A DNA stretch of 64,000 bases from Pseudomonadota bacterium (lineage in GTDB: Bacteria > Pseudomonadota > Gammaproteobacteria > Burkholderiales > Burkholderiaceae_C), in contig JAFEDY010000019.1 of the NCBI GenBank assembly GCA_018241405.1, positions 1,709 through 65,708 of the forward strand. The letters are read 5' to 3'. Numbering within the stretch: position 1 is the first letter of the stretch; each line of letters opens with the position of its first letter. Both the position numbers and the translations under genes were made by a program. Positions 1 through 64,000 of this stretch are shown here, in pieces. The notes under the pieces are model-generated. The model was not told where the DNA came from, made no database searches, and saw only the letters and a list, made by a program, of their open reading frames with translations.

Positions 1-1974
1 GTGGACGAGGAGCGCTTCCCGCCTAAGCAGCTGGCCTACTTCATCGCCGGCTGCAAGGAAGAGGGCCTGCGCCCGCGCGACGTGCCCGCACATGACGCCG
101 ACACGCGCAGGAAGGTCGAGCTCTACCAGCTCTACGAGGAGCAATGCCAGCGCGAGGGCGTGGTGGACTTCGGCGAGCTGATGCTGCGCAGCTTCGAGCT
201 CTTGCGCGACAACGACCCCATACGCGTGCATTACCAGCGGCGTTTTGCCCACATGCTGGTGGACGAGTTCCAGGACACCAACAAGCTGCAGTACCAGTGG
301 CTCAAGCAGCTGGCGGGCGACGTGGTCGATGGCCGGCTGGTCACCCGGGGCAGCGTGATCGCCGTGGGCGACGACGACCAGAGCATCTACGCCTTTCGCG
401 GCGCGCGCGTGGGCAATATGCAGGACTTCGTGCGCGAGTTCGCTGTAGAGCGGCAGATCAAGCTGGAGCAGAACTACCGCAGCTACAGCAACATCCTCGA
501 TTCGGCCAACGCGCTGATCGCGCACAACAGCCGGCGCCTTGGCAAGAACCTGCGCACCACGCAGGGCCCGGGCGAGCCGGTGCGCGTCTACGAGGCGGCG
601 AGCGACCTGGCCGAGGCGCAGTGGATGGTCGATGAGATCAAACAGCTGGTGCGTGACGGCGCCATGGCGCGCAGCGAGATCGCCGTGCTCTACCGCAGCA
701 ACGCGCAAAGCCGGGTCATCGAATCCGCGCTGTTCAACGCCGCCGTGCCCTACCGCGTGTACGGCGGCCTGCGCTTCTTCGAGCGCGCCGAGATCAAGCA
801 TGCGCTGGCCTACCTGCGCCTGCTGGAGAACGCACATGACGACACCAGCTTCATGCGCGTGGTCAACTTTCCGCCGCGCGGCATAGGCGCGCGCACGCTG
901 GAGCAGCTGCAGGACGCGGCGCGGGCCGCAGGCTGCTCGCTGCATGACGCCGTGAGCAGCGTACCCGGCAAGGCCGGCGCTAACCTGGGCGGCTTCGTGG
1001 CCATGATCGACGTGCTGCGCGAGCAGACCCAGGGCCAGAACCTGCGCACCATCATCGGCCAGATGCTGCAGGCCAGCGGCCTGCTGGAGCATTACCGCAA
1101 CGAGAAGGAGGGCGCGGACCGGCTGGAGAACCTCGACGAGCTCATCAGCGCGGCCGAGAGCTTCGTCACGCAGGAGGGCTTCGGCAAGGATGCCGTGGCC
1201 CTGCCGATCGACGAGACCGGTGCGCCGCTGACGCAAGGCCCGGCCAGCCAGGGGCTGGACCCGAACCAGCCGCTCTTGCAGCAGCCCATGGTGGACGTGG
1301 ACACGGGCGAGACCCTGTCGCCGCTGGCCGCCTTTCTGACGCACGCCGCGCTGGAGGCCGGCGACAACCAGGCCCAGGCCGGCCAGGACGCCGTGCAGCT
1401 GATGACCGTGCACGCCAGCAAGGGCCTGGAGTTCGACGGCGTGTTCATCGGCGGGATGGAGGAGGGCCTGTTCCCGCACGAGAACGCCATGAGCGACCAG
1501 GGCGGCCTGGAGGAAGAGCGCCGCCTGATGTACGTGGCCATCACCCGCGCGCGCCAGCGCCTGTACCTGAGCCACGCCCAGACGCGGATGCTGCACGGCC
1601 AGACGCGCTACAACGTCAAGAGCCGCTTCTTCGACGAGCTGCCCGAGGCCGCGCTCAAGTGGCTCACGCCCCGGCAGCAGGGCTTTGGCTCTTATGCTCC
1701 TGATTCGAGAGCTTCCAGCGCTTATGGGACGGGCGCTAGAGGCCAGTTTGGCTTCAAGACAGAGAGTTTCGCCAGCCCGCCCGTGCCGCCGCGCAAGGAG
1801 GCGCCTGGCCACGGCCTGCGCGTGGGCCTGGCGGTGTTCCACACCAAGTTCGGCGAGGGCAAGGTGCTGGCCATCGAGGGCGCGGGCGACGACGCGCGCG
1901 CCCAGGTCCACTTCCCGCGCCATGGCACGAAGTGGCTGGCGCTGGCCGTGGCCAAGCTCACGCCGGTCGAGTAG
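1..1974 (+). CDS. uvrD: UvrD/PcrA-type DNA helicase, 3' part of gene
   Basis: Carboxy-terminal 657 residues of a superfamily 1A 3'-5' DNA helicase. The window opens inside the gene: the Walker A segment and roughly 130 residues are missing, so the GTG at position 1 is only an in-frame codon. Visible motifs in order are DEFQDT (88-93, motif II), VGDDDQSIYAFRGA (III), QNYRS (IV), VQLMTVHASKGLEFD (V) and RRLMYVAITRAR (VI). The last 55 residues look like the small Tudor-like tail of UvrD/PcrA. The family unwinds DNA in excision and mismatch repair. A dispersed repeat lies in frame at about residues 563-586, in the linker before the tail. Rep is the alternative, less likely given the tail. Confidence 0.93.
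   Translation: MDEERFPPKQLAYFIAGCKEEGLRPRDVPAHDADTRRKVELYQLYEEQCQREGVVDFGELMLRSFELLRDNDPIRVHYQRRFAHMLVDEFQDTNKLQYQWLKQLAGDVVDGRLVTRGSVIAVGDDDQSIYAFRGARVGNMQDFVREFAVERQIKLEQNYRSYSNILDSANALIAHNSRRLGKNLRTTQGPGEPVRVYEAASDLAEAQWMVDEIKQLVRDGAMARSEIAVLYRSNAQSRVIESALFNAAVPYRVYGGLRFFERAEIKHALAYLRLLENAHDDTSFMRVVNFPPRGIGARTLEQLQDAARAAGCSLHDAVSSVPGKAGANLGGFVAMIDVLREQTQGQNLRTIIGQMLQASGLLEHYRNEKEGADRLENLDELISAAESFVTQEGFGKDAVALPIDETGAPLTQGPASQGLDPNQPLLQQPMVDVDTGETLSPLAAFLTHAALEAGDNQAQAGQDAVQLMTVHASKGLEFDGVFIGGMEEGLFPHENAMSDQGGLEEERRLMYVAITRARQRLYLSHAQTRMLHGQTRYNVKSRFFDELPEAALKWLTPRQQGFGSYAPDSRASSAYGTGARGQFGFKTESFASPPVPPRKEAPGHGLRVGLAVFHTKFGEGKVLAIEGAGDDARAQVHFPRHGTKWLALAVAKLTPVE
1689..1757 (+). repeat. Dispersed Comamonadaceae-type repeat, copy 1 (inside uvrD)
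   Basis: Seen directly: GAGAGCTTCCAGCGCTTATG followed by GGACGGGCGCTAGAGGCC, matching the repeat at 48291-48357. It is read through in frame as a Ser/Ala/Gly-rich linker. That the element was inserted here, and not converged on, is inferred from its similarity to the intergenic copies. Confidence 0.6.
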
Positions 1975-2100
1975 CCGGATGGGGTCTTTTGGGGCGATGG
2001 CACAATCGTTCCACCCGGTGCAAGTCGCCGCAGAATTCAATAGGTTGCTATCGCTTTTACGATTTTGGCGCGCTGTTCCTCCCCTTCTGGCAAGGCACTG

Positions 2101-3699
2101 ATGGCTGAACTGCAGCGTTGCGCGCATGCGCTGTTGCGGCAGGGGGTGTTGTGCGATCCGGGCCGGCTGTGGCGCGCACTGTGCGTGGCCTGGTGTGCCT
2201 GGTGCCTGGCGCCTCTGGCCCTGGCCCTGGGATGCGAGGGCGAGCGGCATATCCACCTGACCCGCCCCGTCGAGGTCAGCGCCCAGGACCTGGCGGAGTT
2301 TCGCGCCATGACGCCGCTGCGCGTGCTGTCGGTGGATGCGCCGCCGATGGCCCGCTATGACGGAGACCGCGACATCTATGCGGGCGTCGGCATTGATGTG
2401 TGGTGCTTCATCGCCGGCAGGCTGGGCTTGCGCTACGAGGTCGTTCCGGGCCGGGACCTGACCGTAGCCCAGAAGATCCTGCAGGTGCAGGAGGGCCAGG
2501 CCGACGTTTTCATGCCGCTGAGTCTGCAGAGCGAGCGCGCCCAGCGTGGCCTGTTCACGCAGCCCTTCTACGAGAGCTATTACGCCGTCATCGCGCGCAA
2601 GGGCTGGCGCCAGCCGGTACGCGGCCTGGCGGACCTGGCGCAGTACCGCGTCGGTGTGGTGCGCGGCGTGTCTTTGGAGCCTCTGCTCAAGGAGGTCGTT
2701 CCCGCGCACCAGCTCGTCAGCTTCGACCAGAAAGGCAGCGAAGGCCTGTTCCTGGCCCTGCGCGACGGCAGCATCGACCTGGCCGTGTTCAACAAGAGCA
2801 TCTTTGCCGAGAAGCGCTACGAGCACGAATACTTCGACCTGGAGGACATCCTCACGCTGTACGGCAGCCCGCGCGGCTACCGCTTCTATTTCAGCCCCTC
2901 GCCGCAGCATGAGCGCGTGGTGGCGGCGTTCGACCGCTACCTGGCCGCCATGGACATCGCCGAGTCCGTGGCCGCGCACGAGTATGGCGAACGCCAGTTC
3001 CTGGAGCGCTACGTGGCGCAGCGCGGACAGCGCATCTTCCTGCAGGTGGCAAGTGTGGCGGCCGTGGTGGTGGCGCTGGTGCTCTACCTGGCCTTGCGCA
3101 GGTACCGCAAGCTCGTACGCCTGCTGGAGGGCAGCAACCGCCAGATCCGCCAGCAGCAGCAGGCCTTGCAGGCCGCCAACCAGGAGCTGGAGCGGCAGAG
3201 CCACACCGACGGCCTGACCGGCCTGGCCAACCGCCGCGAGCTGGACCAGGCGCTGCGCCGCGAGCATGCGCGCCAGCAGCGCACGGGTGCGCCGCTGAGC
3301 CTGCTGATGGTGGACGTGGACCACTTCAAGTGCGTCAACGACCATTACGGACACGCCATGGGCGACGACTACCTGCGCGCCATCGCCCGGGTGCTCAGGA
3401 CCACGGTGGCGCGGCCCACCGACCTGGTGGCGCGCTACGGCGGCGAGGAGTTTGTCTGCCTGCTGCCCGACACGGCGGCCGCGGACGCCTTCACGGTGGC
3501 CGAGCGCATACGCCAGGCCGTGGCCGACCTGGCCCTGCCCAACGTGCTGGCCGCCGTCCCGCATCTGACGCTGAGCATAGGCATTGCCACTACCGCGGGC
3601 ACCGACGCCAAGGCGCAGCAGCTGCTGGCCCAGGCCGACGCCCAGCTCTATGCGGCCAAGCATGCCGGGCGCGATCGGGTGCACGCCGTGGTGCTCTGA
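2101..3699 (+). CDS. Membrane diguanylate cyclase with periplasmic solute-binding sensor
   Basis: 532-residue predicted c-di-GMP synthase. An N-terminal hydrophobic signal (about 20-45) is followed by a periplasmic bacterial extracellular solute-binding family 3 domain (about 65-300), a membrane segment (about 310-335), a short coiled linker rich in Gln/Arg, and a GGDEF domain. The active-site loop is GGEEF at 447-451. RPTD at 438-441, five residues before it, fits the RxxD product-inhibition I-site, so the enzyme looks catalytically competent and feedback-inhibited. No EAL domain is present. The start at 2101 follows an AAGG stretch; an in-frame ATG at 2065 is possible. The sensor probably reads a small amino-acid-like ligand, but no transporter genes adjoin it. 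It converges on the next gene. Confidence 0.9.
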   Translation: MAELQRCAHALLRQGVLCDPGRLWRALCVAWCAWCLAPLALALGCEGERHIHLTRPVEVSAQDLAEFRAMTPLRVLSVDAPPMARYDGDRDIYAGVGIDVWCFIAGRLGLRYEVVPGRDLTVAQKILQVQEGQADVFMPLSLQSERAQRGLFTQPFYESYYAVIARKGWRQPVRGLADLAQYRVGVVRGVSLEPLLKEVVPAHQLVSFDQKGSEGLFLALRDGSIDLAVFNKSIFAEKRYEHEYFDLEDILTLYGSPRGYRFYFSPSPQHERVVAAFDRYLAAMDIAESVAAHEYGERQFLERYVAQRGQRIFLQVASVAAVVVALVLYLALRRYRKLVRLLEGSNRQIRQQQQALQAANQELERQSHTDGLTGLANRRELDQALRREHARQQRTGAPLSLLMVDVDHFKCVNDHYGHAMGDDYLRAIARVLRTTVARPTDLVARYGGEEFVCLLPDTAAADAFTVAERIRQAVADLALPNVLAAVPHLTLSIGIATTAGTDAKAQQLLAQADAQLYAAKHAGRDRVHAVVL

Positions 3700-3719
3700 A
3701 AACGCAGCCAACCAGCCGA

Positions 3720-4541
3720 TCAGCCGGCCATGGGGGCCTTTTTGTCGTCCTGCGCATCGGTCTGCTCCGGCGGCTCGAAGCTGTCGCGGAAGGTGAACAC
3801 CACCGAGGTCAGGAACATGGCGGCCAGCATCATGGCCGTGGCCACCATGATGCTGCCGGCCATGCCCGAACCCATGCCCACGGCGGCCAGCAGCGTGACC
3901 ACCAGGCTCATGGCCAGGCCTGCGCCCAGGAACACGCCCATCCACGCCAGCCCGTAGACGGTGAAGGCGCCAAAGTTGCGCCAGCAGGCCACGATGCTGA
4001 AGAACAGCGCCTTCACGGGCGGCACGTTGTGCCAGTGCACCAGGCCGGGCGCATGCCAGAACAGCAGCGACAGCGGCACGTACAGCAGCAGCGACAGCCA
4101 CATGGCGGCCTGGAAGTCGCCGGCCTCGGCCACCTCGCGCGTGAGCGGCTCACCGCCCAGGTACACGCGCGCGAACTGGCCGCCGTCGATGAGCGCCGAC
4201 AGGCCCATCACCGTCAGGAAGCCCAGCGCATAGAGCGCGCCCAGGGTCATCATGGCGCGTAGGCGCTGCCTGCCGGTGCGAAAGGCCACCAGCAGCAGGG
4301 CGGGGGTGGGCGTGCGGCCCTGGCTGGCCTCGGCCGCGGCCACCATCATGGCCAGCGTGGCCGAGGGCAGCAGCGAAAGCGCCACGGCCGGGCCCACCAG
4401 CGGCAGCATGGTGGCCAGCGACATGGCGGCCATGGTCATGAAGAACAGCGCCGCCAGGGCCATGGGCTGGCGCCAGAACACGGTGATGCCCTGGCGTACC
4501 CAGTCCAGGCCCGTGCGCGCGGGGACGATATGCAGTTTCAT
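3720..4541 (-). CDS. BPSS1780 family membrane protein
   Basis: 273-residue polytopic inner-membrane protein that I recognise as the BPSS1780 family, common in Betaproteobacteria and of unknown function. About six hydrophobic segments are visible (about 25-50, 50-75, 98-120, 148-165, 190-220, 225-250), with a cytosolic-looking Glu/Asp/Lys-rich tail. The N-terminus (MKLHIVPARTGLDWVRQG) is typical of the family. It is transcribed away from thrB but on the same strand, 40 nt downstream of thrB's stop, so the two may be cotranscribed. No catalytic motif was seen. Confidence 0.8.
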   Translation of the reverse strand: MKLHIVPARTGLDWVRQGITVFWRQPMALAALFFMTMAAMSLATMLPLVGPAVALSLLPSATLAMMVAAAEASQGRTPTPALLLVAFRTGRQRLRAMMTLGALYALGFLTVMGLSALIDGGQFARVYLGGEPLTREVAEAGDFQAAMWLSLLLYVPLSLLFWHAPGLVHWHNVPPVKALFFSIVACWRNFGAFTVYGLAWMGVFLGAGLAMSLVVTLLAAVGMGSGMAGSIMVATAMMLAAMFLTSVVFTFRDSFEPPEQTDAQDDKKAPMAG

Positions 4542-4581
4542 TGTGTGGCGACTGTACCCCAGCAGGTATCGGCCCCGAGGC

Positions 4582-5532
4582 TCAGGGATGCACCGGGTGC
4601 TGCACGCGCTCGCGCAACACGCGCTCGAAATGCGTGGGGTCGTGGGCTTTCAGCATGCTGGCCTCGCGCGGCAGGTAGAAGTCCCACAGGCGCGAGATCC
4701 AGAAGCGCAGCGCGCCGGCGCGCAGCATGGCCGGCAGCAGCTCGCGCTCGGCACCGGTGAGCGGGCGCACGGCCTGGTAGGCGGCCAGCAGGGCGGCGGC
4801 GCGCGCCGCGTCGTGGCGGCCCGTGGGCAGATCGATGCACCAGTCGTTCAGGCACACGGCCAGGTCGAAGAGGAAGGTATCGACGCCGGCAAAGTAGAAG
4901 TCGAAGCAGCCCGTGAGCTCATCGCCCTCGAACATCACGTTGTCGCGGAACAGGTCGGCATGGATGGGGCCGCGCGGCAGCGCCGCGTAGGCACTGCCCG
5001 CCGCCACATGGTTCTGGTAGGCCAGCTCGGACGTGAGCAGCGCCGCCTGCTCGGCGCCCACATGCGGCAGCACCACGGGCACCGTCTCGTTCCACCAGGG
5101 CAGGCCGCGCAGGTTGGGCTGCTGGCGTTCGTAGTCGCGCCCGGCCAGGTGCATGCGCGCCAGCATGGCGCCCACGGCCGTGCAATGCGCCGCCTGCGGC
5201 GCCAGCTGGCTCTTGCCGCGCAGCTTGGTGGCCAGGGCCGCGGGCTTGCCGGCCACCTGGTGCAGGATCTCGCCATGCGCGTCGGCCTGCGGGTCGGGCA
5301 CGGGGATGCCGGCGTGCGCCAGGTGGTGCATCAGGTGCAGGTAGAAGGGCAGCTGCTCGGCAGTGAGGCGCTCGAACAGCGTCAGCACGTACTCGCCTTG
5401 GTCGCTGGTCAGGAAGTAGTTGGTGTTTTCAATGCCGCCCTCGATGCCGCGCAGCGCGATCAGCTGGCCCAATTGCAGGCGGCGCAGCAACTCGTGCGCC
5501 TCTTTGTCAGAGACTTCGGTGAAAACGGCCAT
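4582..5532 (-). CDS. thrB: Homoserine kinase, APH-fold type
   Basis: 316-residue homoserine kinase of the aminoglycoside-phosphotransferase-like (ThrB2) family, phosphorylating L-homoserine in threonine synthesis in the cytosol. Family signatures seen are the N-terminal [12 protein letters not shown], the nucleotide-binding region [13 protein letters not shown] (about 30-42), the Brenner-type catalytic loop IHADLFRDN (about 195-203; His-x-Asp...Asn) and the metal-binding FDFYFAG. Length matches Betaproteobacterial homologues. No other threonine gene adjoins it. It is followed by the BPSS1780 gene and preceded by a small exported DUF2782 protein on the same strand. Confidence 0.93.
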
Positions 5533-5598
5533 GGTGCGATGCCGGCGGACAGGCTCGGCTGGTGAAAACGGGGGCGCGAGAAGGAGAGGGTGGCCGCG

Positions 5599-5937
5599 TC
5601 AGAACTTCTTGATGTCCCAGACGCGCGGGCCGTTGGTGTTGTCGTTGCCGTCGGCGCGGCCCTGGTTGGGCGCGGGCAGAACCTGGTAGGCGGGCATGTC
5701 GCCCACCTTGGGCTGCACGGTAATGCTTTGCGTGCGGCCGCCCTTGCGCAGCTCGTCCACGCGGCTGCCGCCATCTTCCACGCGGATTTGCTCCACGCGC
5801 TGCTCGATGGGCTTCTTCTCCTGCGTGCCGGAGGGCGCAGGCTGGGATGGCGCCCCGCTCGGAGGGGGCGTGGAATTCTGGGCCGCGGCGGTGCCGGCGG
5901 CCAGGCAGAGGGTCAAAAACAGGAAGGCGGCGCGCAT
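5599..5937 (-). CDS. Small exported DUF2782-like protein
   Basis: 112-residue protein with a clear signal peptide (MRAAFLFLTLCLAAGTAAAQ) and then a Pro/Ser-rich linker. The conserved core, about residues 45-112, contains IEQRVEQIRVEDGG and RTQSITVQPK, which resembles DUF2782. It should be periplasmic. Function is unknown. The start was chosen at the methionine that begins the signal peptide; a longer frame upstream adds nine residues with no support. In Proteobacteria this family commonly lies between polA and thrB, and it does so here. Confidence 0.75.
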   Translation of the reverse strand: MRAAFLFLTLCLAAGTAAAQNSTPPPSGAPSQPAPSGTQEKKPIEQRVEQIRVEDGGSRVDELRKGGRTQSITVQPKVGDMPAYQVLPAPNQGRADGNDNTNGPRVWDIKKF

Positions 5938-5970
5938 GCCTGGAATTGTAGGCGCAGTCGCCACCCCTGT

Positions 5971-6390
5971 TCAGCGCTGCGGCGGGCAGCTGCCGGCCGT
6001 GCAGGCCACGGTGTAGTGCGCGATGAAGCTGCGGAAGTTCTTGCCGAGCTTGCCCATTTCGGCGCAGACCTCGCCGCGCGCGTCGAAGGCATAGCCCTGG
6101 GTGCCCGCGGCGTTGAGCAGCTCCACGCGGCTCAGGCCCATGGCGGCAAACTGCGCGGGCTCAAACCACTGCTTGGCGCAGATGTTGTGAAAGATGAAGC
6201 CGGCGTACACCGCCTCGCTGAGCTCGGGCTTTTTCACCCTGGCGCGCAGCACGCCGGCGTCAAACTGCGCCTCGCTGACGCCACCGGCCTTGATGGACTT
6301 TTGCAGCAGGGGCGGCACGGTCTTGAATTCGGTGTCGGCCAGCGCCAGCGAGGCGGCGGCGAACAACAGGATCGCGAGGATGGATTTCAT
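5971..6390 (-). CDS. Small exported hypothetical protein
   Basis: 139-residue protein with an N-terminal signal peptide (MKSILAILLFAAASLALA, cleavage after ADT or nearby) and four cysteines in the mature part (FHNICAKQW, GEVCAEMG, VACTAGSCPP), compatible with periplasmic disulfides. I do not recognise a named family. It is divergent from polA, whose start lies 95 nt away, so that interval must carry both promoters. The start was chosen at the signal-peptide methionine; a 28-residue upstream extension is basic and unlikely to be translated. Confidence 0.7.
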   Translation of the reverse strand: MKSILAILLFAAASLALADTEFKTVPPLLQKSIKAGGVSEAQFDAGVLRARVKKPELSEAVYAGFIFHNICAKQWFEPAQFAAMGLSRVELLNAAGTQGYAFDARGEVCAEMGKLGKNFRSFIAHYTVACTAGSCPPQR

Positions 6391-6485
6391 GGCGGCAGAG
6401 GTGTCAGGGGGAAGGGGCGGCGCGGCGCCAACGACGCGATTGTGCCGTCTGGCGCCACGCCGCTTCGGTTGCACAATCGCCCCCC

Positions 6486-9245
6486 ATGAGCGATACCAAA
6501 ACCCTGGTGCTGGTCGATGGGTCCAGCTACCTCTACCGCGCCTTCCATGCCATGCCCGACCTGCGCGCCGTGCCGGGCGACCCCACCAGCGCGGCCACGG
6601 GGGCCATACGCGGCATGATCAACATGCTGCAGGCGCTGAAAAAAGAGGTACCTGCCGACTACGCGGTCTGCGTCTTCGATGCGCCGGGCCCCACCTTCCG
6701 CGACGACATCTACGCCGAATACAAGGCCAACCGCTCGCCCATGCCCGACGACCTGCGCGCGCAGATCGCGCCCATCCACGAGGTGGTGCGCCTGCTGGGC
6801 TGGCCGGTGCTGGCCATTCCCGGCGTGGAGGCCGACGACGTCATTGGCACCCTGGCCAAGACGGCGGCCAATCAAGGCATCAAGGTGGTGGTGTCGAGCG
6901 GCGACAAGGACCTGAGCCAGCTGGTGGACGAGCACATCACCATCATTGACACCATGAACGGCAAGCGCCGCGATGTGGCCGGCGTGACGGCCGAGTTCGG
7001 CGTGCCGCCCGCACTGATGGTGGACTACCAGACCCTGGTGGGCGACGCCGTGGACAACGTGCCCGGCGTGCCCAAGGTAGGCCCCAAGACCGCCGCCAAG
7101 TGGCTCATGGAATATGGCTCACTCGACGCACTCGTGGCCCAGGCCGGCACCATCAAGGGCGTGGCCGGCGAGAACCTGCGCGGCGCGCTCGGCTGGCTGC
7201 CCACGGCGCGCAGTCTCGTCACCATCAAGACCGATTGCGACCTGGGCGAGCATGTGGTCGGCCTGCCTGCTATGGATGCGATAGCTGTTAGTGCTGAACA
7301 GACGGGCGCTTTGGCCGATTTTTATCAAAAGTACGGTTTCAAGAGCCTGGCCCGCGCGCTCCAGCCCGAAGCGACACCCGCCAGCGGTGACCTGTTCGCC
7401 CAGCCCGATGCCAGCACCGTCGCCACCGCCGCCCAGCAGCGCGACGTGGCCTACGACATCATCCTGACCTGGGAGCAGCTCGACGACTGGCTGGCACGGC
7501 TGAAGGCCGCGCCGCTCGCGGCCGTGGACACCGAAACCACGTCGCTGGATGAGTTGCGCGCCGAGATCGTCGGCATCTCCTTCAGCGTGGAGCCTGGAGC
7601 AGCGGCCTACATACCGCTAGCGCACAATGGCCCCGACGCGCCCCAGCAGCTGCCCCTCGATCAGGTGCTGGCGCGCCTCAGGCCCTGGCTGGAAGACCCC
7701 GCGCAGCCGAAGCTGGGCCAGCACATCAAGTACGACCGCCATGTGTTTGCCAACCACGGCGTTGATGTGCGCGGCTACGCCCACGACACCATGCTGCAAA
7801 GCTACGTGCTGGAGGTGCACAAGCCCCACGGCCTTTCGAGTCTTGCCGAGCGCCACACGGGCCGCACCGGCATCAGCTACGAAGACCTGTGCGGCAAGGG
7901 CGCCAAGCAGATACCGTTCTCGCAGGTGCCGGTGGACAAGGCCGCGGCCTATTCCTGCGAGGACTCTGACCAGACCCTTCATGTACACCGCGTGCTCTGG
8001 CCGCAGCTGGAGGCCGACGAGAAGCTGTGCGCCATCTACGCGCTGGAGATCGCCTGCAGCGAGACGCTGTTCCGCATCGAGAGGAACGGCGTGCTCATAG
8101 ACGCGGGCCAGCTTGCGGGCCAGAGCCACGCGCTAGGCCAGCGCATCCTGCGGCTGGAGCAAGAGGCGTATGACATCGCCGGCCAGCCCTTCAACCTCGG
8201 CAGTCCGAAGCAGCTGGGCGAAATCTTCTTCGACAAACTCGGCATGCCCGTCGTCAAGAAGACCGCCACCGGCGCCCGCAGCACCGACGAGGAGGTGCTG
8301 GAAAAACTGGCCGAGGACTACCCGCTACCCGCCAAGCTGCTGGAGCACCGCAGCCTGTCCAAGCTCAAGGGCACCTATACGGACAAGCTCAGCGCATTGG
8401 CCGACCCGCGCACCGGCCGCGTGCACACGCACTACGCCCAGGCCGTGGCCGTCACCGGGCGGCTGTCCAGCAACGACCCCAACCTGCAGAACATCCCCAT
8501 CCGCACGCCCGAAGGCCGGCGCGTGCGCGAGGCCTTCGTCGCCCCGCCGGGCCGCGTCATCGCCAGCTGCGACTACAGCCAGATCGAACTGCGCATCATG
8601 GCCCACATCAGCGGCGACGCGGCGCTGCTGGGTGCCTTCCACGAAGGCCTGGACGTGCACCGTGCCACGGCCGCCGAGGTCTTTGGCGTGACCGTGGAGC
8701 AGGTGACGAGCGAGCAGCGCCGCTACGCCAAGACCATCAACTTCGGCCTGATCTACGGCATGAGCAGCTACGGCCTGGCCAAAAGCCTGGGCATAGACAA
8801 CCAGGCTGCCAAGAACTACATCGACCGCTACTTCCAGCGCTACCCCGGCGTGTGGCAGTACATGCAGGACACCAAGGCCCAGGCCAAGGCGCGCGGCTAT
8901 GTCGAGACCGTGTTTGGCCGCCGCCTGTACCTGCCCGAGATCAACTCGCCCAACGGCCCGCGCCGCGCCGGCGCCGAGCGCGCCGCCATCAACGCCCCCA
9001 TGCAGGGCACGGCCGCCGACCTGATCAAGAAGGCCATGGTCGCCGTGCAGGCCGAGCTGGACGCGCACAAGCCCGAGGTGCTGATGATCATGCAGGTGCA
9101 CGACGAACTGGTGTTCGAGCTGCCCGAGTCGCAGGTGGACTGGCTGCGCCTTGAGGTGCCGCGCCTGATGGCTGGCGTGGCAGATCTGAAAGTGCCGCTG
9201 CTGGCCGAGGTGGGCGTGGGCCCGAACTGGGAGCAGGCGCATTGA
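6486..9245 (+). CDS. polA: DNA polymerase I
   Basis: 919-residue family A polymerase with all three domains. The 5' nuclease (1 to about 290) starts LVLVDGSSYLYRAFHAMP. The 3'-5' exonuclease (about 320-510) retains DTETT, KYDRH and YSCEDSD, so proofreading looks intact. The polymerase (about 520-919) shows motif A DYSQIELRIM, motif B KTINFGLIYG and motif C MQVHDELVFE. It fills gaps in repair and removes Okazaki primers. A dispersed repeat is read in frame at about residues 261-283, near the end of the 5' nuclease domain. The stop overlaps the start region of azlC. Confidence 0.98.
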   Translation: MSDTKTLVLVDGSSYLYRAFHAMPDLRAVPGDPTSAATGAIRGMINMLQALKKEVPADYAVCVFDAPGPTFRDDIYAEYKANRSPMPDDLRAQIAPIHEVVRLLGWPVLAIPGVEADDVIGTLAKTAANQGIKVVVSSGDKDLSQLVDEHITIIDTMNGKRRDVAGVTAEFGVPPALMVDYQTLVGDAVDNVPGVPKVGPKTAAKWLMEYGSLDALVAQAGTIKGVAGENLRGALGWLPTARSLVTIKTDCDLGEHVVGLPAMDAIAVSAEQTGALADFYQKYGFKSLARALQPEATPASGDLFAQPDASTVATAAQQRDVAYDIILTWEQLDDWLARLKAAPLAAVDTETTSLDELRAEIVGISFSVEPGAAAYIPLAHNGPDAPQQLPLDQVLARLRPWLEDPAQPKLGQHIKYDRHVFANHGVDVRGYAHDTMLQSYVLEVHKPHGLSSLAERHTGRTGISYEDLCGKGAKQIPFSQVPVDKAAAYSCEDSDQTLHVHRVLWPQLEADEKLCAIYALEIACSETLFRIERNGVLIDAGQLAGQSHALGQRILRLEQEAYDIAGQPFNLGSPKQLGEIFFDKLGMPVVKKTATGARSTDEEVLEKLAEDYPLPAKLLEHRSLSKLKGTYTDKLSALADPRTGRVHTHYAQAVAVTGRLSSNDPNLQNIPIRTPEGRRVREAFVAPPGRVIASCDYSQIELRIMAHISGDAALLGAFHEGLDVHRATAAEVFGVTVEQVTSEQRRYAKTINFGLIYGMSSYGLAKSLGIDNQAAKNYIDRYFQRYPGVWQYMQDTKAQAKARGYVETVFGRRLYLPEINSPNGPRRAGAERAAINAPMQGTAADLIKKAMVAVQAELDAHKPEVLMIMQVHDELVFELPESQVDWLRLEVPRLMAGVADLKVPLLAEVGVGPNWEQAH
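7269..7330 (+). repeat. Dispersed Comamonadaceae-type repeat, copy 2 (inside polA)
   Basis: The stretch contains GCGATAGCTGTTAGTGCTGA and, after it, GACGGGCGCTTTGGCC and a T/A-rich end, in the same order as the intergenic copies. It is diverged but read in frame through a variable loop of PolA. Confidence 0.5.
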
Positions 9246-9268
9246 CAGTGCCGAGCCGGAAAACCGCC

Positions 9269-9943
9269 ATGACCCCGGCCGTGCGCATGGGCCTGTCCAT
9301 CGCATTCGCCACCGGGCTGTACGGCATCTCGTTCGGCGCGCTGTCGGTGGCGGCGGGCCTGACGGTGTGGCAGACGCAGGTGCTGAGCCTGCTGATGTTC
9401 ACGGGCGGCTCGCAGTTCGCCTTCATCGGCGTCATTGCCGGTGGCGGCAGCGGCGCGGCGGCCGTGGGCGCGGCCACGCTGCTGGGCGTGCGCAATGCCG
9501 TCTACGGCATGCAGATGCAGCGGCTGCTGTCGCCGCGCGGCTGGCGCCGCGGCGTGATGGCGCAGCTGACCATTGATGAATCAGCGGCCACGGCCTTGGC
9601 GCAGGAGACCCCGGACGAGCAGCGCCGCGGCTTCTGGACGGCAGGCATCGGCGTCTTCGTGTTCTGGAACGCCTTCACGCTTGCGGGCGCGCTCTTGGGC
9701 GACGCGCTTGGCGACCCGCGCCGCTTCGGGCTCGACGGCGCCGCCGTGGCCGCCTTCCTGGGCCTGCTCTGGCCGCGCCTGCGCGGGCGCGAACCGATCG
9801 CACTGGCGCTGGCCTGCGGCCTGGTGACGGCGCTGGCCGTGCCCCTGGTGCCGCCGGGCCTGCCCATCCTGCTGGCCGCCGCCGTGGGCGCGGCCTGGGG
9901 CTGGCTGCGGCCCGCGCCCGACGCACCGCGGGAGGCCGCATGA
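9269..9943 (+). CDS. azlC: AzlC family branched-chain amino-acid exporter subunit
   Basis: 224-residue multi-pass membrane protein, the large subunit of the AzlCD branched-chain amino-acid efflux pair. Family features are GLYGISFGALSVAAGL, FTGGSQFAFIGV and LLGVRNAVYGMQMQ in the N-terminal half, with several later hydrophobic helices. It directly follows polA. An in-frame TTG at 9242 overlaps the polA stop and a GTG lies at 9248; I chose the ATG at 9269, which begins a typical AzlC N-terminus (MTPAVRMGLSIAF). It overlaps azlD by 4 bp, so the two are translationally coupled. Confidence 0.9.
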   Translation: MTPAVRMGLSIAFATGLYGISFGALSVAAGLTVWQTQVLSLLMFTGGSQFAFIGVIAGGGSGAAAVGAATLLGVRNAVYGMQMQRLLSPRGWRRGVMAQLTIDESAATALAQETPDEQRRGFWTAGIGVFVFWNAFTLAGALLGDALGDPRRFGLDGAAVAAFLGLLWPRLRGREPIALALACGLVTALAVPLVPPGLPILLAAAVGAAWGWLRPAPDAPREAA

Positions 9944-10248
9944 GCCTGTGGACTGCCATCGCGCTCGCCGGCCTGGCGGCCCTGGCCACCAAGCTGGCGG
10001 GCTACGCCGTGCCCGCGCGCTGGCTGCATAGCCCGCGCATGCACCGGGTGGCGGGCGCGCTCACCGTGGCGCTGCTGGCCTCACTGACGGTGATGAACAT
10101 GGTGGCCAGCGGCCAGGCGCTGGTGCTCGACGCACGCCTGGCTGCCCTGGCTGTGGCGGCGCTGGCGCTGTGGTGGCGTGCGCCGTTCCTGCTCGTCGTG
10201 GTGCTGGGCGCGCTGGCGGCGGCGCTGGTGCGCTGGGCCGGGGCCTGA
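9940..10248 (+). CDS. azlD: AzlD family branched-chain amino-acid exporter subunit
   Basis: 102-residue small partner of AzlC, with three to four hydrophobic helices (about 1-20, 38-58, 64-82, 84-100) and the family's early loop LAGYAVPARWLHSP. The pair exports branched-chain amino acids or analogues (established for B. subtilis AzlCD and the related E. coli YgaZH). The start ATG overlaps the azlC stop (ATGA). Its own stop touches the stop of the convergent hydroxylase gene with no spacer. Confidence 0.9.
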   Translation: MSLWTAIALAGLAALATKLAGYAVPARWLHSPRMHRVAGALTVALLASLTVMNMVASGQALVLDARLAALAVAALALWWRAPFLLVVVLGALAAALVRWAGA

Positions 10249-12579
10249 TCAGGGCAGGGGCTGCAGCAGCTCCCACAGCCGGCCCGGCGAGAGCGGCATC
10301 TGCAGCCGCGGCGCCAGGTCGGCGCGGCCGGCGCGGGCCAGGGCATCGGCCACGGCGTTGACCACGCAGGGCGCGGCGCCGATGGTGCCCAGCTCGCCCA
10401 CGCCCTTCACGCCCAGCGGGTTGTTCAGGCAGGGGGTGGATTCGTCCAGCAGGTGGCGAAACGGCGGCGCGCCCTCGGCGTGGATCAGCGCGTAGTCCAT
10501 CAGGCTGCCACTGATCAACTGGCCGCTGGCGGGGTCGTAGGCTATTGATTCGCACAGCGCCTGGCCCAGGCCCTGCACGGCGCCGCCGTCGAGCTGCCCG
10601 CGCACGATGAGCGGATTGACCACGCGGCCCACGTCGTTGACGCTGGCGTAGGCGACGACCTGCACGGCGCCCGTGGCGGGATCGAGCTCCACCTCGCACA
10701 CATGGCAGCCGTTGGGCCAGGAGGGGCCGGCCACGGCGCTGGTGCTGTCCATGAAGATCCGCGCGTCGGCCTGGCGCGCGGCCAGCTCGGCCAGCGTCAG
10801 CGTCAGGTCGGTGCCCGCGACTTGGTAGCGCCCGGCCTGGTACTGCACGTCGTGCACCGATGCCTCCAGCGCCTCTGCGGCCAGTTGTCGGCCATGCTCT
10901 ATGGTGCGCTCGGCCCCAATGCGCACGGCCGATCCGCCCGTGAACAGCGAGCGTGAGCCGGCGCTGCCAAAGCCGTCGCCGCGGTCGGTGTCGCCGAGCA
11001 CCACGCGCACGTGTTCCAGCGGGATGCCGAAGGCGTCCACCACCAGCTGCGCCAGCGACGTGGCAATGCCCTGGCCCATGGCGTTGACGGCCGAGAACAC
11101 CTCGACCACGCCGTCGGCGCCAATGGTGACGGTGACGCGCTCCTCAAACGCATTGCCGCCCGTCCATTCGAGGAAGGTGGCCAGCCCCAGGCCGCGCCAC
11201 AGGCCGTGCGCGAGCGATGCGGCGGCGCGGGCGTCAAAGCCGTCCCAGTCGGCCAGCGCCAGGCCCTGGTGCATCACGTTCTCGAAGCGCCCGCTGTCAT
11301 AGGTCTGGCCCATGGCGTTGGTGTAGGGCATTTGCTCGGGCCGGATGAAGTTGCGCCGGCGCAGCTGCACGCGATCCATGCCGGTCTGGCGCGCGGCCTC
11401 GTCCATCAGCCGCTCCATGAGGAAGATGGCCTCGGGCCGGCCCGCGCCGCGGTAGGCGCCGGTGGGCGCGGTGTTCGTCAGCACGGCCTGGAAGTGAAAG
11501 TCGATGGGCGCGATGTCGTACACGCTGGTCTGTACCCAGGGGCCGATGAGCAGCTGGATGGCCACGCCCGTGGGCGTGGCGTAGGCGCCCACGTTGGCCT
11601 GCGAGCGCAGGCGCAGCGCGAGGATGCGGCCTTCCGCATCGAGCGCCAGCTCGGCATGGCTGGATACATCGCGGCCGTGGGCGGACGAGAGGAATTCCTC
11701 GCCCCGCTCTGCTACCCACTTCACGGGGCGCTTGAGCTGCCATGCGGCCCAGGCGGTGGCCATGTCCTCGGGGTAGGCCGAGGTCTTCATGCCGAAGCCG
11801 CCGCCCACGTCGCCCACGACCACGCGCACCTGGCTGTTATCGAGCCCCAGGCAGGTGCAGACCAGCTTCTTCACGCCGCTGGGCATTTGCGTGCTCATGC
11901 GCAGCGTCAGGCGTCCATCGTCGGGGGCGACCCAGGCCAGCAGCGAGCGCGGCTCCAGCGTCACCGCGGCCACGCGCTGGTTGGTGATGGCGAGCTGCAC
12001 CACATGCGCGGCCTGGGCAAAGGCGCGCACGGTGGCGGCAGCATCGCCGTGGCGCATCTCGGCGGCGATGTTGTCGGGCACGGCGGGTGTGAGCAGCGGC
12101 GCACCCGCGGCCAGCGCGCCTTGCACGTTGACCACGGCGGGCAGTTCCTCATACTGAACCCACACGGCCTCGGCCGCGTCCCGGGCCTGCTGCAGGGACT
12201 CCGCCACCACGGCGACCACGGGCTCGCCGACGAAGCGCGCCAGCTCATGCGCCAGCGCGCGGCGCGCGGGGCTGGCACCGGGGCTGCCGTCGGCACGCTT
12301 CATGCCCGGGCCGGGCAGGGGCTGCACGCCGGCCTGCACCAGCGCCTCACCCGTGTAGATGGCGAGCACACCGGGTAGCGCCTGCGCCGCTGCCATGTCT
12401 ATGCCGGCGATGCGCGCATGCGCATGGGGCGAACGCACGAAGACCAGGTGCGCCAGGCCGTCCGGTGCAAAGTCGTCGGCAAAGCGCCCCTCGCCGCGCA
12501 GCAGCTGCGCGTCTTCCAGGCGCTGCACGGCCTGGCCGCTGCCGAAGCGGGTGCTGTCAAGCTGGGGTTCGGTGGTCAA
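10249..12579 (-). CDS. Xanthine dehydrogenase family molybdopterin-binding subunit (orphan)
   Basis: 776-residue large subunit of the molybdenum hydroxylase (xanthine/aldehyde/CO dehydrogenase) family. The N-terminal Ald_Xan_dh domain (about 20-130) precedes molybdopterin-binding domains holding VGDVGGGFGMK, GAYRGAGRPEA and the C-terminal GVGELGTIGAAP, whose Glu is the catalytic base position. The start is taken as TTG at 12579 because AAGGAGA lies 8 nt upstream on the minus strand; the reading frame otherwise runs back to 12792 through unlikely sequence. No FAD or 2Fe-2S subunit lies next to it, so electron partners must be encoded elsewhere or the gene is solitary. Substrate unknown; the CO dehydrogenase AYXCSFR loop was not seen. 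Confidence 0.85.
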   Translation of the reverse strand: MTTEPQLDSTRFGSGQAVQRLEDAQLLRGEGRFADDFAPDGLAHLVFVRSPHAHARIAGIDMAAAQALPGVLAIYTGEALVQAGVQPLPGPGMKRADGSPGASPARRALAHELARFVGEPVVAVVAESLQQARDAAEAVWVQYEELPAVVNVQGALAAGAPLLTPAVPDNIAAEMRHGDAAATVRAFAQAAHVVQLAITNQRVAAVTLEPRSLLAWVAPDDGRLTLRMSTQMPSGVKKLVCTCLGLDNSQVRVVVGDVGGGFGMKTSAYPEDMATAWAAWQLKRPVKWVAERGEEFLSSAHGRDVSSHAELALDAEGRILALRLRSQANVGAYATPTGVAIQLLIGPWVQTSVYDIAPIDFHFQAVLTNTAPTGAYRGAGRPEAIFLMERLMDEAARQTGMDRVQLRRRNFIRPEQMPYTNAMGQTYDSGRFENVMHQGLALADWDGFDARAAASLAHGLWRGLGLATFLEWTGGNAFEERVTVTIGADGVVEVFSAVNAMGQGIATSLAQLVVDAFGIPLEHVRVVLGDTDRGDGFGSAGSRSLFTGGSAVRIGAERTIEHGRQLAAEALEASVHDVQYQAGRYQVAGTDLTLTLAELAARQADARIFMDSTSAVAGPSWPNGCHVCEVELDPATGAVQVVAYASVNDVGRVVNPLIVRGQLDGGAVQGLGQALCESIAYDPASGQLISGSLMDYALIHAEGAPPFRHLLDESTPCLNNPLGVKGVGELGTIGAAPCVVNAVADALARAGRADLAPRLQMPLSPGRLWELLQPLP

Positions 12580-12738
12580 GGCTGATGTCTCCTTGTGTTG
12601 GGGTCTGCATAGCCTGCGGGCCGGCTTCCACTGTAGCCAATCTGTGCAGGGTGTACTCTTGCCGCCGAGCGGCCTACCGCTTGACACGATTGATAAGATG
12701 AAGGCCGTACAGGTTGGCGGCTCTGCCGCGGCGATCGC

Positions 12739-12759
12739 AAGCCCCTCGGGGCTTTTTTT
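12739..12759 (+). terminator. Intrinsic terminator upstream of the ZIP gene
   Basis: AGCCCC-TC-GGGGCT followed by seven T residues, on the plus strand. A second hairpin (GCGGC-TCT-GCCGC, 12717-12729) lies just before it. No coding gene reads into it from the left on this strand, so it must end a short transcript or attenuate the ZIP leader, whose start codon is 60 nt downstream. Confidence 0.7.
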
Positions 12760-12818
12760 GTGGTGTCTTTTTTTGAAGAGTTTGGTGTCCAACCCAATAG
12801 GGTGAGCCGCAAAAAGCT

Positions 12819-13658
12819 ATGACATTGGTAGCAATCATTCTGGCCACCATGGCCGCGGGCATTGGCAGTGTGTGGATCGCGGCGGCGCTCTTGCGCGTGG
12901 GGCTGGGCGGCCGCGGCCGCGTGGGCCCGCAGCATCTGCTGAGCCTGGCGGCCGGCGCGCTGCTGGCCACGGCCTTCACGCTCATCCTGCCCGAGGCCTT
13001 CGAGGGCGAGGCCAGCGCGCGCGAGCTGTTCATCACGCTGCTGCTGGGGCTGGTGTTCTTCTTCCTGCTGGACAAGGCCGAGCTGTGGCACCACGGGCAT
13101 GAGCACAGCGCGGCCGAGCGGCAGCTGCATGGCCATGGCCACAGCCATGGCCATGCAGCGCACGCGCACCCGCACGACCTTGCCCCTCATCATCACCACC
13201 ATGGGCATGGCGGCTGGACGCTGCTCACGGGCGACAGCGTGCACTGCTTTGGCGACGGCGTGCTGATCGCCTCGGCCTTCGTCGCCGACCTGCGCCTGGG
13301 TGCCGTGGCCGCGTTGTCGGTGCTGGCGCACGAGGTGCCGCACCACATCGGCGACCTGGTGGTGCTGCGCCACAGCAGCGGTCACCGCAATGCGGCCCTG
13401 CTCAAGGTGTCGCTGGCGGGCGCCGTGACGGCCCTGGGCGGGCTGGTGGGCTACTACCTGGTGGGGCTGTGGGACGGGGCGCTGCCCTACTTCCTGGCCG
13501 TGGCGGCGAGCAGCTTCATTTATGTGGCGCTGGCCGATTTGATCCCGCAGCTGCAAAAGCGCCTGACCGCCGCGCAGACGCTGGTGCAGATCGCCTGGCT
13601 GGCGGCCGGCATCGTGGCCGTGACCGTGGTGGGCGCGCTGGCGCACCACGGGCATTGA
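12819..13658 (+). CDS. ZIP family divalent metal transporter
   Basis: 279-residue inner-membrane ZIP (SLC39/ZupT/GufA-like) transporter, likely for zinc or another divalent cation. About eight helices are visible; the transport-site signatures are HCFGDGVLIAS (helix IV) and HEVPHHIGD (helix V). A long His-rich cytosolic loop (about 88-132, with HGHGHSHGH and HHHHHGHGG stretches) between helices III and IV is typical of metal-sensing or buffering loops. The gene stands alone, behind a leader with an intrinsic terminator, and converges on the AlgR-like regulator. Confidence 0.9.
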   Translation: MTLVAIILATMAAGIGSVWIAAALLRVGLGGRGRVGPQHLLSLAAGALLATAFTLILPEAFEGEASARELFITLLLGLVFFFLLDKAELWHHGHEHSAAERQLHGHGHSHGHAAHAHPHDLAPHHHHHGHGGWTLLTGDSVHCFGDGVLIASAFVADLRLGAVAALSVLAHEVPHHIGDLVVLRHSSGHRNAALLKVSLAGAVTALGGLVGYYLVGLWDGALPYFLAVAASSFIYVALADLIPQLQKRLTAAQTLVQIAWLAAGIVAVTVVGALAHHGH

Positions 13659-13669
13659 CGCACGGTGCT

Positions 13670-14413
13670 TCAGGTGGCGAGCGCCTCGCGCACCGCCGCC
13701 ACCTGGCGGCGCGAGACGGGCAGGGGCTCGGTGAGGCCCTGCAGGCGCACGGCCCAGCCTTCGCCCTCGGTGGCGTCGTAGTGCCGCTCCAGCGCGCGCA
13801 TGGCGCGGCGCGCGACCAGCGTGCTGCGGTGCACGCGCAGAAAATGCGCGGCGTGGCGCGCCTCCAGATCCGACAGCGCCTCATCCACCACGTAGCTGCG
13901 CGTGGCGGTGCGCACGGTCACGTACTTTTGCTCGGCGCGCAGGTACAGCACCTCGGCCAGAGGCACGCGCTCGGTGCGTCCGCGCTCCTGTATCAATAGC
14001 GCATCACCCTCTGCCTGCGGCGTTGCCGGCATGGCAGAGCCCTGGCCCGCGGCGCGCTGCGCCTTGGCCAGTGCCTGCTGCAGGCGCTGCAGGCGCACGG
14101 GCTTGGTGAGGTAGTCCACGGCGTCCAGCTCAAACGCTGAGAGCGCATGGTCGGCATGCGCGGTGACGAAGACAACGGCCGGCGGATGCGGCAGGCGCCG
14201 TATCTGCTGCGCCAGTGCCAGGCCGTCCTGGCCCGGCATGTGGATGTCCAGCAGCACCAGGTCTACGGCACGTCCGCCGCTGATGGCCAGCTGCGCCAAT
14301 GCGTCGCCGGCATGGGCGGCCTCGCTCACCTGGTGGCGCGCGTCGCAGTCGCCCAGCAGCGTGCGCAGGCGGCTGCGGGCCAGGAGCTCGTCGTCAACGA
14401 TCAGGATGTGCAT
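13670..14413 (-). CDS. algR: LytTR-family response regulator, AlgR-like
   Basis: 247-residue response regulator: receiver domain (1-120) with acidic pocket VDDE, phospho-acceptor Asp56 in LLDIHMPG, and Lys in YLTKP; then a LytTR DNA-binding domain (about 145-245) with VLYLRAEQKYVTV and RVHRSTLV. It follows the histidine kinase gene by 6 nt on the same strand, forming a two-component pair. The kinase is divergent from argH, the same neighbourhood as algR/algZ in Pseudomonas, which supports the AlgR-type assignment; target genes are not known here. Confidence 0.85.
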   Translation of the reverse strand: MHILIVDDELLARSRLRTLLGDCDARHQVSEAAHAGDALAQLAISGGRAVDLVLLDIHMPGQDGLALAQQIRRLPHPPAVVFVTAHADHALSAFELDAVDYLTKPVRLQRLQQALAKAQRAAGQGSAMPATPQAEGDALLIQERGRTERVPLAEVLYLRAEQKYVTVRTATRSYVVDEALSDLEARHAAHFLRVHRSTLVARRAMRALERHYDATEGEGWAVRLQGLTEPLPVSRRQVAAVREALAT

Positions 14414-14419
14414 GTCGTA

Positions 14420-15484
14420 TCAGGGGGCAGGAAGTGCAATGCGTACCCGGTACAGGCCGTTGTGCTCCCCAGCACTGAAGTCGCAGTCCACGTCGTGCAG
14501 CAGGCGCAGGCGTTCGCGCACATTGGCCAGGGCGATGCCGTGGCCGCGCGGGCGCTCGCCAGGGCGCGGGGTCTCGGGCGGCAGGGTGTTGGCGATGGTC
14601 AGCACCACGCGGCTGCCGCGCAGTTCGGCGTTGATGCGCAGCTTGCCACCATGGGCGCTGGGCTCCACGCCATGCTTGACGGCGTTTTCCACCAGCGGCT
14701 GCAGCAAGAGCGGCGGCAGGCGCGCCGCGCCCGCGCGCGGGTCGATCTGCCACTGCACGCGCAGGCGCTCGCCAAAGCGCACCTGCTCTATGTCCAGGTA
14801 GCGGCGCGCCAGGGTGATCTCGTCCGCCAGCGTGGCCGATTCGCGCTGTTCGACCAGCGCGTGGCGGAACAAATCGCTCAGGTCTTCCAGCAGCGCCTCG
14901 GCCCGGGCCGGCTCGTCGCGCACCAGGGCGATGGCGCTGTTGAGCGTGTTGAACAAAAAATGCGGGCGTATGCGCGCCTGCAGCTCGGTCAGGCGCGCCG
15001 TGGTGGCCGCTGGCGTGCGGGCGCGCGCGCGCAGCCGCAGGGCCGTGACCAGCAGGGCCGACAGCAGCGCGCCGCTGGCGGCGCAGGCCAGCCAGGGCGG
15101 GCTGCCCTCCGTGGTGCCGGCCAGCAGCAGCATGGCGCAGGCATACAGGCCGGCCAGCATGCCCAGCAGCACGCCGGCCGCATATTGCAGGGGCTCGCCC
15201 AGGCGCTGCAGGGCTTTTTTCAGGCTGCAGGCCGTGACCAGCCAGGCCAGGGTGGCCGGCAGCGCCCCGCCGGTGAGCAGGGCCAGCCGCGCCAGCCATT
15301 CGCCGGGGCTGGTGGCGCCGAACAGGGCGCCCACGCCCAGCACCGCTTCCACGAACAGCACGGCGCGCAGCACCACGCCGACCTGACAGGCGTCGAACAC
15401 CAGTGCGCGGCCCATGGCGGCGCCGCGTGGCGCGGGTTCGGGCAGAGGGGCGGGGTGGGTCGATAAAATTTGCGTTTCCTGCAT
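14420..15484 (-). CDS. algZ: LytS/AlgZ-type sensor histidine kinase
   Basis: 354-residue sensor kinase of the His_kinase (LytS/YehU/AlgZ) class. The N-terminal half (about 25-155) holds four or more membrane helices. The phospho-acceptor region is [19 protein letters not shown] (about 175-193) and the C-terminal ATPase domain has [17 protein letters not shown]. It should phosphorylate the adjacent LytTR regulator. I chose the ATG at 15484; an internal ATG at 15415 would leave a roomier 118-bp divergent interval with argH and is a real alternative, since the longer choice leaves just 49 bp. Confidence 0.85.
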
Positions 15485-15533
15485 CGCGGCATCCGGGCGT
15501 TCCGGCTGTCGTAACCCTCGGATTATTGCCCCC

Positions 15534-16994
<1,461 letters not shown>

Positions 16995-17017
16995 ATCCAC
17001 CCCATAGTGACGCCACC

Positions 17018-17989
17018 ATGACCCTGACCCGCCGCCACCTGCTGGCCAGCGCCCTTGCCGCCGGCGCCGTTCAAGCGTTCCCCGTCTGGGCCGACGCAAA
17101 GACCCTGCGCATCCTCGTGGGCTTCCCGCCCGGTGGCGGCTCGGACGCCATCGCGCGCCTGCTGGCCGACAAGCTCAAGGACGCGCTCGCCATGCCCGTG
17201 GTGGTGGACAACCGCCCCGGCGCGGGCGGGCAGATCGCGGCCCAGGTGCTCAAGAGCGCGCCGGCCGACGGCGGCACGCTGTTCCTCACACATGACCACA
17301 CCATCTCCATCCTGCCCCAGGTGGTGAAGAACCCCGGCTTCGACCCGACGCATGACTTCACGGCGGCTGGCGGCTTCGCCACCTTCGTCAACTGCCTGGC
17401 CGTGCCCGCCGCGACCCCGGCGGCCAGCTTTGGTGAGTTCGTGCAGTGGGTCAAGCAGCACAAGGCGGGCAAGAGCGCCGTGGGCATCCCCGCGCCGGCC
17501 TCGACGCCCGAGTTTCTGGTCAGGCTGCTGGGCCAGCGCTATGGCCTGGACCTGGTGGCCGTGCCCTACCGCGGCAGCGCGCCCATGATCGGCGACATGC
17601 TGGGCAACCAGATACCGGCGGGCGTGGGTTCGGTGCAGGACTTCATCGAGAACCACCGCGCCGGCAAGCTGCGCGTGCTGGCCGTGCTGGGCGGCAAGCG
17701 CCAGGCAGCGCTGCCGGATGTGCCCACCTTTGCCGAGCTGGGCCTGGCCGGCTTCGAGGAGACGCCGTACTACGGCTTCTATGCCCCTGCGGGCACGCCC
17801 GAGGCGGCGCTGGTGCGCTTTTCCGAGGCGCTGTCGAAGGTCTTGGACCAGCCCCAGGTGCGCGAGCAGCTCACGGCCATGGGCCTTACCGTGGGCTTCA
17901 TGACGCCCACCCAGCTTGGCACGCGCGAGCGCGCCTACACCAAGGTATGGCAGCGCATCATTGAGGACAGCGGCTTCAGGCCGCAGTGA
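17018..17989 (+). CDS. Bug-family tripartite tricarboxylate transporter substrate-binding protein
   Basis: 323-residue periplasmic binding protein with a signal peptide (TRRHLLASALAAGAV, cleavage near Ala25-Asp26). Bug/TctC signatures are ILVGFPPGGGSDAIARLLAD, VVVDNRPGAGGQIAA, VPYRGSAPMIGDMLGNQI and FAELGLAGFEETPYYGFYAPAGTP. Such proteins capture carboxylates or other small solutes; Betaproteobacteria carry many orphan copies, and no TctA/TctB membrane genes adjoin this one. Ligand unknown. It lies 20 nt upstream of the alpha-2-macroglobulin start. Confidence 0.92.
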   Translation: MTLTRRHLLASALAAGAVQAFPVWADAKTLRILVGFPPGGGSDAIARLLADKLKDALAMPVVVDNRPGAGGQIAAQVLKSAPADGGTLFLTHDHTISILPQVVKNPGFDPTHDFTAAGGFATFVNCLAVPAATPAASFGEFVQWVKQHKAGKSAVGIPAPASTPEFLVRLLGQRYGLDLVAVPYRGSAPMIGDMLGNQIPAGVGSVQDFIENHRAGKLRVLAVLGGKRQAALPDVPTFAELGLAGFEETPYYGFYAPAGTPEAALVRFSEALSKVLDQPQVREQLTAMGLTVGFMTPTQLGTRERAYTKVWQRIIEDSGFRPQ

Positions 17990-18009
17990 GCCGTGGAAGG
18001 ACTCCGGGC

Positions 18010-21000
18010 ATGACAACAAAATATGGCATGCGCGGGGCGATGGTGGCCCTGCTGGTTCTGGCCGCTGGCGCCGTCCAGGCCCTCACCGTGACCAGCCTGT
18101 CCCCGCAGGGCGAGGTGGCGCGCGTGCGCCAGGTCGTCGCCAAGTTTGACGGCCCGGCCGTGCGGCTTGGCGACCCGCAGGCACCCGCGCCGTTCACTCT
18201 GTCCTGCAGCGATGCCGATGCCGCCAAGGGCCAGGGGCGCTGGACGGGAGCGCGCGAATGGGTCTACGACTTTGCCCAGGACCTGCCGCCCGGTGTGCGC
18301 TGCACGGTCAGCGCAAAAGCAGGATTCAAATCGGCCTCTGGCGCGCAACTGACGGGCGCCAGCAGCTATCAATTCAATACTGGAGGCCCGTTCGTGCAGA
18401 GCGTGCGCCCCGGCACCTGGCAGGAGATCGACGAGGAGCAGTTCTTCGTGCTGCAGTTGAATGGCCCGGCCACGCCCGCGAGCCTGCTGGAGCATATGTG
18501 GTGCGCGGCCGAGGGCGTGGGCGAGCGCGTGCCCGTGCGCCTGGTCGAGGGCACGCAGCGCGCCGATCTGCTCAAGTCCCTGCACTTGGACAAGGCCGCG
18601 GCCAAGGAGCCGCTGCGCTACGCCACGCTGACCTGCGGGCGGCGCCTCACGGCGGGCAGCCAGATGCAGCTGGTCTATGGCAAGGGTGTGGCCACACCCA
18701 GCGGCGTGGCCAACAGCGTGGAGAAGCACTTTGCCTACAAGGTGCGTCAGCCCTTTGCCGTCGAGTTTGGCTGCGAGCGCGAGAACGCCCAGTCTGCCTG
18801 CCTGCCCGTGCGCCCCATGCGCCTGGCCTTCAACGCGCCCGTGCCGCGCAAGCTGGCCCAGGACATACGCCTGAAGGGCGGCGACCAGACGCTGGCGCCG
18901 AAAGCCGAGGGCGAGGGGGACGGCGACGCCCTGGTCAACGGCGTGACGTTTGCCGCGCCGTTTGCGCCGCAGACGCAGTACCTGCTGTCGCTGCCCGCGG
19001 GCTTCAAGGACGCGGCCGGGCGCGCGCCGGCCAATGCGCAGAGCTTTCCGCTCAAGGTGGCGACCGGCGCCATGCCGCCGCTGGCCAAGTTTGCCGCCGC
19101 GCCCTTTGGCGTGGTGGAGCGCTTTGCCGAGGGGGCGGACGGCCCGGCGCTGCTGCCCGTCACGCTGCGCAAGGTGGAGGCGCGGCTCGATGTCCAGGGC
19201 CTGCAACCAGGCTCCGGAAAGGTGAGCACGCTGCGGCCGGAAAGCGACGCCGACATCATCGCCTGGCTGCGCAAGCTGCAGCGCTATGACGAGGCCACGG
19301 TGGAGCGTGCCCAGGCCCGCCGCGACGTCAAGACCCCGCTGCCCGCGGTGCTGGATGAGCGCGATGCCGGCCAGGTGCAGACGCGCATGCTGTCGCTGCT
19401 CGCCGGCCAGGCCGGCGTGAAGCAGCTGGATTTGCCCGCGCCGGCCCAGGACGACCCGCGCCCCTTCGAGGTGGTGGGCATTCCCTTGCCGCCGGGCTTT
19501 TCGGTGGTGGAGATCGCCTCGCCGCTGCTGGGCCAGTCGCTGCTGGACGCGCGCTATGGGGCAGGGCGCAGCATGTACGTGCGCACCAGCGCCCTGGTCA
19601 CCAACCTGGGCGTGCATTTCAAGCTGGGCCGCGAGAACGCCGTGGCCTGGGTCACCACGCTGGACAAGGGCCGGCCCGTGGCGGGTGCGCAACTGCAGGT
19701 CTCCAGCTGCGACGGCAAGCCGCTGGCCAAGGCGACGACGGGCGCCGACGGCGTGGCCCGTTTCGAGGGCCTGGCGAGCGAGCCGCCGGTGTGCAGCGGC
19801 GAGGACGACTGGCGCCGCGCCTACTTCGTGAGCGCGCGCACGCAAGGCGAGCTGGCCTTCACCTGGAGCGACTGGCAGCGCGGCATAGAGCCCTGGCGCT
19901 TCAACGTGCCCACCAGCAGCGCGCCGCGCCCCGATGAGGTGGCGCACACCATCTTCGACCGCACGCTGTTGCGCGCGGGCGAGACCATTTCGATGAAGCA
20001 CCTGCTGCGCACCGAGACCGGCCGCGGCTTTGGCCTGCCCGATGCGCGCCCCACCGAGCTGCTCATCACCCATGTGGGCAGCGGCCAGCAGTTCACGCAG
20101 CCGCTCCAATGGCGCAAGACGGCGACCGGGGGGCTCTCTGCCGAGAGCACTTTCGCCGTGCAGCCGGCCGCCAAGCTGGGCGAATACCAGGTGCAGCTGC
20201 GCGCCGGTGCGGCGGGCAAAGAGGGCGAGGCAGGCGGTGAGCAGCGCAGCCTGGAGTCCGGCAGCTTTCGCGTCGAGGAGTTCCGCCTGCCCGTGCTGCA
20301 GGGGCGCATTGCCCCTGTGGGCCAGCAGCCCCTGGTGCACCCGCGCAGCGTGCCCACGGATGTGCAGGTTAGCTACGTAGCGGGCGGCGCCGCGGCGCGC
20401 CTGCCGGTGCGCGTGTCGGCCATGGTGCGCGCCAAGCCGCTGCAGTTTGCCGACTTCGACGACTTCAGCTTCCAGTCGCCACGCGGGCGCGACGCGGGCA
20501 GCGCGGGCAACGACGATGAGGAAGCGACAAACCAGAGCGCGCGCGTGATCGCCGACAAGCTGCCGCTCATGCTTGACAAGAACGGCGTCGGGCGCCTGAC
20601 GATCGACGGCGTGCCCCAGGCCCCGCGGGCGCAGGAGCTGGTGCTGGAGGCCAGCTACGCCGACCCCAATGGCGAGCTGCAGACCCTGCGCAGCACCAAC
20701 ACATTGTGGCCCGCGGCAGTGGTGGCCGGCATCAAGACCGAGGGCTGGGTGTCGAGCGGCGCGCGCGTGCGCCTGCAGGCGCTGGCCCTGTCGGCGGGTG
20801 GCAAGCCGCTGGCCGGCGTGCCGCTGGCCGTGCAGGCCATTGCGCGCAGCACCACCAGCAGCAGAAAGCGCCTGGTGGGCGGCTTCTACAGCTATGACAA
20901 CAAGACCACGACCCGCGACCTGGGCACGCTGTGCACCGGCAAGAGCGATGCGCGCGGCCTGCTGCTGTGCGACGCCAGGCTCGACGACCCAGGCGAGGTG

Positions 21001-23961
21001 GAGCTGGTCGTCAGCGCACGCGACAAGGACGGCAACGAGGCCCAGGCCGCGTCCTCGGTCTGGGTCACCAAGCGTGGCGAGCTCTGGTTTGGCGGCCAGG
21101 ACCATGACCGCATCGACCTGCTGCCGGAGAAGAAAAACTACCAGCCGGGCGAGACCGCGCGCCTGCAGCTGCGCATGCCGTTTCGCCAGGCCACGGCCCT
21201 GGTCAGCGTGGAGCGCGAGGGCGTGATCAGCACGCGTGTGGTGCAGCTCAGCGGCCAGGACCCGACCGTCGAGGTCAAGATCGAAGAAGGCTGGGCGCCC
21301 AACGTCTACGTGAGCGTGCTGGTGCTGCGCGGGCGCCTGTACGAGGTGCCCTGGTACAGCTTCTTCACCTGGGGCTTCAAGGCGCCGCGCGAATGGTGGA
21401 ACGCCTTCTGGTACGAGGGCCGCGAATACCGCGCGCCCACGGCCATGGTGGATCTGTCCAGGCCCGCCTACCGCCTGGGCCTGGCCGAGCTGCGCGTGGG
21501 CCATGCGGCGCACCAGATTGCGGTGCAGGTCCAGGCCGACAAGGACAGCTACCCCGTGCGCGGCAAGGCACAGGTCACCATTCAAGCGCGCCTGCCCGAC
21601 GGCAAGCCCGCCGCAGGGGCCGAGGTGGCGCTGGCTGCCGTAGACCAGGCGCTGCTCGAGCTCATGCCCAACCGCAGCTGGGACCTGCTCGGCGCCATGC
21701 TGCAGCGCCGCGCCTGGGGCGTGGCCACCTCCACGGCGCAGATGGAGATCATCGGCCGGCGCCACTACGGCAAGAAGGCCGTGCCCGCGGGCGGCGGCGG
21801 CGGGCGCGCGCCCACGCGCGAGCTGCTCGATACGCTCCTCTTGTGGCAGCCGGCCATCAAGCTCGATGCCCAGGGCCAGGCCCGCGTCACAGTGCCGCTC
21901 AACGATGCGCTGACCACCTTCAAGGTGGTGGCCGTGGCCGATGCGGGCCTCGGCCTGTTCGGCACCGGCAGCACCAGCATTCGCGCCACGCAGGACCTGC
22001 AGATCATCAGCGGCCTGCCGCCGCTGGTGCGCGAGGACGACCAGTACCGCGCCCAGCTCACGCTGCGCAACGGCACGGCCCGGGCCATGAAGGTGGAGGT
22101 CACGCCGCGCGCCACGCTGCTCACGCTCGCGCCGCAGACCGTGGACATCCCCGCGGGCGAGGCGCGCGAACTGGCCTGGGACGTCACCGCCCCCGCGCAG
22201 CTCGGACAGACGCGTGCCCAGGCCATCCTGTGGGAGGTGGAGGCGCGCGACCTGCTTGGCGGCGCGCGCGATGCGCTCAAGGCCAGCCAGCGGCTGGTGC
22301 CGGCCTGGCCGCTTACGGTGCAGCAGGCCACGCTGGTGCAGGTGGATGGGGCGTACCGCGTGGACGTGGCGCCGCCCGCGGGTGCACTGCCCGGGCGCGG
22401 CGGCGTGAGGCTTGCGCTGCAGCCCAGCCTGGCCGAGGGCCTGCCGGGCGTGCGCGACTGGTGGGCGCGCTACCCCTATGCCTGCCTGGAGCAGCAGGCC
22501 AGCAAGGCCATGGGCATGGGCGACGGCAAGGCATGGCAGACAATAGTCGCCAAGCTGCCCACCTATCTGGACGGCGATGGCCTGGCCTACTACTTCCCCC
22601 CCCAGGCCGGCGGCGCCGACCGCGGCAGCGACACGCTCAGCGCCTACCTGCTGGCGGCATCGCACGAGGCCGCGCGCCTGGCGCCCGAATTTGCCCTGCC
22701 GCCCGAGGCGCGCGACCCTTTGGAGCGCGGCTTGGCCGCGTTTGTCGAGGGCCGCATAGAGCGCAATTTCTGGAGCCCGCGCAAGGATCTGGACATGCGC
22801 AAGCTCGCCGCCATCGAGGCGCTGTCGCGCTACGGCAAGGCCCAGGCGCGCTGGCTGACCAGCCTGACCATTGCGCCCAACCAGTGGCCCACGCATGCGG
22901 TGATCGACTGGCTCAACATCCTGCGGCGCATGCAGGACGTGCCCCAGCGCGCCCAGCGCCTGCAGGAGGCCACGCAGATCCTGCGCGCGCGCCTGTCCTA
23001 CCAGGGCAGTCGCCTGGGCTTCAGTACCGAGCAGGACGACGCCTGGTGGTGGCTGATGCAGAACTCCGACGTGAACAGCGCGCGCCTGATCCTTGCCGTC
23101 CTGGACGACCCGGCGTGGAAGGACGAGCTGGGGCGCCTGGCCGGCGGCTTCATCGCGCGCCAGCAGGGCGGCGCCTGGCACACCACCACCGCCAACCTGT
23201 GGGGTGGGCTGGCGCTGGCGCGGTTCAGCGCCCGGCTGGAGGCTACGCCGGTGGCCGGCACCACGCGCGCCAGCATGGGCGGCGCGTCTGCCAGCGTGGA
23301 CTGGGCCAAGGTTGCGCGCGTGCAGGCCGCTGATGCCACGGGTGCCGCGCACCAGGGCCGCTGGTTCGGCGCGCCCGACGCTCCCGGCATGCTGACCCAC
23401 AACACCCTATTCCTGCCCTGGGCCGGCAGCCAGCAGCTCAGCGTCACGCAGCGGGGGCCGGGCCGGCCCTGGCTCACGCTGCAGTCGGTGGCCGCCGTGC
23501 CGGTGCGGGAGTCCTTCAGCGCGGGTTTTGCTATCACGCGCAGCATCACGCCCGTGGAGCAGGCCAACAAGGATTTGCCCGCCGGCAGCTACACGCGCGG
23601 CGATGTGCTGCGCGTCACGCTGGAGGTCACGGGCCAGGCGGACATGAGCTGGGTGGCGATCACCGATCCCGTGCCCGCCGGCGCCACCATCCTGGGCAGC
23701 GGCCTGGGGCGCGATTCCGAGATCGCTACCCAGGGCGAAAAGCGCAGCGGCAGCGGCTGGCCCGCGTTCGAGGAGCGCGGCTTCGAGTCCTTCCGCGGCT
23801 ACTACGAGTACCTGCCCAAGGGCACGGTGAAGATGGAGTACACGCTGCGCCTGAACAACGCGGGCGACTTCGCGCTGCCACCGAGCCGCGTCTCGGCGCT
23901 CTATGCGCCCGAGATGTTCGGCGAGGCGCCCAACGCACGCGTGAAGGTGGTGCAACCCTAG
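18010..23961 (+). CDS. Bacterial alpha-2-macroglobulin with thioester motif
   Basis: 1983-residue periplasmic alpha-2-macroglobulin of the YfhM type, thought to trap proteases that reach the periplasm. The chain is a series of macroglobulin beta domains with the bait/MG7 region (about 870-1290) and then the thioester domain: Cys1492-Leu-Glu-Gln1495 in YPYACLEQQASKAMG is intact. The start at 18010 has GGAAGGA 8 nt upstream. The signal peptide ends near ALA/VQA and I see no lipobox cysteine, unlike lipoprotein YfhM, so it may be soluble. The usual partner pbpC lies about 15 kb downstream. A dispersed repeat lies at residues 101-125. Confidence 0.93.
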   Translation: MTTKYGMRGAMVALLVLAAGAVQALTVTSLSPQGEVARVRQVVAKFDGPAVRLGDPQAPAPFTLSCSDADAAKGQGRWTGAREWVYDFAQDLPPGVRCTVSAKAGFKSASGAQLTGASSYQFNTGGPFVQSVRPGTWQEIDEEQFFVLQLNGPATPASLLEHMWCAAEGVGERVPVRLVEGTQRADLLKSLHLDKAAAKEPLRYATLTCGRRLTAGSQMQLVYGKGVATPSGVANSVEKHFAYKVRQPFAVEFGCERENAQSACLPVRPMRLAFNAPVPRKLAQDIRLKGGDQTLAPKAEGEGDGDALVNGVTFAAPFAPQTQYLLSLPAGFKDAAGRAPANAQSFPLKVATGAMPPLAKFAAAPFGVVERFAEGADGPALLPVTLRKVEARLDVQGLQPGSGKVSTLRPESDADIIAWLRKLQRYDEATVERAQARRDVKTPLPAVLDERDAGQVQTRMLSLLAGQAGVKQLDLPAPAQDDPRPFEVVGIPLPPGFSVVEIASPLLGQSLLDARYGAGRSMYVRTSALVTNLGVHFKLGRENAVAWVTTLDKGRPVAGAQLQVSSCDGKPLAKATTGADGVARFEGLASEPPVCSGEDDWRRAYFVSARTQGELAFTWSDWQRGIEPWRFNVPTSSAPRPDEVAHTIFDRTLLRAGETISMKHLLRTETGRGFGLPDARPTELLITHVGSGQQFTQPLQWRKTATGGLSAESTFAVQPAAKLGEYQVQLRAGAAGKEGEAGGEQRSLESGSFRVEEFRLPVLQGRIAPVGQQPLVHPRSVPTDVQVSYVAGGAAARLPVRVSAMVRAKPLQFADFDDFSFQSPRGRDAGSAGNDDEEATNQSARVIADKLPLMLDKNGVGRLTIDGVPQAPRAQELVLEASYADPNGELQTLRSTNTLWPAAVVAGIKTEGWVSSGARVRLQALALSAGGKPLAGVPLAVQAIARSTTSSRKRLVGGFYSYDNKTTTRDLGTLCTGKSDARGLLLCDARLDDPGEVELVVSARDKDGNEAQAASSVWVTKRGELWFGGQDHDRIDLLPEKKNYQPGETARLQLRMPFRQATALVSVEREGVISTRVVQLSGQDPTVEVKIEEGWAPNVYVSVLVLRGRLYEVPWYSFFTWGFKAPREWWNAFWYEGREYRAPTAMVDLSRPAYRLGLAELRVGHAAHQIAVQVQADKDSYPVRGKAQVTIQARLPDGKPAAGAEVALAAVDQALLELMPNRSWDLLGAMLQRRAWGVATSTAQMEIIGRRHYGKKAVPAGGGGGRAPTRELLDTLLLWQPAIKLDAQGQARVTVPLNDALTTFKVVAVADAGLGLFGTGSTSIRATQDLQIISGLPPLVREDDQYRAQLTLRNGTARAMKVEVTPRATLLTLAPQTVDIPAGEARELAWDVTAPAQLGQTRAQAILWEVEARDLLGGARDALKASQRLVPAWPLTVQQATLVQVDGAYRVDVAPPAGALPGRGGVRLALQPSLAEGLPGVRDWWARYPYACLEQQASKAMGMGDGKAWQTIVAKLPTYLDGDGLAYYFPPQAGGADRGSDTLSAYLLAASHEAARLAPEFALPPEARDPLERGLAAFVEGRIERNFWSPRKDLDMRKLAAIEALSRYGKAQARWLTSLTIAPNQWPTHAVIDWLNILRRMQDVPQRAQRLQEATQILRARLSYQGSRLGFSTEQDDAWWWLMQNSDVNSARLILAVLDDPAWKDELGRLAGGFIARQQGGAWHTTTANLWGGLALARFSARLEATPVAGTTRASMGGASASVDWAKVARVQAADATGAAHQGRWFGAPDAPGMLTHNTLFLPWAGSQQLSVTQRGPGRPWLTLQSVAAVPVRESFSAGFAITRSITPVEQANKDLPAGSYTRGDVLRVTLEVTGQADMSWVAITDPVPAGATILGSGLGRDSEIATQGEKRSGSGWPAFEERGFESFRGYYEYLPKGTVKMEYTLRLNNAGDFALPPSRVSALYAPEMFGEAPNARVKVVQP
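18313..18384 (-). repeat. Dispersed Comamonadaceae-type repeat, copy 3 (inside alpha-2-macroglobulin, inverted)
   Basis: Read on the minus strand it gives TTGATAGCTGCTGGCGCCCG and then GCGCCAGAGGCCGATTTGAA, the same modules in the same order as the copy at 48291-48357. It is translated in frame in the opposite sense within the first macroglobulin domain. Confidence 0.6.
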
Positions 23962-24024
23962 GGGCATGGGGGCGACGCCAAACCCGGCATCATGTATCCA
24001 CATGTCATTCCTGAAAACCAAGCC

Positions 24025-25134
24025 ATGAGCCTCGTCCAGCGCCTGCCAGTAGGCCCCCTCGACATCGTCGGCGACATCCACGGCGAGATCGCGGCGCTGG
24101 AGCAGCTGCTCGCGCATCTGGGCTACGACCGCGCGGGCCGGCATGCCGATGGTCGCCGCCTGGTGTTCGTCGGCGACTTTTGCGACCGCGGCCCCGACAG
24201 TCCCGCGGTGCTGCGCCTCATCCTGCCCATGCTGGCCAGTGGCCAGGCCCTGGCCGTGCTGGGCAACCACGAGATCAACCTGCTGCGCGACGACGCCAAG
24301 GACGGCTCGGGTTGGTACTTCGACAGCCGCCGCATGTCCGACGAGGCGCGCTACGCCCCGTTTGCGCGCATGCCCATGGACGAGGCGCCGGCCATGCTGG
24401 CGCAGCTCGCCCAGCTGCCGATTGCCCTGGAGCGGGACGACCTGCGCGTGGTCCATGCCGCCTGGTGCGCGCCGCAGATCGCCACGGCGCGCGGCCTGGC
24501 CGCCAGCGGCGCGCGCAGCGCCTACGACGACTACGAGGATCTGGCGGCGCGCCGGGCCAGGGCCAGCGACGTGGCCGGCCGCATGCAGGAAGAGCGCCGG
24601 CAATGGCCCCACAGCCTGGAAGACCACGGCCAGAAGCCGCCCTTCCTGCCCGCGCACAGTGAGCGCGAGCTGGGCAAGTCCATGGTCAACCCGCTCAAGG
24701 TGCTCACGGCCGGCGTGGAGCGCGAATGCCGCACGCCCTTCTACGCCGGTGGCAAATGGCGCTTCGTGCAGCGCGTGGCCTGGTGGAACGAATATGCCGA
24801 TGCGCTGGCCGTCATCGTCGGCCACTACTGGCGCCGCCTGCAGCCCGGCGACGCACCGGCCCACGGGCCGCAGGCCGAAAACCTCTTCGGCCATACCCCG
24901 CCGCTGGCCTGGCATGGCCTGCGCGGCAATGTGTTCTGCGTGGACTATTCCGTGGGCGGGCGCTGGCTGGCGCGCCAGCAGGGCGAGGACCCGAACCGCC
25001 GCTTCAAGCTGGCTGCCATGCGTTGGCCCGAGCGCGAGCTGGTGTTCGACGATGGCACGCGGTTCGCCTCCCAGGGCTATGGTGCGCCCATGCAGGCAGG
25101 TGCGAGTCCAGTCCTGAACCCCACCAGCACGTAA
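24025..25134 (+). CDS. Calcineurin-like metallophosphoesterase
   Basis: 369-residue predicted phosphoesterase with the dinuclear-metal motifs in order: GDIHGE (about 17-22), GDFCDRGPDS (about 51-60), GNHEIN (about 81-86), and later VVHAAWC and IVGHYWRR histidines. This is the PPP-like arrangement seen in bacterial serine/threonine phosphatases and diadenosine tetraphosphatases; substrate cannot be assigned. The start was placed at MSLVQRLPVGP; an ATG at 23992 would add 11 residues. It follows the alpha-2-macroglobulin by 63 nt and precedes the patatin gene by 101 nt, so it could be cotranscribed with either. Confidence 0.85.
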   Translation: MSLVQRLPVGPLDIVGDIHGEIAALEQLLAHLGYDRAGRHADGRRLVFVGDFCDRGPDSPAVLRLILPMLASGQALAVLGNHEINLLRDDAKDGSGWYFDSRRMSDEARYAPFARMPMDEAPAMLAQLAQLPIALERDDLRVVHAAWCAPQIATARGLAASGARSAYDDYEDLAARRARASDVAGRMQEERRQWPHSLEDHGQKPPFLPAHSERELGKSMVNPLKVLTAGVERECRTPFYAGGKWRFVQRVAWWNEYADALAVIVGHYWRRLQPGDAPAHGPQAENLFGHTPPLAWHGLRGNVFCVDYSVGGRWLARQQGEDPNRRFKLAAMRWPERELVFDDGTRFASQGYGAPMQAGASPVLNPTST

Positions 25135-25235
25135 GCGCACGCTGCGCCAAACGGCCCCGATTTTCTTGTGTTTGCAGGGGCACCGGTCTACCATGACTGC
25201 GGCCGTTCCATGCGGATGCGGCGGAGGGCAGGCAG

Positions 25236-26387
25236 ATGGCAGTCGATGGAAAAACGATGGGGCTTGCGCTCTCCGGTGGTGGCTACCGGGCCACGCTGTT
25301 CGGACTGGGCTCGTTGTGGCGGCTCAATGATGCGGGCCTCTTGGGCCGGCTCGATCGCATCACCGGCGTCTCGGGCGGCGCCATTGTGCTGGGGGTGCTG
25401 GCCCATGCCTGGCGCCAGCTGCGCTTGGCAGACGGCCGCGCCAGCAACTTTGCCGAGGTCGTCGCGGCGCCGGTGCGGCGCCTGTGTTCCAGCACCATCG
25501 ACATTGGCGCGGGAGTGGCCGGCACGCTTGTGCCGGGCAAGAGCGCGGGCGAGTTTCTGGCAGATCGCTATCGCCAGGATCTGTTCGGTGACACCGGCCT
25601 CAAGGCGTTGCCTTCCCTGGCAGATGGGGCGCCGATCTTCATCTTCTATGCGACCAATCTGCAGACCGGGCGCAGCTTCCGCTTCCGCCAGGACTACATC
25701 GCCGATTACATGCTGGGCATGGCGCACAACGTAGACATTGCGCTGGCGGTGGCCGTTGCGGCCTCGAGCGCCTTCCCGCCGATCTTCTCGCCCATCGTGC
25801 TCAAAACCGACCCGGCCGCATGGACCGAAGGCAGCGCGTTACCCGAGCTCGATGCGCTGCGCAGGCGCATCGTTCTGGCCGACGGCGGCGTGTACGACAA
25901 CATGGGGCTGGAGGCGCTGGTCGGCAGGCATGACGGCAACGGCGCGGCCCTAGAGGCTGGAGACGCCAACAAGGTGGACATCGTCCTGGCAAGCGACGCG
26001 GGCGCACCCTTCGAGGTCGAGGACAGTCCACACGAAGACAAACTGAGGCAGCTTGGCCGGGTGCGTGACATCCTGATCGACCAGACACGCGCGCTGCGCA
26101 AGCGTTGGCTGGTCGCCGAGTTCACGGCCAAGCGCCAGCGCGGCGCCTACTGGGGCATAGGCACGCGCATGGCGGCATTCGCCCCTGGCGCGCCGCGCAT
26201 GGCCGTTGATTCCGCGGCCAGCGATGCGCTCAAACAGGTTCCCACACGGCTTGCCGCCTTCGACGATGAGCGGCAAGGGCAGCTGATCAACTGGGGCTAC
26301 GCGCTGTGCGACATATCGCTGCGCGCCAATGCGGGCCTGGCGCCGCCACTGCCCAGCGGCTGGCCCGTGCCCGAGTGGCCGCTGTGA
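25236..26387 (+). CDS. Patatin-like phospholipase (cassette gene 1)
   Basis: 383-residue patatin-fold hydrolase. The oxyanion loop is GGGYRA (14-19), the nucleophile elbow GVSGG with Ser46, and the catalytic Asp is Asp216 in LADGGVYDNMG, so the Ser-Asp dyad is complete. No signal peptide is seen; it should act from the cytosol on membrane lipids. Patatins of this build serve as membrane-degrading effectors in CBASS (CapV) and other immune systems; no cyclase lies here. GGAGGG precedes the start. It is followed 46 nt later by the CHAT protein, then an MBL enzyme; the three look like one operon. A housekeeping lipase role is the alternative. Confidence 0.9.
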   Translation: MAVDGKTMGLALSGGGYRATLFGLGSLWRLNDAGLLGRLDRITGVSGGAIVLGVLAHAWRQLRLADGRASNFAEVVAAPVRRLCSSTIDIGAGVAGTLVPGKSAGEFLADRYRQDLFGDTGLKALPSLADGAPIFIFYATNLQTGRSFRFRQDYIADYMLGMAHNVDIALAVAVAASSAFPPIFSPIVLKTDPAAWTEGSALPELDALRRRIVLADGGVYDNMGLEALVGRHDGNGAALEAGDANKVDIVLASDAGAPFEVEDSPHEDKLRQLGRVRDILIDQTRALRKRWLVAEFTAKRQRGAYWGIGTRMAAFAPGAPRMAVDSAASDALKQVPTRLAAFDDERQGQLINWGYALCDISLRANAGLAPPLPSGWPVPEWPL

Positions 26388-26433
26388 CCTGTGGCGCACG
26401 CCTGTACCGCAACCACAACGCAGAGGCAGCGAC

Positions 26434-29382
26434 ATGGACAGGTATGGCTTGAACGCATGGAGCCTGGATCTCGGCGACGAGGCGTTCCCGGCGGCCCTGG
26501 CGGCGCTGGGCGTCCTCGGCACGCTGACCGCCGATGCCTTGGCTGAGGCCCACGATGGACGCGAGGGATGGCATGCGGACGCACTGGCCCGGCTGATCCG
26601 CGACGCCATCGATCCCCATACGGGCATCGTGCCGTGGCAACTGCCGCAGCAGCCTGCGCGTAGCGCCGTGCCGCGCTTGTCCGTCAAGCATGCCGGCCAG
26701 CGCCGTGCCTCGCCCAGGCCCGCGCCGGCGGCCGATGTATTGGCGGGGCTTTGGCGCGGGCTTGTCGACGGGCTGCCCCGGCGGGACGGAAGGGCTGAGG
26801 CGCCGCGCATCGAACTGCGCGCGCCTGTGCGCGGGATGGCGCGGGTCATGGCCATGGCCGACATCCTGGCGCAGCCTGGCGCCGCGGCCGCCGGCGTCTT
26901 CGTTGGCACTGCGTTTCCGACAGAGGGCCGGGCGGAGTGGCGCTGGCCGCTGACCATGGCCACCCTGCCTGGCGATCCGCTGGGCCAGGCGCTGGCCGAG
27001 CGCCAGCGCTGGAAGCCCGGCGACTGGCCCATCCGAGTGCGAGAGGCTTCGCGTGCAGTCTCGCGCTTTGAAGTGCTCGTCATCGGCGCCGGCGTGAGCG
27101 ATGCCCTGGCCAGGCTGCTCACGAGCCGCCTGTCGCTGCGCTGCGGACTGGTGTTGATCAGCGGCCAGGGCAACGAGCCGCCGGGCGAGCGCGAGGCCTT
27201 GCTGCGCGCACTGGCCGTGCGTCTGTCGGCAGATGGCGTGGCGGTGCTCGACCCGGGTGATTCGCTGCAGGACTTCGCCGGCCGGCTCGATGGCTTTGGC
27301 TTTGCGCTCACGCACAACCTGACGATTGACCAGGCCCTCAAGGAAGTGTTTGGTGCGGGTGCGTTGCTTGTCGCCGAGCCCGCGCTGCTGGAGCGCGCGC
27401 GCCTGGACACCAGCGTCACCCGCGCCACGCAGCGCCTGCGCCGCATGGCGCCCGGCAGCAGGCTGCAGCTGTCGGAGCGATCGCTGGATCTGCTTCGGCG
27501 GGACGTAGTCATGGCCGCGGCGCCACCCGTCGGTGCGGCAATGCGCGCGCCACCCGTTGCCGCGGGAGCCATGCCGCCCAAGGATCTGGCCGACGCGATC
27601 GAGGCGGCGCGCGATCACTACGAGTTTCGCCACGAGTCGGGCGAGGCCACGGCCATCTCCGAGCTGAACCAACGCCTGGGCGAGGCCGAGCGCGCCGCCG
27701 ACCGCGAGGAGCGCGAGCCGCGCCATATCCAGCAGCAAAGCTATTGCAAGCGCAAGACACGCTTTGTGGCCGAGCGCAGGGCCTACACCGTGGGCGTGCC
27801 GGTCATGGTGCGCATCCACATCGGCCCCCGACGGGCGGGCAGCGTGGCCGCGCCCACGGCCTTCCCCGAGGACAAGCTGCCCGAAAGCGCATCCGGCCAC
27901 CGGCTGCAGCTCGTGCTGCACGAGCCGCGCCAGTTCGACACGCCGCTGCTGCGCGAGATCCGCTTGCCGCGCACGGGCGACAGCAGCGCCGCGCGCTTTG
28001 TCTTCACGCCGCGCGTGGCGGGCGCCTTCGAGGCGCGCCTGTCCGTACTGCACCGGGGCCGGGTGCTGCAGACCGTGCTGCTCAGGACGCAGGTGCTCGA
28101 GGGCGCGGGCGCGCCGGCCGGCGAGGATGCGGGCATCACGCTGGACGACGAAACCCAGGTGCGCCACGACTGGTCCGACCTGGGCAGCCGGCAGCAGTTC
28201 GACCTGGCCCTGGTGCTCAACCACACCGCGGCCGGCGAACCATTGGCCACGGGGGTGTCCGGCGGCCGCGCCTGGGCGCGCAGCCTGGAGGGCCTGGCGG
28301 TGCCGGTGCGCAGAATCAACGACCTGCTCTCGGCCGTGGCCCTGAGCGTGCCCGACTATGAGGAGGGGCTGGACCAGGGCGAGAACCCGGGCCTGCTGGT
28401 GCGGCTGGCGCGTGTGGGGGCCAACCTGTATTCGCTGCTCTACCGCGATCAGCTCAAGACCCTGGCCAGCGAGGGCTTCGATGTCGGCGACGCGGCCGTG
28501 AGCCATGTGCAGGTCGTCAGCGCCCGCCCCGATGCGGTCGTGCCGCTGGAATTCATGTACGACTACAACGCCCCCAACCCCGACGCCACGGTCTGCCCGC
28601 AGCACCGCCAGGCGCTGCAGGAGGGGCGTTGCCCGCCCGACTGCGCGCGCTCGGCCGACCCGCGTGCGCATGTCTGCCCCATGGGCTTCTGGGGCCTGAA
28701 GAAGGTGATTGAGCGCCACCTGTTCGACCCGCGCGCGCACCTGCCCGACGGCGCCCAGATGGCCGTGCAGGCCGAGGCCGGCGAGGGCCGCGACCGGCTC
28801 GATCTGGGGCGCGGCGCGCTCGTAGGCCACAGCCATGAGGTGCAGGACACCCAGGTGCAGGCGCTCATCCAGGCACTGCAGGCGGGCCTGGGCAGCGCAC
28901 CCGCGCTCGCGGGCGATTGGGACGAGTGGCGCCGGCTGGTGACGCAGAAGAGTCCCGCGCTGCTGGTGGCCTTCCCGCACAACGAGGGCAAGGAAGAGGA
29001 CATGCTGCTGGAGATCGGCGGCAAAAAGCTCTACACGCTCGATCTGCCTGAGGACTACGTGCGCACCGCCGCCGGCCCGCCGCCGCTGGTCTTTCTGCTG
29101 GGCTGCGACGTGGCGGGCACGGCGCAGGATTTTTCCAGCCATGTGCGCTTCTTCCGCCAGGCGGGGGCGGCGGTGGTCGTCTCCACCATCGCCACCGTGT
29201 TCGGCGCCCATGCGGTCCGCGTGGGCGCGCTGATCCTGGCCGGCCTCATGGGGCCGGAGGCCTCGTCGACGCCCTATCTGGGCGAGCTGATCCGCGACGC
29301 CAAGCGCAAGGCGCTGCTCGAGAGCGTGCCCATGGCCCTGTGCGTGGTGGCCTTTGGCGACGCCGACTGGAGACTGCAATGA
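26434..29382 (+). CDS. Large protein with C-terminal CHAT (caspase-like) protease domain (cassette gene 2)
   Basis: 982-residue soluble protein. The last 150-180 residues fit a CHAT peptidase: His849 in AFPHNEGKEED, Cys891 in VFLLGCDVAGT, then the family's closing strand GAAVVVSTIATVFGAHA. Before it is a possible metal site of four cysteines (721, 733, 737, 748; C-x11-C-x3-C-x10-C) leading to GFWGLKKVIERH. Residues about 430-570 look like a beta-sandwich (VPVMVRIHIG, RLQLVLHEP, ARFVFTPRVAGAFEARL). The N-terminal 400 residues, with an alpha/beta pattern (RFEVLVIGAG, CGLVLISGQG), are unrecognised. The ATG at 26434 was preferred to 26329 because it follows AGAGGCAG and avoids overlap with the patatin gene. 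It overlaps the MBL gene by 4 bp. Confidence 0.75.
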   Translation: MDRYGLNAWSLDLGDEAFPAALAALGVLGTLTADALAEAHDGREGWHADALARLIRDAIDPHTGIVPWQLPQQPARSAVPRLSVKHAGQRRASPRPAPAADVLAGLWRGLVDGLPRRDGRAEAPRIELRAPVRGMARVMAMADILAQPGAAAAGVFVGTAFPTEGRAEWRWPLTMATLPGDPLGQALAERQRWKPGDWPIRVREASRAVSRFEVLVIGAGVSDALARLLTSRLSLRCGLVLISGQGNEPPGEREALLRALAVRLSADGVAVLDPGDSLQDFAGRLDGFGFALTHNLTIDQALKEVFGAGALLVAEPALLERARLDTSVTRATQRLRRMAPGSRLQLSERSLDLLRRDVVMAAAPPVGAAMRAPPVAAGAMPPKDLADAIEAARDHYEFRHESGEATAISELNQRLGEAERAADREEREPRHIQQQSYCKRKTRFVAERRAYTVGVPVMVRIHIGPRRAGSVAAPTAFPEDKLPESASGHRLQLVLHEPRQFDTPLLREIRLPRTGDSSAARFVFTPRVAGAFEARLSVLHRGRVLQTVLLRTQVLEGAGAPAGEDAGITLDDETQVRHDWSDLGSRQQFDLALVLNHTAAGEPLATGVSGGRAWARSLEGLAVPVRRINDLLSAVALSVPDYEEGLDQGENPGLLVRLARVGANLYSLLYRDQLKTLASEGFDVGDAAVSHVQVVSARPDAVVPLEFMYDYNAPNPDATVCPQHRQALQEGRCPPDCARSADPRAHVCPMGFWGLKKVIERHLFDPRAHLPDGAQMAVQAEAGEGRDRLDLGRGALVGHSHEVQDTQVQALIQALQAGLGSAPALAGDWDEWRRLVTQKSPALLVAFPHNEGKEEDMLLEIGGKKLYTLDLPEDYVRTAAGPPPLVFLLGCDVAGTAQDFSSHVRFFRQAGAAVVVSTIATVFGAHAVRVGALILAGLMGPEASSTPYLGELIRDAKRKALLESVPMALCVVAFGDADWRLQ

Positions 29383-30497
29383 CCGACCCAGCCCAAACCT
29401 TCATGCGCGTGGAGATGCTGCCCGCGCTCCACGGCGACTGCCTGCTCGTCGAATACGGCGACGCGCGCCGCACGCGCCGCCTGCTCATCGACGGCGGTCC
29501 CATAGGCGCCTACGGCGCGCTGGACCAGCGCATGGGCCAGCTGCCGGCGGGCGACCGGCGCTTTGAACTCATCGTGCTCAGCCATGTCGATACCGACCAT
29601 GTCGACGGCCTGGTGCGCCTGTTTGCCAACCCCAGGCCCTGGCCCTTCGTCGCCAAGGACTGCTGGTTCAACGGCTGGCGGCATCTGGAACAGGCCCATG
29701 GCCTGCTGGGCGGCAAGCAGGGCGAATATTTCAGCGCCCTGCTGGCGCGCCGCCTGGACGATGGGCAATGGAACGGCGCCTTCGGCGGCCAGGCCGTGGT
29801 GGTGCCGGACGCGGGCCCGCTACCCGAGCGCGAACTGGCCGGCGGCATGCGGCTCACGCTGCTGTCGCCCAGCCCGCAAAAGCTCGACAAGATGCGCGAT
29901 GCCTGGCGCAAGGACATCGCGGGCGCCTTCACGCCGGGGGACCTCGATGCTGCCTGGCAGCAGCTGGCGACGCAGAAGCGCTACCTGCCGGGCCAGGGCC
30001 TGCTGGGCAGCACGCCCGAGCTGGACGCGCTGCTGCAAAAGCAGTCCAAACCCGACAACTCGGCGGCCAATGGATCGAGCATCGCCTTCCTGGCCGAATA
30101 CGCGGGCAAGAGCTGCCTGTTCCTGGCCGACGCGCATCCAGACATCGTCTGCGCCTCGCTGCGTCGGCTGCTGGCCGCGCGCGGGCAGCAGCGCCTGAAG
30201 GTCGATGCCGTCAAGCTCGCCCACCATGGCAGCAAGAGCAACACCAACGACGAGCTGATGGCGCTGATCGACAGCCCGCGCTTTCTGTTCAGCAGCAATG
30301 GCGCGCAGTTCGGCCACCCCGACCGCGAGGCCGTGCAGCGGGTCATCGCCCGTTCGGCCCACCCCGCGCCCACGCTGTTCTTCAACTACCTGAGCGAGCG
30401 CAACCGCGAATGGCAATCGGCCCAGCTGCAGGCGCAGCTGGCCTACCAGGCCGTCTATCCCGATGGGGAGAATCAGCCTCTTTCCGTGGCCTGGTGA
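29379..30497 (+). CDS. Metallo-beta-lactamase-fold hydrolase, ComEC-C-like (cassette gene 3)
   Basis: 372-residue MBL-fold enzyme. The metal motif is LSHVDTDHVDG with His69, Asp71, Asp73 and His74 (HxDxDH, the variant common in the ComEC/Rec2-like branch), followed by LADAHPD and KLAHHGSKSN, both typical of that branch. The first strand, LPALHGDCLLVEYG, also matches. No signal peptide or membrane segment is present. The start ATG overlaps the CHAT gene stop (ATGA), so the two are translationally coupled. Such MBL enzymes are likely nucleases or phosphodiesterases; substrate unknown. Confidence 0.88.
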   Translation: MTDPAQTFMRVEMLPALHGDCLLVEYGDARRTRRLLIDGGPIGAYGALDQRMGQLPAGDRRFELIVLSHVDTDHVDGLVRLFANPRPWPFVAKDCWFNGWRHLEQAHGLLGGKQGEYFSALLARRLDDGQWNGAFGGQAVVVPDAGPLPERELAGGMRLTLLSPSPQKLDKMRDAWRKDIAGAFTPGDLDAAWQQLATQKRYLPGQGLLGSTPELDALLQKQSKPDNSAANGSSIAFLAEYAGKSCLFLADAHPDIVCASLRRLLAARGQQRLKVDAVKLAHHGSKSNTNDELMALIDSPRFLFSSNGAQFGHPDREAVQRVIARSAHPAPTLFFNYLSERNREWQSAQLQAQLAYQAVYPDGENQPLSVAW

Positions 30498-30509
30498 TGT
30501 AACCGCAGG

Positions 30510-30560
30510 CCTGTGCGCCGTCATGCGGCCGTCACATCGGTGGCCTACAGTGCGCACAGG
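30510..30560. repeat. Inverted repeat downstream of the three-gene cassette
   Basis: CCTGTGCGC (30510-30518) pairs perfectly with GCGCACAGG (30552-30560) across a 33-nt loop. It sits 13 nt after the MBL stop, in the 211-nt gap to the convergent regulator. There is no T-run, so it is not a classical terminator; it may protect the transcript end or be chance. Confidence 0.4.
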
Positions 30561-30708
30561 TTTGCGAATGCAAGCGAGCAGGTGATCCAAACAGAAGTGC
30601 TTCGCGCGATTGCAGTCCATGTGCCTGTGCATTGGGCCAGGCACCCTCTGCAATGCCGCGTCGTGGGGACGATGGTGTTGGGGTGGCCGCACCGTGGCGC
30701 CGTGATGT

Positions 30709-31674
30709 TCATGCCTTGAACCGCTTGCGATAGCCGCCCGGGCTGGTGCCGAGCCGGCTGCGAAAATGCCCGCGCAGCGTTGCGGCGTCGCCAAAGCCGA
30801 CCTGCAGCGCGATGTCATCCACGCCGGCATCCGATTCTTCGAGCAGGGTCCTGGCAGCGGCCAGGCGCTGGGCGAGCAGCCACTCGCCCGGCGGCATGCC
30901 CATGGCGCTGACGAAGTGGCGCTGGAAGCTGCGTGCGCTGCTGGCGGTGTGTGCCGCCATCCTGGCGATGGGCCAGTCCCCCCTCAGGTTGGCGCGCACC
31001 GCGTCGAGCAGCGGGGCCAGCGATGCGCTGGCGCGCCGGGACACGGGCTCCTCGATGTACTGCGCCTGTCCGCCCTCGCGGTGCGGCGGCATCACCAGGC
31101 GCCGGGCCACATGGTTGGCCGCGCGCGGGCCCAGGTCGCGGCGGATCAGGTGCAGGCACAGGTCAATGCCGGCCGCGCTGCCGGCCGAGGTCAGGATGGA
31201 GCCCGCATCGACGTACAGCACATCGGCCTGCACCTGCACCCGCGGATAGCGGTCCGCCAGCGTGGGGGCATGGCGCCAATGCGTGGTGGCGCGCCGGCCG
31301 TCGAGCAGGCCCGCGGCCGCCAGCACGAAGGCGCCCGTGCAGATGGACAGGATGCGTGCGCCGCGCGCATGGGCCTGCCGCAGGGCCGCGCACAGCGGCT
31401 CGGGGACGGGGGCGTCCACCGCGCGCCACCCGGGGACGATGATGGTGCGCGCCTGTTCGAGCAGCTCCAGCCCCGCCGCGGGCTGCACCTGTATTCCGCC
31501 CGCACCTCGCAGCGCTCCGGGCTCGGCGGCGCAGGCGGCAAAGCGGTACCAGCGCTCACCGAGCTCCGGCCGCGGCAGGCCGAAGACCTCGACGGTGCAG
31601 CCGTATTCGAACAGGCTCAGGCCGTCATATACGACGGCGGCCACCAGTCCAGGGTCGATGGGGGTGGTTTCCAT
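30709..31674 (-). CDS. ftrA: FtrA/GlxA-type AraC family transcriptional regulator
   Basis: 321-residue regulator: an N-terminal DJ-1/PfpI (GATase1-like) domain (about 10-175) with the elbow ILSICTGAFVLAAAGLL, then an AraC-type double helix-turn-helix (about 225-318) with MAAHTASSARSFQRHFVSAMG and VGFGDAATLRGHFRSRLG. Betaproteobacterial members of this build are annotated FtrA. I placed the start at METTPIDP; an upstream ATG at 31707 adds 11 residues and neither has a strong ribosome-binding site. It is divergent from the DUF3088 gene and probably controls it; direct repeats lie in the shared interval. Confidence 0.85.
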   Translation of the reverse strand: METTPIDPGLVAAVVYDGLSLFEYGCTVEVFGLPRPELGERWYRFAACAAEPGALRGAGGIQVQPAAGLELLEQARTIIVPGWRAVDAPVPEPLCAALRQAHARGARILSICTGAFVLAAAGLLDGRRATTHWRHAPTLADRYPRVQVQADVLYVDAGSILTSAGSAAGIDLCLHLIRRDLGPRAANHVARRLVMPPHREGGQAQYIEEPVSRRASASLAPLLDAVRANLRGDWPIARMAAHTASSARSFQRHFVSAMGMPPGEWLLAQRLAAARTLLEESDAGVDDIALQVGFGDAATLRGHFRSRLGTSPGGYRKRFKA

Positions 31675-31675
31675 A

Positions 31676-31710
31676 TTGGCATGATTATTACGTAAGTTGG
31701 CATTCATGCC
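31676..31710. promoter_or_regulatory. Candidate AraC-type operator between ftrA and the DUF3088 gene
   Basis: TTGGCAT occurs at 31676-31682 and again at 31697-31703, 21 bp (two helical turns) apart on the same face, the spacing usual for AraC-family half-sites. An overlapping inverted pair GGCATGA/TCATGCC (31678-31684, 31704-31710) is also present. If FtrA starts at 31707 the site would be coding. Confidence 0.4.
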
Positions 31711-31813
31711 ACTCGTCCGATTTGCGGGCGCTTCCTACCATTTCAACCACGATGCACCCGCCCTGGTGGCCCGCATCGTCCCCTCCGTTGAACCTATATC
31801 CCAAGGAACTTCC

Positions 31814-32161
31814 ATGCAAAAAGACCAGTTGTTCATGCTCAGGCCCGGCTTCTTCAAGGAGTCGGAGGGCCCCTTCTACTGCGGCGACGCGGTGGGCGTG
31901 GAGGGGCTGCTGAGCTTCTTCCCGCAGCTGCGCAGTGCAGTCGATGTGCACTACATCGACGCGCCCCGCCCGCGCGCCGCCATCGTCGCGCTCATCGGTG
32001 AGGAGAACCAGTCCGCGCCGGTGCTGGTGCTGGGTGCTGACCAGGTGCCTGCCGATGCCGGCGTTGAGATCCGCTCGCACCAGGGAGTCCGCTTCATCGA
32101 CGCGCCCGACCAGATCCGGCGCTACCTGTCCTCGCAATACGGCGTGGCGCAGGTGAGCTGA
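31814..32161 (+). CDS. DUF3088 domain-containing protein
   Basis: 115-residue cytosolic protein that matches my memory of DUF3088: KDQLFMLRPGFF near the N-terminus, FYCGDAVGVEGLLSFFPQL, and the distinctive PRPRAAIVALIGEENQSAPVLVL. The fold is likely thioredoxin-like, with a single cysteine in the FYC region; function is unknown. The start at MQKDQ has AAGGA 6 nt upstream. It is divergent from ftrA, often a sign that the regulator controls it. Confidence 0.8.
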   Translation: MQKDQLFMLRPGFFKESEGPFYCGDAVGVEGLLSFFPQLRSAVDVHYIDAPRPRAAIVALIGEENQSAPVLVLGADQVPADAGVEIRSHQGVRFIDAPDQIRRYLSSQYGVAQVS

Positions 32162-32260
32162 TCGCGCCGCTCCCCCGGGACGGGGCCGCGGCCTTGTCTG
32201 TCAGGGGGGCCAGCTTTGCCGAACGTCATTCGCCCAACCACTCACCGGATTCCCAAGGCC

Positions 32261-33439
32261 ATGCCGCAACACTTCGTTCATACCGAAACCTTGCTCGCCC
32301 ACAGTGGCCGGGCACAAAAAGAAACGGGAGGCACCGTCAATACACCGGTTTATCGTGCCTCCACGCTGCTGTTTCCCACTGTTGATGCCTTGCGTTCCGT
32401 GTATGGCACGCCCCATACCTATGGCCGGCATGGCAACCCGACCACGCGCGCGCTGGAGTCCGCGCTGTGCGAGCTGGAGGGCGCGCATGGTGCCATGCTC
32501 ATGCCCAGCGGCCTGTCCGCCCTGACCTGCGCACTGCTGGCCACGCTACAGCCGGGCGACCATCTGTTGATGACCGATTCGGTCTACGACCCGACCCGCG
32601 CGTTTTGTGACGGAGCACTCAAGCGCCTGGGTGTAGAGACCACCTATTACGATCCGACGATAGGCGCCGGTATCCGTGCCCTGATGCGGCCCAACACCAA
32701 GGTCGTGTTTGTCGAATCGCCGGGTTCTCTCACCTTTGAGGTGCAGGACATTCCTGCGATCAGCCGGGTCGCCCACGAGCATGGTGCCCTGGTGATGCTG
32801 GACAACACCTGGGGCACACCCATCCATTTCGCCTCGTTCAAGCATGGGGTCGATGTGTCGGTGCACGCCGCCACCAAGTACATCGTCGGGCACTCGGACG
32901 TGCTGATGGGGGTCATCCTCACCACAGAGGCTCTATATCCCCGCATCCGCGGCTTCTACAAGCAGATGGGCCTCACGGTGAGCCCCGACGATGCGTTCCT
33001 TGCGCTGCGCGGCCTGCGCACGTTGGCCGTGCGGCTGGACCGCCACCAACGCAATGCCGAGCAGGTGGCGCGGTGGCTGGCCGCCCGGCCCGAGGTGGAG
33101 CAGGTGCTGTACCCGGCCCTGCCCGATGCCCCCGGGCACGCGCTCTGGAAACGTGATTTCACCGGCGCCTGCGGCCTGTTCGCCGTGGAGCTGCGGCCGA
33201 TGCAGGAGAAGGCCGTGACCGCCATGCTCGACGGCATGCATCTGTTCGGCATGGGCTTCAGTTGGGGCGGCTTCGAGAGCCTGATCCTGCTGACCAACCC
33301 CGGCGCAGACCGTACCGCCAAACCATGGCAGGGGCGTGGTCCGCTTCTGCGGCTGCATGTCGGCCTTGAGAACCCCGAGGACCTGATCGCTGACCTCGCA
33401 GCTGGATTTGACCGGCTGCGCAGCGAGCAGGCTGCCTAG
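32261..33439 (+). CDS. metC: Cystathionine beta-lyase, PLP-dependent
   Basis: 392-residue Cys/Met-metabolism PLP enzyme. The Schiff-base lysine is in SVHAATKYIVGHSD; other fold-type I landmarks are RHGNPTTRALE, LMPSGLSALTCALLA, VMLDNTWGTP and GFSWGGFESL. It cleaves cystathionine (and usually cystine or other S-substituted cysteines) to a thiol, pyruvate and ammonia. It begins an operon-like run with a polar amino-acid ABC transporter and a D-cysteine desulfhydrase, pointing to catabolism of imported sulfur amino acids, not to methionine synthesis alone. The start at MPQHFVHTE follows CAAGG. Confidence 0.92.
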   Translation: MPQHFVHTETLLAHSGRAQKETGGTVNTPVYRASTLLFPTVDALRSVYGTPHTYGRHGNPTTRALESALCELEGAHGAMLMPSGLSALTCALLATLQPGDHLLMTDSVYDPTRAFCDGALKRLGVETTYYDPTIGAGIRALMRPNTKVVFVESPGSLTFEVQDIPAISRVAHEHGALVMLDNTWGTPIHFASFKHGVDVSVHAATKYIVGHSDVLMGVILTTEALYPRIRGFYKQMGLTVSPDDAFLALRGLRTLAVRLDRHQRNAEQVARWLAARPEVEQVLYPALPDAPGHALWKRDFTGACGLFAVELRPMQEKAVTAMLDGMHLFGMGFSWGGFESLILLTNPGADRTAKPWQGRGPLLRLHVGLENPEDLIADLAAGFDRLRSEQAA

Positions 33440-33529
33440 GGCATTTCGTGCGGGATGCGTGCCGGCGCAGCAAGCCCCGCTCATTTTCCTTTTCCTCAAC
33501 CACCCCTCAGCAACACCAGGAGACATAGC

Positions 33530-34375
33530 ATGAACAAGCATCTGACACTCAAGCGCGGCTGCGCATTGGCACTGGCCGCCCTGCTGGCCGCGGCCAGCCT
33601 GCCGGCCGCTGCCGATCAGTTGGCCGACATCAAGGGCAAGGGCGAACTTGTGTGCGGCGTGCTCGGCACCGACGAGCCCTTCAGCTTCATCAAGGATCCG
33701 GCCAGCCGCGAGATCGTCGGCTACGACGTGGACATCTGCCATGCGGTGGCCAAGAGCCTGGGTGTCAAGCCCGTGCTGCGGCAGCTGGCCGGCGCGGCGC
33801 GCATACCCGAGTTGCAGCAGGGCCGCGTCGATCTGTTGGCGGCCTCGCTCACCCACAACCGTGAGCGCGAGTCGCAGATCGACTTCTCGCTCTCCATCTT
33901 CGTCACGGGGCAGAAGGTGATGGTCAAGAAAGCCAGCGGCGTCACGCAGCTGGCGCAGCTGGCCGACAAAAAGGTGCTGACCATGAAGGGCTCCACCATG
34001 GAGCTGAACATCAAGAAGGCCTTGCCCACGGCGCAGATCGTGTCCTTCGATAGTTCGCCCCAGGCCTTCCTGGCGCTGCAGCAGGGCAAGGGAGTGGGCT
34101 ATGTGAACGATGAGACCTCGCTGGTCAACAACTATTCCAAGATGGGCGGTGCCGCCAAGGACTATTTGATCCTGCCGGAGAGCATATCGGTAGAGTACCT
34201 GGCCCTTGGCATCAAGAAGGGCGAGCAGGCCTGGCGTGAACAGGTCAACAGGGTGCTGCGCGAGCTGGAGTCGTCCGGAGAGGCCGAGAAGCTGTTCATG
34301 AAATGGTTCGGCCCGACGACCCAAATGGGCTTTGCCAGCCGATCCTTCAGGATCGAGAGCGACAAGATCGATTGA
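33530..34375 (+). CDS. Polar amino-acid ABC transporter substrate-binding protein
   Basis: 281-residue family 3 solute-binding protein with a signal peptide ending LPAAADQ. Characteristic segments are GELVCGVLGTDEPFSFI, IVGYDVDICHAVAKSLGV, RIPELQQGRVDLLAASLT and MKGSTMELNIKK. CAGGAGA precedes the start. It lies in order with two permeases, an ATPase and two sulfur-amino-acid enzymes; cystine or a related cysteine derivative is therefore the inferred ligand, while the sequence itself says only polar amino acid. Confidence 0.9.
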   Translation: MNKHLTLKRGCALALAALLAAASLPAAADQLADIKGKGELVCGVLGTDEPFSFIKDPASREIVGYDVDICHAVAKSLGVKPVLRQLAGAARIPELQQGRVDLLAASLTHNRERESQIDFSLSIFVTGQKVMVKKASGVTQLAQLADKKVLTMKGSTMELNIKKALPTAQIVSFDSSPQAFLALQQGKGVGYVNDETSLVNNYSKMGGAAKDYLILPESISVEYLALGIKKGEQAWREQVNRVLRELESSGEAEKLFMKWFGPTTQMGFASRSFRIESDKID

Positions 34376-34418
34376 TTGAGCCGAAGCGCCCGGCGCAAGG
34401 CGGGCGCGGCGACAAGCC

Positions 34419-35114
34419 ATGACCGGATTCAATCTCTCCATGCTGTTGGCGGGCCAGTACCACGAATGGCTCCTCAATGGCCTTCTGCTGTCGATCCAGC
34501 TCGCGCTGGTGACCCTGGCCTTCGCGTTACCGCTGGCCATAGTCATCGCCGTGATGCGGATCTCGCCGGTCGCTGCCCTGCGTGGCGCGGCGATGACCTA
34601 TGTTGAGGCCGTGCGCAACGTGCCCCTGCTGGCGCACATGCTGTTCTGGTACTTCGGCGCGCCGGAGGTGCTGCCCGATGCGGCCAAGGCGTGGCTGTAC
34701 GAGGGCAACGTGGAAGCTTCCAGCGCCGTTGTCGCACTGGTGCTCTATACGGCGGCTTATATGTCGGAAGACCTGCGCAGCGGCCTGCGCTCCATCCCCA
34801 AGGAACAGATGGAGGCCAGCCGTGCGCTGGGCTTCGGCTTCCTGGCGGCCATGCGGCTGGTCATCCTGCCGCAATCTCTGCGCATCACGGTGCCGCCACT
34901 GATCAGCCAGACGCTGAACCTGTGGAAGAACACCAGCATCGCCATGGTGATCGGTGTCGGCGAGCTGATGTACCAGGCACAGCAGGTGGAGAGCGCCACG
35001 TTCCGCTGGCACGAGGCCTTCACCTTCGCTACGGCCGGCTATCTGGGCATTTCGCTGCTGATCACGCTGCTGTCGAGCTGGTACCAGCATGCTTATCCCG
35101 TAAGGAGTTCGTGA
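34419..35114 (+). CDS. Polar amino-acid ABC transporter permease 1
   Basis: 231-residue HisM/GlnP-type inner-membrane permease with about five helices and the EAA-loop region EDLRSGLRSIPKEQMEASRALGF that docks the ATPase. It starts 43 nt after the binding protein and ends directly against the second permease (TGA then ATG with no gap; TAAGGAG inside its 3' end serves the next gene). It probably forms a heterodimer with permease 2. Confidence 0.92.
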   Translation: MTGFNLSMLLAGQYHEWLLNGLLLSIQLALVTLAFALPLAIVIAVMRISPVAALRGAAMTYVEAVRNVPLLAHMLFWYFGAPEVLPDAAKAWLYEGNVEASSAVVALVLYTAAYMSEDLRSGLRSIPKEQMEASRALGFGFLAAMRLVILPQSLRITVPPLISQTLNLWKNTSIAMVIGVGELMYQAQQVESATFRWHEAFTFATAGYLGISLLITLLSSWYQHAYPVRSS

Positions 35115-35807
35115 ATGCTTGAAATCCTGCAGACCTATGGGGTGTTCTATCTGATAGGCCAGTACCCCAACGGCGCGCTCGGCGGACTGGCGCTGACGCT
35201 CATATTGGCGGCCCTGGCGCTGGTGCTCGCCCTGCCGGTGGGCCTGCTGCTGGCGCTGTGCCGCATCAGTCCGTTCGCCGTGTTGCGCTGGCCGGCCACC
35301 GCGCTGGTCTATGTGGTGCGCGGAACGCCGCTGCTGATGGTGATCTTCTGGGCCTACTTCCTGCTGCCCTCCGTGACGGGGCACAAGACCGACCAGTTCA
35401 ACACCATGCTGACGGCGCTGGTCATCTTCGATGGCGCCTATCTGGCGGAAATCATCCGCTCGGGCATCCGGAGCCTGCCGCGCGGGCAGATGGAGAGCGC
35501 GCGCTCGCTGGGCTTTTCCTACCTGCACGCGATGGGGCTGGTGGTGCTGCCGCAGGCGCTGCGCAACATGCTGCCGTCCCTGGTGAACCAGTTCGTCTCG
35601 ACCATCAAGGAGACATCGCTGGGCTACATCGTCAGCCTGCCGGAGATCTCGTTCGTGGCCGGGCAGATAGGCATCCGCCTGATGACCAAGTCCGCCGAGG
35701 TGTACCTGTTGCTCGGCCTGACCTATTTCGTGATGTGCTTTGGCCTGTCGCGCGGCGCCTTCTGGCTGGAGCGCCGACTTGCCGCCGGTAACGTAGGGAG
35801 TATGTAG
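35115..35807 (+). CDS. Polar amino-acid ABC transporter permease 2
   Basis: 230-residue second HisMQ-type permease; the EAA loop reads [25 protein letters not shown]. It begins immediately after the stop of permease 1, using TAAGGAG located at 35101-35107. The ATPase gene follows after 4 nt. The two distinct permeases and single ATPase give the standard import architecture of the polar amino-acid (PAAT) family. Confidence 0.92.
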
Positions 35808-35811
35808 GACC

Positions 35812-36555
35812 ATGATCACCCTGGAAAATGTGAACAAGTGGTACGGCGACTATCACGCCCTTGATGATGTCAGTGAGACCGTGGCCAAGGGCGAGGTGGT
35901 GGTCGTGTGCGGGCCCTCGGGTTCGGGCAAATCGACCATGATCCGCACGCTCAACCGGCTCGAACCGATACAGAAAGGGCGCATCCTGATCGACGGCCAG
36001 GACATCCATGCCCGCGGTGTCAGCGTGGATGCGCTCCGAAGCCGCATCGGCTTTGTGTTCCAGCAGTTCAATCTGTTTCCGCACCTCTCGGTACTGCAGA
36101 ACTGCACGCTGGCTCCGATGCGCCTGCTCAAGCAAGGCAAGGCGCAGGCGCGCGAGCGTGCCATGGCGCTGCTTGACCGCGTGGGCCTGGCGCACAAGGC
36201 CGAGGCCTATCCCGCGCAGCTCTCCGGCGGGCAGCAGCAGCGCGTGGCCATCGCGCGCGCCCTGGCCATGAGCCCGCCGGTGATGTTGTTCGATGAGCCG
36301 ACCTCGGCGCTCGACCCCGAAATGGTGGGCGAGGTGCTGCAGGCCATGAAGGGGCTGGCGCGCGACGGTATGACCATGGTCTGCGTCACGCACGAGATGG
36401 GTTTTGCGCGTGAGGTCGCCGACCGGGTCATCTTCATGGATCAGGGCAAGGTGCTCGAACGCGCCACACCCGAGGACTTTTTCAGCCGGCCCGAGCATCC
36501 GCGCGCGCAGCGCTTCCTGGCGGACATCCGCTCGCCCTGGTCGGTGGCGACATGA
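35812..36555 (+). CDS. Polar amino-acid ABC transporter ATP-binding protein
   Basis: 247-residue ATPase of the GlnQ/HisP type. Walker A is GPSGSGKST (about 34-42), the Q-loop FQQFNLFPH, the signature [15 protein letters not shown], Walker [13 protein letters not shown] and the switch His in [10 protein letters not shown]. All catalytic residues are present. It overlaps the D-cysteine desulfhydrase gene by 4 bp, tying transport to cysteine breakdown. Confidence 0.95.
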
Positions 36556-37586
36556 AGGCGCTGACCGCACACATGCCGCGCGTGCGCCTGGGCCATGCGC
36601 CCACGCCGCTGGAGCCCATGAGGCGCCTGGGTGAATGGCTGGGCGGCCCGCGCCTGTATGTCAAGCGCGACGATTGCACCGGGCTGGCCACCGGCGGCAA
36701 CAAGGCACGCAAGCTTGAATTCCTGCTCGGTGACGCCCTGGCACAGGGCGCGACGGTGCTCGTCACGGTGGGGGCGCTGCAATCGAACCATGTGCGCCAG
36801 ACGGCTGCGGCGGCAGCCAGGCTGGGCCTGGCCTGCGTGGCCCTGCTCGAAGACAAGGTCGATATCGCCAGCGCCGCCTACCAGCATGGCGGCAACGTGA
36901 TGCTCGACGCACTGCTGGGTGCGCGCGTGCTCCGCTATCCGCGCGGCACCGACATGGCCGCACAGCTCGCCGCGTTCTGCGACGAGCTGCGCGGCCAGGG
37001 TCAGCGGCCCTACGCAGTGCCCATGGGAGGCTCCAGCGCCATCGGCAATCTGGGCTATGTCGAATGCGCGCGCGAGCTGGCGCAGCAGGCGCGAGACATG
37101 GGCGTTCCCCTGACGCACATCGTCCTTGCCACCGGCAGCGGGGGCACGCACGCGGGCCTGCAGGCCGGCATGCTGGCCCTGGGCCTGCCCGTGCAGGTCA
37201 TGGGCATCAACATCATGGGAGAGGTCGGCGCACAGGCCGCCATGGTGTGGCGCCAGGTGCAGGCAACGCTGGCGCAGCTGGATGTTGTCAGGCCGTTTGA
37301 CGCTGCGGACCTGAGGCTGATGGATGGCTATGTGGGGGACGGCTACGGCCTGTCGACCGCCGCCGGCATGGCGGCGATACGCAGCGTGGCGCGGTTGGAG
37401 GCCGTCTTGCTCGATCCGGTCTACACGGGCAAGGCGATGGGTGGCTTGATCGACCTGGCCAGGCGCGGCCATTGGTCCGCCGAAGACCATGTGGTGTTCC
37501 TGCACACCGGGGGCCAGGCCGGGCTGTTTGCCTATGCCGATCAGATGGCGGCAGTGGCCTCCGAAGGTCTGCAAATGAAGCCATAG
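36552..37586 (+). CDS. dcyD: D-cysteine desulfhydrase (ACC deaminase family)
   Basis: 344-residue PLP enzyme of fold type II. The PLP lysine is in [37 protein letters not shown] and the phosphate-binding [14 protein letters not shown] are family marks. It degrades D-cysteine to pyruvate, ammonia and sulfide. ACC deaminase is the close alternative; the operon with a metC-like lyase and an amino-acid importer favours D-cysteine. The start overlaps the stop of the ATPase gene (ATGA). It is the last gene of the operon and converges on the DUF3079 gene. Confidence 0.87.
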
Positions 37587-37596
37587 GACCGCAGGC

Positions 37597-37827
37597 TCAC
37601 CCTGGGGCAGGGGTGGGGCCGGCTGTGTCGTCCGCGTCCCGGGGCGGCGCATCCTCGCCGCCGGGCGGCAGCCATTCGGCCCAGTCGGGGCCAAACAGCT
37701 CCGCGGGGTGCTGGCTGCGCTCCGAGCCGTTGCCGCACTGCATGGAGTCGGCCGCGCAATAGCGGTCGCAGCCCCAGCAGGTGCGCTCGGGGCGGGCGGG
37801 GTTGAGGGGAAACTTCTTGCGGCTCAT
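37597..37827 (-). CDS. DUF3079 domain-containing small protein
   Basis: 76-residue protein with the DUF3079 pattern: FPLNPARPERTCWGCDRYC, then SMQCGNGSERSQHPAELFG and WAEWL. Four cysteines (CWGC, C, C) could bind a metal. The family is widespread in Proteobacteria and uncharacterised. The Pro/Ala/Asp-rich tail of about 20 residues is lineage-specific. It stands alone between two plus-strand genes. Confidence 0.85.
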   Translation of the reverse strand: MSRKKFPLNPARPERTCWGCDRYCAADSMQCGNGSERSQHPAELFGPDWAEWLPPGGEDAPPRDADDTAGPTPAPG

Positions 37828-37878
37828 GGCTGATCCTGCATGCCATAGGCAGTCTGGTGATGTGCTGGAAGCAGGGTT

Positions 37879-37892
37879 TTGATTTTGGTCAA
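37879..37892. promoter_or_regulatory. FNR/Anr-like site upstream of methylglyoxal synthase
   Basis: TTGAT-TTTG-GTCAA matches the FNR/CRP-family consensus TTGAT-N4-ATCAA at nine of ten positions. A weak -10 (TACGAT, 37918-37923) would place its centre near -44, close to a class II activator position. Start codon at 37962. Confidence 0.5.
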
Positions 37893-37961
37893 TGCCCGCG
37901 CCCTGCCTGGCGGCGCTTACGATGCATGCCTCGCACTCCTCAACACATAAGGACGCCGCAC

Positions 37962-38843
37962 ATGCTCATGGGCCTAGCCGCCAACCGCCTGCACCACCAG
38001 ACCGAAGACGCCGCGCTGTTTGTCCTGCTGCGCGCCTGCGAGTCCGGCATGCGCGAGCTCCACCTCGGCCTGCATGCCGTGGGCCGCACTTTTGATGCCA
38101 TTTCTGCCGCCGGCATGCTGCAGGGCTACGCGCCGCTGCTGCGCTACCCCTATGGGCGCGATGGCGGTCTGATGAAGCTGGTGGCCGAGGTGGTGGGCAT
38201 GCCGGGCGAGGGCCGTACGCTTGACGGCGCCATCTACCTCATCGACCCGGTGGACCCTTCGTCCATCTTCCCGGAGGCGCTGGCGCTCAAGCGCCAGTGC
38301 GTGATCCACGGCAAGCCCTTTTTGTCCACCGTGGCCAGTGCGCGCGACTGGGTGGAGATGGAGCGCATGCACGCTGGCCTGCAGCCGGATCGCCATGCCG
38401 ATCGTTTCCATGACTACGGTGCGCAGACCCTGGCGCTGATCGCGCACGACGCCATGAAGACCACCATGCTGGACTTTGCCGCGCGCAACTTCGATCTGCT
38501 GTCGCGCTTTGGCCGGCGCGTGGCCACCGGCACCACCGGCCAGCGCCTGAACGAGCTGGCGTTGAGCCGCGGCTGGCCCGCCGACCGGCCCTGGGTGGAT
38601 CGCTACAACAGCGGCCCGCTGGGCGGCGACGCGCAGATCGCCGACCTGGTGCTGGAGCGCCGCTGCCAGCGCGCCATCTTCTTCGAGGACCCGCATGTGG
38701 CGCGCCAGCACGAGGCCGACATCCAGCTGCTGGAGCGCGCCGTGGCCACCGCCACGCATGACGCCGTGTGCGCCACCTCGCCCCGGGTGGCGCAGCGCTG
38801 GTGTGATGCGGCGCTGCTGCGTGGCCAGCGCGCCGCGCGGTGA
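37962..38843 (+). CDS. mgsA: Methylglyoxal synthase, tandem-domain form
   Basis: 293-residue protein in which the C-terminal half (about 150-293) is a complete methylglyoxal synthase, converting dihydroxyacetone phosphate to methylglyoxal: ALIAHDAMKTTMLDFA, ATGTTGQRLNEL and SGPLGGDAQIADLV. The N-terminal half follows the same fold order in degraded form (LGLHAVGRTFDAI, YPYGRDGGLMKLVAEV, IDPVDPSSIFPEALALKRQC) and has lost the AHD and TGTTG residues, so it is a non-catalytic duplicate. E. coli MgsA has one domain of 152 residues. AAGGA precedes the start. It overlaps pbpC (TGATG). Confidence 0.88.
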   Translation: MLMGLAANRLHHQTEDAALFVLLRACESGMRELHLGLHAVGRTFDAISAAGMLQGYAPLLRYPYGRDGGLMKLVAEVVGMPGEGRTLDGAIYLIDPVDPSSIFPEALALKRQCVIHGKPFLSTVASARDWVEMERMHAGLQPDRHADRFHDYGAQTLALIAHDAMKTTMLDFAARNFDLLSRFGRRVATGTTGQRLNELALSRGWPADRPWVDRYNSGPLGGDAQIADLVLERRCQRAIFFEDPHVARQHEADIQLLERAVATATHDAVCATSPRVAQRWCDAALLRGQRAAR

Positions 38844-41038
38844 TGCGCCGGGCGGCCGTCGCCCTCTGCCTGGCCCTGGCGGCCCTGCGCGCCTGGGCGC
38901 TGCCCGGCTTTGACGCGGTGCGCGCGGACTTCCGCTCGTCCGAGACCCTGGTGCTCTCGCGCGAAGGCGAGGTGATCCAGCGCCTGCGCACCGACGCCCG
39001 GGTGCGCCGCGGCCAGTGGCTGCAGCTTGCCGATGTGTCGCCCGCGCTGCGCCAGGCGCTGGTGCTCAGCGAAGACCGGCATTTCTACGAGCACAGCGGC
39101 GTGGACTGGGCCGCCGTGTCTGCCGCGGCCTGGGCCAACCTGTGGAACCAGCGCACGCGCGGGGCTTCGACCATCACCATGCAGCTGGCGGGCCTGCTCG
39201 ACGAGGACTGGCGCGCAAGCGGCAGCGGGCGCACGGTCACGCAGAAGCTGGGCCAGGCCGTGGCCGCGCAGCGGCTGGAGCGGCAATGGCGCAAGGACCA
39301 GATCCTGGAGGCCTACCTGAACCTCGTGCCGTTTCGTGGCGAGTTGGTGGGCCTGGACGCGCTGTCGCGCACCCTGTTCGGCAAGGCCGCACATGGCCTG
39401 GACGCACGCGAGGCCGCCGTGGCCGCGGCCCTGGTGCGCGCGCCCAACGCCCGGCCGGCCCTGGTGGCGCGGCGCGCCTGCGGCGTGCTGCGCGAGATGC
39501 ATATGCCCGCTGACTGCGATGCGCTCGACCTGTTCACCGCCGCCGCCCTGCAGCGCCGCGCCTATGACGCCAGCGAGGGCATCGCCCCGCACTTTGCGCG
39601 CCAGCTGCTGCGCCAGCGCGCCGCGCGCCTGGAGGGCGGCGCGCCCCAGCGCCTGCGCTCCACGCTCAGCGCGCCGCTGCAGCGCGTGGCGCTGGATACA
39701 CTCACCCGCCACCTGCGCGAGCTGCACGGGCGCAATGTGGAAGACGCGGCCCTGGTGGTGCTGGACAACGCCACGGGCGAGGTGCTGGCCTGGGTGGGCT
39801 CCTCCGGCGACCTGAGCCGTGCCGCCGAGGTGGACGCGGTGCTCGCCCCGCGCCAGCCCGGCTCCACGCTCAAGTCCTTCCTGTACGCGCAGGCGATTGC
39901 CGAGCGGCGCCTGACGGCAGCCTCGCTCATCGACGACTCGCCCGCACAGCTCGCCACGGCGGGGGGCCTGTACATCCCGCAGAACTACGACCGGCGCTTC
40001 AAGGGCTGGGTGTCGGTGCGCCAGGCCCTCGCGGCTTCGCTCAACGTGCCGGCCGTGCGCACCCTGGTCATGGTGTCGCCCGATGCCTTCTTCCACCAGC
40101 TCAAGCGCCTGGGCCTGCCGCTGCTTGAGTCGGGCGGCTACTACGGCTACAGCCTGGCGCTGGGCAGCAGCGAGCTGCCGCTTTTGCAGCTGACCAACGC
40201 CTACCGGGCGCTTGCCAACGGCGGGCGCCTGAGCCCCGTGGCGTATGCGGCCGCTCTGCCCGGCGCGCGCCCCGCGTTCACGCAGGCGCTGGATGCGGGC
40301 GCGGCCTTCATCGTCGGCGACATGCTGTCGGACGCCAACGCGCGCGTGCCCACCTTTGGCGGCGACAGCGTGCTGAACACGCGCTTCTGGAGCGCCGTCA
40401 AGACCGGCACCAGCAAGGACATGCGCGACAACTGGGCCCTGGGCTGGTCGGCGCGCTACACCGTGGGCGTGTGGATGGGCAACGCCAGCGGCAGTCCCAT
40501 GCACGACGTCAGCGGCATCAGCGGCGCCGCGCCCATCTGGGCCGAGGTCATGACCTGGCTGCACCGCGCCAATCCCAGCCGGGCGCCGCAGCCGCCGGCC
40601 GGCGTGGTGCGCGAGCGGGTTGTGTTCGCCGACGCACCCGAGAGCGCGCGTGATGAATGGTTCTTGCGCGGCACGCAGCAGTCGGTTTTTGCTATTAATA
40701 GTGAAGCTTTATACGCTTATCCTGATAGCGCTGGAGGCCAAAAACACTTCAAGAAAACCGCGCCGGCGCAGGACTCGGCAGCGCGCATCGTGGCGCCGGC
40801 GCCCGGCAGCGTGATTGCGCTCGATCCCGACATTCCGCCTGCGCACCAGCGCCTGCAGCTGCAGGCCACGGGGGCCGCGCCGGGGCTGCGCTGGTTTATC
40901 GACGGTACGCAGGCCGGCCAGGGGCAGCGGCTGGCCTGGCTGCCCTGGCCCGGACGCCACCGGCTGGAGCTGCGCGACGCACGCGGCCGGGTGCTGGACC
41001 AGCTGCAGTTCGAGGTGCGCGGCGCGGGCGTGCGCTGA
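38843..41038 (+). CDS. pbpC: Penicillin-binding protein 1C
   Basis: 731-residue bifunctional peptidoglycan synthase. After a signal-anchor (1-20) comes the GT51 glycosyltransferase (about 45-215) with SEDRHFYEHSGVDW and RGASTITMQLAGLL, then a transpeptidase domain with the active-site SxxK in QPGSTLKSFLYAQ and KTGTSKD, and a C-terminal BiPBP_C domain (about 645-731), as expected of PBP1C. PbpC is usually encoded next to an alpha-2-macroglobulin; here that gene lies upstream at 18010-23961. ATG at 38843 or GTG at 38840 may start it. A dispersed repeat sits in frame at about 614-636, between the transpeptidase and C-terminal domains. Confidence 0.95.
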   Translation: MRRAAVALCLALAALRAWALPGFDAVRADFRSSETLVLSREGEVIQRLRTDARVRRGQWLQLADVSPALRQALVLSEDRHFYEHSGVDWAAVSAAAWANLWNQRTRGASTITMQLAGLLDEDWRASGSGRTVTQKLGQAVAAQRLERQWRKDQILEAYLNLVPFRGELVGLDALSRTLFGKAAHGLDAREAAVAAALVRAPNARPALVARRACGVLREMHMPADCDALDLFTAAALQRRAYDASEGIAPHFARQLLRQRAARLEGGAPQRLRSTLSAPLQRVALDTLTRHLRELHGRNVEDAALVVLDNATGEVLAWVGSSGDLSRAAEVDAVLAPRQPGSTLKSFLYAQAIAERRLTAASLIDDSPAQLATAGGLYIPQNYDRRFKGWVSVRQALAASLNVPAVRTLVMVSPDAFFHQLKRLGLPLLESGGYYGYSLALGSSELPLLQLTNAYRALANGGRLSPVAYAAALPGARPAFTQALDAGAAFIVGDMLSDANARVPTFGGDSVLNTRFWSAVKTGTSKDMRDNWALGWSARYTVGVWMGNASGSPMHDVSGISGAAPIWAEVMTWLHRANPSRAPQPPAGVVRERVVFADAPESARDEWFLRGTQQSVFAINSEALYAYPDSAGGQKHFKKTAPAQDSAARIVAPAPGSVIALDPDIPPAHQRLQLQATGAAPGLRWFIDGTQAGQGQRLAWLPWPGRHRLELRDARGRVLDQLQFEVRGAGVR
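40685..40750 (+). repeat. Dispersed Comamonadaceae-type repeat, copy 4 (inside pbpC)
   Basis: A conspicuously A/T-rich island (TTTTTGCTATTAATAGTGAA) leads into CTGATAGCGCTGGAGGCC and AAAAAC, matching the distal half of the repeat seen between genes. It is translated in frame as an interdomain linker. The base composition differs sharply from the surrounding gene. Confidence 0.7.
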
Positions 41039-41053
41039 GCACCGCCGCCCGCG

Positions 41054-41674
41054 CTATTGCACGCCCGCGCTCTCGCGTGCTGCCACGCGGTCGCGCCAGG
41101 CCTGCAGCGCGGAAAAGCCCTCCGCACCCGCGTTGAATTTCACCAGCCGGGCAAACTCCAGCGCGCAGAAGGCCGTGATGTCGGCGATGGTGAAACGTTC
41201 GCCCGCCACCCAGGGTTGCTGCGCCAGCGCCTCGTCGAGCCAGCGCGCCGCCTCGCGCACCTTTTCGCCCTGGGCGCGCCCATAGTCGGGAAACTGCGGC
41301 TGCTCCAGCGCCGCCAGGCCCGGGTGGGTGTGGCGCACGCAGTTGGCGATGGGCAGCAGCCAGTACCACTCGACGCGCCGGTCGTGCATCTCGATGAAGG
41401 CGCGCTCCTCGCTGTCATGGCCCATCAGGTTGGGCGCGGGGTGCAGGCCCTCCAGATAGGAGCAGATGGCGCGGGTCTCGCTCAGGCAGCGGCCGTCGTC
41501 GAGCTCCAGTGCGGGCACACGCGCCACCGGCACCTTGCCGCGGTAGGCGGGAGCGCGGTGCTCACCCGCGTTCAGGTCCACGTTCTGCATCTCGATGCCG
41601 CCTATGCCCTTTTCGTGCAGGAACATCAGTACCCGCCTGGGGTTGGGTGCGCGGTGCGCGGTATAGAGTTTCAT
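41054..41674 (-). CDS. Glutathione S-transferase family protein 1
   Basis: 206-residue cytosolic GST. The thioredoxin-like N-terminal domain (1-80) has MKLYTAHRAPNPRRVLMFLHEKG, the cis-proline segment VARVPALELDDG and the glutathione-contact LSETRAICSYLE; the all-helical C-terminal domain follows, with FTIADITAFCALEFA, the N-capping box region. Substrate unknown. It is separated by only 3 nt from a second GST gene on the same strand. Confidence 0.9.
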   Translation of the reverse strand: MKLYTAHRAPNPRRVLMFLHEKGIGGIEMQNVDLNAGEHRAPAYRGKVPVARVPALELDDGRCLSETRAICSYLEGLHPAPNLMGHDSEERAFIEMHDRRVEWYWLLPIANCVRHTHPGLAALEQPQFPDYGRAQGEKVREAARWLDEALAQQPWVAGERFTIADITAFCALEFARLVKFNAGAEGFSALQAWRDRVAARESAGVQ

Positions 41675-41677
41675 GCT

Positions 41678-42397
41678 TCAAGTCTCCTGCGGGGGTTGTG
41701 GCCGGCCCGTCACCACCATGGTGCGGGCGCGTTCTGCAAATGCCTGGGCCTGGGCATCGTCGCTGCCGCCTTGGGCCAGGCGCAGCGGCGCCGGCGGGCG
41801 CTCCAGCCCGCGCTGCACCGCCGGGCGCTCGCGTATGGCGTCGCGCCAGCGCCTGAGGTGGGGCAGGCCGTCGATGGAGATGCCCGACCAGCGGTGGGTG
41901 CGCACCCAGGCCCAGTTGGCGATGTCGGCAATCGAATAGTCGCCGGCCAGCCATTCGTGCTGCGCCAGGTGGCCGTCGAGCACCTCGAACAGGCGCCGGC
42001 CTTCGGCCTGGAAGCGATCTATGGCCGGCTGGAGCTTCTCGGGCAGGTAGCGGTAGAACACATTCGCCTGGCCCATCATCGGGCCCACGCCGCCCATCTG
42101 GAACATCAGCCACTGCAGCACGCGCGAGCGCCCCTTGGCGTCCTGCGGCATCAGCCGGCCGGTCTTCTCGGCCAGGTAGACGAGGATGGCGCCGGACTCG
42201 AACACCGCGAAGTCGCCCGCCGCATGGTCCACGATGGCCGGGATGCGTCCATTGGGGTTGATGGCGAGGAACCCGGGGCGCTGTTGCTCGCCTGCGGCCA
42301 GGTCGAGCACGCGCAGCTCGTAGGGCAGGGCGAGTTCCTCGAGTGCGATAGAGACCTTGTGGCCATTGGGCGTGGCGGCGGTGTAGAGCGTGATCAT
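41678..42397 (-). CDS. Glutathione S-transferase family protein 2 (YghU/YfcG-like)
   Basis: 239-residue GST of the nu/YfcG-YghU type: [20 protein letters not shown] with the Thr/Asn that replaces the usual Tyr or Ser, [25 protein letters not shown], and the C-terminal [12 protein letters not shown]. Such enzymes often have disulfide-bond oxidoreductase activity toward glutathione derivatives. The start was set at MITLYT; three more codons are possible from 42406. It is the first gene of a two-GST operon divergent from the 2-hydroxy-acid dehydrogenase. Confidence 0.88.
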
Positions 42398-42514
42398 GGC
42401 CCGCATGGTAGGCGCGGATTGCAAAAGTTTCACGCCCCGCGCAAAACGCCTCAACCCACACCAGGCCGTCCGGGCTACCATGCGCGCCTGTCTGAGCAAC
42501 ACCCGGGACACCTC

Positions 42515-43678
42515 ATGGCCGACCTTTCCAAGATGACCTGCATCGAAGACCTGCGTGTGGTTGCCGAATGCCGCGTGCCGCGCATGTTCTATGACTACGC
42601 CGACTCGGGCTCGTGGACCGAGGGCACCTACCGCGCCAACGAAAGCGACTTTGCGCCCATCAAGTTCCGCCAGCGCGTGGCCGTGAACATGGAGGGCCGC
42701 AGCACCGCCGCCACCATGGTGGGCCAGCAGGCCAGCATGCCGGTGTGCATCGCGCCCGTGGGCCTGACCGGTATGCAGCATGCCGACGGCGAGATCCACG
42801 CCGCGCGCGCGGCCGAGAAGTTCGGCATCCCGTTCACGCTCTCGACCATGAGCATCTGCTCCATCGAGGACATTGCCGAGCACACCAGCGCTCCGTTCTG
42901 GTTCCAGCTCTACATGATGCGCGACCGGGACGCCATGGCGCGCATGATCCAACGCGCCAAGGACGCCAGGTGCAGCGCCCTGGTGCTGACCCTGGACCTG
43001 CAGGTGATCGGCCAGCGCCACAAGGACATCAAGAACGGCCTGACCGCGCCGCCCCGGCCGACCATCAAGAACATCCTCAACCTCATGACCAAGCCGCGCT
43101 GGTGCCTTGGCATGGCGGGCACGCAGCGACGCACCTTCCGCAACCTGGTGGGCCATGTGAAGGGCGTGTCCGACATGAACTCGCTGGCCGCCTGGACCAA
43201 CGAGCAGTTTGACCCGCGACTGTCCTGGGAGGATGTGCGCTGGGTGAAGGAGCAATGGGGCGGTAAGCTGATCCTGAAAGGCATCATGGAGGTCGAGGAC
43301 GCATTGCTTGCCGCGCACAACGGCGCCGACGCCATCGTGGTCAGCAACCACGGCGGGCGCCAGCTCGATGGCGCGCCATCCGCCATCCATGCGCTGCCGG
43401 CCATCGTGGACGCGGTGGGCGGCAAGCTGGAGGTGTGGATGGACGGCGGCATCCGTAGCGGCCAGGACGTGCTGCGCGCCTGGGCCCTTGGAGCCCGCGG
43501 CACCATGATTGGCCGCGCCATGGTCTACGGCCTGGGCGCGTTTGGCGAGGCCGGCGTCACCAAGGCCTTGCAAATCATCCACAAGGAGCTCGACGTGAGC
43601 ATGGCCTTCTGCGGCCACACGAACCTGCAAAACGTGGACCGCTCCATCCTCGTGCCCGGCACCTATCCCGTGGCCTGA
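42515..43678 (+). CDS. FMN-dependent alpha-hydroxy-acid dehydrogenase (LldD-like)
   Basis: 387-residue FMN enzyme of the L-lactate dehydrogenase/glycolate oxidase family. Seen are the N-terminal [48 protein letters not shown], the catalytic base His in [12 protein letters not shown] and the FMN-phosphate segment [26 protein letters not shown]. It resembles E. coli LldD throughout, so it likely oxidises L-lactate or a close 2-hydroxy acid at the membrane; the exact substrate is open. A divergent 117-nt interval separates it from the GST pair. Confidence 0.9.
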
Positions 43679-43710
43679 AGGTGCCGGGGCCCGGCTCCAT
43701 GCGCAGGCCG

Positions 43711-44082
43711 TCAGCGCGGCGCTGGAGCGCCCAGCGTCGCCAGGTAGGCCACCAGGTCCTCGCGGTCGCGGGCGTCGGGCACCTGGTAACCCATGGCCTG
43801 GCCGGGAATCAGGGCCTCGGGATTGGCCAGCCAGGCCAGCAGGTTGGCGCGTGTCCACACGATGCGGCTGGAGGCCAGCGCCGGTGAATAGTTGAAACCG
43901 GGCACGCTGCCGGCGCGACGCTCCAGCACGCCGGCATGCATGGGGCCGGTGCGGTTCGCGTCAACGCTGTGGCAGGCGCTGCAGCGGCTTTCATAGAGCG
44001 TGCGGCCGCGCTCGACCGACTGGGCCACTGCCGGCACGCAAGCCAGCAGCAGCCACGCGCCCAGAACGGGTGCCAGTGCCAT
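43711..44082 (-). CDS. Exported class I cytochrome c
   Basis: 123-residue protein with a signal peptide ([21 protein letters not shown]) and a single heme site, CSACH, near residue 35 of the precursor; the distal Met ligand is in [10 protein letters not shown]. This makes it a small periplasmic monohaem cytochrome c. The signal contains one cysteine, but not in a clear lipobox. It starts 4 nt after the ferritin-like gene on the same strand and is likely its electron partner or simply cotranscribed with it. Confidence 0.9.
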
Positions 44083-44086
44083 GGCT

Positions 44087-44680
44087 TTATGCTCCGAAAG
44101 ACAGAGCACCGGACGGCAGCGCACGGCCCAGCGCCGAGGTGAGCACGGTGAAGTGCATGGTCTCGTCGGCCGCCAGGCGCGCTGCCACCTTGGCCAGGTC
44201 ATGGCTGCCCAGCGACGGGATCACGCCGATGTAGGCATTGGCCGCCCCCAGTTCCAGGCGCGTGGCCAGGCTCAGCACGTCGGCCTGGCTCTTGAGCATG
44301 CCGGCCTGCAGCGCCTTGGCGTAGTCGTCCAGGGACTTCTCGGCCACCGGCATGCCGCCCATCTTCTGGATGGTGGCCATCAGCGCATCGCGGTGGGCCT
44401 TGTGGTGTCCCTGGAACTGCACGGCCACGTCGAGCACGGGCTTTTGCAGCAATCCGCTGCCCGCGCCGAGCTGGTAGGCATTGATGGCCTCGTGCTCCAG
44501 GCCCAGGGCCACGTTGAGAATGGACACGTCCTTGGACGGGTCGCCGCCCATGCCCTGGGCCAGCGCATCGCGCCCGGCCAGCAGGGCCACGGCGACGGCC
44601 GACAGCGTTCCCGTCGTGCCCAGAAAGCCGCGGCGCGAGGCGGCCAGCGGGGTGCGATGCAGATTGAGATTCGTGCTCAT
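44087..44680 (-). CDS. Tat-exported ferritin-like domain protein
   Basis: 197-residue protein with a twin-arginine signal (SRRGFLGTTGTLSAVAVALLAG) and a four-helix ferritin-like domain. Candidate metal ligands are Glu/His pairs in LGLEHEAINAY, GHHKAHRDAL and ADETMHF. Export by Tat implies it folds, perhaps with its metal centre, in the cytosol. Related exported proteins are uncharacterised. It is the first gene of a pair with the cytochrome c. Confidence 0.82.
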   Translation of the reverse strand: MSTNLNLHRTPLAASRRGFLGTTGTLSAVAVALLAGRDALAQGMGGDPSKDVSILNVALGLEHEAINAYQLGAGSGLLQKPVLDVAVQFQGHHKAHRDALMATIQKMGGMPVAEKSLDDYAKALQAGMLKSQADVLSLATRLELGAANAYIGVIPSLGSHDLAKVAARLAADETMHFTVLTSALGRALPSGALSFGA

Positions 44681-45256
44681 GGTGTGCTCCTGTCAACGTG
44701 GATGAAGAGTCGGTGCGCATGGGCACCCGACATCCCTCCATACGCTGTCGGGCAGGCGCTGGATTCGGCGCGCAGGAAAATTTTTAGGCTCAAGTAGCGA
44801 TGTCCGTTGATTCGCCCGGCCACGGCAAGCTAGGTCTGCAGCGGCCGTCACCCCCGCGAAGGCGGGGATCCACGTGCAACCCCAACCGTTGCTTCGTCAC
44901 CGCTGTGGATCCCGCCTTCGCGGGGATGACGGAGGGTTTGCAGAGGCTCTTCACTAGAAACCGCTACAGGAGCCAATCTATAGGTGATCCATTGCGTGCC
45001 AGCGAGCGTAGGGCGCCCGGCTGGCAACTGACACCGCCCCGTCGCACACCTCGTGCGCAGCGGCGTTTTGCCCCAGGCAGTGCAGTCATGGGTCTGCCGA
45101 AGTGCATCGCCCGGCGCGGACGAGCACATCATGGCAAAGGTCCGGCCTCGCGCCTGGCGCGGGCAGTCCCCGTCAACGGTGCGGGCGCGCGCTGCTGGGG
45201 CGCGGCTATGCTGGCGTTGCGCCATGTGGCGTGGGTCTTGCAAAGCGGATGGATTG
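44681..45256. other. 576-nt interval with no supported gene
   Basis: Lies between the ferritin-like gene and the DMT transporter, divergent genes, so it must hold both promoters. It contains one long REP-like hairpin (separate entry). Open frames across it have no recognisable product or ribosome-binding site. The right part (45000-45250) is GC-rich and looks like eroded coding sequence, but I cannot assign it. Confidence 0.6.
44847..44930. repeat. REP-like palindrome with CCCCGCGAAGGCGGGGATCC arms
   Basis: Left arm 44847-44873 and right arm 44905-44930 are near-perfect inverted copies around CCCGCGAAGGCGGGGATCCAC; the loop is 31 nt. Each arm is itself partly palindromic. Motifs of this GTCATCCCCGCGAAGGCGGGG type are scattered through many proteobacterial genomes as mobile REP/BIME-like units. 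No RAYT transposase is nearby. Confidence 0.8.
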
Positions 45257-46186
45257 ATGCAGTCGTCACAGTGGATGGGGTACGCGTGGGTGCCGGTGGT
45301 ACTGTTTGCCACCCTGGCGCAGACGGCGCGCAACGCCGCCCAGCGCACGCTGACCCAGGAACTGGGCACGTTGCCCGCCACGCTGGTGCGCTTTCTCTAT
45401 GGCCTGCCGTTTGCCGCACTGTGGCTGGCGCTGCTGTATGGGTGCCCCGATCGCACGCCGGCCCTGCCGCAGTTCAGCACCGTCTACCTCGGCTGGATTG
45501 CGCTCGGGGCCTTCTTCCAGATCTTGGGCACGGCCTTTCTGCTGCTGGCCATGACCGAGCGCAACTTCGCCGTGGCCGTGACCCTGTCCAAGACCGAGGT
45601 GCTGCAGGTGGCGCTGTTCGCCACGGTGCTGCTGCATGAACTGCCCACACCGCTGGCGCTGCTGGCCATGGTGGTGGCCACGGCCGGCGTGCTGCTGCTG
45701 TCGCTGCCGCCGCGCGGGCAGCTGCTGTCGCTGTCGGCCTGGGCCAGCCGGCCGGCGCTCTACGGCCTGGCCTGCGGGGCCAGCTTTGCCATTGCCTCGG
45801 TGGGTTTTCGCGGCGGCGCGCTGGCCCTGGGGGCCGAGACCCCCTGGCTGTCCGGCGCATGGGGTGTGTTGATTGCCCAGGCGCTGCAGACCCTGGGGCT
45901 GGGTGCGTGGGTGGCCTTGCGCACGGAAAGGGGCCTGGCCCCGCTGTGGCCTGCCTGGCGGCTGTCGCTGCTGGCGGGCAGCATGGGCGCGGCCGCATCG
46001 CTCGCCTGGTTCACGGCCTACGCCATGCAGGGCGCGGCCGAGGTGCGCACGCTGGGCATGGTGGAGGTCGTGTTCAGCTACCTGGTGTCGCGCCGGCTGC
46101 TGAGCGAATCCTTCAGCCGGCCCGAGAAGCTGGGCATGGCGCTGATAGTGCTGGGGCTGGTGCTGATCACCCTGCAGGGCGTGTGA
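45257..46186 (+). CDS. DMT superfamily (EamA) transporter
   Basis: 309-residue inner-membrane protein with about ten hydrophobic helices in two EamA-like halves (about 1-135 and 155-309), typical of drug/metabolite exporters. Features include YAWVPVVLFATLAQTARNAAQ, LLLAMTERNFAVAVTLSKTEV and EVRTLGMVEVVFSYLVSRRL near the C-terminus. Substrate unknown. The start was placed at MQSSQWMGYAW; the reading frame extends further but the upstream part is not membrane-like and has no ribosome-binding site. It precedes dinB by 13 nt. Confidence 0.85.
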   Translation: MQSSQWMGYAWVPVVLFATLAQTARNAAQRTLTQELGTLPATLVRFLYGLPFAALWLALLYGCPDRTPALPQFSTVYLGWIALGAFFQILGTAFLLLAMTERNFAVAVTLSKTEVLQVALFATVLLHELPTPLALLAMVVATAGVLLLSLPPRGQLLSLSAWASRPALYGLACGASFAIASVGFRGGALALGAETPWLSGAWGVLIAQALQTLGLGAWVALRTERGLAPLWPAWRLSLLAGSMGAAASLAWFTAYAMQGAAEVRTLGMVEVVFSYLVSRRLLSESFSRPEKLGMALIVLGLVLITLQGV

Positions 46187-46199
46187 GGCACGGGCCACA

Positions 46200-47435
46200 A
46201 TGGCGGCCGTGACCGCTGCCGATTCCATTTCTGACCTGACCCGCCGCATCGCCCACCTCGACATGGATGCGTTCTACGCCTCCGTCGAGCTGCTGCGCTA
46301 CCCGCAGCTCAAGGGCCTGCCCGTGGTCATAGGCGGCGGGCGTCGGCATGAGGACGATGCGCTGCTGGCGGCCTACGCCGGGCGTCTGCAGGAGATTCCG
46401 CTGGCCGACTTTCCGCGCCTGTCGGGCTATGCGGGCCGTGGCGTCATCACCACCGCCACCTATGCCGCGCGCGCCTTTGGCGTGGGCTCGGCCATGGGGC
46501 TGATGAAGGCCGCGCGCCTGTGCCCCGACGCCATCCTGCTGCCCGTGGACTTTGCCGAGTACCGGCATTACTCGCGCCGGTTCAAGGCCGTCATCACCGA
46601 CATCGCCCCGGTCATGGAGGACCGCGGCGTGGACGAGGTCTACATCGACTTCACGCAGGTAGCGGGCGGCCAGCGCGAGGGCGGGCGCGTGCTCGCGCGC
46701 CTGATTCAGAAGAGCATCCTCGACGCCACGGGGCTGACCTGCTCCATCGGCGTGGCGCCCAACAAGCTCATCGCCAAGATGGCGAGCGAGTTCAACAAAC
46801 CGGGCGGCATTGCCATCGTCCACCCTGAAGATCTGCAGGAAAAAATCTGGCCGCTGGCCTGCCGCAAGATCAACGGCATAGGCCCCAAGACCAACGAGAA
46901 GCTGCAACAGCACGGCATCACCACGATTGGCGAGCTGGCGGCGCGCCCGCGCGACTGGCTGGTGGCGCATTTCGGCAAGAGCAGCGGCGCCTGGCTGCAC
47001 GACGCCGCCTGGGGCCGCGACGATCGCCCCGTGGTGACCGAGAGCGAGCCCGTGAGCATGAGCCGCGAGACCACCTTCGAGCGCGACCTGCACGCCGTGC
47101 GCGACAAGGCGCTCCTGGGCGAGATCTTCACCGAGCTGTGCCAGCAGGTGGCCGATGACTTGCAGCGCAAGGGCTATGTGGGCAGGACCATAGGCATCAA
47201 GCTGCGCTATGAGGATTTCAAGATTGCCACGCGCGACCAGACCGTGGCCATCTACACCCAGGACGCGGTGGCGATCCGCCGCGCGGCCGGGCAATGCCTC
47301 AAGCGCGTGCCGCTGCAAAAACGCCTGCGCCTCTTGGGCGTGCGCGTGGGCACGCTGCTGCGTGCGGACGACCCGGCCGCAACCGCGACCGGCCACGACG
47401 CGCAGGCCGACCCGTTCACCGCGCCGCTTTTTTGA
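46200..47435 (+). CDS. dinB: DNA polymerase IV (Y-family)
   Basis: 411-residue translesion polymerase. The catalytic acidic residues are in HLDMDAFYASVE (about 19-30) and GVDEVYIDF (about 142-150); TCSIGVAPNKLIAKMASEFNKPGG and the helix-hairpin-helix INGIGPKTNEKL follow, and then a little-finger domain. The tail ends in APLF, compatible with a beta-clamp binding peptide. A long insertion after the first strand (RRHEDDALLAAYAGRLQEI) is larger than in E. coli DinB and typical of Betaproteobacterial copies. No LexA box was identified. It sits downstream of the DMT gene and converges on queF. Confidence 0.95.
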   Translation: MAAVTAADSISDLTRRIAHLDMDAFYASVELLRYPQLKGLPVVIGGGRRHEDDALLAAYAGRLQEIPLADFPRLSGYAGRGVITTATYAARAFGVGSAMGLMKAARLCPDAILLPVDFAEYRHYSRRFKAVITDIAPVMEDRGVDEVYIDFTQVAGGQREGGRVLARLIQKSILDATGLTCSIGVAPNKLIAKMASEFNKPGGIAIVHPEDLQEKIWPLACRKINGIGPKTNEKLQQHGITTIGELAARPRDWLVAHFGKSSGAWLHDAAWGRDDRPVVTESEPVSMSRETTFERDLHAVRDKALLGEIFTELCQQVADDLQRKGYVGRTIGIKLRYEDFKIATRDQTVAIYTQDAVAIRRAAGQCLKRVPLQKRLRLLGVRVGTLLRADDPAATATGHDAQADPFTAPLF

Positions 47436-47443
47436 TGGAGTGA

Positions 47444-48289
47444 CTACTGCCGCGCCGTGCGCCGGTTGTCCGGCAGCGGCATGGGGTGGCTGGTGCGCAG
47501 CGGGTTGATATCGAGCCCGCCGCGGCGCGTGTAGCGTGCGTACACGGCCAGCTTGATGGGACGGCAGCGCTGCCAGATGTCCATGAAGATGCGCTCCACG
47601 CATTGCTCATGGAATTCGTTGTGGCCGCGAAAGCTCACGATGTACTGCAGCAGCCCCTCCTGGTCGATCTGCGCGCCGCTGTAGGTGATCTGCACGCTGC
47701 CCCAGTCGGGCTGGCCGGTGACCAGGCAGTTGCTTTTGAGCAGGTGGCTCACCAGGGTCTCGCTGACCGGAGCCTCGTCATGGTTGGCCTTGAGCAGCTC
47801 GGGTGCGGGCTGGTACTGGGTGCACTCGATGTCCAGGCGGTCGAGCAGCAGGCCGTCCTGCTCGTGCACGCGCTCCTGGTCGAACTGCTCGGGCGTGACC
47901 AGGCGCACGCCCACGGTGCCTGCCGTGGAGGCGCCGCGCCAGACGGCTTCGCTCACGTCCTGGCGTATGTGCGCACGCACCTCATCGAGGCCGGCAAGGC
48001 GCGTGCCGTTGAAGCTGTTGAGGTAGAGCTTGAAGGACTTGCTCTCCACGATGTTGGGCGTCTCGCAGGGCACCGTGATGTGGGCGATGGCCACCTGGGG
48101 CTTGCCGCGCGCGTTGAGCCACGACAGTTCATAGGCCGTCCACAGGTCGGCGCCGAAGAAGGGCACGCTGGCGGTGATGCCGATCTCGGCGCGCTTTGGC
48201 TGGCGCGGCAGCGGAAACAGCAGCGCTGCGTCGTACTGGTCGGCGTAGGCGGATGTGCGGCCGAGCTGGGACTGTTCTGGCGTGGTCAT
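47444..48289 (-). CDS. queF: NADPH-dependent 7-cyano-7-deazaguanine reductase
   Basis: 281-residue type II (two-domain) QueF, reducing preQ0 to preQ1 in queuosine tRNA modification. The active-site Cys precedes the NADPH-binding QueF motif ([20 protein letters not shown]), and the second domain has [16 protein letters not shown] and [12 protein letters not shown]. No other queuosine gene adjoins it. It follows the 2OG oxygenase on the same strand, separated by a 58-nt gap filled by a dispersed repeat. Confidence 0.96.
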
Positions 48290-48290
48290 G

Positions 48291-48357
48291 GAATACTATT
48301 TATTCAATAGCTGCCAGCGCTTGATGGACGGGCGCTGGAGCCCTGTTTCATTTGAAT
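48291..48357 (+). repeat. Dispersed Comamonadaceae-type repeat, copy 5 (reference copy)
   Basis: The clearest copy: AATAGCTGCCAGCGCTTGAT, then GGACGGGCGCTGGAGCCC and TGTTTCATTTGAA. The central part forms an imperfect hairpin (CCAGCGC with GCGCTGG). On the minus strand its end supplies the final codons and the TGA stop of the oxygenase gene. Confidence 0.8.
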
Positions 48358-49202
48358 TCGCGTTCGCGCAGCCACTTGGTGGCAATCCACTTCTCGCCCT
48401 CGGTCACGGGCGCGCCGCCGTGCAGCGTGCGGGTGCTGGGGTGAGGTCGGTCGTAGCTGAAGAACACGGCATTGCCCTGGCGCGGGCTCACCTCCAGCGG
48501 CACGTCGGGAAAGGTGGTGCCGCCGCCCTTGGCGGGGTTGTTCAGGTAGATCACCAGCGTGGCCACGCGCTGGCCGCCGCGCTTGAGGATGGTCGGCGTG
48601 CCGGGCTGGGCGGGGTCGAAGTAGTCGTAATGCGGCTTGTACTCGGCGCCGGGGCGGTAATGCAGCACCTGCAGGCCCTCGCCGTTCTCGACAGGCCAGT
48701 TCACCAGGCGCGCAATGCGCCGCTCCAGGCGGGCGACGGCCTCGTTCTCGCCGCGCTCAAAGAACATGCCGTCGCTGGTGCGGTCGGCGTTGACCTCCTC
48801 GCCGCCGGTGCGGGTTTGCACGGTGAGCGAGCGCGCCATGCGCGAGCCCGCGGCATCGATGATGGCCTGGCATTCCTCGGGCGACAGCAGGTTGCCGAAC
48901 AACACCACGCGCGGGTTGGCCATGGCCATCAGCACCTCGACCTGGCGGTCGCCCGCATCGATGAACAGCGGCGAGTCGGCTAATGAAGGCTCCGGCACCG
49001 GCACGCCGGCCGGCCGGCCCTTTTCGCGCGCCACCTGGTCCAGGTGGGCGCGCAGCACCTCCTCCACGGCCTGGACGGCAACATCCTCGGCCCAGCCCGA
49101 TGCCTGCATGGCCGTGATCAGCGCGGGTGCGGTGATGCCGGAGCTGGCCTGCTCGATGATCCACTGGCGCAGCTCGGGCGTGACGTGTTGGGATGCGGTC
49201 AT
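48348..49202 (-). CDS. 2OG-Fe(II) oxygenase, prolyl 4-hydroxylase family
   Basis: 284-residue protein. The C-terminal catalytic domain (about 100-280) carries the iron motif HYDYFD, the distal His in TRTLHGGAPV and the 2-oxoglutarate Lys in GEKWIATKW, so the iron site is complete. An N-terminal helical part (1-75; AALITAMQASGWAEDVAVQAVEE) resembles a small UBA-like bundle. Bacterial members hydroxylate proteins such as EF-Tu or free substrates; the target here is unknown. It starts 15 nt after yaaA on the same strand. Its stop codon lies in a dispersed repeat. Confidence 0.88.
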   Translation of the reverse strand: MTASQHVTPELRQWIIEQASSGITAPALITAMQASGWAEDVAVQAVEEVLRAHLDQVAREKGRPAGVPVPEPSLADSPLFIDAGDRQVEVLMAMANPRVVLFGNLLSPEECQAIIDAAGSRMARSLTVQTRTGGEEVNADRTSDGMFFERGENEAVARLERRIARLVNWPVENGEGLQVLHYRPGAEYKPHYDYFDPAQPGTPTILKRGGQRVATLVIYLNNPAKGGGTTFPDVPLEVSPRQGNAVFFSYDRPHPSTRTLHGGAPVTEGEKWIATKWLREREFK

Positions 49203-49217
49203 GGAGGGCTTCCGTGT

Positions 49218-49994
49218 TCAGAGGGTCTTGCGGCGGAATACCAGGCGCTCTGGCGTGCTGCTGGCGGGGTGCAAAGCATAGCCCTCCAGGTCAAACCCTT
49301 CGAGCTGGCGGGGGGTGGTGACCCGGTGCTGCACGGCGTAGCGCGCCATGAGACCACGCGCGCGCTTGGCGTAGAAGCTGATGATCTTGTACTGGCCGGC
49401 CTTGTAGTCCTCGAACACGCATTCGATGACGCGTGCCTTGAGCGCCTTGCGGTCCACGGACTTGAAATATTCCTGTGATGCCAGGTTGACCACCACGGGC
49501 GTCACGTCCTGCGCCAGGCGCTGGCTCAGGTGTTCGGCAATGCGCGCGCCCCAGAACTGGTAGAGATTGGCGCCCGCCTCGGTCGCCAGGCGCGTGCCCA
49601 TCTCCAGGCGGTAGGGCTGCATCCAGTCCAGCGGGCGCAGCACGCCGTACAGGCCGCTCAATATCGCCAGATGCTGCTGCGCCCAGTCCAGCTCGTCGCC
49701 CGACAGGGTGTGCGCCTGCAGCCCCTCGTACACGTCGCCGTTGAAGGCCAGCACGGCCTGGCGCGCGTTGGCTGCCGTGAAGCGCGGCCGCCAGGCGGCG
49801 TAGCGCGCCACGTTGAGCGCGGCCAGCGCGTCGCTGATGGACATGAGTGAGGCCACCTCTTGCGGCGACTTCTCGCGCAGCACGGCGATCAACCGCTCGG
49901 CCTCGGGCACGAAGACCGGGCGCGTGTGCGGCAGGCCCTCGGGCAGGGGGCTGTCGTAGTCCAGCGACTTGGCGGGGGAGAGCAGGAACAGCAT
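49218..49994 (-). CDS. yaaA: Peroxide stress protein YaaA
   Basis: 258-residue cytosolic protein of the YaaA/DUF328 family, which limits free iron and DNA damage during peroxide stress (established in E. coli). Family marks: MLFLLSPAKSLDYDSP at the start, FNGDVYEGL, LSGLYGVLRPLDWMQPYRLEMGT, NLASQEYFKSVD and the C-terminal ARGLMARYAV. The start at MLFLLSPAK fits the family; a 12-residue upstream extension is unlikely. It leads a minus-strand run with the 2OG oxygenase and queF. Confidence 0.95.
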   Translation of the reverse strand: MLFLLSPAKSLDYDSPLPEGLPHTRPVFVPEAERLIAVLREKSPQEVASLMSISDALAALNVARYAAWRPRFTAANARQAVLAFNGDVYEGLQAHTLSGDELDWAQQHLAILSGLYGVLRPLDWMQPYRLEMGTRLATEAGANLYQFWGARIAEHLSQRLAQDVTPVVVNLASQEYFKSVDRKALKARVIECVFEDYKAGQYKIISFYAKRARGLMARYAVQHRVTTPRQLEGFDLEGYALHPASSTPERLVFRRKTL

Positions 49995-50022
49995 GCGTGA
50001 CTCCTGGCTGTCAGTTGCACGC

Positions 50023-50076
50023 CAAATCAATTTGGCCCTTATTTTTAAGGCGCTGACAGCTATTGTTTAAATAGTA
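50023..50076 (-). repeat. Dispersed Comamonadaceae-type repeat, copy 6 (inverted)
   Basis: On the minus strand: AAACAATAGCTGTCAGCGCC, then a diverged A-rich centre and GGGCCAAATTGATTTG. It fills most of the gap between the rne terminator and the yaaA start. Confidence 0.65.
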
Positions 50077-50105
50077 AAAACGCAACCGGGGGCTGATGCC
50101 CCCGG
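50075..50105 (-). terminator. Intrinsic terminator of rne
   Basis: Perfect 8-bp stem CCGGGGGC/GCCCCCGG with a 4-nt loop, followed on the minus strand by TTGCG and a run of five T. It lies 22 nt past the rne stop codon. Confidence 0.85.
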
Positions 50106-50127
50106 TGTCATGGCGTACGGACGTGCC

Positions 50128-53100
50128 TTATGCCGCCGTGCCTTCCTTCTCGAACGGCAGCTCCAAGGCGCGCAGGTCGCGGCGCGTTTCCACCAGCACC
50201 AGCGGGCCTTCGTCCAGCATCACCGCGGGCGGGCGCTCGCGCGGCACGCGCACGGGCTTGGGCTCGGCGGCGATGGCGGCCTGCGCGGCGGCGATCTTCT
50301 CGGCGTCGGAGTTGACCCACTCCAGGCCCGAGGCCTGGGCGATCTGCTGCAGCGAGTCCACGGGCAGCGTGAAGGCCTGAACGCGCGGCATGCCGCCCGC
50401 CGGGGCCATTTCTTCGGCCGGCGCGGGTGCCGGCGCAGGCGCTTGCGCGGCCGTGGGCGCCGCTTCGGCCACGGTTGCGGCCGGCATGGGGGCCGGGGCC
50501 TCCACGGGCGCTACTGCGGGCGATACGGCGACCGCTTGCGCGACGGGCTCGGCGGCCGCTGCGGCGGCGGGAGCCGCCACCGGCGGCGCAAAGTAGCTGC
50601 GGCGCGCCGGCTCGGACGCGGGCTCTGCAACCGGCGCCTCGGCGGGCGCTGCAGGTGCTGCGGGCAGGTCGAACTCCATCAGCGGCGCTGCGGGTGCGGC
50701 CTCGGCGTTGCGCGGGCTGCGCTCGCCACGCTCGCGCCGGTCACGGCCGTAGCGGTCTCGCGAGCGGCGTTCGCGGCGCTCCTCACTGCCGTTGGCGGCC
50801 TCGGGTGCGGCCGAAGCCATCTCGTTGGCCGTCAGGTCCAGGTCGGGCAGCGCGGCCAGCGGTGCGGTGTCGGCAAAGTCGGCGACGGGTGCCTGGTTGT
50901 CGGCGGCGTTGGCGCGTGGGGCGCGCTCACGGCGTTCGCCGCCACGCTCTCCACGCTCTCCGCGTTCACGACGCTCGCCGCGCTCGGCATTGCGCGGGGC
51001 GCGTTCACTGCGCTCCTGTGCTGCGCTGGACTCGGCGCCAGCGCTGTCCGCCGCGGCCTGGTTCACGGCCGCCGGGTCTGCCGCGGCCTGGGCCTGCTGC
51101 TGGGTGTTGCGCTCGCCACGCTCCCGGCCACCACGGCCTTCGCGTGGCTCGCGCCGGACATCGCCCTCGGCGCGTTCGCCGCGGCGTTCGCCATCGCGGC
51201 CGTTGCGCGGCTCGCGGTTCTCGCGGCCCTCGGCCGGACGCTCGCCTCGGCGGCCGCCACGACCCTCGGGGCTGCCGCCCTCGCGGGCCACGTCACGCGC
51301 GGCACCGCGTTCGCCGCCGCGGCGGTTGCCGCGCTCACCACCGCGGCCGTCGCGGCGTGCCTCGCCACGCGCCGCCGGCTCGGCCGGCTGCGGCGCCGGC
51401 GTGGCCACGGGGGCGGGTGCGGGCGCCGGGCCGAAGCCGAGCAGGCTCTTGATCCAGGCAAAGAAGCCTTGTTCCGGAACGGGCGCCGGCGCCGGGCGCG
51501 GCTGCGTCGGGGCGGGGGCGGCCGCGGCGCGTGGCTGGCCCTGGCCGCGGGCACCGCCGCGTGCGGCGCCCTCGGGGCGCGGCTCGGCCACCGGGGCCGG
51601 TGCGTCGGGCAGCACGCCCTTGATCACTGGGGCCTGCTTGTTCGTCGGCTCCTGCGAGCGGCGCGTGACGCGGGTCTGCTCCTCGACCACGTCGGCCAGC
51701 TTGTAGCTGGAGTCCAGGTTCTCCAGGCGCGGGTCGTCGTGCTTGAGGCGTTCGAGCTTGTAGTGCGGCGTCTCCAGCGACTTGTTGGGGATCAGCACCA
51801 CGGAAACGCGCTGCTTGAGCTCGATCTTGGCGATCTCGGTGCGCTTTTCGTTGAGCAGGAAGCTCGCCACCTCCACCGGCACCTGGCAGTGCACGGCGGC
51901 GGTGTTGTCCTTCATGGACTCCTCCTGGATCATGCGCAGCATTTGCAGCGAGAAGCCTTCCGTGTCGCGCACATGGCCCGTGCCGTCGCACAGCGGGCAG
52001 CGGATGTGGGCGCCTTCCGAGAGGGACGGCTTGAGGCGCTGGCGGCTCATCTCCATCAGGCCGAACTTGCTGATGGTGCCGAACTGCACGCGTGCGCGGT
52101 CCTGGCGCAGCGCGTCGCGCAGGCGGTTCTCGACCTCGCGGCGGTTCTTCGACTCCTCCATGTCGATGAAGTCGATGACGATCAGGCCGCCCAGGTCGCG
52201 CAGGCGCATCTGGCGCGCCACCTCGTCGGCGGCCTCCAGGTTGGTGCGCGTGGCGGTTTCCTCGATGTCGCCGCCCTTGATGGCGCGTGCCGAGTTCACG
52301 TCCACACTGACCAACGCCTCGGTGTGGTCGATGACGATGGCGCCGCCCGAGGGCAGCGTGACGGTGCGCGCGTAGGCCGATTCGATCTGGTGCTCGATCT
52401 GGAAGCGCGAGAACAGCGGCGCGTCGTCGCGGTAGCGTTTGACGCGGGCGGCATGCTCGGGCATCACGTGCGCCATGAACTGCTGCGCCTGCTCGTAGAT
52501 GTCGTCGGTGTCGATCAGGATGTCGCCGATGTCATTGTTGAAGTAATCGCGGATGGCGCGGATCACCAGGCTCGATTCCTGGTAGATCAGGAAGGCACCC
52601 TTGCCCGCCTTGGCCGCGCCGTCGATGGCGCTCCAGAGTTTCAGCAGGTAGTTCAGGTCCCACTGCAGTTCGGGGGCGCTGCGGCCGATGCCGGCGGTGC
52701 GCGCGATGATGCTCATGCCCTTGGGGTATTCGAGCTGGTCCATCGCCTCTTTCAGCTCGGCGCGGTCCTCGCCCTCGATGCGTCGGCTGACGCCGCCGCC
52801 GCGCGGGTTGTTGGGCATCAGCACCACGTAGCGGCCTGCCAGGCTGATGAAGGTGGTCAGGGCCGCGCCCTTGTTGCCGCGCTCTTCCTTCTCGACCTGG
52901 ACGATGAGTTCCTGGCCTTCCTTGATCACGTCCTGGATGCGCGCCTGCGACGGCGAAACGCCCTCGGCAAAATACTGCTTGGAGATTTCCTTGAACGGCA
53001 GGAAGCCGTGGCGATCCTCGCCGTAGTCCACGAAGCAGGCTTCGAGCGACGGCTCCACGCGCGTCACCACGGCCTTGTAGATGTTGCCCTTGCGCTGCTC

Positions 53101-53202
53101 GCGTCCCTCGATTTCGATTTCGTAGTCCAGCAGCTTCTGGCCGTCGACGATGGCCAGGCGGCGCTCTTCGGGCTGCGTGGCGTTGATGAGCATCCGTTTC
53201 AT
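50128..53202 (-). CDS. rne: Ribonuclease E
   Basis: 1024-residue endoribonuclease and RNA-degradosome scaffold. The N-terminal catalytic half (1 to about 510) has [13 protein letters not shown], the S1 domain [20 protein letters not shown], the DNase I-like VIDFIDMEE with catalytic acidic residues, and the zinc-link CPLCDGTGH. The C-terminal half is a low-complexity scaffold, rich in Arg/Glu/Gly (about 610-840), then Ala/Pro/Glu-rich, where partner proteins and RNA would bind. It is divergent from rluC with a 595-nt interval, as in E. coli. The long opposite-strand frame over it is a shadow of Ala/Arg-rich coding. Confidence 0.97.
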
Positions 53203-53797
53203 GATGCGTGTCCTTTTCGTTATGTTGTCTGGCGGGACTGCGCGCAGCGCTCCAACAGGGCTGCCATGGCGTGTCCCGCCGGTGTCAAACCAATACCTAC
53301 AGGCTCTAAACGAGCCGGGAATGCCTGGACTGACGCATCGAAACGAAAGGAATGGCCGGGATGCCTGCGGCCGCGCAGTTGCCTAACTGCGCGGGCAGGG
53401 TGGGGGCGCGAGGATGGGGGCGAGCCGGAGCGGGCGCGGGTGCACTACCGAAATGGTAGCGGGCTGCGCTTGCCGGACGGGCGCGGCGGGCGATTCCTGT
53501 GCCCATGGCAGGGGCTGACGCCCGCGCCACAATGACACCATCCATGCCAGCAGTACCCACATGTTTTCGCTTTGATCCGCCGGCCGCCGCGCCCTGGTGG
53601 GGCGGGACGGCCGGCCTGGAAATTCCGTATTCAGTGTTTCGATGTGTCAGCCTGCCGAGTGGCGTGCGGGCCATCGCAGGCATCCGGCCTGCAATCCGCG
53701 CGCACGACACCCGTTGGCATCGACCATGCTGCGCGCCGAGTCGGGTAGTGTCCTTTAAACTCCAGACAAATCAACCGCTTACACATTCGTCACGCAG
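53203..53797. other. 595-nt divergent rne/rluC interval: leader region, no gene
   Basis: No supported gene. It should contain the rne leader and promoters of both genes. Two perfect hairpins lie on the rne side: CCGCGCAGTT/AACTGCGCGG (53371-53394, 10 bp, GCCT loop) and CTACC/GGTAG (53445-53459). The rne leader of E. coli folds into hairpins used for autoregulation, so these are candidates for the same role; this is inference. Confidence 0.6.
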
Positions 53798-54817
53798 GTG
53801 AAACACATTATAGGCGGCAAACCCGCCCAGGATCGGGCTACCGTTCAGGCCCCCGCGGCCAGCATCATCGAGGTCGATGCCGAGTCCTCGGGCCAGCGTC
53901 TCGACAATTTTTTGATTCGCCACCTGAAGGGCGTGCCCAAGACCCATGTCTACCGCATCATCCGCAGCGGCGAGGTGCGCCTGAACAAGGGCCGCACCAG
54001 CGCCGACGCGCGCGTGGCGGCGGGCGATCTGGTGCGCCTGCCGCCCGTGCGCGTGTCTGACAAGATCGCCGAGAAGGCCGAACGCCCCGCGCCCGCGCGT
54101 GAATTTCCCATCCTGCTGGAGGACGAGCAGCTGATTGCGCTCGACAAGCCCGCCGGCGTGGCCGTGCACGGTGGCAGCGGCGTGAGCTTTGGCGTCATCG
54201 AGCAACTGCGCCAGGCGCGCGTGCAGGCCAAGTTCCTGGAGCTGGTGCACCGGCTGGACCGCGAGACCTCGGGCATTCTGCTGGTGGCCAAGCGCCGCTC
54301 GGCGCTCAAGCACTTGCAGGACCAGTTCCGCGAGCGTGAGACCGGCAAGACCTATCTGGCCCTGGTGCAGGGTGCCTGGCCGGCGAACAAGAAGGTCATC
54401 GACCTGCCGCTGCACAAATACCTGCAGGAAGACGGCGAGCGCCGCGTGCGCGTGACCACGCAGGACGACCCGGATGGCATGCGTTCCATCACCCTGGTCA
54501 GGGTGCGCGAGCAGATCCCGGCGCAGACGCTCAAGGGGCTGCCCGCCATGAGCCTGCTGGAGGTGACCATCAAGACCGGGCGCACGCATCAGATCCGCGT
54601 GCACCTGGCGTCCCAGGGGCACCCGATAGCGGGCGACGACAAGTACGGCGACTTCGAGCTGAACAAGCGGCTGCAAAAACACGGATTGAGGCGCATGTTT
54701 CTTCACGCCTGGCGGCTGCAGTTCGACCACCCGGCCAGCGGCGAGCGCCTCACGCTGCGCGCCGAGCTGCCGCCCGAGCTGGCGGCCTTTCTCTACTCTG
54801 AACCCGCCCATGCCTGA
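53798..54817 (+). CDS. rluC: 23S rRNA pseudouridine synthase RluC
   Basis: 339-residue RluA-family enzyme, modifying U955, U2504 and U2580 of 23S rRNA in E. coli. An S4 RNA-binding domain (about 28-90; QRLDNFLIRHLKGVPKTHVYRIIRSGEVRLN) precedes the catalytic domain with Asp154 in VHRLDRETSGILLVAK and the closing KTGRTHQIRVH. The GTG start at 53798 is the only reasonable one before the S4 domain. Position divergent from rne matches E. coli and supports RluC. It overlaps the HAD gene by 8 bp. Confidence 0.95.
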   Translation: MKHIIGGKPAQDRATVQAPAASIIEVDAESSGQRLDNFLIRHLKGVPKTHVYRIIRSGEVRLNKGRTSADARVAAGDLVRLPPVRVSDKIAEKAERPAPAREFPILLEDEQLIALDKPAGVAVHGGSGVSFGVIEQLRQARVQAKFLELVHRLDRETSGILLVAKRRSALKHLQDQFRERETGKTYLALVQGAWPANKKVIDLPLHKYLQEDGERRVRVTTQDDPDGMRSITLVRVREQIPAQTLKGLPAMSLLEVTIKTGRTHQIRVHLASQGHPIAGDDKYGDFELNKRLQKHGLRRMFLHAWRLQFDHPASGERLTLRAELPPELAAFLYSEPAHA

Positions 54818-55478
54818 ATTCCGCCCGCGCCGCTTCGACCTGATCGCCTTCGACTGGGACGGCACACTGTTTGACTCCACCGCCATCATCGTGCGCAGCA
54901 TCCAGGATGCCGTGCGCGATGTGGGCGGCGCAGTGCCCAGTGACGAGGCCGCCGCCTGGGTCATAGGCATGGCCCTGCCCCAGGCCCTGGCCCATGCCGC
55001 GCCCGACGTTCCGCCCGAGAAATACGGCGAGCTCGCCAACCGCTACCGCTACCACTACTTCAAGCGCCAGGAGGATGTGAGCCTGTTCGACGGCGTGCTA
55101 CCCATGCTGCAGGCGCTGCGCGCGCGCGGCCACCTGCTGGCCGTGGCCACGGGCAAGAGCCGGCGCGGCCTGGATCAGGTGCTGCAGATGGTGCAGCTGC
55201 GCGGCATGTTCGACGGATCGCGCACGGCCGACGAGACGGCCGGCAAGCCCCACCCACTGATGCTGCAGGAGCTGATGGCCGAGTTTGACGTAGCCCCGGG
55301 ACGCCTCTTGATGATCGGCGACACCACGCACGACCTGGAAATGGCCCGCGCCGCCGGCTGCGCCAGCCTGGGCGTGGGCTATGGCGCGCACGATACGGCG
55401 GACTTTGCCGCGCTGGGGCCCCTGTGCGTGCTCCCGACCGTGGCCGAGCTGCACCGCTGGTTGCTGGAGCATGCGTGA
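54810..55478 (+). CDS. HAD-family phosphatase, phosphoglycolate phosphatase-like
   Basis: 222-residue HAD hydrolase. The nucleophile motif is FDWDGTLFDS (Asp15 and Asp17), motif II AVATGKSRRGL, motif III Lys in AGKPHPLM, and motif IV MIGDTTHDLEMARAAG; the cap is helical (about 20-90), as in Gph. The substrate is a small phosphate ester, not determinable. It overlaps rluC upstream and the Rieske gene downstream (TGATG), part of a compact operon conserved in Betaproteobacteria. Confidence 0.92.
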   Translation: MPEFRPRRFDLIAFDWDGTLFDSTAIIVRSIQDAVRDVGGAVPSDEAAAWVIGMALPQALAHAAPDVPPEKYGELANRYRYHYFKRQEDVSLFDGVLPMLQALRARGHLLAVATGKSRRGLDQVLQMVQLRGMFDGSRTADETAGKPHPLMLQELMAEFDVAPGRLLMIGDTTHDLEMARAAGCASLGVGYGAHDTADFAALGPLCVLPTVAELHRWLLEHA

Positions 55479-55855
55479 TGAGCGAGGCTATAGGCCAGCG
55501 CATAGCCCTGTGTGCCAGTGAGGCGCTCATCGATGGCGGCCTGGCCGTGGCCTTCGATGTTTGCCACCGTGGCCAGAACCTGCGCGCCTTCGCCATCCGC
55601 TTTGAAGGCCAGGTACACGCCTACCTGAACCGCTGCAGCCATGTGGCCATGGAGCTGGACTGCCAGGAGGGCCGCTTCTTCGACGACAGTGGCTGCCTGC
55701 TCATCTGCGCCAGCCATGGTGCGGTGTTTGCGCCCGACACCGGCGCCTGCCTCGGCGGCCCGGGGCGCGGGCCCCTGGTCAAAGTGGTCTTGACCGAAGA
55801 AGGTGGCTTGGTGTACTGGCATACTGCCCCCGATCTACACCCCGTAGCATTCTGA
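55478..55855 (+). CDS. Rieske [2Fe-2S] domain protein
   Basis: 125-residue single-domain Rieske protein. The cluster ligands are in NRCSHVAMELD (Cys-x-His) and LICASHGAVFAPDTG (Cys-x2-His). No signal peptide is visible, so it is probably a cytosolic ferredoxin-like electron carrier. Start ATG overlaps the HAD stop. Its place between a HAD phosphatase and an S49 peptidase is usual for this group; role unknown. Confidence 0.9.
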   Translation: MSEAIGQRIALCASEALIDGGLAVAFDVCHRGQNLRAFAIRFEGQVHAYLNRCSHVAMELDCQEGRFFDDSGCLLICASHGAVFAPDTGACLGGPGRGPLVKVVLTEEGGLVYWHTAPDLHPVAF

Positions 55856-55859
55856 AAAT

Positions 55860-56900
55860 ATGACCGAGCCGACCCGTACCGAACCCACCGGATTCGAGGG
55901 AGAACACCCGCAACCCACTGACCTGTGGGCGCGTGCAGCTACTGAAAAAGAAGCAAAAAAAGCCGTCTCCGCGGCGCCCGGTTGGGAACGCGAGGTGCTC
56001 GAAAAACTCGTGCTCGGCACCCTGGCCGAGCAGCGCGCGGCGCGGCGCTGGCGCAACTTCTGGCGTTTCGGCTGGCTGGCGCTGATTGCCCTGGTGGTCT
56101 GGGCGGTTGTGCAGCGCGACCTCACCAGCACCAGCAAGAGCGCTCCGCACACAGCGGTGGTGGACATCAAGGGCGAGATCGCCGCGGGCGCCGAGGCCAG
56201 CGCCGAGTTCGTCGTGGCCGCCATGAAGAGCGCCTTTGAGGATTCGGGCTCGCAGGCCGTGGTGCTGCTCATCAACTCACCCGGCGGCAGCCCGGTGCAG
56301 GCCGGCATGATCAACGACGAGATCGTGCGCCTTAAAGCCAAGTACAACAAGCCGCTGTACGTGGTGGTCGAGGAAACCTGCGCCTCCGCCGCCTACTACA
56401 TCGCCGCGGCGGCCGATGAAATCTTTGTGGACAAGGCCAGCATCGTGGGCAGCATCGGTGTGCTGATGGATGGCTTTGGCTTCACCGGCACCATGGAAAA
56501 GCTGGGCGTCGAGCGCCGCCTGCTGACCGCGGGCGAGAACAAGGGGTTCCTCGACCCCTTCAGCCCGCAGTCGGCCACGCAGCGCGGCTACGCGCAGGTC
56601 ATGCTCGACCAGATTCACCAGCAATTCATCGCCGCCGTCAAAAAGGGCCGGGGCGAGCGCCTCAAGGCCACGCCAGAGACCTTCAGCGGCCTGTTCTGGA
56701 CCGGCCAGCAGGCCATCGAGATGGGCCTGGCCGACCAGTACGGCAGCCTGGATTACGTGGCGCGCGAGATCGTCAAGGCCGAGGAAGTGATCGACTACAC
56801 GCGCCGCGACAACGTCGCCGAGCGCCTGGCGCGCAAGTTTGGCGCCACCTTCGGTGAGGTTGTGCTGCGCGGCATGCGCTCGGCGCCGGCGCTGCGCTGA
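55860..56900 (+). CDS. sppA: S49 family signal peptide peptidase, SppA-like
   Basis: 346-residue membrane-anchored serine protease: cytosolic N-terminus, one membrane helix (about 66-84), then the protease domain. The catalytic dyad is Ser176 in EETCASAAYYIA and Lys228 in AGENKGFLDPF; VLLINSPGGSP lies before them. This is the short (about 36 kDa) form that assembles as an octamer in B. subtilis and degrades leftover signal peptides. It ends the rluC operon; a dispersed repeat follows. Confidence 0.92.
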   Translation: MTEPTRTEPTGFEGEHPQPTDLWARAATEKEAKKAVSAAPGWEREVLEKLVLGTLAEQRAARRWRNFWRFGWLALIALVVWAVVQRDLTSTSKSAPHTAVVDIKGEIAAGAEASAEFVVAAMKSAFEDSGSQAVVLLINSPGGSPVQAGMINDEIVRLKAKYNKPLYVVVEETCASAAYYIAAAADEIFVDKASIVGSIGVLMDGFGFTGTMEKLGVERRLLTAGENKGFLDPFSPQSATQRGYAQVMLDQIHQQFIAAVKKGRGERLKATPETFSGLFWTGQQAIEMGLADQYGSLDYVAREIVKAEEVIDYTRRDNVAERLARKFGATFGEVVLRGMRSAPALR

Positions 56901-56913
56901 GGGTTGCCCCGGC

Positions 56914-56975
56914 CGTTTTGAAAACCATAGCTGCCAGCGTTTGATGGTAGTGGGCTGGGGCCGGTTTTCTCTATA
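56914..56975 (+). repeat. Dispersed Comamonadaceae-type repeat, copy 7
   Basis: Between sppA and the helicase gene: AAAACCATAGCTGCCAGCGT, then TTGATGGTAGTGGGCTGGGGCC and GGTTTT. The ends AAAACC/GGTTTT are inverted. It marks the left edge of the SNF2/SWIM pair. Confidence 0.75.
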
Positions 56976-57004
56976 AATTGTCTGCCTGCGGCATTTCCCG
57001 CGAT

Positions 57005-59692
57005 ATGAAGCTCCCAGCCGCCCCCTTGGCCCTTGCACTGTCGCCGGCGGGCCACCTCTCCTGCCGTCCCGACACCGAGTCCGCGCCCCTGCCCGAAGGC
57101 CTGCAGGGCGCCATTGCAGCCGCCTTCGCCCAAGGCGCGGGGCCGGGCCTGCTGCACCTGGGCGGGGTGTGCGCCGCCAGCGCCCTGCCGCCGGTCTGGG
57201 CCTGGTGGCGGGACGGGGCCGTGCGCTATTTCACGGCCCTGTGCACCACGCAGCCGGCCGATGAGGGCGCGGCAACGGCCGTACCCCCGCCGGATGCCGA
57301 GGCCCTGCAGGCCCAGCTGCTGAACGCCCCGCCCATGGCCGGGGCCGAGTACCTGAGCGGCGAGGTTTTGCTGGCCCTGTGGCAGGACATGGCCGCGGCG
57401 TTGCAGGCGGCCTGTGCCACGGCGGGGCTGGCGCTGGTGGAATATCTCAAGACCCATTACCCCGCCTGGAATCTGGTGGGCCGCGTGCATTTCAACCTGG
57501 CGGAAAACCGCAAGGATCCGGACGCGCCCTTCGCCTTTCTGGCCACCTACACCACGCGCCTGTCGGCCCATGGCAAGGCCCAGCATGTGCCGCTGTCGCA
57601 GGCGCTCAAGGAGTTTTCGGGCCAGCGCAAGAAAGCGCAGCTGTTGTCGCTGCTGATGCCGGTGCAGCGCGCCGCGGCCGACTGCGCCTGGATCGCCGAG
57701 ATGGTGGAAGCCGGCGAGATCTACCACCCGCTGCGCTGGGAGGTGGCCGACGCGCTGCGCTTTCTCGCCGACCTGCCGCGCATGGAGACCGCGGGCATCG
57801 TCGTGCGCATGCCCGCGCAGTGGCGCAGCGGCCGCCCGGCGCGGCCCCAGGTGCGCGTGGCGCTGGGCAGCCAGCTCGCCGGGGGCGTGGGGCTGGATGC
57901 GATGCTCGACTTTCAGATGGACGTGAGCCTGGATGGCGAACCGCTCAGCCCCGAGGAGATCCGCCAGTTGCTGGAGCAGGCCGGCGGCCTGCAGTGGATA
58001 CGCGGCCAATGGGTGCAGGTCGATGCGCGGCGCCTGTCGGGCCTGCTCGATCGCTTTCGCCAGATGCAGCAGGACGCCGAGCGTGGCATGCCGCTGGCCC
58101 AGGCCATGCGCCTGCTGTCGGGTGCCGCGCTAGGGGGCGACGTCCCCGACCCCGACTGGAGCAGCATCAGCGCCGGCCCCTGGCTGGCGGAGGCGCTGCG
58201 CGGCCTGCGCACGCCCGCGGCGCTGGCCGCCGTCGATCCGGGCCGGCTGCTGAAGGCCCAGCTGCGCCCCTACCAGCAGGAGGGCCTGCGCTGGCTGCAC
58301 TTTCTCACGCGCCTGGGGCTGGGCGCCTGCCTGGCCGACGACATGGGCCTGGGCAAGACCATCCAGGTGCTGGCCCTGCTGCTGGTCTTGAAGAAGGCCG
58401 CGCCCGGCGCCGGCCCCAGCCTGCTGGTGGCGCCGGCGTCGCTGCTGGCCAACTGGGCGCAGGAGGCCGAGCGCTTTGCCCCCAGCCTGCGCTGCCTGCT
58501 GGCCCACCCGTCGGCGCTGGCGCGTGCCGAGCTGCAGGCGCTCGATGCCGATGCGCTGGCCGGGTACGACCTCGTCATCACCACCTACGGCCAGCTCGCG
58601 CGCACCCCGGCCCTGGGCGCACAGCGCTGGCGCCTGGCCGTGCTGGACGAGGCCCAGGCCATCAAGAACCCCGCGGCCCAGCAGACCCGTGCGGTGAAGA
58701 AGCTGCAGGCCGGCACGCGCATCGCGCTCACGGGCACGCCGGTGGAAAACCGCCTGTCCGACCTGTGGTCGATCTTCGACTTCACCCACCCCGGCCTGCT
58801 GGGCAGCGAGCGGGTGTTTGCCAACTTTGCCAAACGGCTGGCCGAATCGGGCCAGTACGCGCCCCTGCGCCAGCTGGTGGGGCCCTACATCTTGCGGCGC
58901 CTCAAGAGCGACAAGCGCGTCATCGCAGATCTGCCCGACAAGACCGAAGTCGCCGCCTGGTGCAGCCTGAGCGCCGTGCAGGCCACGCATTACCAGCAGG
59001 CCGTCAAGGCGCTGGAGCAGGCCCTGGAACGATCCGAGGGCATGGAGCGCAAGGGGCTCGTGCTCTCATTCTTGATGCGCCTGAAGCAGATCTGCAATCA
59101 CCCCTCGCAATGGCTGGGCGACGGCGCCTGGCTGCCGGAGGCCAGCGGCAAGTTTGCGCGCCTGCGCGAGATCGCCGAGACCGTGGCCGCGCGGCAGGAG
59201 AAGATGCTGGTCTTCACCCAGTTCCAGGAGACGACGGCGCCGCTGGCGGCGATTCTGGGCGGCGTTTTTGGGCGCGAAGGCCTGGTGCTGCATGGCGGCA
59301 CGCCCGTGGCGCGGCGGCGCGAGCTGGTCAAGCGCTTTCAGGAGGACGAGCAAGTTCCGTTCTTCGTGCTGTCGATCAAGGCCGGCGGCTCGGGCCTGAA
59401 CCTGACGGCCGCCTCGCATGTGGTGCACTTCGACCGCTGGTGGAACCCGGCGGTGGAAAACCAGGCCACCGACCGCGCCTACCGCATAGGCCAGCACCGC
59501 AACGTGCTGGTGCACAAGTTCATCGTCCGCGGCACCGTCGAAGAACGCATCGACGCCCTGATCCGAACCAAGCAGCAGCTGGTGCAGGACGTGGTCGAGG
59601 GCGGCGGCGAAATCAACCTGACGGAGATGAGCGACGAGGCCTTGCTCAACCTGGTGAAACTTGACATACACGCGACAGGGAGTGACGCATGA
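57005..59692 (+). CDS. SNF2-family DEAD/DEAH-box helicase
   Basis: 895-residue Swi2/Snf2 ATPase of the bacterial HepA/YwqA type. The N-terminal 400 residues (SNF2_N-associated, unassigned) precede the motor: Walker A DDMGLGKTIQ with Lys451, DEAQ at 548-551, TGTPVENRLSDLWSIF, and the C-terminal lobe with IKAGGSGLNLTAASHVVHFD and DRAYRIGQ. It should translocate on double-stranded DNA. It is coupled (ATGA) to a SWIM zinc-finger gene, the same pairing as B. subtilis ywqA-ywqB. A role in remodelling DNA-protein complexes, or in defence, is open. The ATG at 57005 starts a typical MKLPAAPL; a GTC/ATG upstream gives no benefit. Confidence 0.9.
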   Translation: MKLPAAPLALALSPAGHLSCRPDTESAPLPEGLQGAIAAAFAQGAGPGLLHLGGVCAASALPPVWAWWRDGAVRYFTALCTTQPADEGAATAVPPPDAEALQAQLLNAPPMAGAEYLSGEVLLALWQDMAAALQAACATAGLALVEYLKTHYPAWNLVGRVHFNLAENRKDPDAPFAFLATYTTRLSAHGKAQHVPLSQALKEFSGQRKKAQLLSLLMPVQRAAADCAWIAEMVEAGEIYHPLRWEVADALRFLADLPRMETAGIVVRMPAQWRSGRPARPQVRVALGSQLAGGVGLDAMLDFQMDVSLDGEPLSPEEIRQLLEQAGGLQWIRGQWVQVDARRLSGLLDRFRQMQQDAERGMPLAQAMRLLSGAALGGDVPDPDWSSISAGPWLAEALRGLRTPAALAAVDPGRLLKAQLRPYQQEGLRWLHFLTRLGLGACLADDMGLGKTIQVLALLLVLKKAAPGAGPSLLVAPASLLANWAQEAERFAPSLRCLLAHPSALARAELQALDADALAGYDLVITTYGQLARTPALGAQRWRLAVLDEAQAIKNPAAQQTRAVKKLQAGTRIALTGTPVENRLSDLWSIFDFTHPGLLGSERVFANFAKRLAESGQYAPLRQLVGPYILRRLKSDKRVIADLPDKTEVAAWCSLSAVQATHYQQAVKALEQALERSEGMERKGLVLSFLMRLKQICNHPSQWLGDGAWLPEASGKFARLREIAETVAARQEKMLVFTQFQETTAPLAAILGGVFGREGLVLHGGTPVARRRELVKRFQEDEQVPFFVLSIKAGGSGLNLTAASHVVHFDRWWNPAVENQATDRAYRIGQHRNVLVHKFIVRGTVEERIDALIRTKQQLVQDVVEGGGEINLTEMSDEALLNLVKLDIHATGSDA

Positions 59693-60561
59693 GCTGGGGC
59701 TGGAAACCTTATGTGCCCGTGGCCAAGCGGCGCGCGCAGGCCGAGCGTGTCGTGCAAAAGGCCAGCAAGGCCGGACAGAGCCTGTCGCCCGTAAAGGTAG
59801 AGGGGCGCAGCATCGCCAACACCTTCTGGGGCAAGGCCTGGTGCGAGAACCTGGAGGCCTACAGCGACTTCGAAAACCGCCTGCCGCGCGGCAGAAGCTA
59901 TCTGCGCAATGGCTCGGTCATCGACCTGCAGATCGCGCCGGGCAAGGTCATCGCCAAGGTCATGGGCTCCAGCCTCTACCAGATCGAGATCGGTATCAAA
60001 CCCCTGCCGCCCGCGCAGTGGCAGACGCTGGTGGCTCACTGTACGGGCTCCATCGCCACGCTGGTGGAGCTGCTGCAGGGCAAGCTGTCGCAGGCGGTGA
60101 TGACCAGGCTGTGCGACCGCAAGCAGGGCATGTTCCCCACACCGGGCGAGATCGACCTGGGCTGCTCCTGCCCCGACTGGGCGCAGATGTGCAAGCATGT
60201 CGCCGCCGTGCTTTACGGCGTGGGCGCGCGCCTGGACGAGAAGCCGGAGCTGCTGTTCGTGCTGCGCCAGGTGGATGCGCACGACCTGCTCACGGCCCAG
60301 GCGGGCGTGCTGTCCACCCCGAAAAAAATGCCGGCCAAGGCCCGGGTGCTGGAGGATGCGGCCCTCGCGGACGTGTTCGGTATCGATCTGGTCGTGGCTG
60401 TGGAGGCCGTCGAGCCTGCCAAGCGTGAAAAAAGGGCGGCGGCGAAAAAGACGGCCGTGTCCGCCGTGAAGAAGGCACCAACGAAGAAGGCCGCGGCGAA
60501 AAAGGCGCCGGCCAAGAAGGCCGCCGCAAAAAAGACGGTCCCCAGGAAGACCGCGGCCTGA
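59689..60561 (+). CDS. SWIM zinc-finger protein with histone H1-like tail
   Basis: 290-residue partner of the SNF2 helicase. The SWIM motif CxCx6CxH is complete: Cys159, Cys161, Cys168 and His170 in CSCPDWAQMCKHVAAV. The N-terminal half has NTFWGKAWCENLEAYSDFENRLPRGRSYLRNG, usual for this family. The last about 50 residues are almost only Lys, Ala, Pro and Thr (repeats of KKAAAKKAP type), like histone H1 or Bordetella BpH1 tails, and should bind DNA non-specifically. Start overlaps the helicase stop. It converges on the methyltransferase gene. Confidence 0.88.
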   Translation: MSWGWKPYVPVAKRRAQAERVVQKASKAGQSLSPVKVEGRSIANTFWGKAWCENLEAYSDFENRLPRGRSYLRNGSVIDLQIAPGKVIAKVMGSSLYQIEIGIKPLPPAQWQTLVAHCTGSIATLVELLQGKLSQAVMTRLCDRKQGMFPTPGEIDLGCSCPDWAQMCKHVAAVLYGVGARLDEKPELLFVLRQVDAHDLLTAQAGVLSTPKKMPAKARVLEDAALADVFGIDLVVAVEAVEPAKREKRAAAKKTAVSAVKKAPTKKAAAKKAPAKKAAAKKTVPRKTAA

Positions 60562-60565
60562 AGCG

Positions 60566-61348
60566 CTATGCCCCGAGGGCAAACACCACGGGCGTGTGCT
60601 TGTCGGCGGGTAGTTGCAGCTGCTGCCACGCGCGCACGCTGTGGCTTTGCACCTGGCCCTGGGCCATGGTCAGGCCCGCGGCTACTGCCAGGCGGGTGCC
60701 GGGCTGCAGGGTTTGCAGCAGGGCCTGCCATAGCGCGGCGTTGCGGTAGGGCGTTTCGATGAACAGCTGTGTCTGGCCGGTCTTGAGCGCCAGCGTTTCC
60801 AGCGCTCGGATGCGCTGGGTGCGTTCGCCCGCGTCCTGCGGCAGGTAGCCGACGAAGGCGAAGTTCTGGCCATTGAGGCCGCTGGCCGCCAGCGCCAGCA
60901 AGAGCGACACCGGGCCCACCAGCGGCACCACGCGCGCGCCCAGGTCGTGCGCGGCGCGCACCACCGAGCTGCCGGGGTCGGCCACGGCGGGCATGCCGGC
61001 CTCGCTGACCAGGCCCATGTCCTGCCCGGCCTGCAGCGGGGCGAGCAGGGCTCTGGCGTCAAAACTGGCATGGCCCTTGCCGCCGTGGTCGCCCTTCTTG
61101 TGCACCTCGCGCGGCAGTTCGGTGATCTGCTGCTGCTGCAGGGGAGTCGCCAGCGGGTGCAGGGCGTCTACGCGTTTCAGATAAGCGCGGCAGCTCTTGG
61201 CGTTTTCGCAGATCCAGTGCGTCAGTTGGGCGGCCTGGCGCAGCGTGCCATCGGGCAGCACCTCGGCCAGGGCGGTTTCGCCGTTGCAGCCAAAGTCCAG
61301 CGGCGCGGGCACCAGGTACAGCGTGCCCTTGGCGGCGGCTTGGTTCAT
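60566..61348 (-). CDS. RsmI-like SAM-dependent methyltransferase (tetrapyrrole methylase fold)
   Basis: 260-residue protein of the tetrapyrrole/RsmI methylase family. RsmI-like landmarks are GTLYLVPAPLDFG, the SAM-site GLVSEAGMPAVADPGSSVVRAAHD, VVPLVGPVSLLLALAASGLNG and the C-terminal IETPYRNAALW. It is shorter and diverged from true RsmI (16S rRNA C1402 2'-O-methylase), so it is likely the paralogue usually found beside maf in Betaproteobacteria. Start overlaps the maf stop by 4 bp, so the two are cotranscribed. Confidence 0.85.
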   Translation of the reverse strand: MNQAAAKGTLYLVPAPLDFGCNGETALAEVLPDGTLRQAAQLTHWICENAKSCRAYLKRVDALHPLATPLQQQQITELPREVHKKGDHGGKGHASFDARALLAPLQAGQDMGLVSEAGMPAVADPGSSVVRAAHDLGARVVPLVGPVSLLLALAASGLNGQNFAFVGYLPQDAGERTQRIRALETLALKTGQTQLFIETPYRNAALWQALLQTLQPGTRLAVAAGLTMAQGQVQSHSVRAWQQLQLPADKHTPVVFALGA

Positions 61349-61944
61349 GGCAGCACCAGGCCCGCGGCGCGCAGCATGCGGCAGGTGCGGATCAGCGGCA
61401 GTCCGACCAGGGCCGTGGGGTCGTCGCTGTCGATGGCGTCCAGCAGGGCGATGCCCAGGCCCTCGCTCTTGGCGCTGCCGGCGCAGTCGTAGGGCTGCTC
61501 GGCGCGCAGATAGCGTTCGATCTCGGCGTCAGAGAGCTCGCGAAAGCGCACGCGCACCGGAGCCAGATCCACCTGCTCAAAGCCCGTGGCCTGGCAGACC
61601 ACGGCCACGGCGGTCTGGAAGATGACGGACTGGCCGCTCATACGGCGCAGCTGCGCCGTGGCGCGCACGTGGTTGCCGGGTTTGCCCAGCGACTCTCCGC
61701 CCAGGTCGGCGACCTGATCCGAGCCGATGACGACGGCATCAGGGTGCTGCGCGGCCACCGCGCGGGCCTTGGCCAGGGCCAGGCGCTGCGCCAGGGCGCG
61801 GGGTGCCTCGCCCGCCAGCGGGGACTCATCGACCGCCGGGGCGGCCACATCAAAGGGCAGGCCCAGGCGGGCCAGGAGTTCGCGCCGGTAGCGCGAGGTC
61901 GATCCCAATACCAGGGAGCGGGGCAGGGGGGAGGGTTCCGGCAT
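61345..61944 (-). CDS. maf: Maf-family nucleotide pyrophosphatase (YceF type)
   Basis: 199-residue Maf/YceF protein, a house-cleaning nucleoside triphosphate pyrophosphatase (m7GTP for the YceF group). Family segments: LVLGSTSRYRRELLARLGLPF, VDE, VIGSDQV and ALVGLPL near the end. The place beside yceD-rpmF-plsX is the same as yceF in E. coli. It is divergent from yceD, 26 nt away, so promoter elements for yceD must lie inside maf. Confidence 0.93.
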   Translation of the reverse strand: MPEPSPLPRSLVLGSTSRYRRELLARLGLPFDVAAPAVDESPLAGEAPRALAQRLALAKARAVAAQHPDAVVIGSDQVADLGGESLGKPGNHVRATAQLRRMSGQSVIFQTAVAVVCQATGFEQVDLAPVRVRFRELSDAEIERYLRAEQPYDCAGSAKSEGLGIALLDAIDSDDPTALVGLPLIRTCRMLRAAGLVLP

Positions 61945-61970
61945 GCCCTGATTCTCTTACACTGCCCGCC

Positions 61971-62522
61971 ATGACCAAGGAACATTCCCCCGACCGGCTG
62001 GACGTCAAGGCCTTTGCCCAGGCCGGCGCTCACCTGTCCGGTCATGACACGCTTCTCAAATACCAGCGCTTGGCCGAGGAGGCCAAGGGTCTGCACCCCG
62101 ACCTTCGCGTGGACTGGATGGCCGATGGCGAGTTGCGCAGCTCCCATGGCATGGACGGCCAGGTCTGGCTGCGCCTGAAGGCCAGCGCAACCCTGCCCAT
62201 GACCTGTCAGCGCTGCCTGCATCCGGTGGACGTGCCGCTAGAGGTGGAGCGCGAGTTTCGCTTCGTGGCCGACGAGGCCACTGCCGAAGCGCTTGACAAC
62301 GACAGCGAGGAAGACCTGCTGGCGCTCAGCCGCGAGTTCAATCTGCGTGAGCTCATCGAGGATGAATTGCTGATGGCGCTGCCCGTGGTGCCGCGCCATG
62401 ACGAATGCCCCGACGAGGTCAGGCTCGCGTCAAGCGATGAGGATTTCGAAGAGGCCAGCGCGCACAAACCCAACCCGTTTGCGGCCCTGGCGGGATTGCG
62501 CAAGGACAAGCCCACCCCGTAG
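61971..62522 (+). CDS. yceD: YceD family protein (DUF177)
   Basis: 183-residue cytosolic protein of the DUF177/YceD family, linked to 23S rRNA accumulation. It carries the zinc-like pair in TCQRCLHPVDVPLEVEREF and the typical LRELIEDELLMALPVVPRHDECP with a third cysteine. It opens the conserved yceD-rpmF-plsX run. The frame extends upstream into maf on the other strand, but MTKEHSPDR begins the family N-terminus. Confidence 0.93.
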   Translation: MTKEHSPDRLDVKAFAQAGAHLSGHDTLLKYQRLAEEAKGLHPDLRVDWMADGELRSSHGMDGQVWLRLKASATLPMTCQRCLHPVDVPLEVEREFRFVADEATAEALDNDSEEDLLALSREFNLRELIEDELLMALPVVPRHDECPDEVRLASSDEDFEEASAHKPNPFAALAGLRKDKPTP

Positions 62523-62566
62523 CCCTCTCCCTGTTAGCTTACTTCGGGGCGCAAGCGCATTTGTCA

Positions 62567-62572
62567 TATAAT
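62567..62572 (+). promoter_or_regulatory. Candidate -10 box of an rpmF-plsX promoter
   Basis: Perfect TATAAT in the 135-nt gap between yceD and rpmF. No good -35 is seen at 17 bp, so it may depend on an activator or on an upstream extended element. An inner promoter here is common for ribosomal protein L32. Confidence 0.5.
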
Positions 62573-62657
62573 GGCAGGCTTCGCGCGAAACCCCCTCGTG
62601 TCTTTAATGGGCTGATCGCGTTTTTTACCAACCCCTTCAAGACCCTAGGAGCCGATC

Positions 62658-62840
62658 ATGGCTGTTCAGCAAAACAAGAAGTCCCCCTCCAAGCGCGGCA
62701 TGCACCGTTCGCACAACGCCCTGACGGTGCCCGGCATTGCCGTCGAGCCCACCACCGGCGAAACCCATATGCGCCACCACATCAGCCCCAACGGTTTCTA
62801 CCGTGGCCGCCAGGTGCTGAAGAACAAGTCCGAAGCCTGA
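62658..62840 (+). CDS. rpmF: 50S ribosomal protein L32
   Basis: 60-residue ribosomal protein: [20 protein letters not shown] at the N-terminus and [15 protein letters not shown] near the end, both invariant L32 features. No CxxC pairs are present, so it is the zinc-free form. TAGGAG lies at a proper distance before the ATG. Its neighbours yceD and plsX are the expected ones. Confidence 0.98.
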
Positions 62841-62860
62841 TCCAGGCTGCCCAACAACGG

Positions 62861-62902
62861 GCCCGTTGCTACACATGAGGTAGCGCGGGCCTTTGTTGTT
62901 TT
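62861..62902 (+). terminator. Hairpin with T-rich tail after rpmF
   Basis: GCCCG-TT-GCTAC (62861-62872) pairs with GTAGC-G-CGGGC (62880-62890), and CTTTGTTGTTTT follows. It can end part of the rpmF transcript or attenuate reading into plsX, whose start is 49 nt further on. Confidence 0.65.
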
Positions 62903-62950
62903 GGCGTGCTGGAATGACAATCAACTTCCTGACGGACCGACTACCCGCCG

Positions 62951-63982
62951 ATGATCACACTGGCTGTTGACTGTATGGGGGGCGACCATGGCCCCGGTGT
63001 CACGCTTCCCGCGTGCCGCCAGTTTCTAGAGCATCACCCCGAGGCACGCCTGCTATTGGTGGGTCAGCCTGCCAGCCTGCAGGCGTTCACGCATGAGCGC
63101 GCCATGGTGGTGGCGGCCTCCGAGGTCGTCACCATGGACGACCCTGTAGAGGTGGCGCTGCGGCGCAAGAAGGATTCCTCCATGCGCGTGGCCATTCAGC
63201 AGGTCAAGGATGGTGCGGCGCAGGCGGCGGTGTCGGCCGGCAACACCGGTGCGCTGATGGCGATTGCGCGTTACCTGCTCAAGACGCTGGACGGCATAGA
63301 CCGCCCGGCCATCGCCTTTGGTCTTCCCAATGCCAAAGGGACGGACACCACCATGCTGGATCTGGGCGCCAACGTGGACTGCACGGCCGAGCATCTGCTG
63401 CAGTTTGCCGTGATGGGCTCGGCCCTGGTGTCCGCTCTCAAGAACCAGGACGCACCCAGCGTGGGTTTGCTCAATATTGGCGAAGAGCTCATCAAAGGCA
63501 GCGAAGTCATTAAAAAGTCCGGAGAATTGCTGCGTTCTGCGGCTAACTGCGGTGATTTGAATTTTTACGGCAATGTCGAGGGCAACGACATCTTCAAGGG
63601 TACTGTGGATATCGTGGTCTGCGATGGCTTCGTGGGCAATGTGACACTCAAGGCCAGCGAGGGGGTGGCGGCGATGATTGTCGGCGGGCTCAAGCAGGAG
63701 TTCTCGCGCAACATCTTCACTAAGCTGGCGGCCGTGATTGCCTATCCCGTACTGTCTGCGCTGATGCGGCGCATGGATCATCGGCGCTACAACGGCGCCG
63801 CCCTGCTCGGCCTGCGCGGCCTGGTGTTCAAGAGCCATGGCTCGGCCGATGCGCTGGCCTTCGAACAGGCCCTGAACCGGGCGTATGATGCGGCCCGCAA
63901 CAACCTGCTCGACCGCGTCCGGGCGCGGGTTGCGCATGCGGCGCCCCTGCTGGCCGCCGCAGGCGCCCAGCCTGCACCCTGA
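62951..63982 (+). CDS. plsX: Phosphate acyltransferase PlsX
   Basis: 343-residue peripheral membrane enzyme making acyl-phosphate from acyl-ACP for phosphatidate synthesis. Signatures: [49 protein letters not shown] and [16 protein letters not shown]. The chain is complete and ends 18 nt before the window does; fabH is the expected next gene. Confidence 0.98.
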
Positions 63983-64000
63983 CCGGCCGTGGCCCTTCCA

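Follow-up and report, generated by a model that had tools for sequence, protein, structure and literature searches.

A CHAT-type protease gene overlapping a gated MBL nuclease gene: a candidate protease/pro-nuclease immune pair

The 982-residue protein studied here probably serves as the protease in an immune pair with a pro-nuclease, which would make the pair a CHAT-type relative of the canu caspase-nuclease systems described in 2025; we give this reading a probability of about 0.7. The decisive clue was the overlapping downstream gene, which specifies an MBL-fold nuclease of the Avs1a/LmuA/canu type. Both genes lie, together with a patatin gene, in a cassette within the window, the stretch of 64,000 nucleotides that was analysed.

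25089 to 30608, unstranded: 5.5-kb patatin-CHAT-MBL cassette, absent at the same site in congeners G142 and G1036
25236 to 26387, + strand: patatin-like phospholipase, accessory gene (PF01734, E 3e-16)
26434 to 29382, + strand: 982-aa CHAT-type protease gene (17 homologues)
29379 to 30497, + strand: MBL-fold gated pro-nuclease with intact HxDxDH and HHGS motifs (LmuA, Avs1a and ComEC matches)

Searches of Pfam, NCBIfam and PADLOC with the 982-aa protein returned no family that covers it, in agreement with the initial annotation, which could name no family for the part upstream of the CHAT domain. The Pfam CHAT model alone did not match at the thresholds used, and a PDB sequence search gave nothing significant. 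The best Pfam hint was a sub-threshold match to Peptidase_C25, a caspase-clan family, seen in 5 of 11 homologues. Homologues are rare: nine true matches were found among 300 genomes of the family (the window's own genome included) and two among 369 genomes of the class, and a profile search of 398 genomes of the phylum recovered only the window's own genome. Two additional hits were discarded as chance matches on reading their sequences, the tenth family match being CysN (L021/G002) and the third class match a subtilase (L024/G489). Further homologues came from two metagenome-assembled genome contigs and five plasmids (Sinorhizobium, Azospirillum, Cupriavidus), and viral contigs searched with the CHAT-core and nuclease alignments held no relatives. 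Close homologues align over the full length, while divergent ones clearly share only residues ~430 to 982. A full-length AF2 model built from a three-sequence alignment was too poor for use (pLDDT 42.9).

The predicted protease domain is C-terminal.

28396 to 29370, + strand: CHAT domain, residues ~655 to 979 (hhalign against eight canonical CHATs)
28978 to 28980, + strand: His849, predicted catalytic His, invariant in 14 homologues
29104 to 29106, + strand: Cys891, predicted catalytic Cys, invariant in 14 homologues and aligned with the CHAT catalytic Cys

Comparison by hhalign of an alignment of 14 homologues with a profile built from eight canonical CHATs of related genomes gave a local match with E 4e-5. 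Its score was 45.6, and none of 60 column shuffles exceeded 22.4; the shuffles were judged by local scores only, as one shuffled global value (127) looks like a parsing outlier. In low-cutoff and global alignments, the VMLPFGNLGALPF strand pair of CHAT lined up with VQVVSARPDAVVPLEF and its catalytic LSACDSG with LLGCDVAG, and the terminal GD coincided as well. His849 and Cys891 stand in caspase-type order 42 residues apart, which is also the distance between H585 and C627, the dyad residues of Craspase TPR-CHAT (PMC9729208). On the strength of the profile-profile match, the aligned catalytic Cys and this shared spacing, we conclude that the protein carries a C-terminal CHAT-type (caspase/separase-fold) protease domain with a predicted His849-Cys891 dyad.

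Two further segments lie upstream of this domain.

26917 to 27378, + strand: degenerate CHAT/caspase-like alpha/beta domain, residues ~162 to 315 (AF2, Foldseek, VIA, hhalign)
27721 to 28113, + strand: predicted beta-rich (Ig-like?) segment, residues ~430 to 560 (low-confidence prediction), at the start of the region common to divergent homologues

An AF2 model of residues 1 to 350 reached a mean pLDDT of 67.8, and this medium-confidence model supports the alpha/beta N-terminal region proposed earlier. The initial annotation had also guessed at a second, degenerate CHAT-like domain here, which now has moderate support. The top four Foldseek matches of the model were all chains of one entry, 8tl0, a SAVED-CHAT filament, at E 1e-3 to 1e-2. 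When 12 N-terminal sequences were compared by hhalign with the CHAT catalytic half, the match had E 8e-4 and scored 32.7, while 100 shuffles reached 18.4 at most. The alignment keeps the strand of the catalytic Cys and the last helices in register. The position of the catalytic Cys is occupied by Gln245 here and by Gln, Leu, His or Ala in close homologues, never by Cys. An ordinary Rossmann-type ligand-binding sensor is the competing account of this domain, since VIA placed separases and 8tl0 near the top (Z 6.5 to 6.9, a separase first at 6.9) in a virtual tie with Rossmann folds (6.0 to 6.8). The profile comparison and the Foldseek result both argue against it, and we hold it the less probable of the two. 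A degenerate CHAT catalytic half without its Cys is the better reading of residues ~162 to 315, as judged from profile and model. The beta-sandwich once suggested at ~430 to 570 fared less evenly: strands are indeed predicted at 431-440, 443-452, 506-510, 523-526, 530-540 and 543-554, but at a pLDDT below 40, so that the fold itself stays at low confidence.

The CHAT domain itself contains a cluster of cysteines.

28594 to 28677, + strand: four-cysteine insert, Cys721, Cys733, Cys737 and Cys748 (codons at 28594, 28630, 28642 and 28675; homologue alignment)

The four residues are present with the spacing C-x11-C-x3-C-x10-C just ahead of GFWGLKKVIERH, as first described. Their placement ahead of the CHAT domain, in a regulatory part, had to be abandoned: the profile-profile alignment puts residues 700 to 800 inside the domain, with the cluster after the conserved PLEF strand, before GFWGL and upstream of the His849/Cys891 dyad. 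The insert falls in the first half of CHAT. In Csx29 the first half, CHAT1, forms a pseudo-caspase subdomain that precedes the active CHAT2 (PMC10028731), and the insert may map to CHAT1.

All 17 homologues keep at least four cysteines between PLEF and CP.GF, although identity drops to ~25%. The number is thus conserved, while the spacing falls into three classes (C-x11-C-x3-C-x8..12-C, C-x13-C-x2-C-x16-C and C-x5-C-x9-C-x9-C). A constant number of cysteines with changing spacing is how metal sites behave, and the pattern therefore favors the zinc-type site that had been suspected. Most likely, the insert would bind a zinc with a structural role, giving order to the regulatory first half of CHAT or to a surface for a partner or substrate. 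The conserved number would also suit regulation of the protease by disulfides or a redox switch. We consider that unlikely, as a C-P-x-C pair together with variable spacing is typical of zinc knuckles, and both are seen here (C-P-x-C in L020 and L046); the partner genes, moreover, suggest a cytoplasmic protein.

The ATG of the nuclease gene overlaps the CHAT stop codon as ATGA at 29379. Its product matched the models of LmuA (1e-67), Avs1a (3e-48 and 8e-67 in separate searches) and RTasMBL; it also matched ComEC (4e-9), and the segment between the two halves of its metal site is ~80 residues longer than in ComEC. For relatives of this nuclease, Tuck et al. 2025 (PMC12799240) showed that two insertions keep the enzyme locked until a partner protease cleaves them. 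The sites of the trypsin-like proteases are Ile residues (HamM I118 and I218; Avs1a I134 and I234), and a conserved Gly was proposed as the gate site of canu caspases (PMC12799240). By analogy, the present nuclease would likewise be gated and activated through proteolysis by its neighbor.

29706 to 29711, + strand: gate 1, predicted cleavage site Leu110-Gly111 of the nuclease (nuclease alignment)
30003 to 30008, + strand: gate 2, predicted cleavage site Leu209-Gly210 of the nuclease (nuclease alignment)

Gates were compared in an alignment of 28 nucleases. In Avs1a relatives, the gate Ile falls at 133-143 and 234-246. In the columns of the Avs1a sites Ile134 and Ile234, which have experimental support, both gates read Leu-Gly in all 15 CHAT-linked nucleases, even though the median pairwise identity among these is 37%. 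Gate residues are mostly [LFY]-Gly in caspase-linked nucleases and I-[SG] in trypsin-linked ones. In a tree, the CHAT-linked and caspase-linked (canu-type) nucleases group apart from the trypsin-linked ones with support of 99/97. As the tree needs only two label changes, Leu-Gly could be inherited rather than selected if the CHAT-linked nucleases represent few lineages. Cleavage is predicted to follow either the Leu or the Gly; for Csx29, the reported cut in Csx30 lies after Leu407 (PMC9729208).

Gated-type nucleases were also seen in other settings. One lies beside ABC-three-component genes with Ile-Ser in both gates (L039), and another beside unnamed genes (L042). On an Agrobacterium plasmid (L036:4542-10997), a nuclease of the same group without a recognized protease precedes a metallophosphoesterase and an ORC/CDC6-like protein. 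On a Bosea plasmid (L038:2470-8171), an MBL nuclease has a caspase on either side, with two TIR proteins adjacent, and canu-like loci on Sinorhizobium and Bradyrhizobium plasmids (L033, L034) stand beside lipase-like genes (patatin; DUF2235).

The nuclease gene adjoins the CHAT gene at every locus with a readable neighbor, namely, the window, L011 to L013, L015 to L020, L026 to L029, L046 and L047; L014 runs off its contig and was left out of this count. The patatin gene is less constant. It lies beside the CHAT gene in the window and in L011, L012, L014 to L017, L020 and L046, and 5 kb upstream in L018, and is absent from L013, L019 and L026 to L029. In genome G004, CHAT-MBL follows the phosphoesterase gene that flanks the cassette in the window, with the patatin deleted; in L013, the deleted patatin has left a 65-bp remnant. 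Since the patatin was lost in G004 and the plasmid versions of the locus lack it, we regard it as accessory. Gasdermins are the substrates or effectors in other CHAT pairs, and the patatin, directly upstream at most loci and traveling in the same cassette, might by the same token be the main substrate or effector of the protease, with the nuclease a passenger or second effector. This is improbable: CHAT and MBL stay together where the patatin is missing (L019, L026 to L029) or deleted (L013), and the gate residues go with the class of protease.

The insertion contains the patatin, CHAT and MBL genes only, and its ends display no obvious direct repeats or inverted ends. At the empty site of G142, the end of the metallophosphoesterase gene lies ~120 bp from the sequence preceding the AraC/DJ-1-type gene; this genome has its own patatin-CHAT-MBL set at another place, where a canonical TPR-CHAT protein (PF12770, E 1e-35) follows it (L017:12368-15433). 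The upstream alpha-2-macroglobulin (A2M) and metallophosphoesterase genes were considered as members of the system and dropped, the phosphoesterase being present in 6 of 6 genus genomes searched. No other defense gene was found among the scanned genes of the window. The A2M gene (17986 to 23961) encodes a 1991-aa bacterial protein with a Big_5 domain and belongs to the conserved chromosomal flank. On the other side, a 309-aa + strand ORF (30766 to 31692) is the antisense of the real AraC/DJ-1-type regulator (30709 to 31707, - strand). A divergent locus (L018:2729-12728) has a patatin, an AAA ATPase, a trypsin-STAND/NACHT protein, a zinc-CHAT protein and an MBL nuclease in a row, that is, two protease types beside one gated nuclease. 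A role in DNA uptake or metabolism instead of immunity, which the homology of the nuclease to the ComEC MBL domain might suggest, is very improbable given a cassette without a competence gene, gate segments absent from ComEC, a sporadic distribution and an empty site.

As a protease/pro-nuclease pair, the locus might operate as follows. The degenerate N-terminal domain and the beta-rich segment would keep the CHAT protease off until an infection signal, sensed or relayed by the N-terminal part, switched it on. The active protease would then cut the neighboring nuclease at Leu-Gly in the two loops that cover its active site, and the freed nuclease would degrade DNA, so that the infected cell is stopped or killed; the patatin would be an accessory, possibly a second, effector. 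The pair would in that case resemble a bacterial self-destruct switch against viruses. Of these elements, the dyad, the cysteine set, the pairing of the genes, the two-gate motif and the discrete insertion are visible in the sequences; gating and proteolytic activation follow from homology, and zinc, trigger and phage defense are more conjectural. More tentatively, at somewhat less than even odds, the locus may represent a distinct class of protease-gated nuclease immunity, in which a zinc-loop CHAT with a pseudo-CHAT sensor has co-evolved Leu-Gly sites with its own MBL pro-nuclease and recruited a patatin. If so, two effectors, against DNA and membrane, would stand under one caspase-like initiator. 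On the main reading, the nuclease immunity gated by caspases or trypsin-like proteases that was described in late 2025 would extend to separase-like CHAT proteases, and a protein family that lacks any database name gains a testable job. The switch of both gates with protease class, Ile for trypsin and Leu-Gly for CHAT, would further allow substrate specificity to be predicted from sequence alone.

Among known systems, canu (CanABC; Tuck et al. 2025, PMC12799240) likewise has a caspase-clan protease gene just ahead of that for a gated MBL nuclease, a conserved Gly in both gates (15 of 15 CHAT-linked nucleases here) and nucleases that fall on this side of the tree. It differs in having CanB between protease and nuclease, a gene that the present cassette lacks; here, a CHAT carrying the four-Cys insert acts as the predicted protease, and a patatin is added. 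Canu is also marked by an Ig-like fold, and residues 430-560 are predicted at low confidence to be beta-rich. The main text of PMC12799240 mentions neither CHAT nor patatin. Comparison of the CHAT protein by hhalign with CanA and CanB profiles from plasmid canu loci gave no match, and because CanA- and CanB-like proteins were sought and not found, we do not file the cassette as canu proper, yet it would work like canu. AVAST type 1 (Avs1a/b/c), Lamassu-MBL, Hachiman HamMAB and DRT-MBL have a homologous MBL pro-nuclease with two gates but pair it with a trypsin-like protease and Ile gate sites, whereas the cassette has no trypsin, STAND, SMC or HamB gene. Specifically, the Avs1b trypsin and Avs1c STAND of AVAST type 1 are absent, with CHAT and patatin as the neighbors of the nuclease, and so is the gene for the SMC-like ATPase LmuB of Lamassu. 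The SAVED-CHAT filament protease (PDB 8tl0) is the top Foldseek match of the N-terminal model, a weak one (E 1e-3, TM 0.2), and no SAVED domain was recognized in our protein. Csx29/Craspase TPR-CHAT differs in its TPR and CRISPR partner, neither of which the present protein has, and the present protein in its cysteine insert and extra N-terminal degenerate domain; with Csx29 and eukaryotic separase, it shares the CHAT dyad, the same His-Cys spacing and the arrangement of a pseudo-caspase plus an active caspase (PMC10028731).

Follow-up and report, generated by a model that had tools for sequence, protein, structure and literature searches.

A two-domain methylglyoxal synthase with a complete C-terminal half and a remodelled, putatively regulatory N-terminal half

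Results

The window analysed here, a 64,000-nucleotide stretch of DNA from a Pseudomonadota bacterium of the order Burkholderiales, carries the gene of a two-domain methylglyoxal synthase (MGS), in which a complete MGS domain (C half) is preceded by a degenerate domain of the same fold (N half) (Table 1). The preliminary description of this DNA had read the gene as a tandem MGS with a degenerate N half and a complete C half. The tandem is supported by the full-length AlphaFold2 model, Foldseek and hhalign, and the completeness of the C half is borne out by its family match and by the catalytic residues in place; the outcome named in advance as speaking against the tandem, that modelling would give the N half some unrelated fold, was not seen, the full chain being MGS-ordered. 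We propose, as an evenly balanced judgement, that the gene is the organism's MGS, with a catalytic C half and an N half that would act in cis as a ligand-binding regulator. In either a controlling or a scaffolding capacity, the N half probably serves the C half.

Table 1. Position of the gene, its two halves and the pocket motifs in the window.
Feature	Residues	Position (nt)	Strand	Basis
Two-domain MGS, 293 aa		37962..38840 (stop to 38843)	+	ORF, family match, AlphaFold2 model
N half, degenerate MGS-fold domain	1-150	37962..38411	+	profile comparison, relatives, AlphaFold2, Foldseek
ANRLHH, at AHDxxK place (E. coli His19/Asp20/Lys23)	7-12	37980..37997	+	hand-set register
VGRT, at TGTT place; Thr43 (Thr48 equivalent) kept in 33/33	40-43	38079..38090	+	alignment
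RYPYGRD, at SGPxGGD place (Ser65 to Asp71)	61-67	38142..38162	+	alignment
DPVDPSSIFPEALALKRQC, N-half signature, aligning with DP...H98..D101...R107 of MGS	95-113	38244..38300	+	alignment
C half, complete MGS domain	153-289	38418..38828	+	VIA structure match, family match, PDB matches
AHD (His19, Asp20)	161-163	38442..38450	+	sequence, alignment
TGTTG phosphate-binding loop	189-193	38526..38540	+	sequence, alignment
SGPLGGD; Asp223 equivalent to the catalytic base Asp71	217-223	38610..38630	+	sequence, alignment
DPHVARQHEAD (Asp91, His98, Asp101)	243-253	38688..38720	+	sequence, alignment

Gene and locus

The ORF opens with an ATG at nt 37962 and closes with a TGA at nt 38841–38843, and is the single copy of the MGS gene in the source genome, G000 (3.72 Mb, 71 contigs). 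On its 3′ side it adjoins pbpC, the start of which overlaps the MGS stop codon (TGATG, nt 38841–38845), suggesting, in the window's lineage, a translational coupling of MGS with this cell-wall enzyme. A DUF3079 gene on the opposite strand and a PLP-dependent enzyme are found on the 5′ side. A pbpC relative was present in the flanks of just 11 of 80 MGS loci, and no gene neighbour conserved across genera emerged from the comparison of 24 loci, with the MGS frame and the frames overlying it set aside; repeat neighbours were confined to subsets, mainly glutamate synthase genes in some Lysobacterales. The neighbourhood was therefore rejected as functional evidence. A Pho box or similar upstream regulatory motif was also rejected, since 12 upstream stretches of ~160 bases had no block in common other than around the start codon.

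Elsewhere in the same genome, glyoxalase I (one match over the cut-off) and glyoxalase II (two matches over the cut-off) were detected, indicating that methylglyoxal can be removed. A glyoxalase I match of lower score (76 bits, under the cut-off) immediately precedes a glyoxalase II gene (G000:C29:87289-88500).

The C half

The NCBIfam model NF003559 (methylglyoxal synthase, cut-off 84 bits) was matched with 97.4 bits by the whole protein and with 86.2 bits by the C half alone, the best stretch being residues 155–278; three of the 21 two-domain genomes miss this cut-off. The C half stayed under the cut-offs of TIGR00160 (78.5 of 146.9 bits) and Pfam MGS (16.5 of 24.1 bits). A phmmer search against the PDB retrieved 11 distinct sequences, all of them methylglyoxal synthases (best E 6.9e-19) and all aligning to the C half, one starting at residue 138. 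The MGS fold was found in the C half of the full-length model, which matched 8u2v_B with Z 17.4 and rmsd 2.0 over 124 aligned residues, and 1b93 with Z 16.2 (both VIA).

According to the available text of PMC7843640, the catalytic and phosphate-binding residues of MGS are the base Asp71, His19, His98, Lys23, the TGTTG loop and Ser65-Gly66. The whole set is present in the C half as His162, Asp163, Lys166, Thr189–Gly193, Ser217, Gly218, Asp223 and His250, the correspondence between window positions and E. coli numbers having been assigned by us. Of 17 positions examined, Asp243 and Asp253 included, 16 were invariant in all 33 non-redundant members, and at the Gly49 equivalent G was found in 31 and S in two. 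The C half also carries a family-specific segment with the invariant residues G204, W205, P206 and W211. Judging from its family match and catalytic residues, the C half would be a working enzyme, converting dihydroxyacetone phosphate (DHAP) to methylglyoxal and phosphate.

Homology and fold of the N half

Taken alone, the N half of the window protein matched NF003559 with E 0.015 (residues 37–138) and had no match in Pfam, so that from this one protein a duplication would be just suggestive. In 10 of the 21 two-domain genomes, the window's not among them, the N half matches NF003559 separately, with E from 6.4e-6 to 1.9e-3. A profile built on an alignment of 99 N halves (in which one gene occurs twice, as L125 and L135) was compared by hhalign with 30 one-domain MGS, these being the top scorers of the NF003559 phylum search and a sample that leans to one MGS kind, and gave a score of 41.7 with probability 87.5, against 19.4 at most for 30 column-shuffled controls. 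Weak matches of this profile also came from six further genomes (E 1.8e-5 to 7.7e-5), and the three of these places that were compared with NF003559 matches were each an MGS gene. No match of the N half to any other family, carbamoyl-phosphate synthetase (CPS) included, was found in Pfam or NCBIfam.

The AlphaFold2 model of the full chain (45 sequences; pLDDT 86.6, pTM 0.87) shows two alpha/beta domains in a row, with strands and helices following the MGS order in both halves, and the model of residues 1–149 alone (39 sequences) was middling (pLDDT 62.9, pTM 0.59). With the N half alone, the first 15 Foldseek rows were all MGS, the best at E 5.1e-3 and none below E 0.001, with TM-scores of 0.39–0.46 by model length, and VIA reached Z 7.4 at most, barely more than the 6.7 of the unrelated RNase J rows. 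The non-MGS folds retrieved for the N half (RNase J, helicases and others, VIA Z 5.3–6.7) were not accepted as relatives.

The profile comparison, the sequences of the relatives and the full-length model agree that the N half is a true but remote MGS homologue, and both sequence homology and fold place it in the MGS superfamily. A recent in-frame doubling of the C half is unlikely, because in the profile comparison the N halves scored higher against one-domain MGS (41.7) than against their own C halves (23.0, probability 7); as the origin of the N half, an old doubling and a fusion cannot be told apart.

The pocket of the N half

Pocket letters of the N half were counted in the 33 non-redundant members, in a register set by hand from alignments. 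At the equivalents of His19, Asp20 and Lys23, which are the least sure because hhalign puts residues 12–16, not 8–12, on the AHDxxK stretch, the N half has N (N8; 32, with S in one), R (25; Q 5, K 3) and H (27; Q 5, R 1), respectively. In the TGTTG place, the Thr45 equivalent is V in 30 members (V, I or L in 33/33), that of Thr47 is R in 32/33 (R42) and that of Thr48 is T in 33/33 (T43). The Ser65 equivalent is R in 32 (R61; R or G in 33/33), that of Gly66 is Y in 26 and F in six, and that of Gly70 is R in 31/33 (R66). At the Asp71 equivalent E was counted in 20 members, D in eight and other letters in five (acid in 28/33), and at the Asp101 equivalent E in 32 (E105) and D in one (acid in 33/33). 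The Asp91 (D95) and Arg107 (R111) equivalents are D and R in 33/33, with Asp91-Pro92 kept, and the His98 equivalent is I in 21, V in seven, T in four and L in one. These pocket-equivalent positions (N8, R42, T43, R61, R66, D95, E105 and R111) are conserved with changed letters. The conservation of the pocket positions (0.865) is a little above that of N-half positions drawn at random, 397 of 10000 draws reaching this value, which is a weak signal.

In none of the 33 members does the N half hold the catalytic residue set of active MGS: equivalents of AHD, of most of TGTTG, of Ser65-Gly66 and of His98 are lacking, and arginines stand at phosphate-binding positions. The earlier statement that the N half is without the catalytic AHD/TGTTG residues is right in that these are mostly replaced, but it is slightly too strong, the Thr48, Asp91 and Arg107 equivalents being retained together with acids near Asp71 and Asp101. 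From the alignment, the pocket appears remodelled rather than erased. We infer that the N half no longer performs the MGS reaction; because acids are left at the Asp71-like and Asp101-like positions, loss of all chemistry is not certain.

Conservation and selection

Among 81 close relatives, whose selection by exact peptide patterns favours conserved ones, 61 of 150 positions were invariant in the N half and 61 of 143 in the C half. In the 33 members, thinned to <85% identity, the mean share of the commonest residue was 0.779 for the N half and 0.788 for the C half. The dN/dS of the window gene ranged from 0.064 to 0.178 for the N half in all eight comparisons with relatives, and from 0.121 to 0.249 for the C half against seven. 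The N half is under purifying selection and no decaying relic, it is conserved about like the C half, and it does something; its conservation and purifying selection fit a working non-catalytic domain.

Distribution and phylogeny

The nearest named relatives are Comamonadaceae (Acidovorax sp. MR-S7 and Comamonadaceae bacterium CD01), plus two Proteobacteria MAGs, at 89–90% identity. The same two-domain architecture was present in 80 of 80 kept relatives, and a two-domain protein of 45% identity (L127) exists. In 299 genomes sampled throughout the phylum, NF003559 had matches in 60, eight with the two-domain form and the remaining 52 scoring 130–235 bits. The whole protein was matched in 11 of 274 genomes of the class, in five of them over both halves. 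The N profile matched strongly in 16 of the 349 genomes searched at order level and in 11 of the 398 searched at phylum level, the two sets overlapping; no free-standing N domain was found among them, the matches sitting in open frames of 292–478 aa in which the C half was checked except for G966, G890 and G970. In each of the 21 two-domain genomes NF003559 matched nothing outside the two-domain ORF (E up to 0.01), and this single MGS match per genome indicates that the two-domain protein replaces MgsA. The two-domain MGS proteins form an established family, with members in Comamonadaceae, Lysobacterales and other Burkholderiales.

When 38 proteins were placed in a tree, Comamonadaceae formed one group (100/100) that joins the Lysobacterales (fork 99/98), and three further families of the window's order (f232, f237 and f5) branch outside both. 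The closer relationship of Comamonadaceae to Lysobacterales than to other Burkholderiales families hints at a transfer of the gene between orders. In this tree the very divergent L127 lies on a long branch and its place is unsure.

Three other loci deserve mention. L127 (G489:C22:29000-37000, frame from 3245, + strand) has a 662-aa frame that continues for ~220 residues past the C half; nothing in Pfam or NCBIfam matches this tail, which may represent an additional domain or result from a frame that simply stays open. In L126 (G238:C23:41000-47000, − strand) an ordinary-looking MGS domain (residues 269–390) ends a 398-aa frame, the earlier part of which looks by eye like an alpha/beta barrel, so this is possibly another MGS fusion. 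The MGS of L038 (record Pantoea sp. 18069) groups with Comamonadaceae, beside Delftia (support 92/83 in the 38-protein tree), which probably reflects a wrong name or a mixture in the record, or else a transfer of the gene.

Discussion

The product, methylglyoxal, is toxic, and tight switching of the synthase with the levels of phosphate and triose-phosphate is needed. In the working that we propose, methylglyoxal would be made by the C half, and the N half would be an ancient MGS-fold copy without MGS catalysis that has kept an arginine-richer, remodelled pocket. Packed in cis on the C half, it would most likely bind phosphate or a phosphorylated metabolite and so set the activity of the C half, in the manner of the allosteric MGS-like domain of CPS; the oligomer might, as a guess, consist of three two-domain chains that mimic the hexamer. 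A fixed packing of both halves fits the pTM of the whole model. The regulatory reading, with its putative ligand binding by the N half and control over the C half, draws on the conserved basic remodelled pocket, the lasting fusion, the single copy and the CPS precedent.

By analogy, it is plausible, as the preliminary description had proposed, that the pseudo-enzyme N half senses phosphate or triose-phosphate and replaces the allostery of the hexamer. More tentatively, the N half may be a dedicated metabolite sensor derived from an active MGS, its phosphate pocket having been rebuilt with the arginines R42, R61 and R66 so as to respond to phosphate or to some larger phosphorylated signal, with three two-domain chains in place of the symmetric hexamer. 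If this were true, the catalytic and regulatory sites, which are one in the one-domain enzyme, would be split between two half-chains.

The main rival to a regulatory N half is a structural one, in which the N half takes the place of an adjacent hexamer subunit, giving a pseudo-dimer, is needed for folding or assembly, and binds no effector. We regard it as possible though rather doubtful, and it accounts for nearly as much: the fold homology and the confident joint packing of the halves in the model agree with it, the N half was never found outside long frames in the genomes searched, and the C-half segment with G204, W205, P206 and W211 might be a docking surface. However, the most conserved N-half stretch (DPVDPSSxFPEAxALKRQC), as well as T43, R42 and R61, would lie, on the alignment, at pocket-side loops and not be evenly spread.

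The strongly conserved polar residues of the pocket, acids and arginines included, could also be those of an enzyme with a different specificity that passes a metabolite to the C half or receives one from it. This is unlikely, as the N half matches no other family in Pfam or NCBIfam and the compared loci offer no conserved neighbour suggesting a pathway. The weak family score of the N half in this protein alone would agree with a recent degenerate duplicate or an assembly artefact having no role, an explanation hardly credible given the architecture shared by all the kept relatives and by the 45%-identical L127, and the low dN/dS.

A fusion of enzyme and pseudo-enzyme, as favoured here with the regulatory reading, would make the catalytic and regulatory sites changeable separately, which a symmetric one-domain hexamer does not allow. 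The annotation is also corrected: such proteins would otherwise just be called methylglyoxal synthase, a name that leaves half of the chain out of account.

Comparison with known systems

MgsA of E. coli is a hexamer with phosphate allostery. With the one-domain enzymes of E. coli (1b93/1egh), B. subtilis (6f2c) and Thermus (1wo8/2xw6), the C half shares fold, family match and catalytic residues. Unlike in these enzymes, a second, altered MGS domain comes first here, the protein has 293 aa instead of about 130–150 aa, the C-terminus is short and an insertion is present around residues 202–212. Hexameric models have been built on 1WO8 and 1EGH. In open-access papers, for which titles and abstract beginnings were covered, most papers on MGS structure and allostery being subscription-only, no description of a two-domain MGS was found.

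The next structural neighbours after MGS itself are the MGS-like domains of CPS (E. coli CarB, human CPS1 L4), which, like the N half, have the MGS fold without MGS chemistry and are joined to an enzyme. In human CPS1, according to PMC4655335, the allosteric domain L4 is folded like methylglyoxal synthase, and N-acetylglutamate binds to it. In CPS, however, the MGS-like domain is C-terminal and regulates an unrelated enzyme, whereas here the N half precedes a true MGS. Tandem universal stress proteins (UspE) likewise have two alpha/beta domains of the same fold per chain, and were retrieved by VIA with Z 7.2–7.8 over 218–222 aligned residues at rmsd > 5; they belong to another fold family, and probably share with the two-domain MGS the arrangement only.
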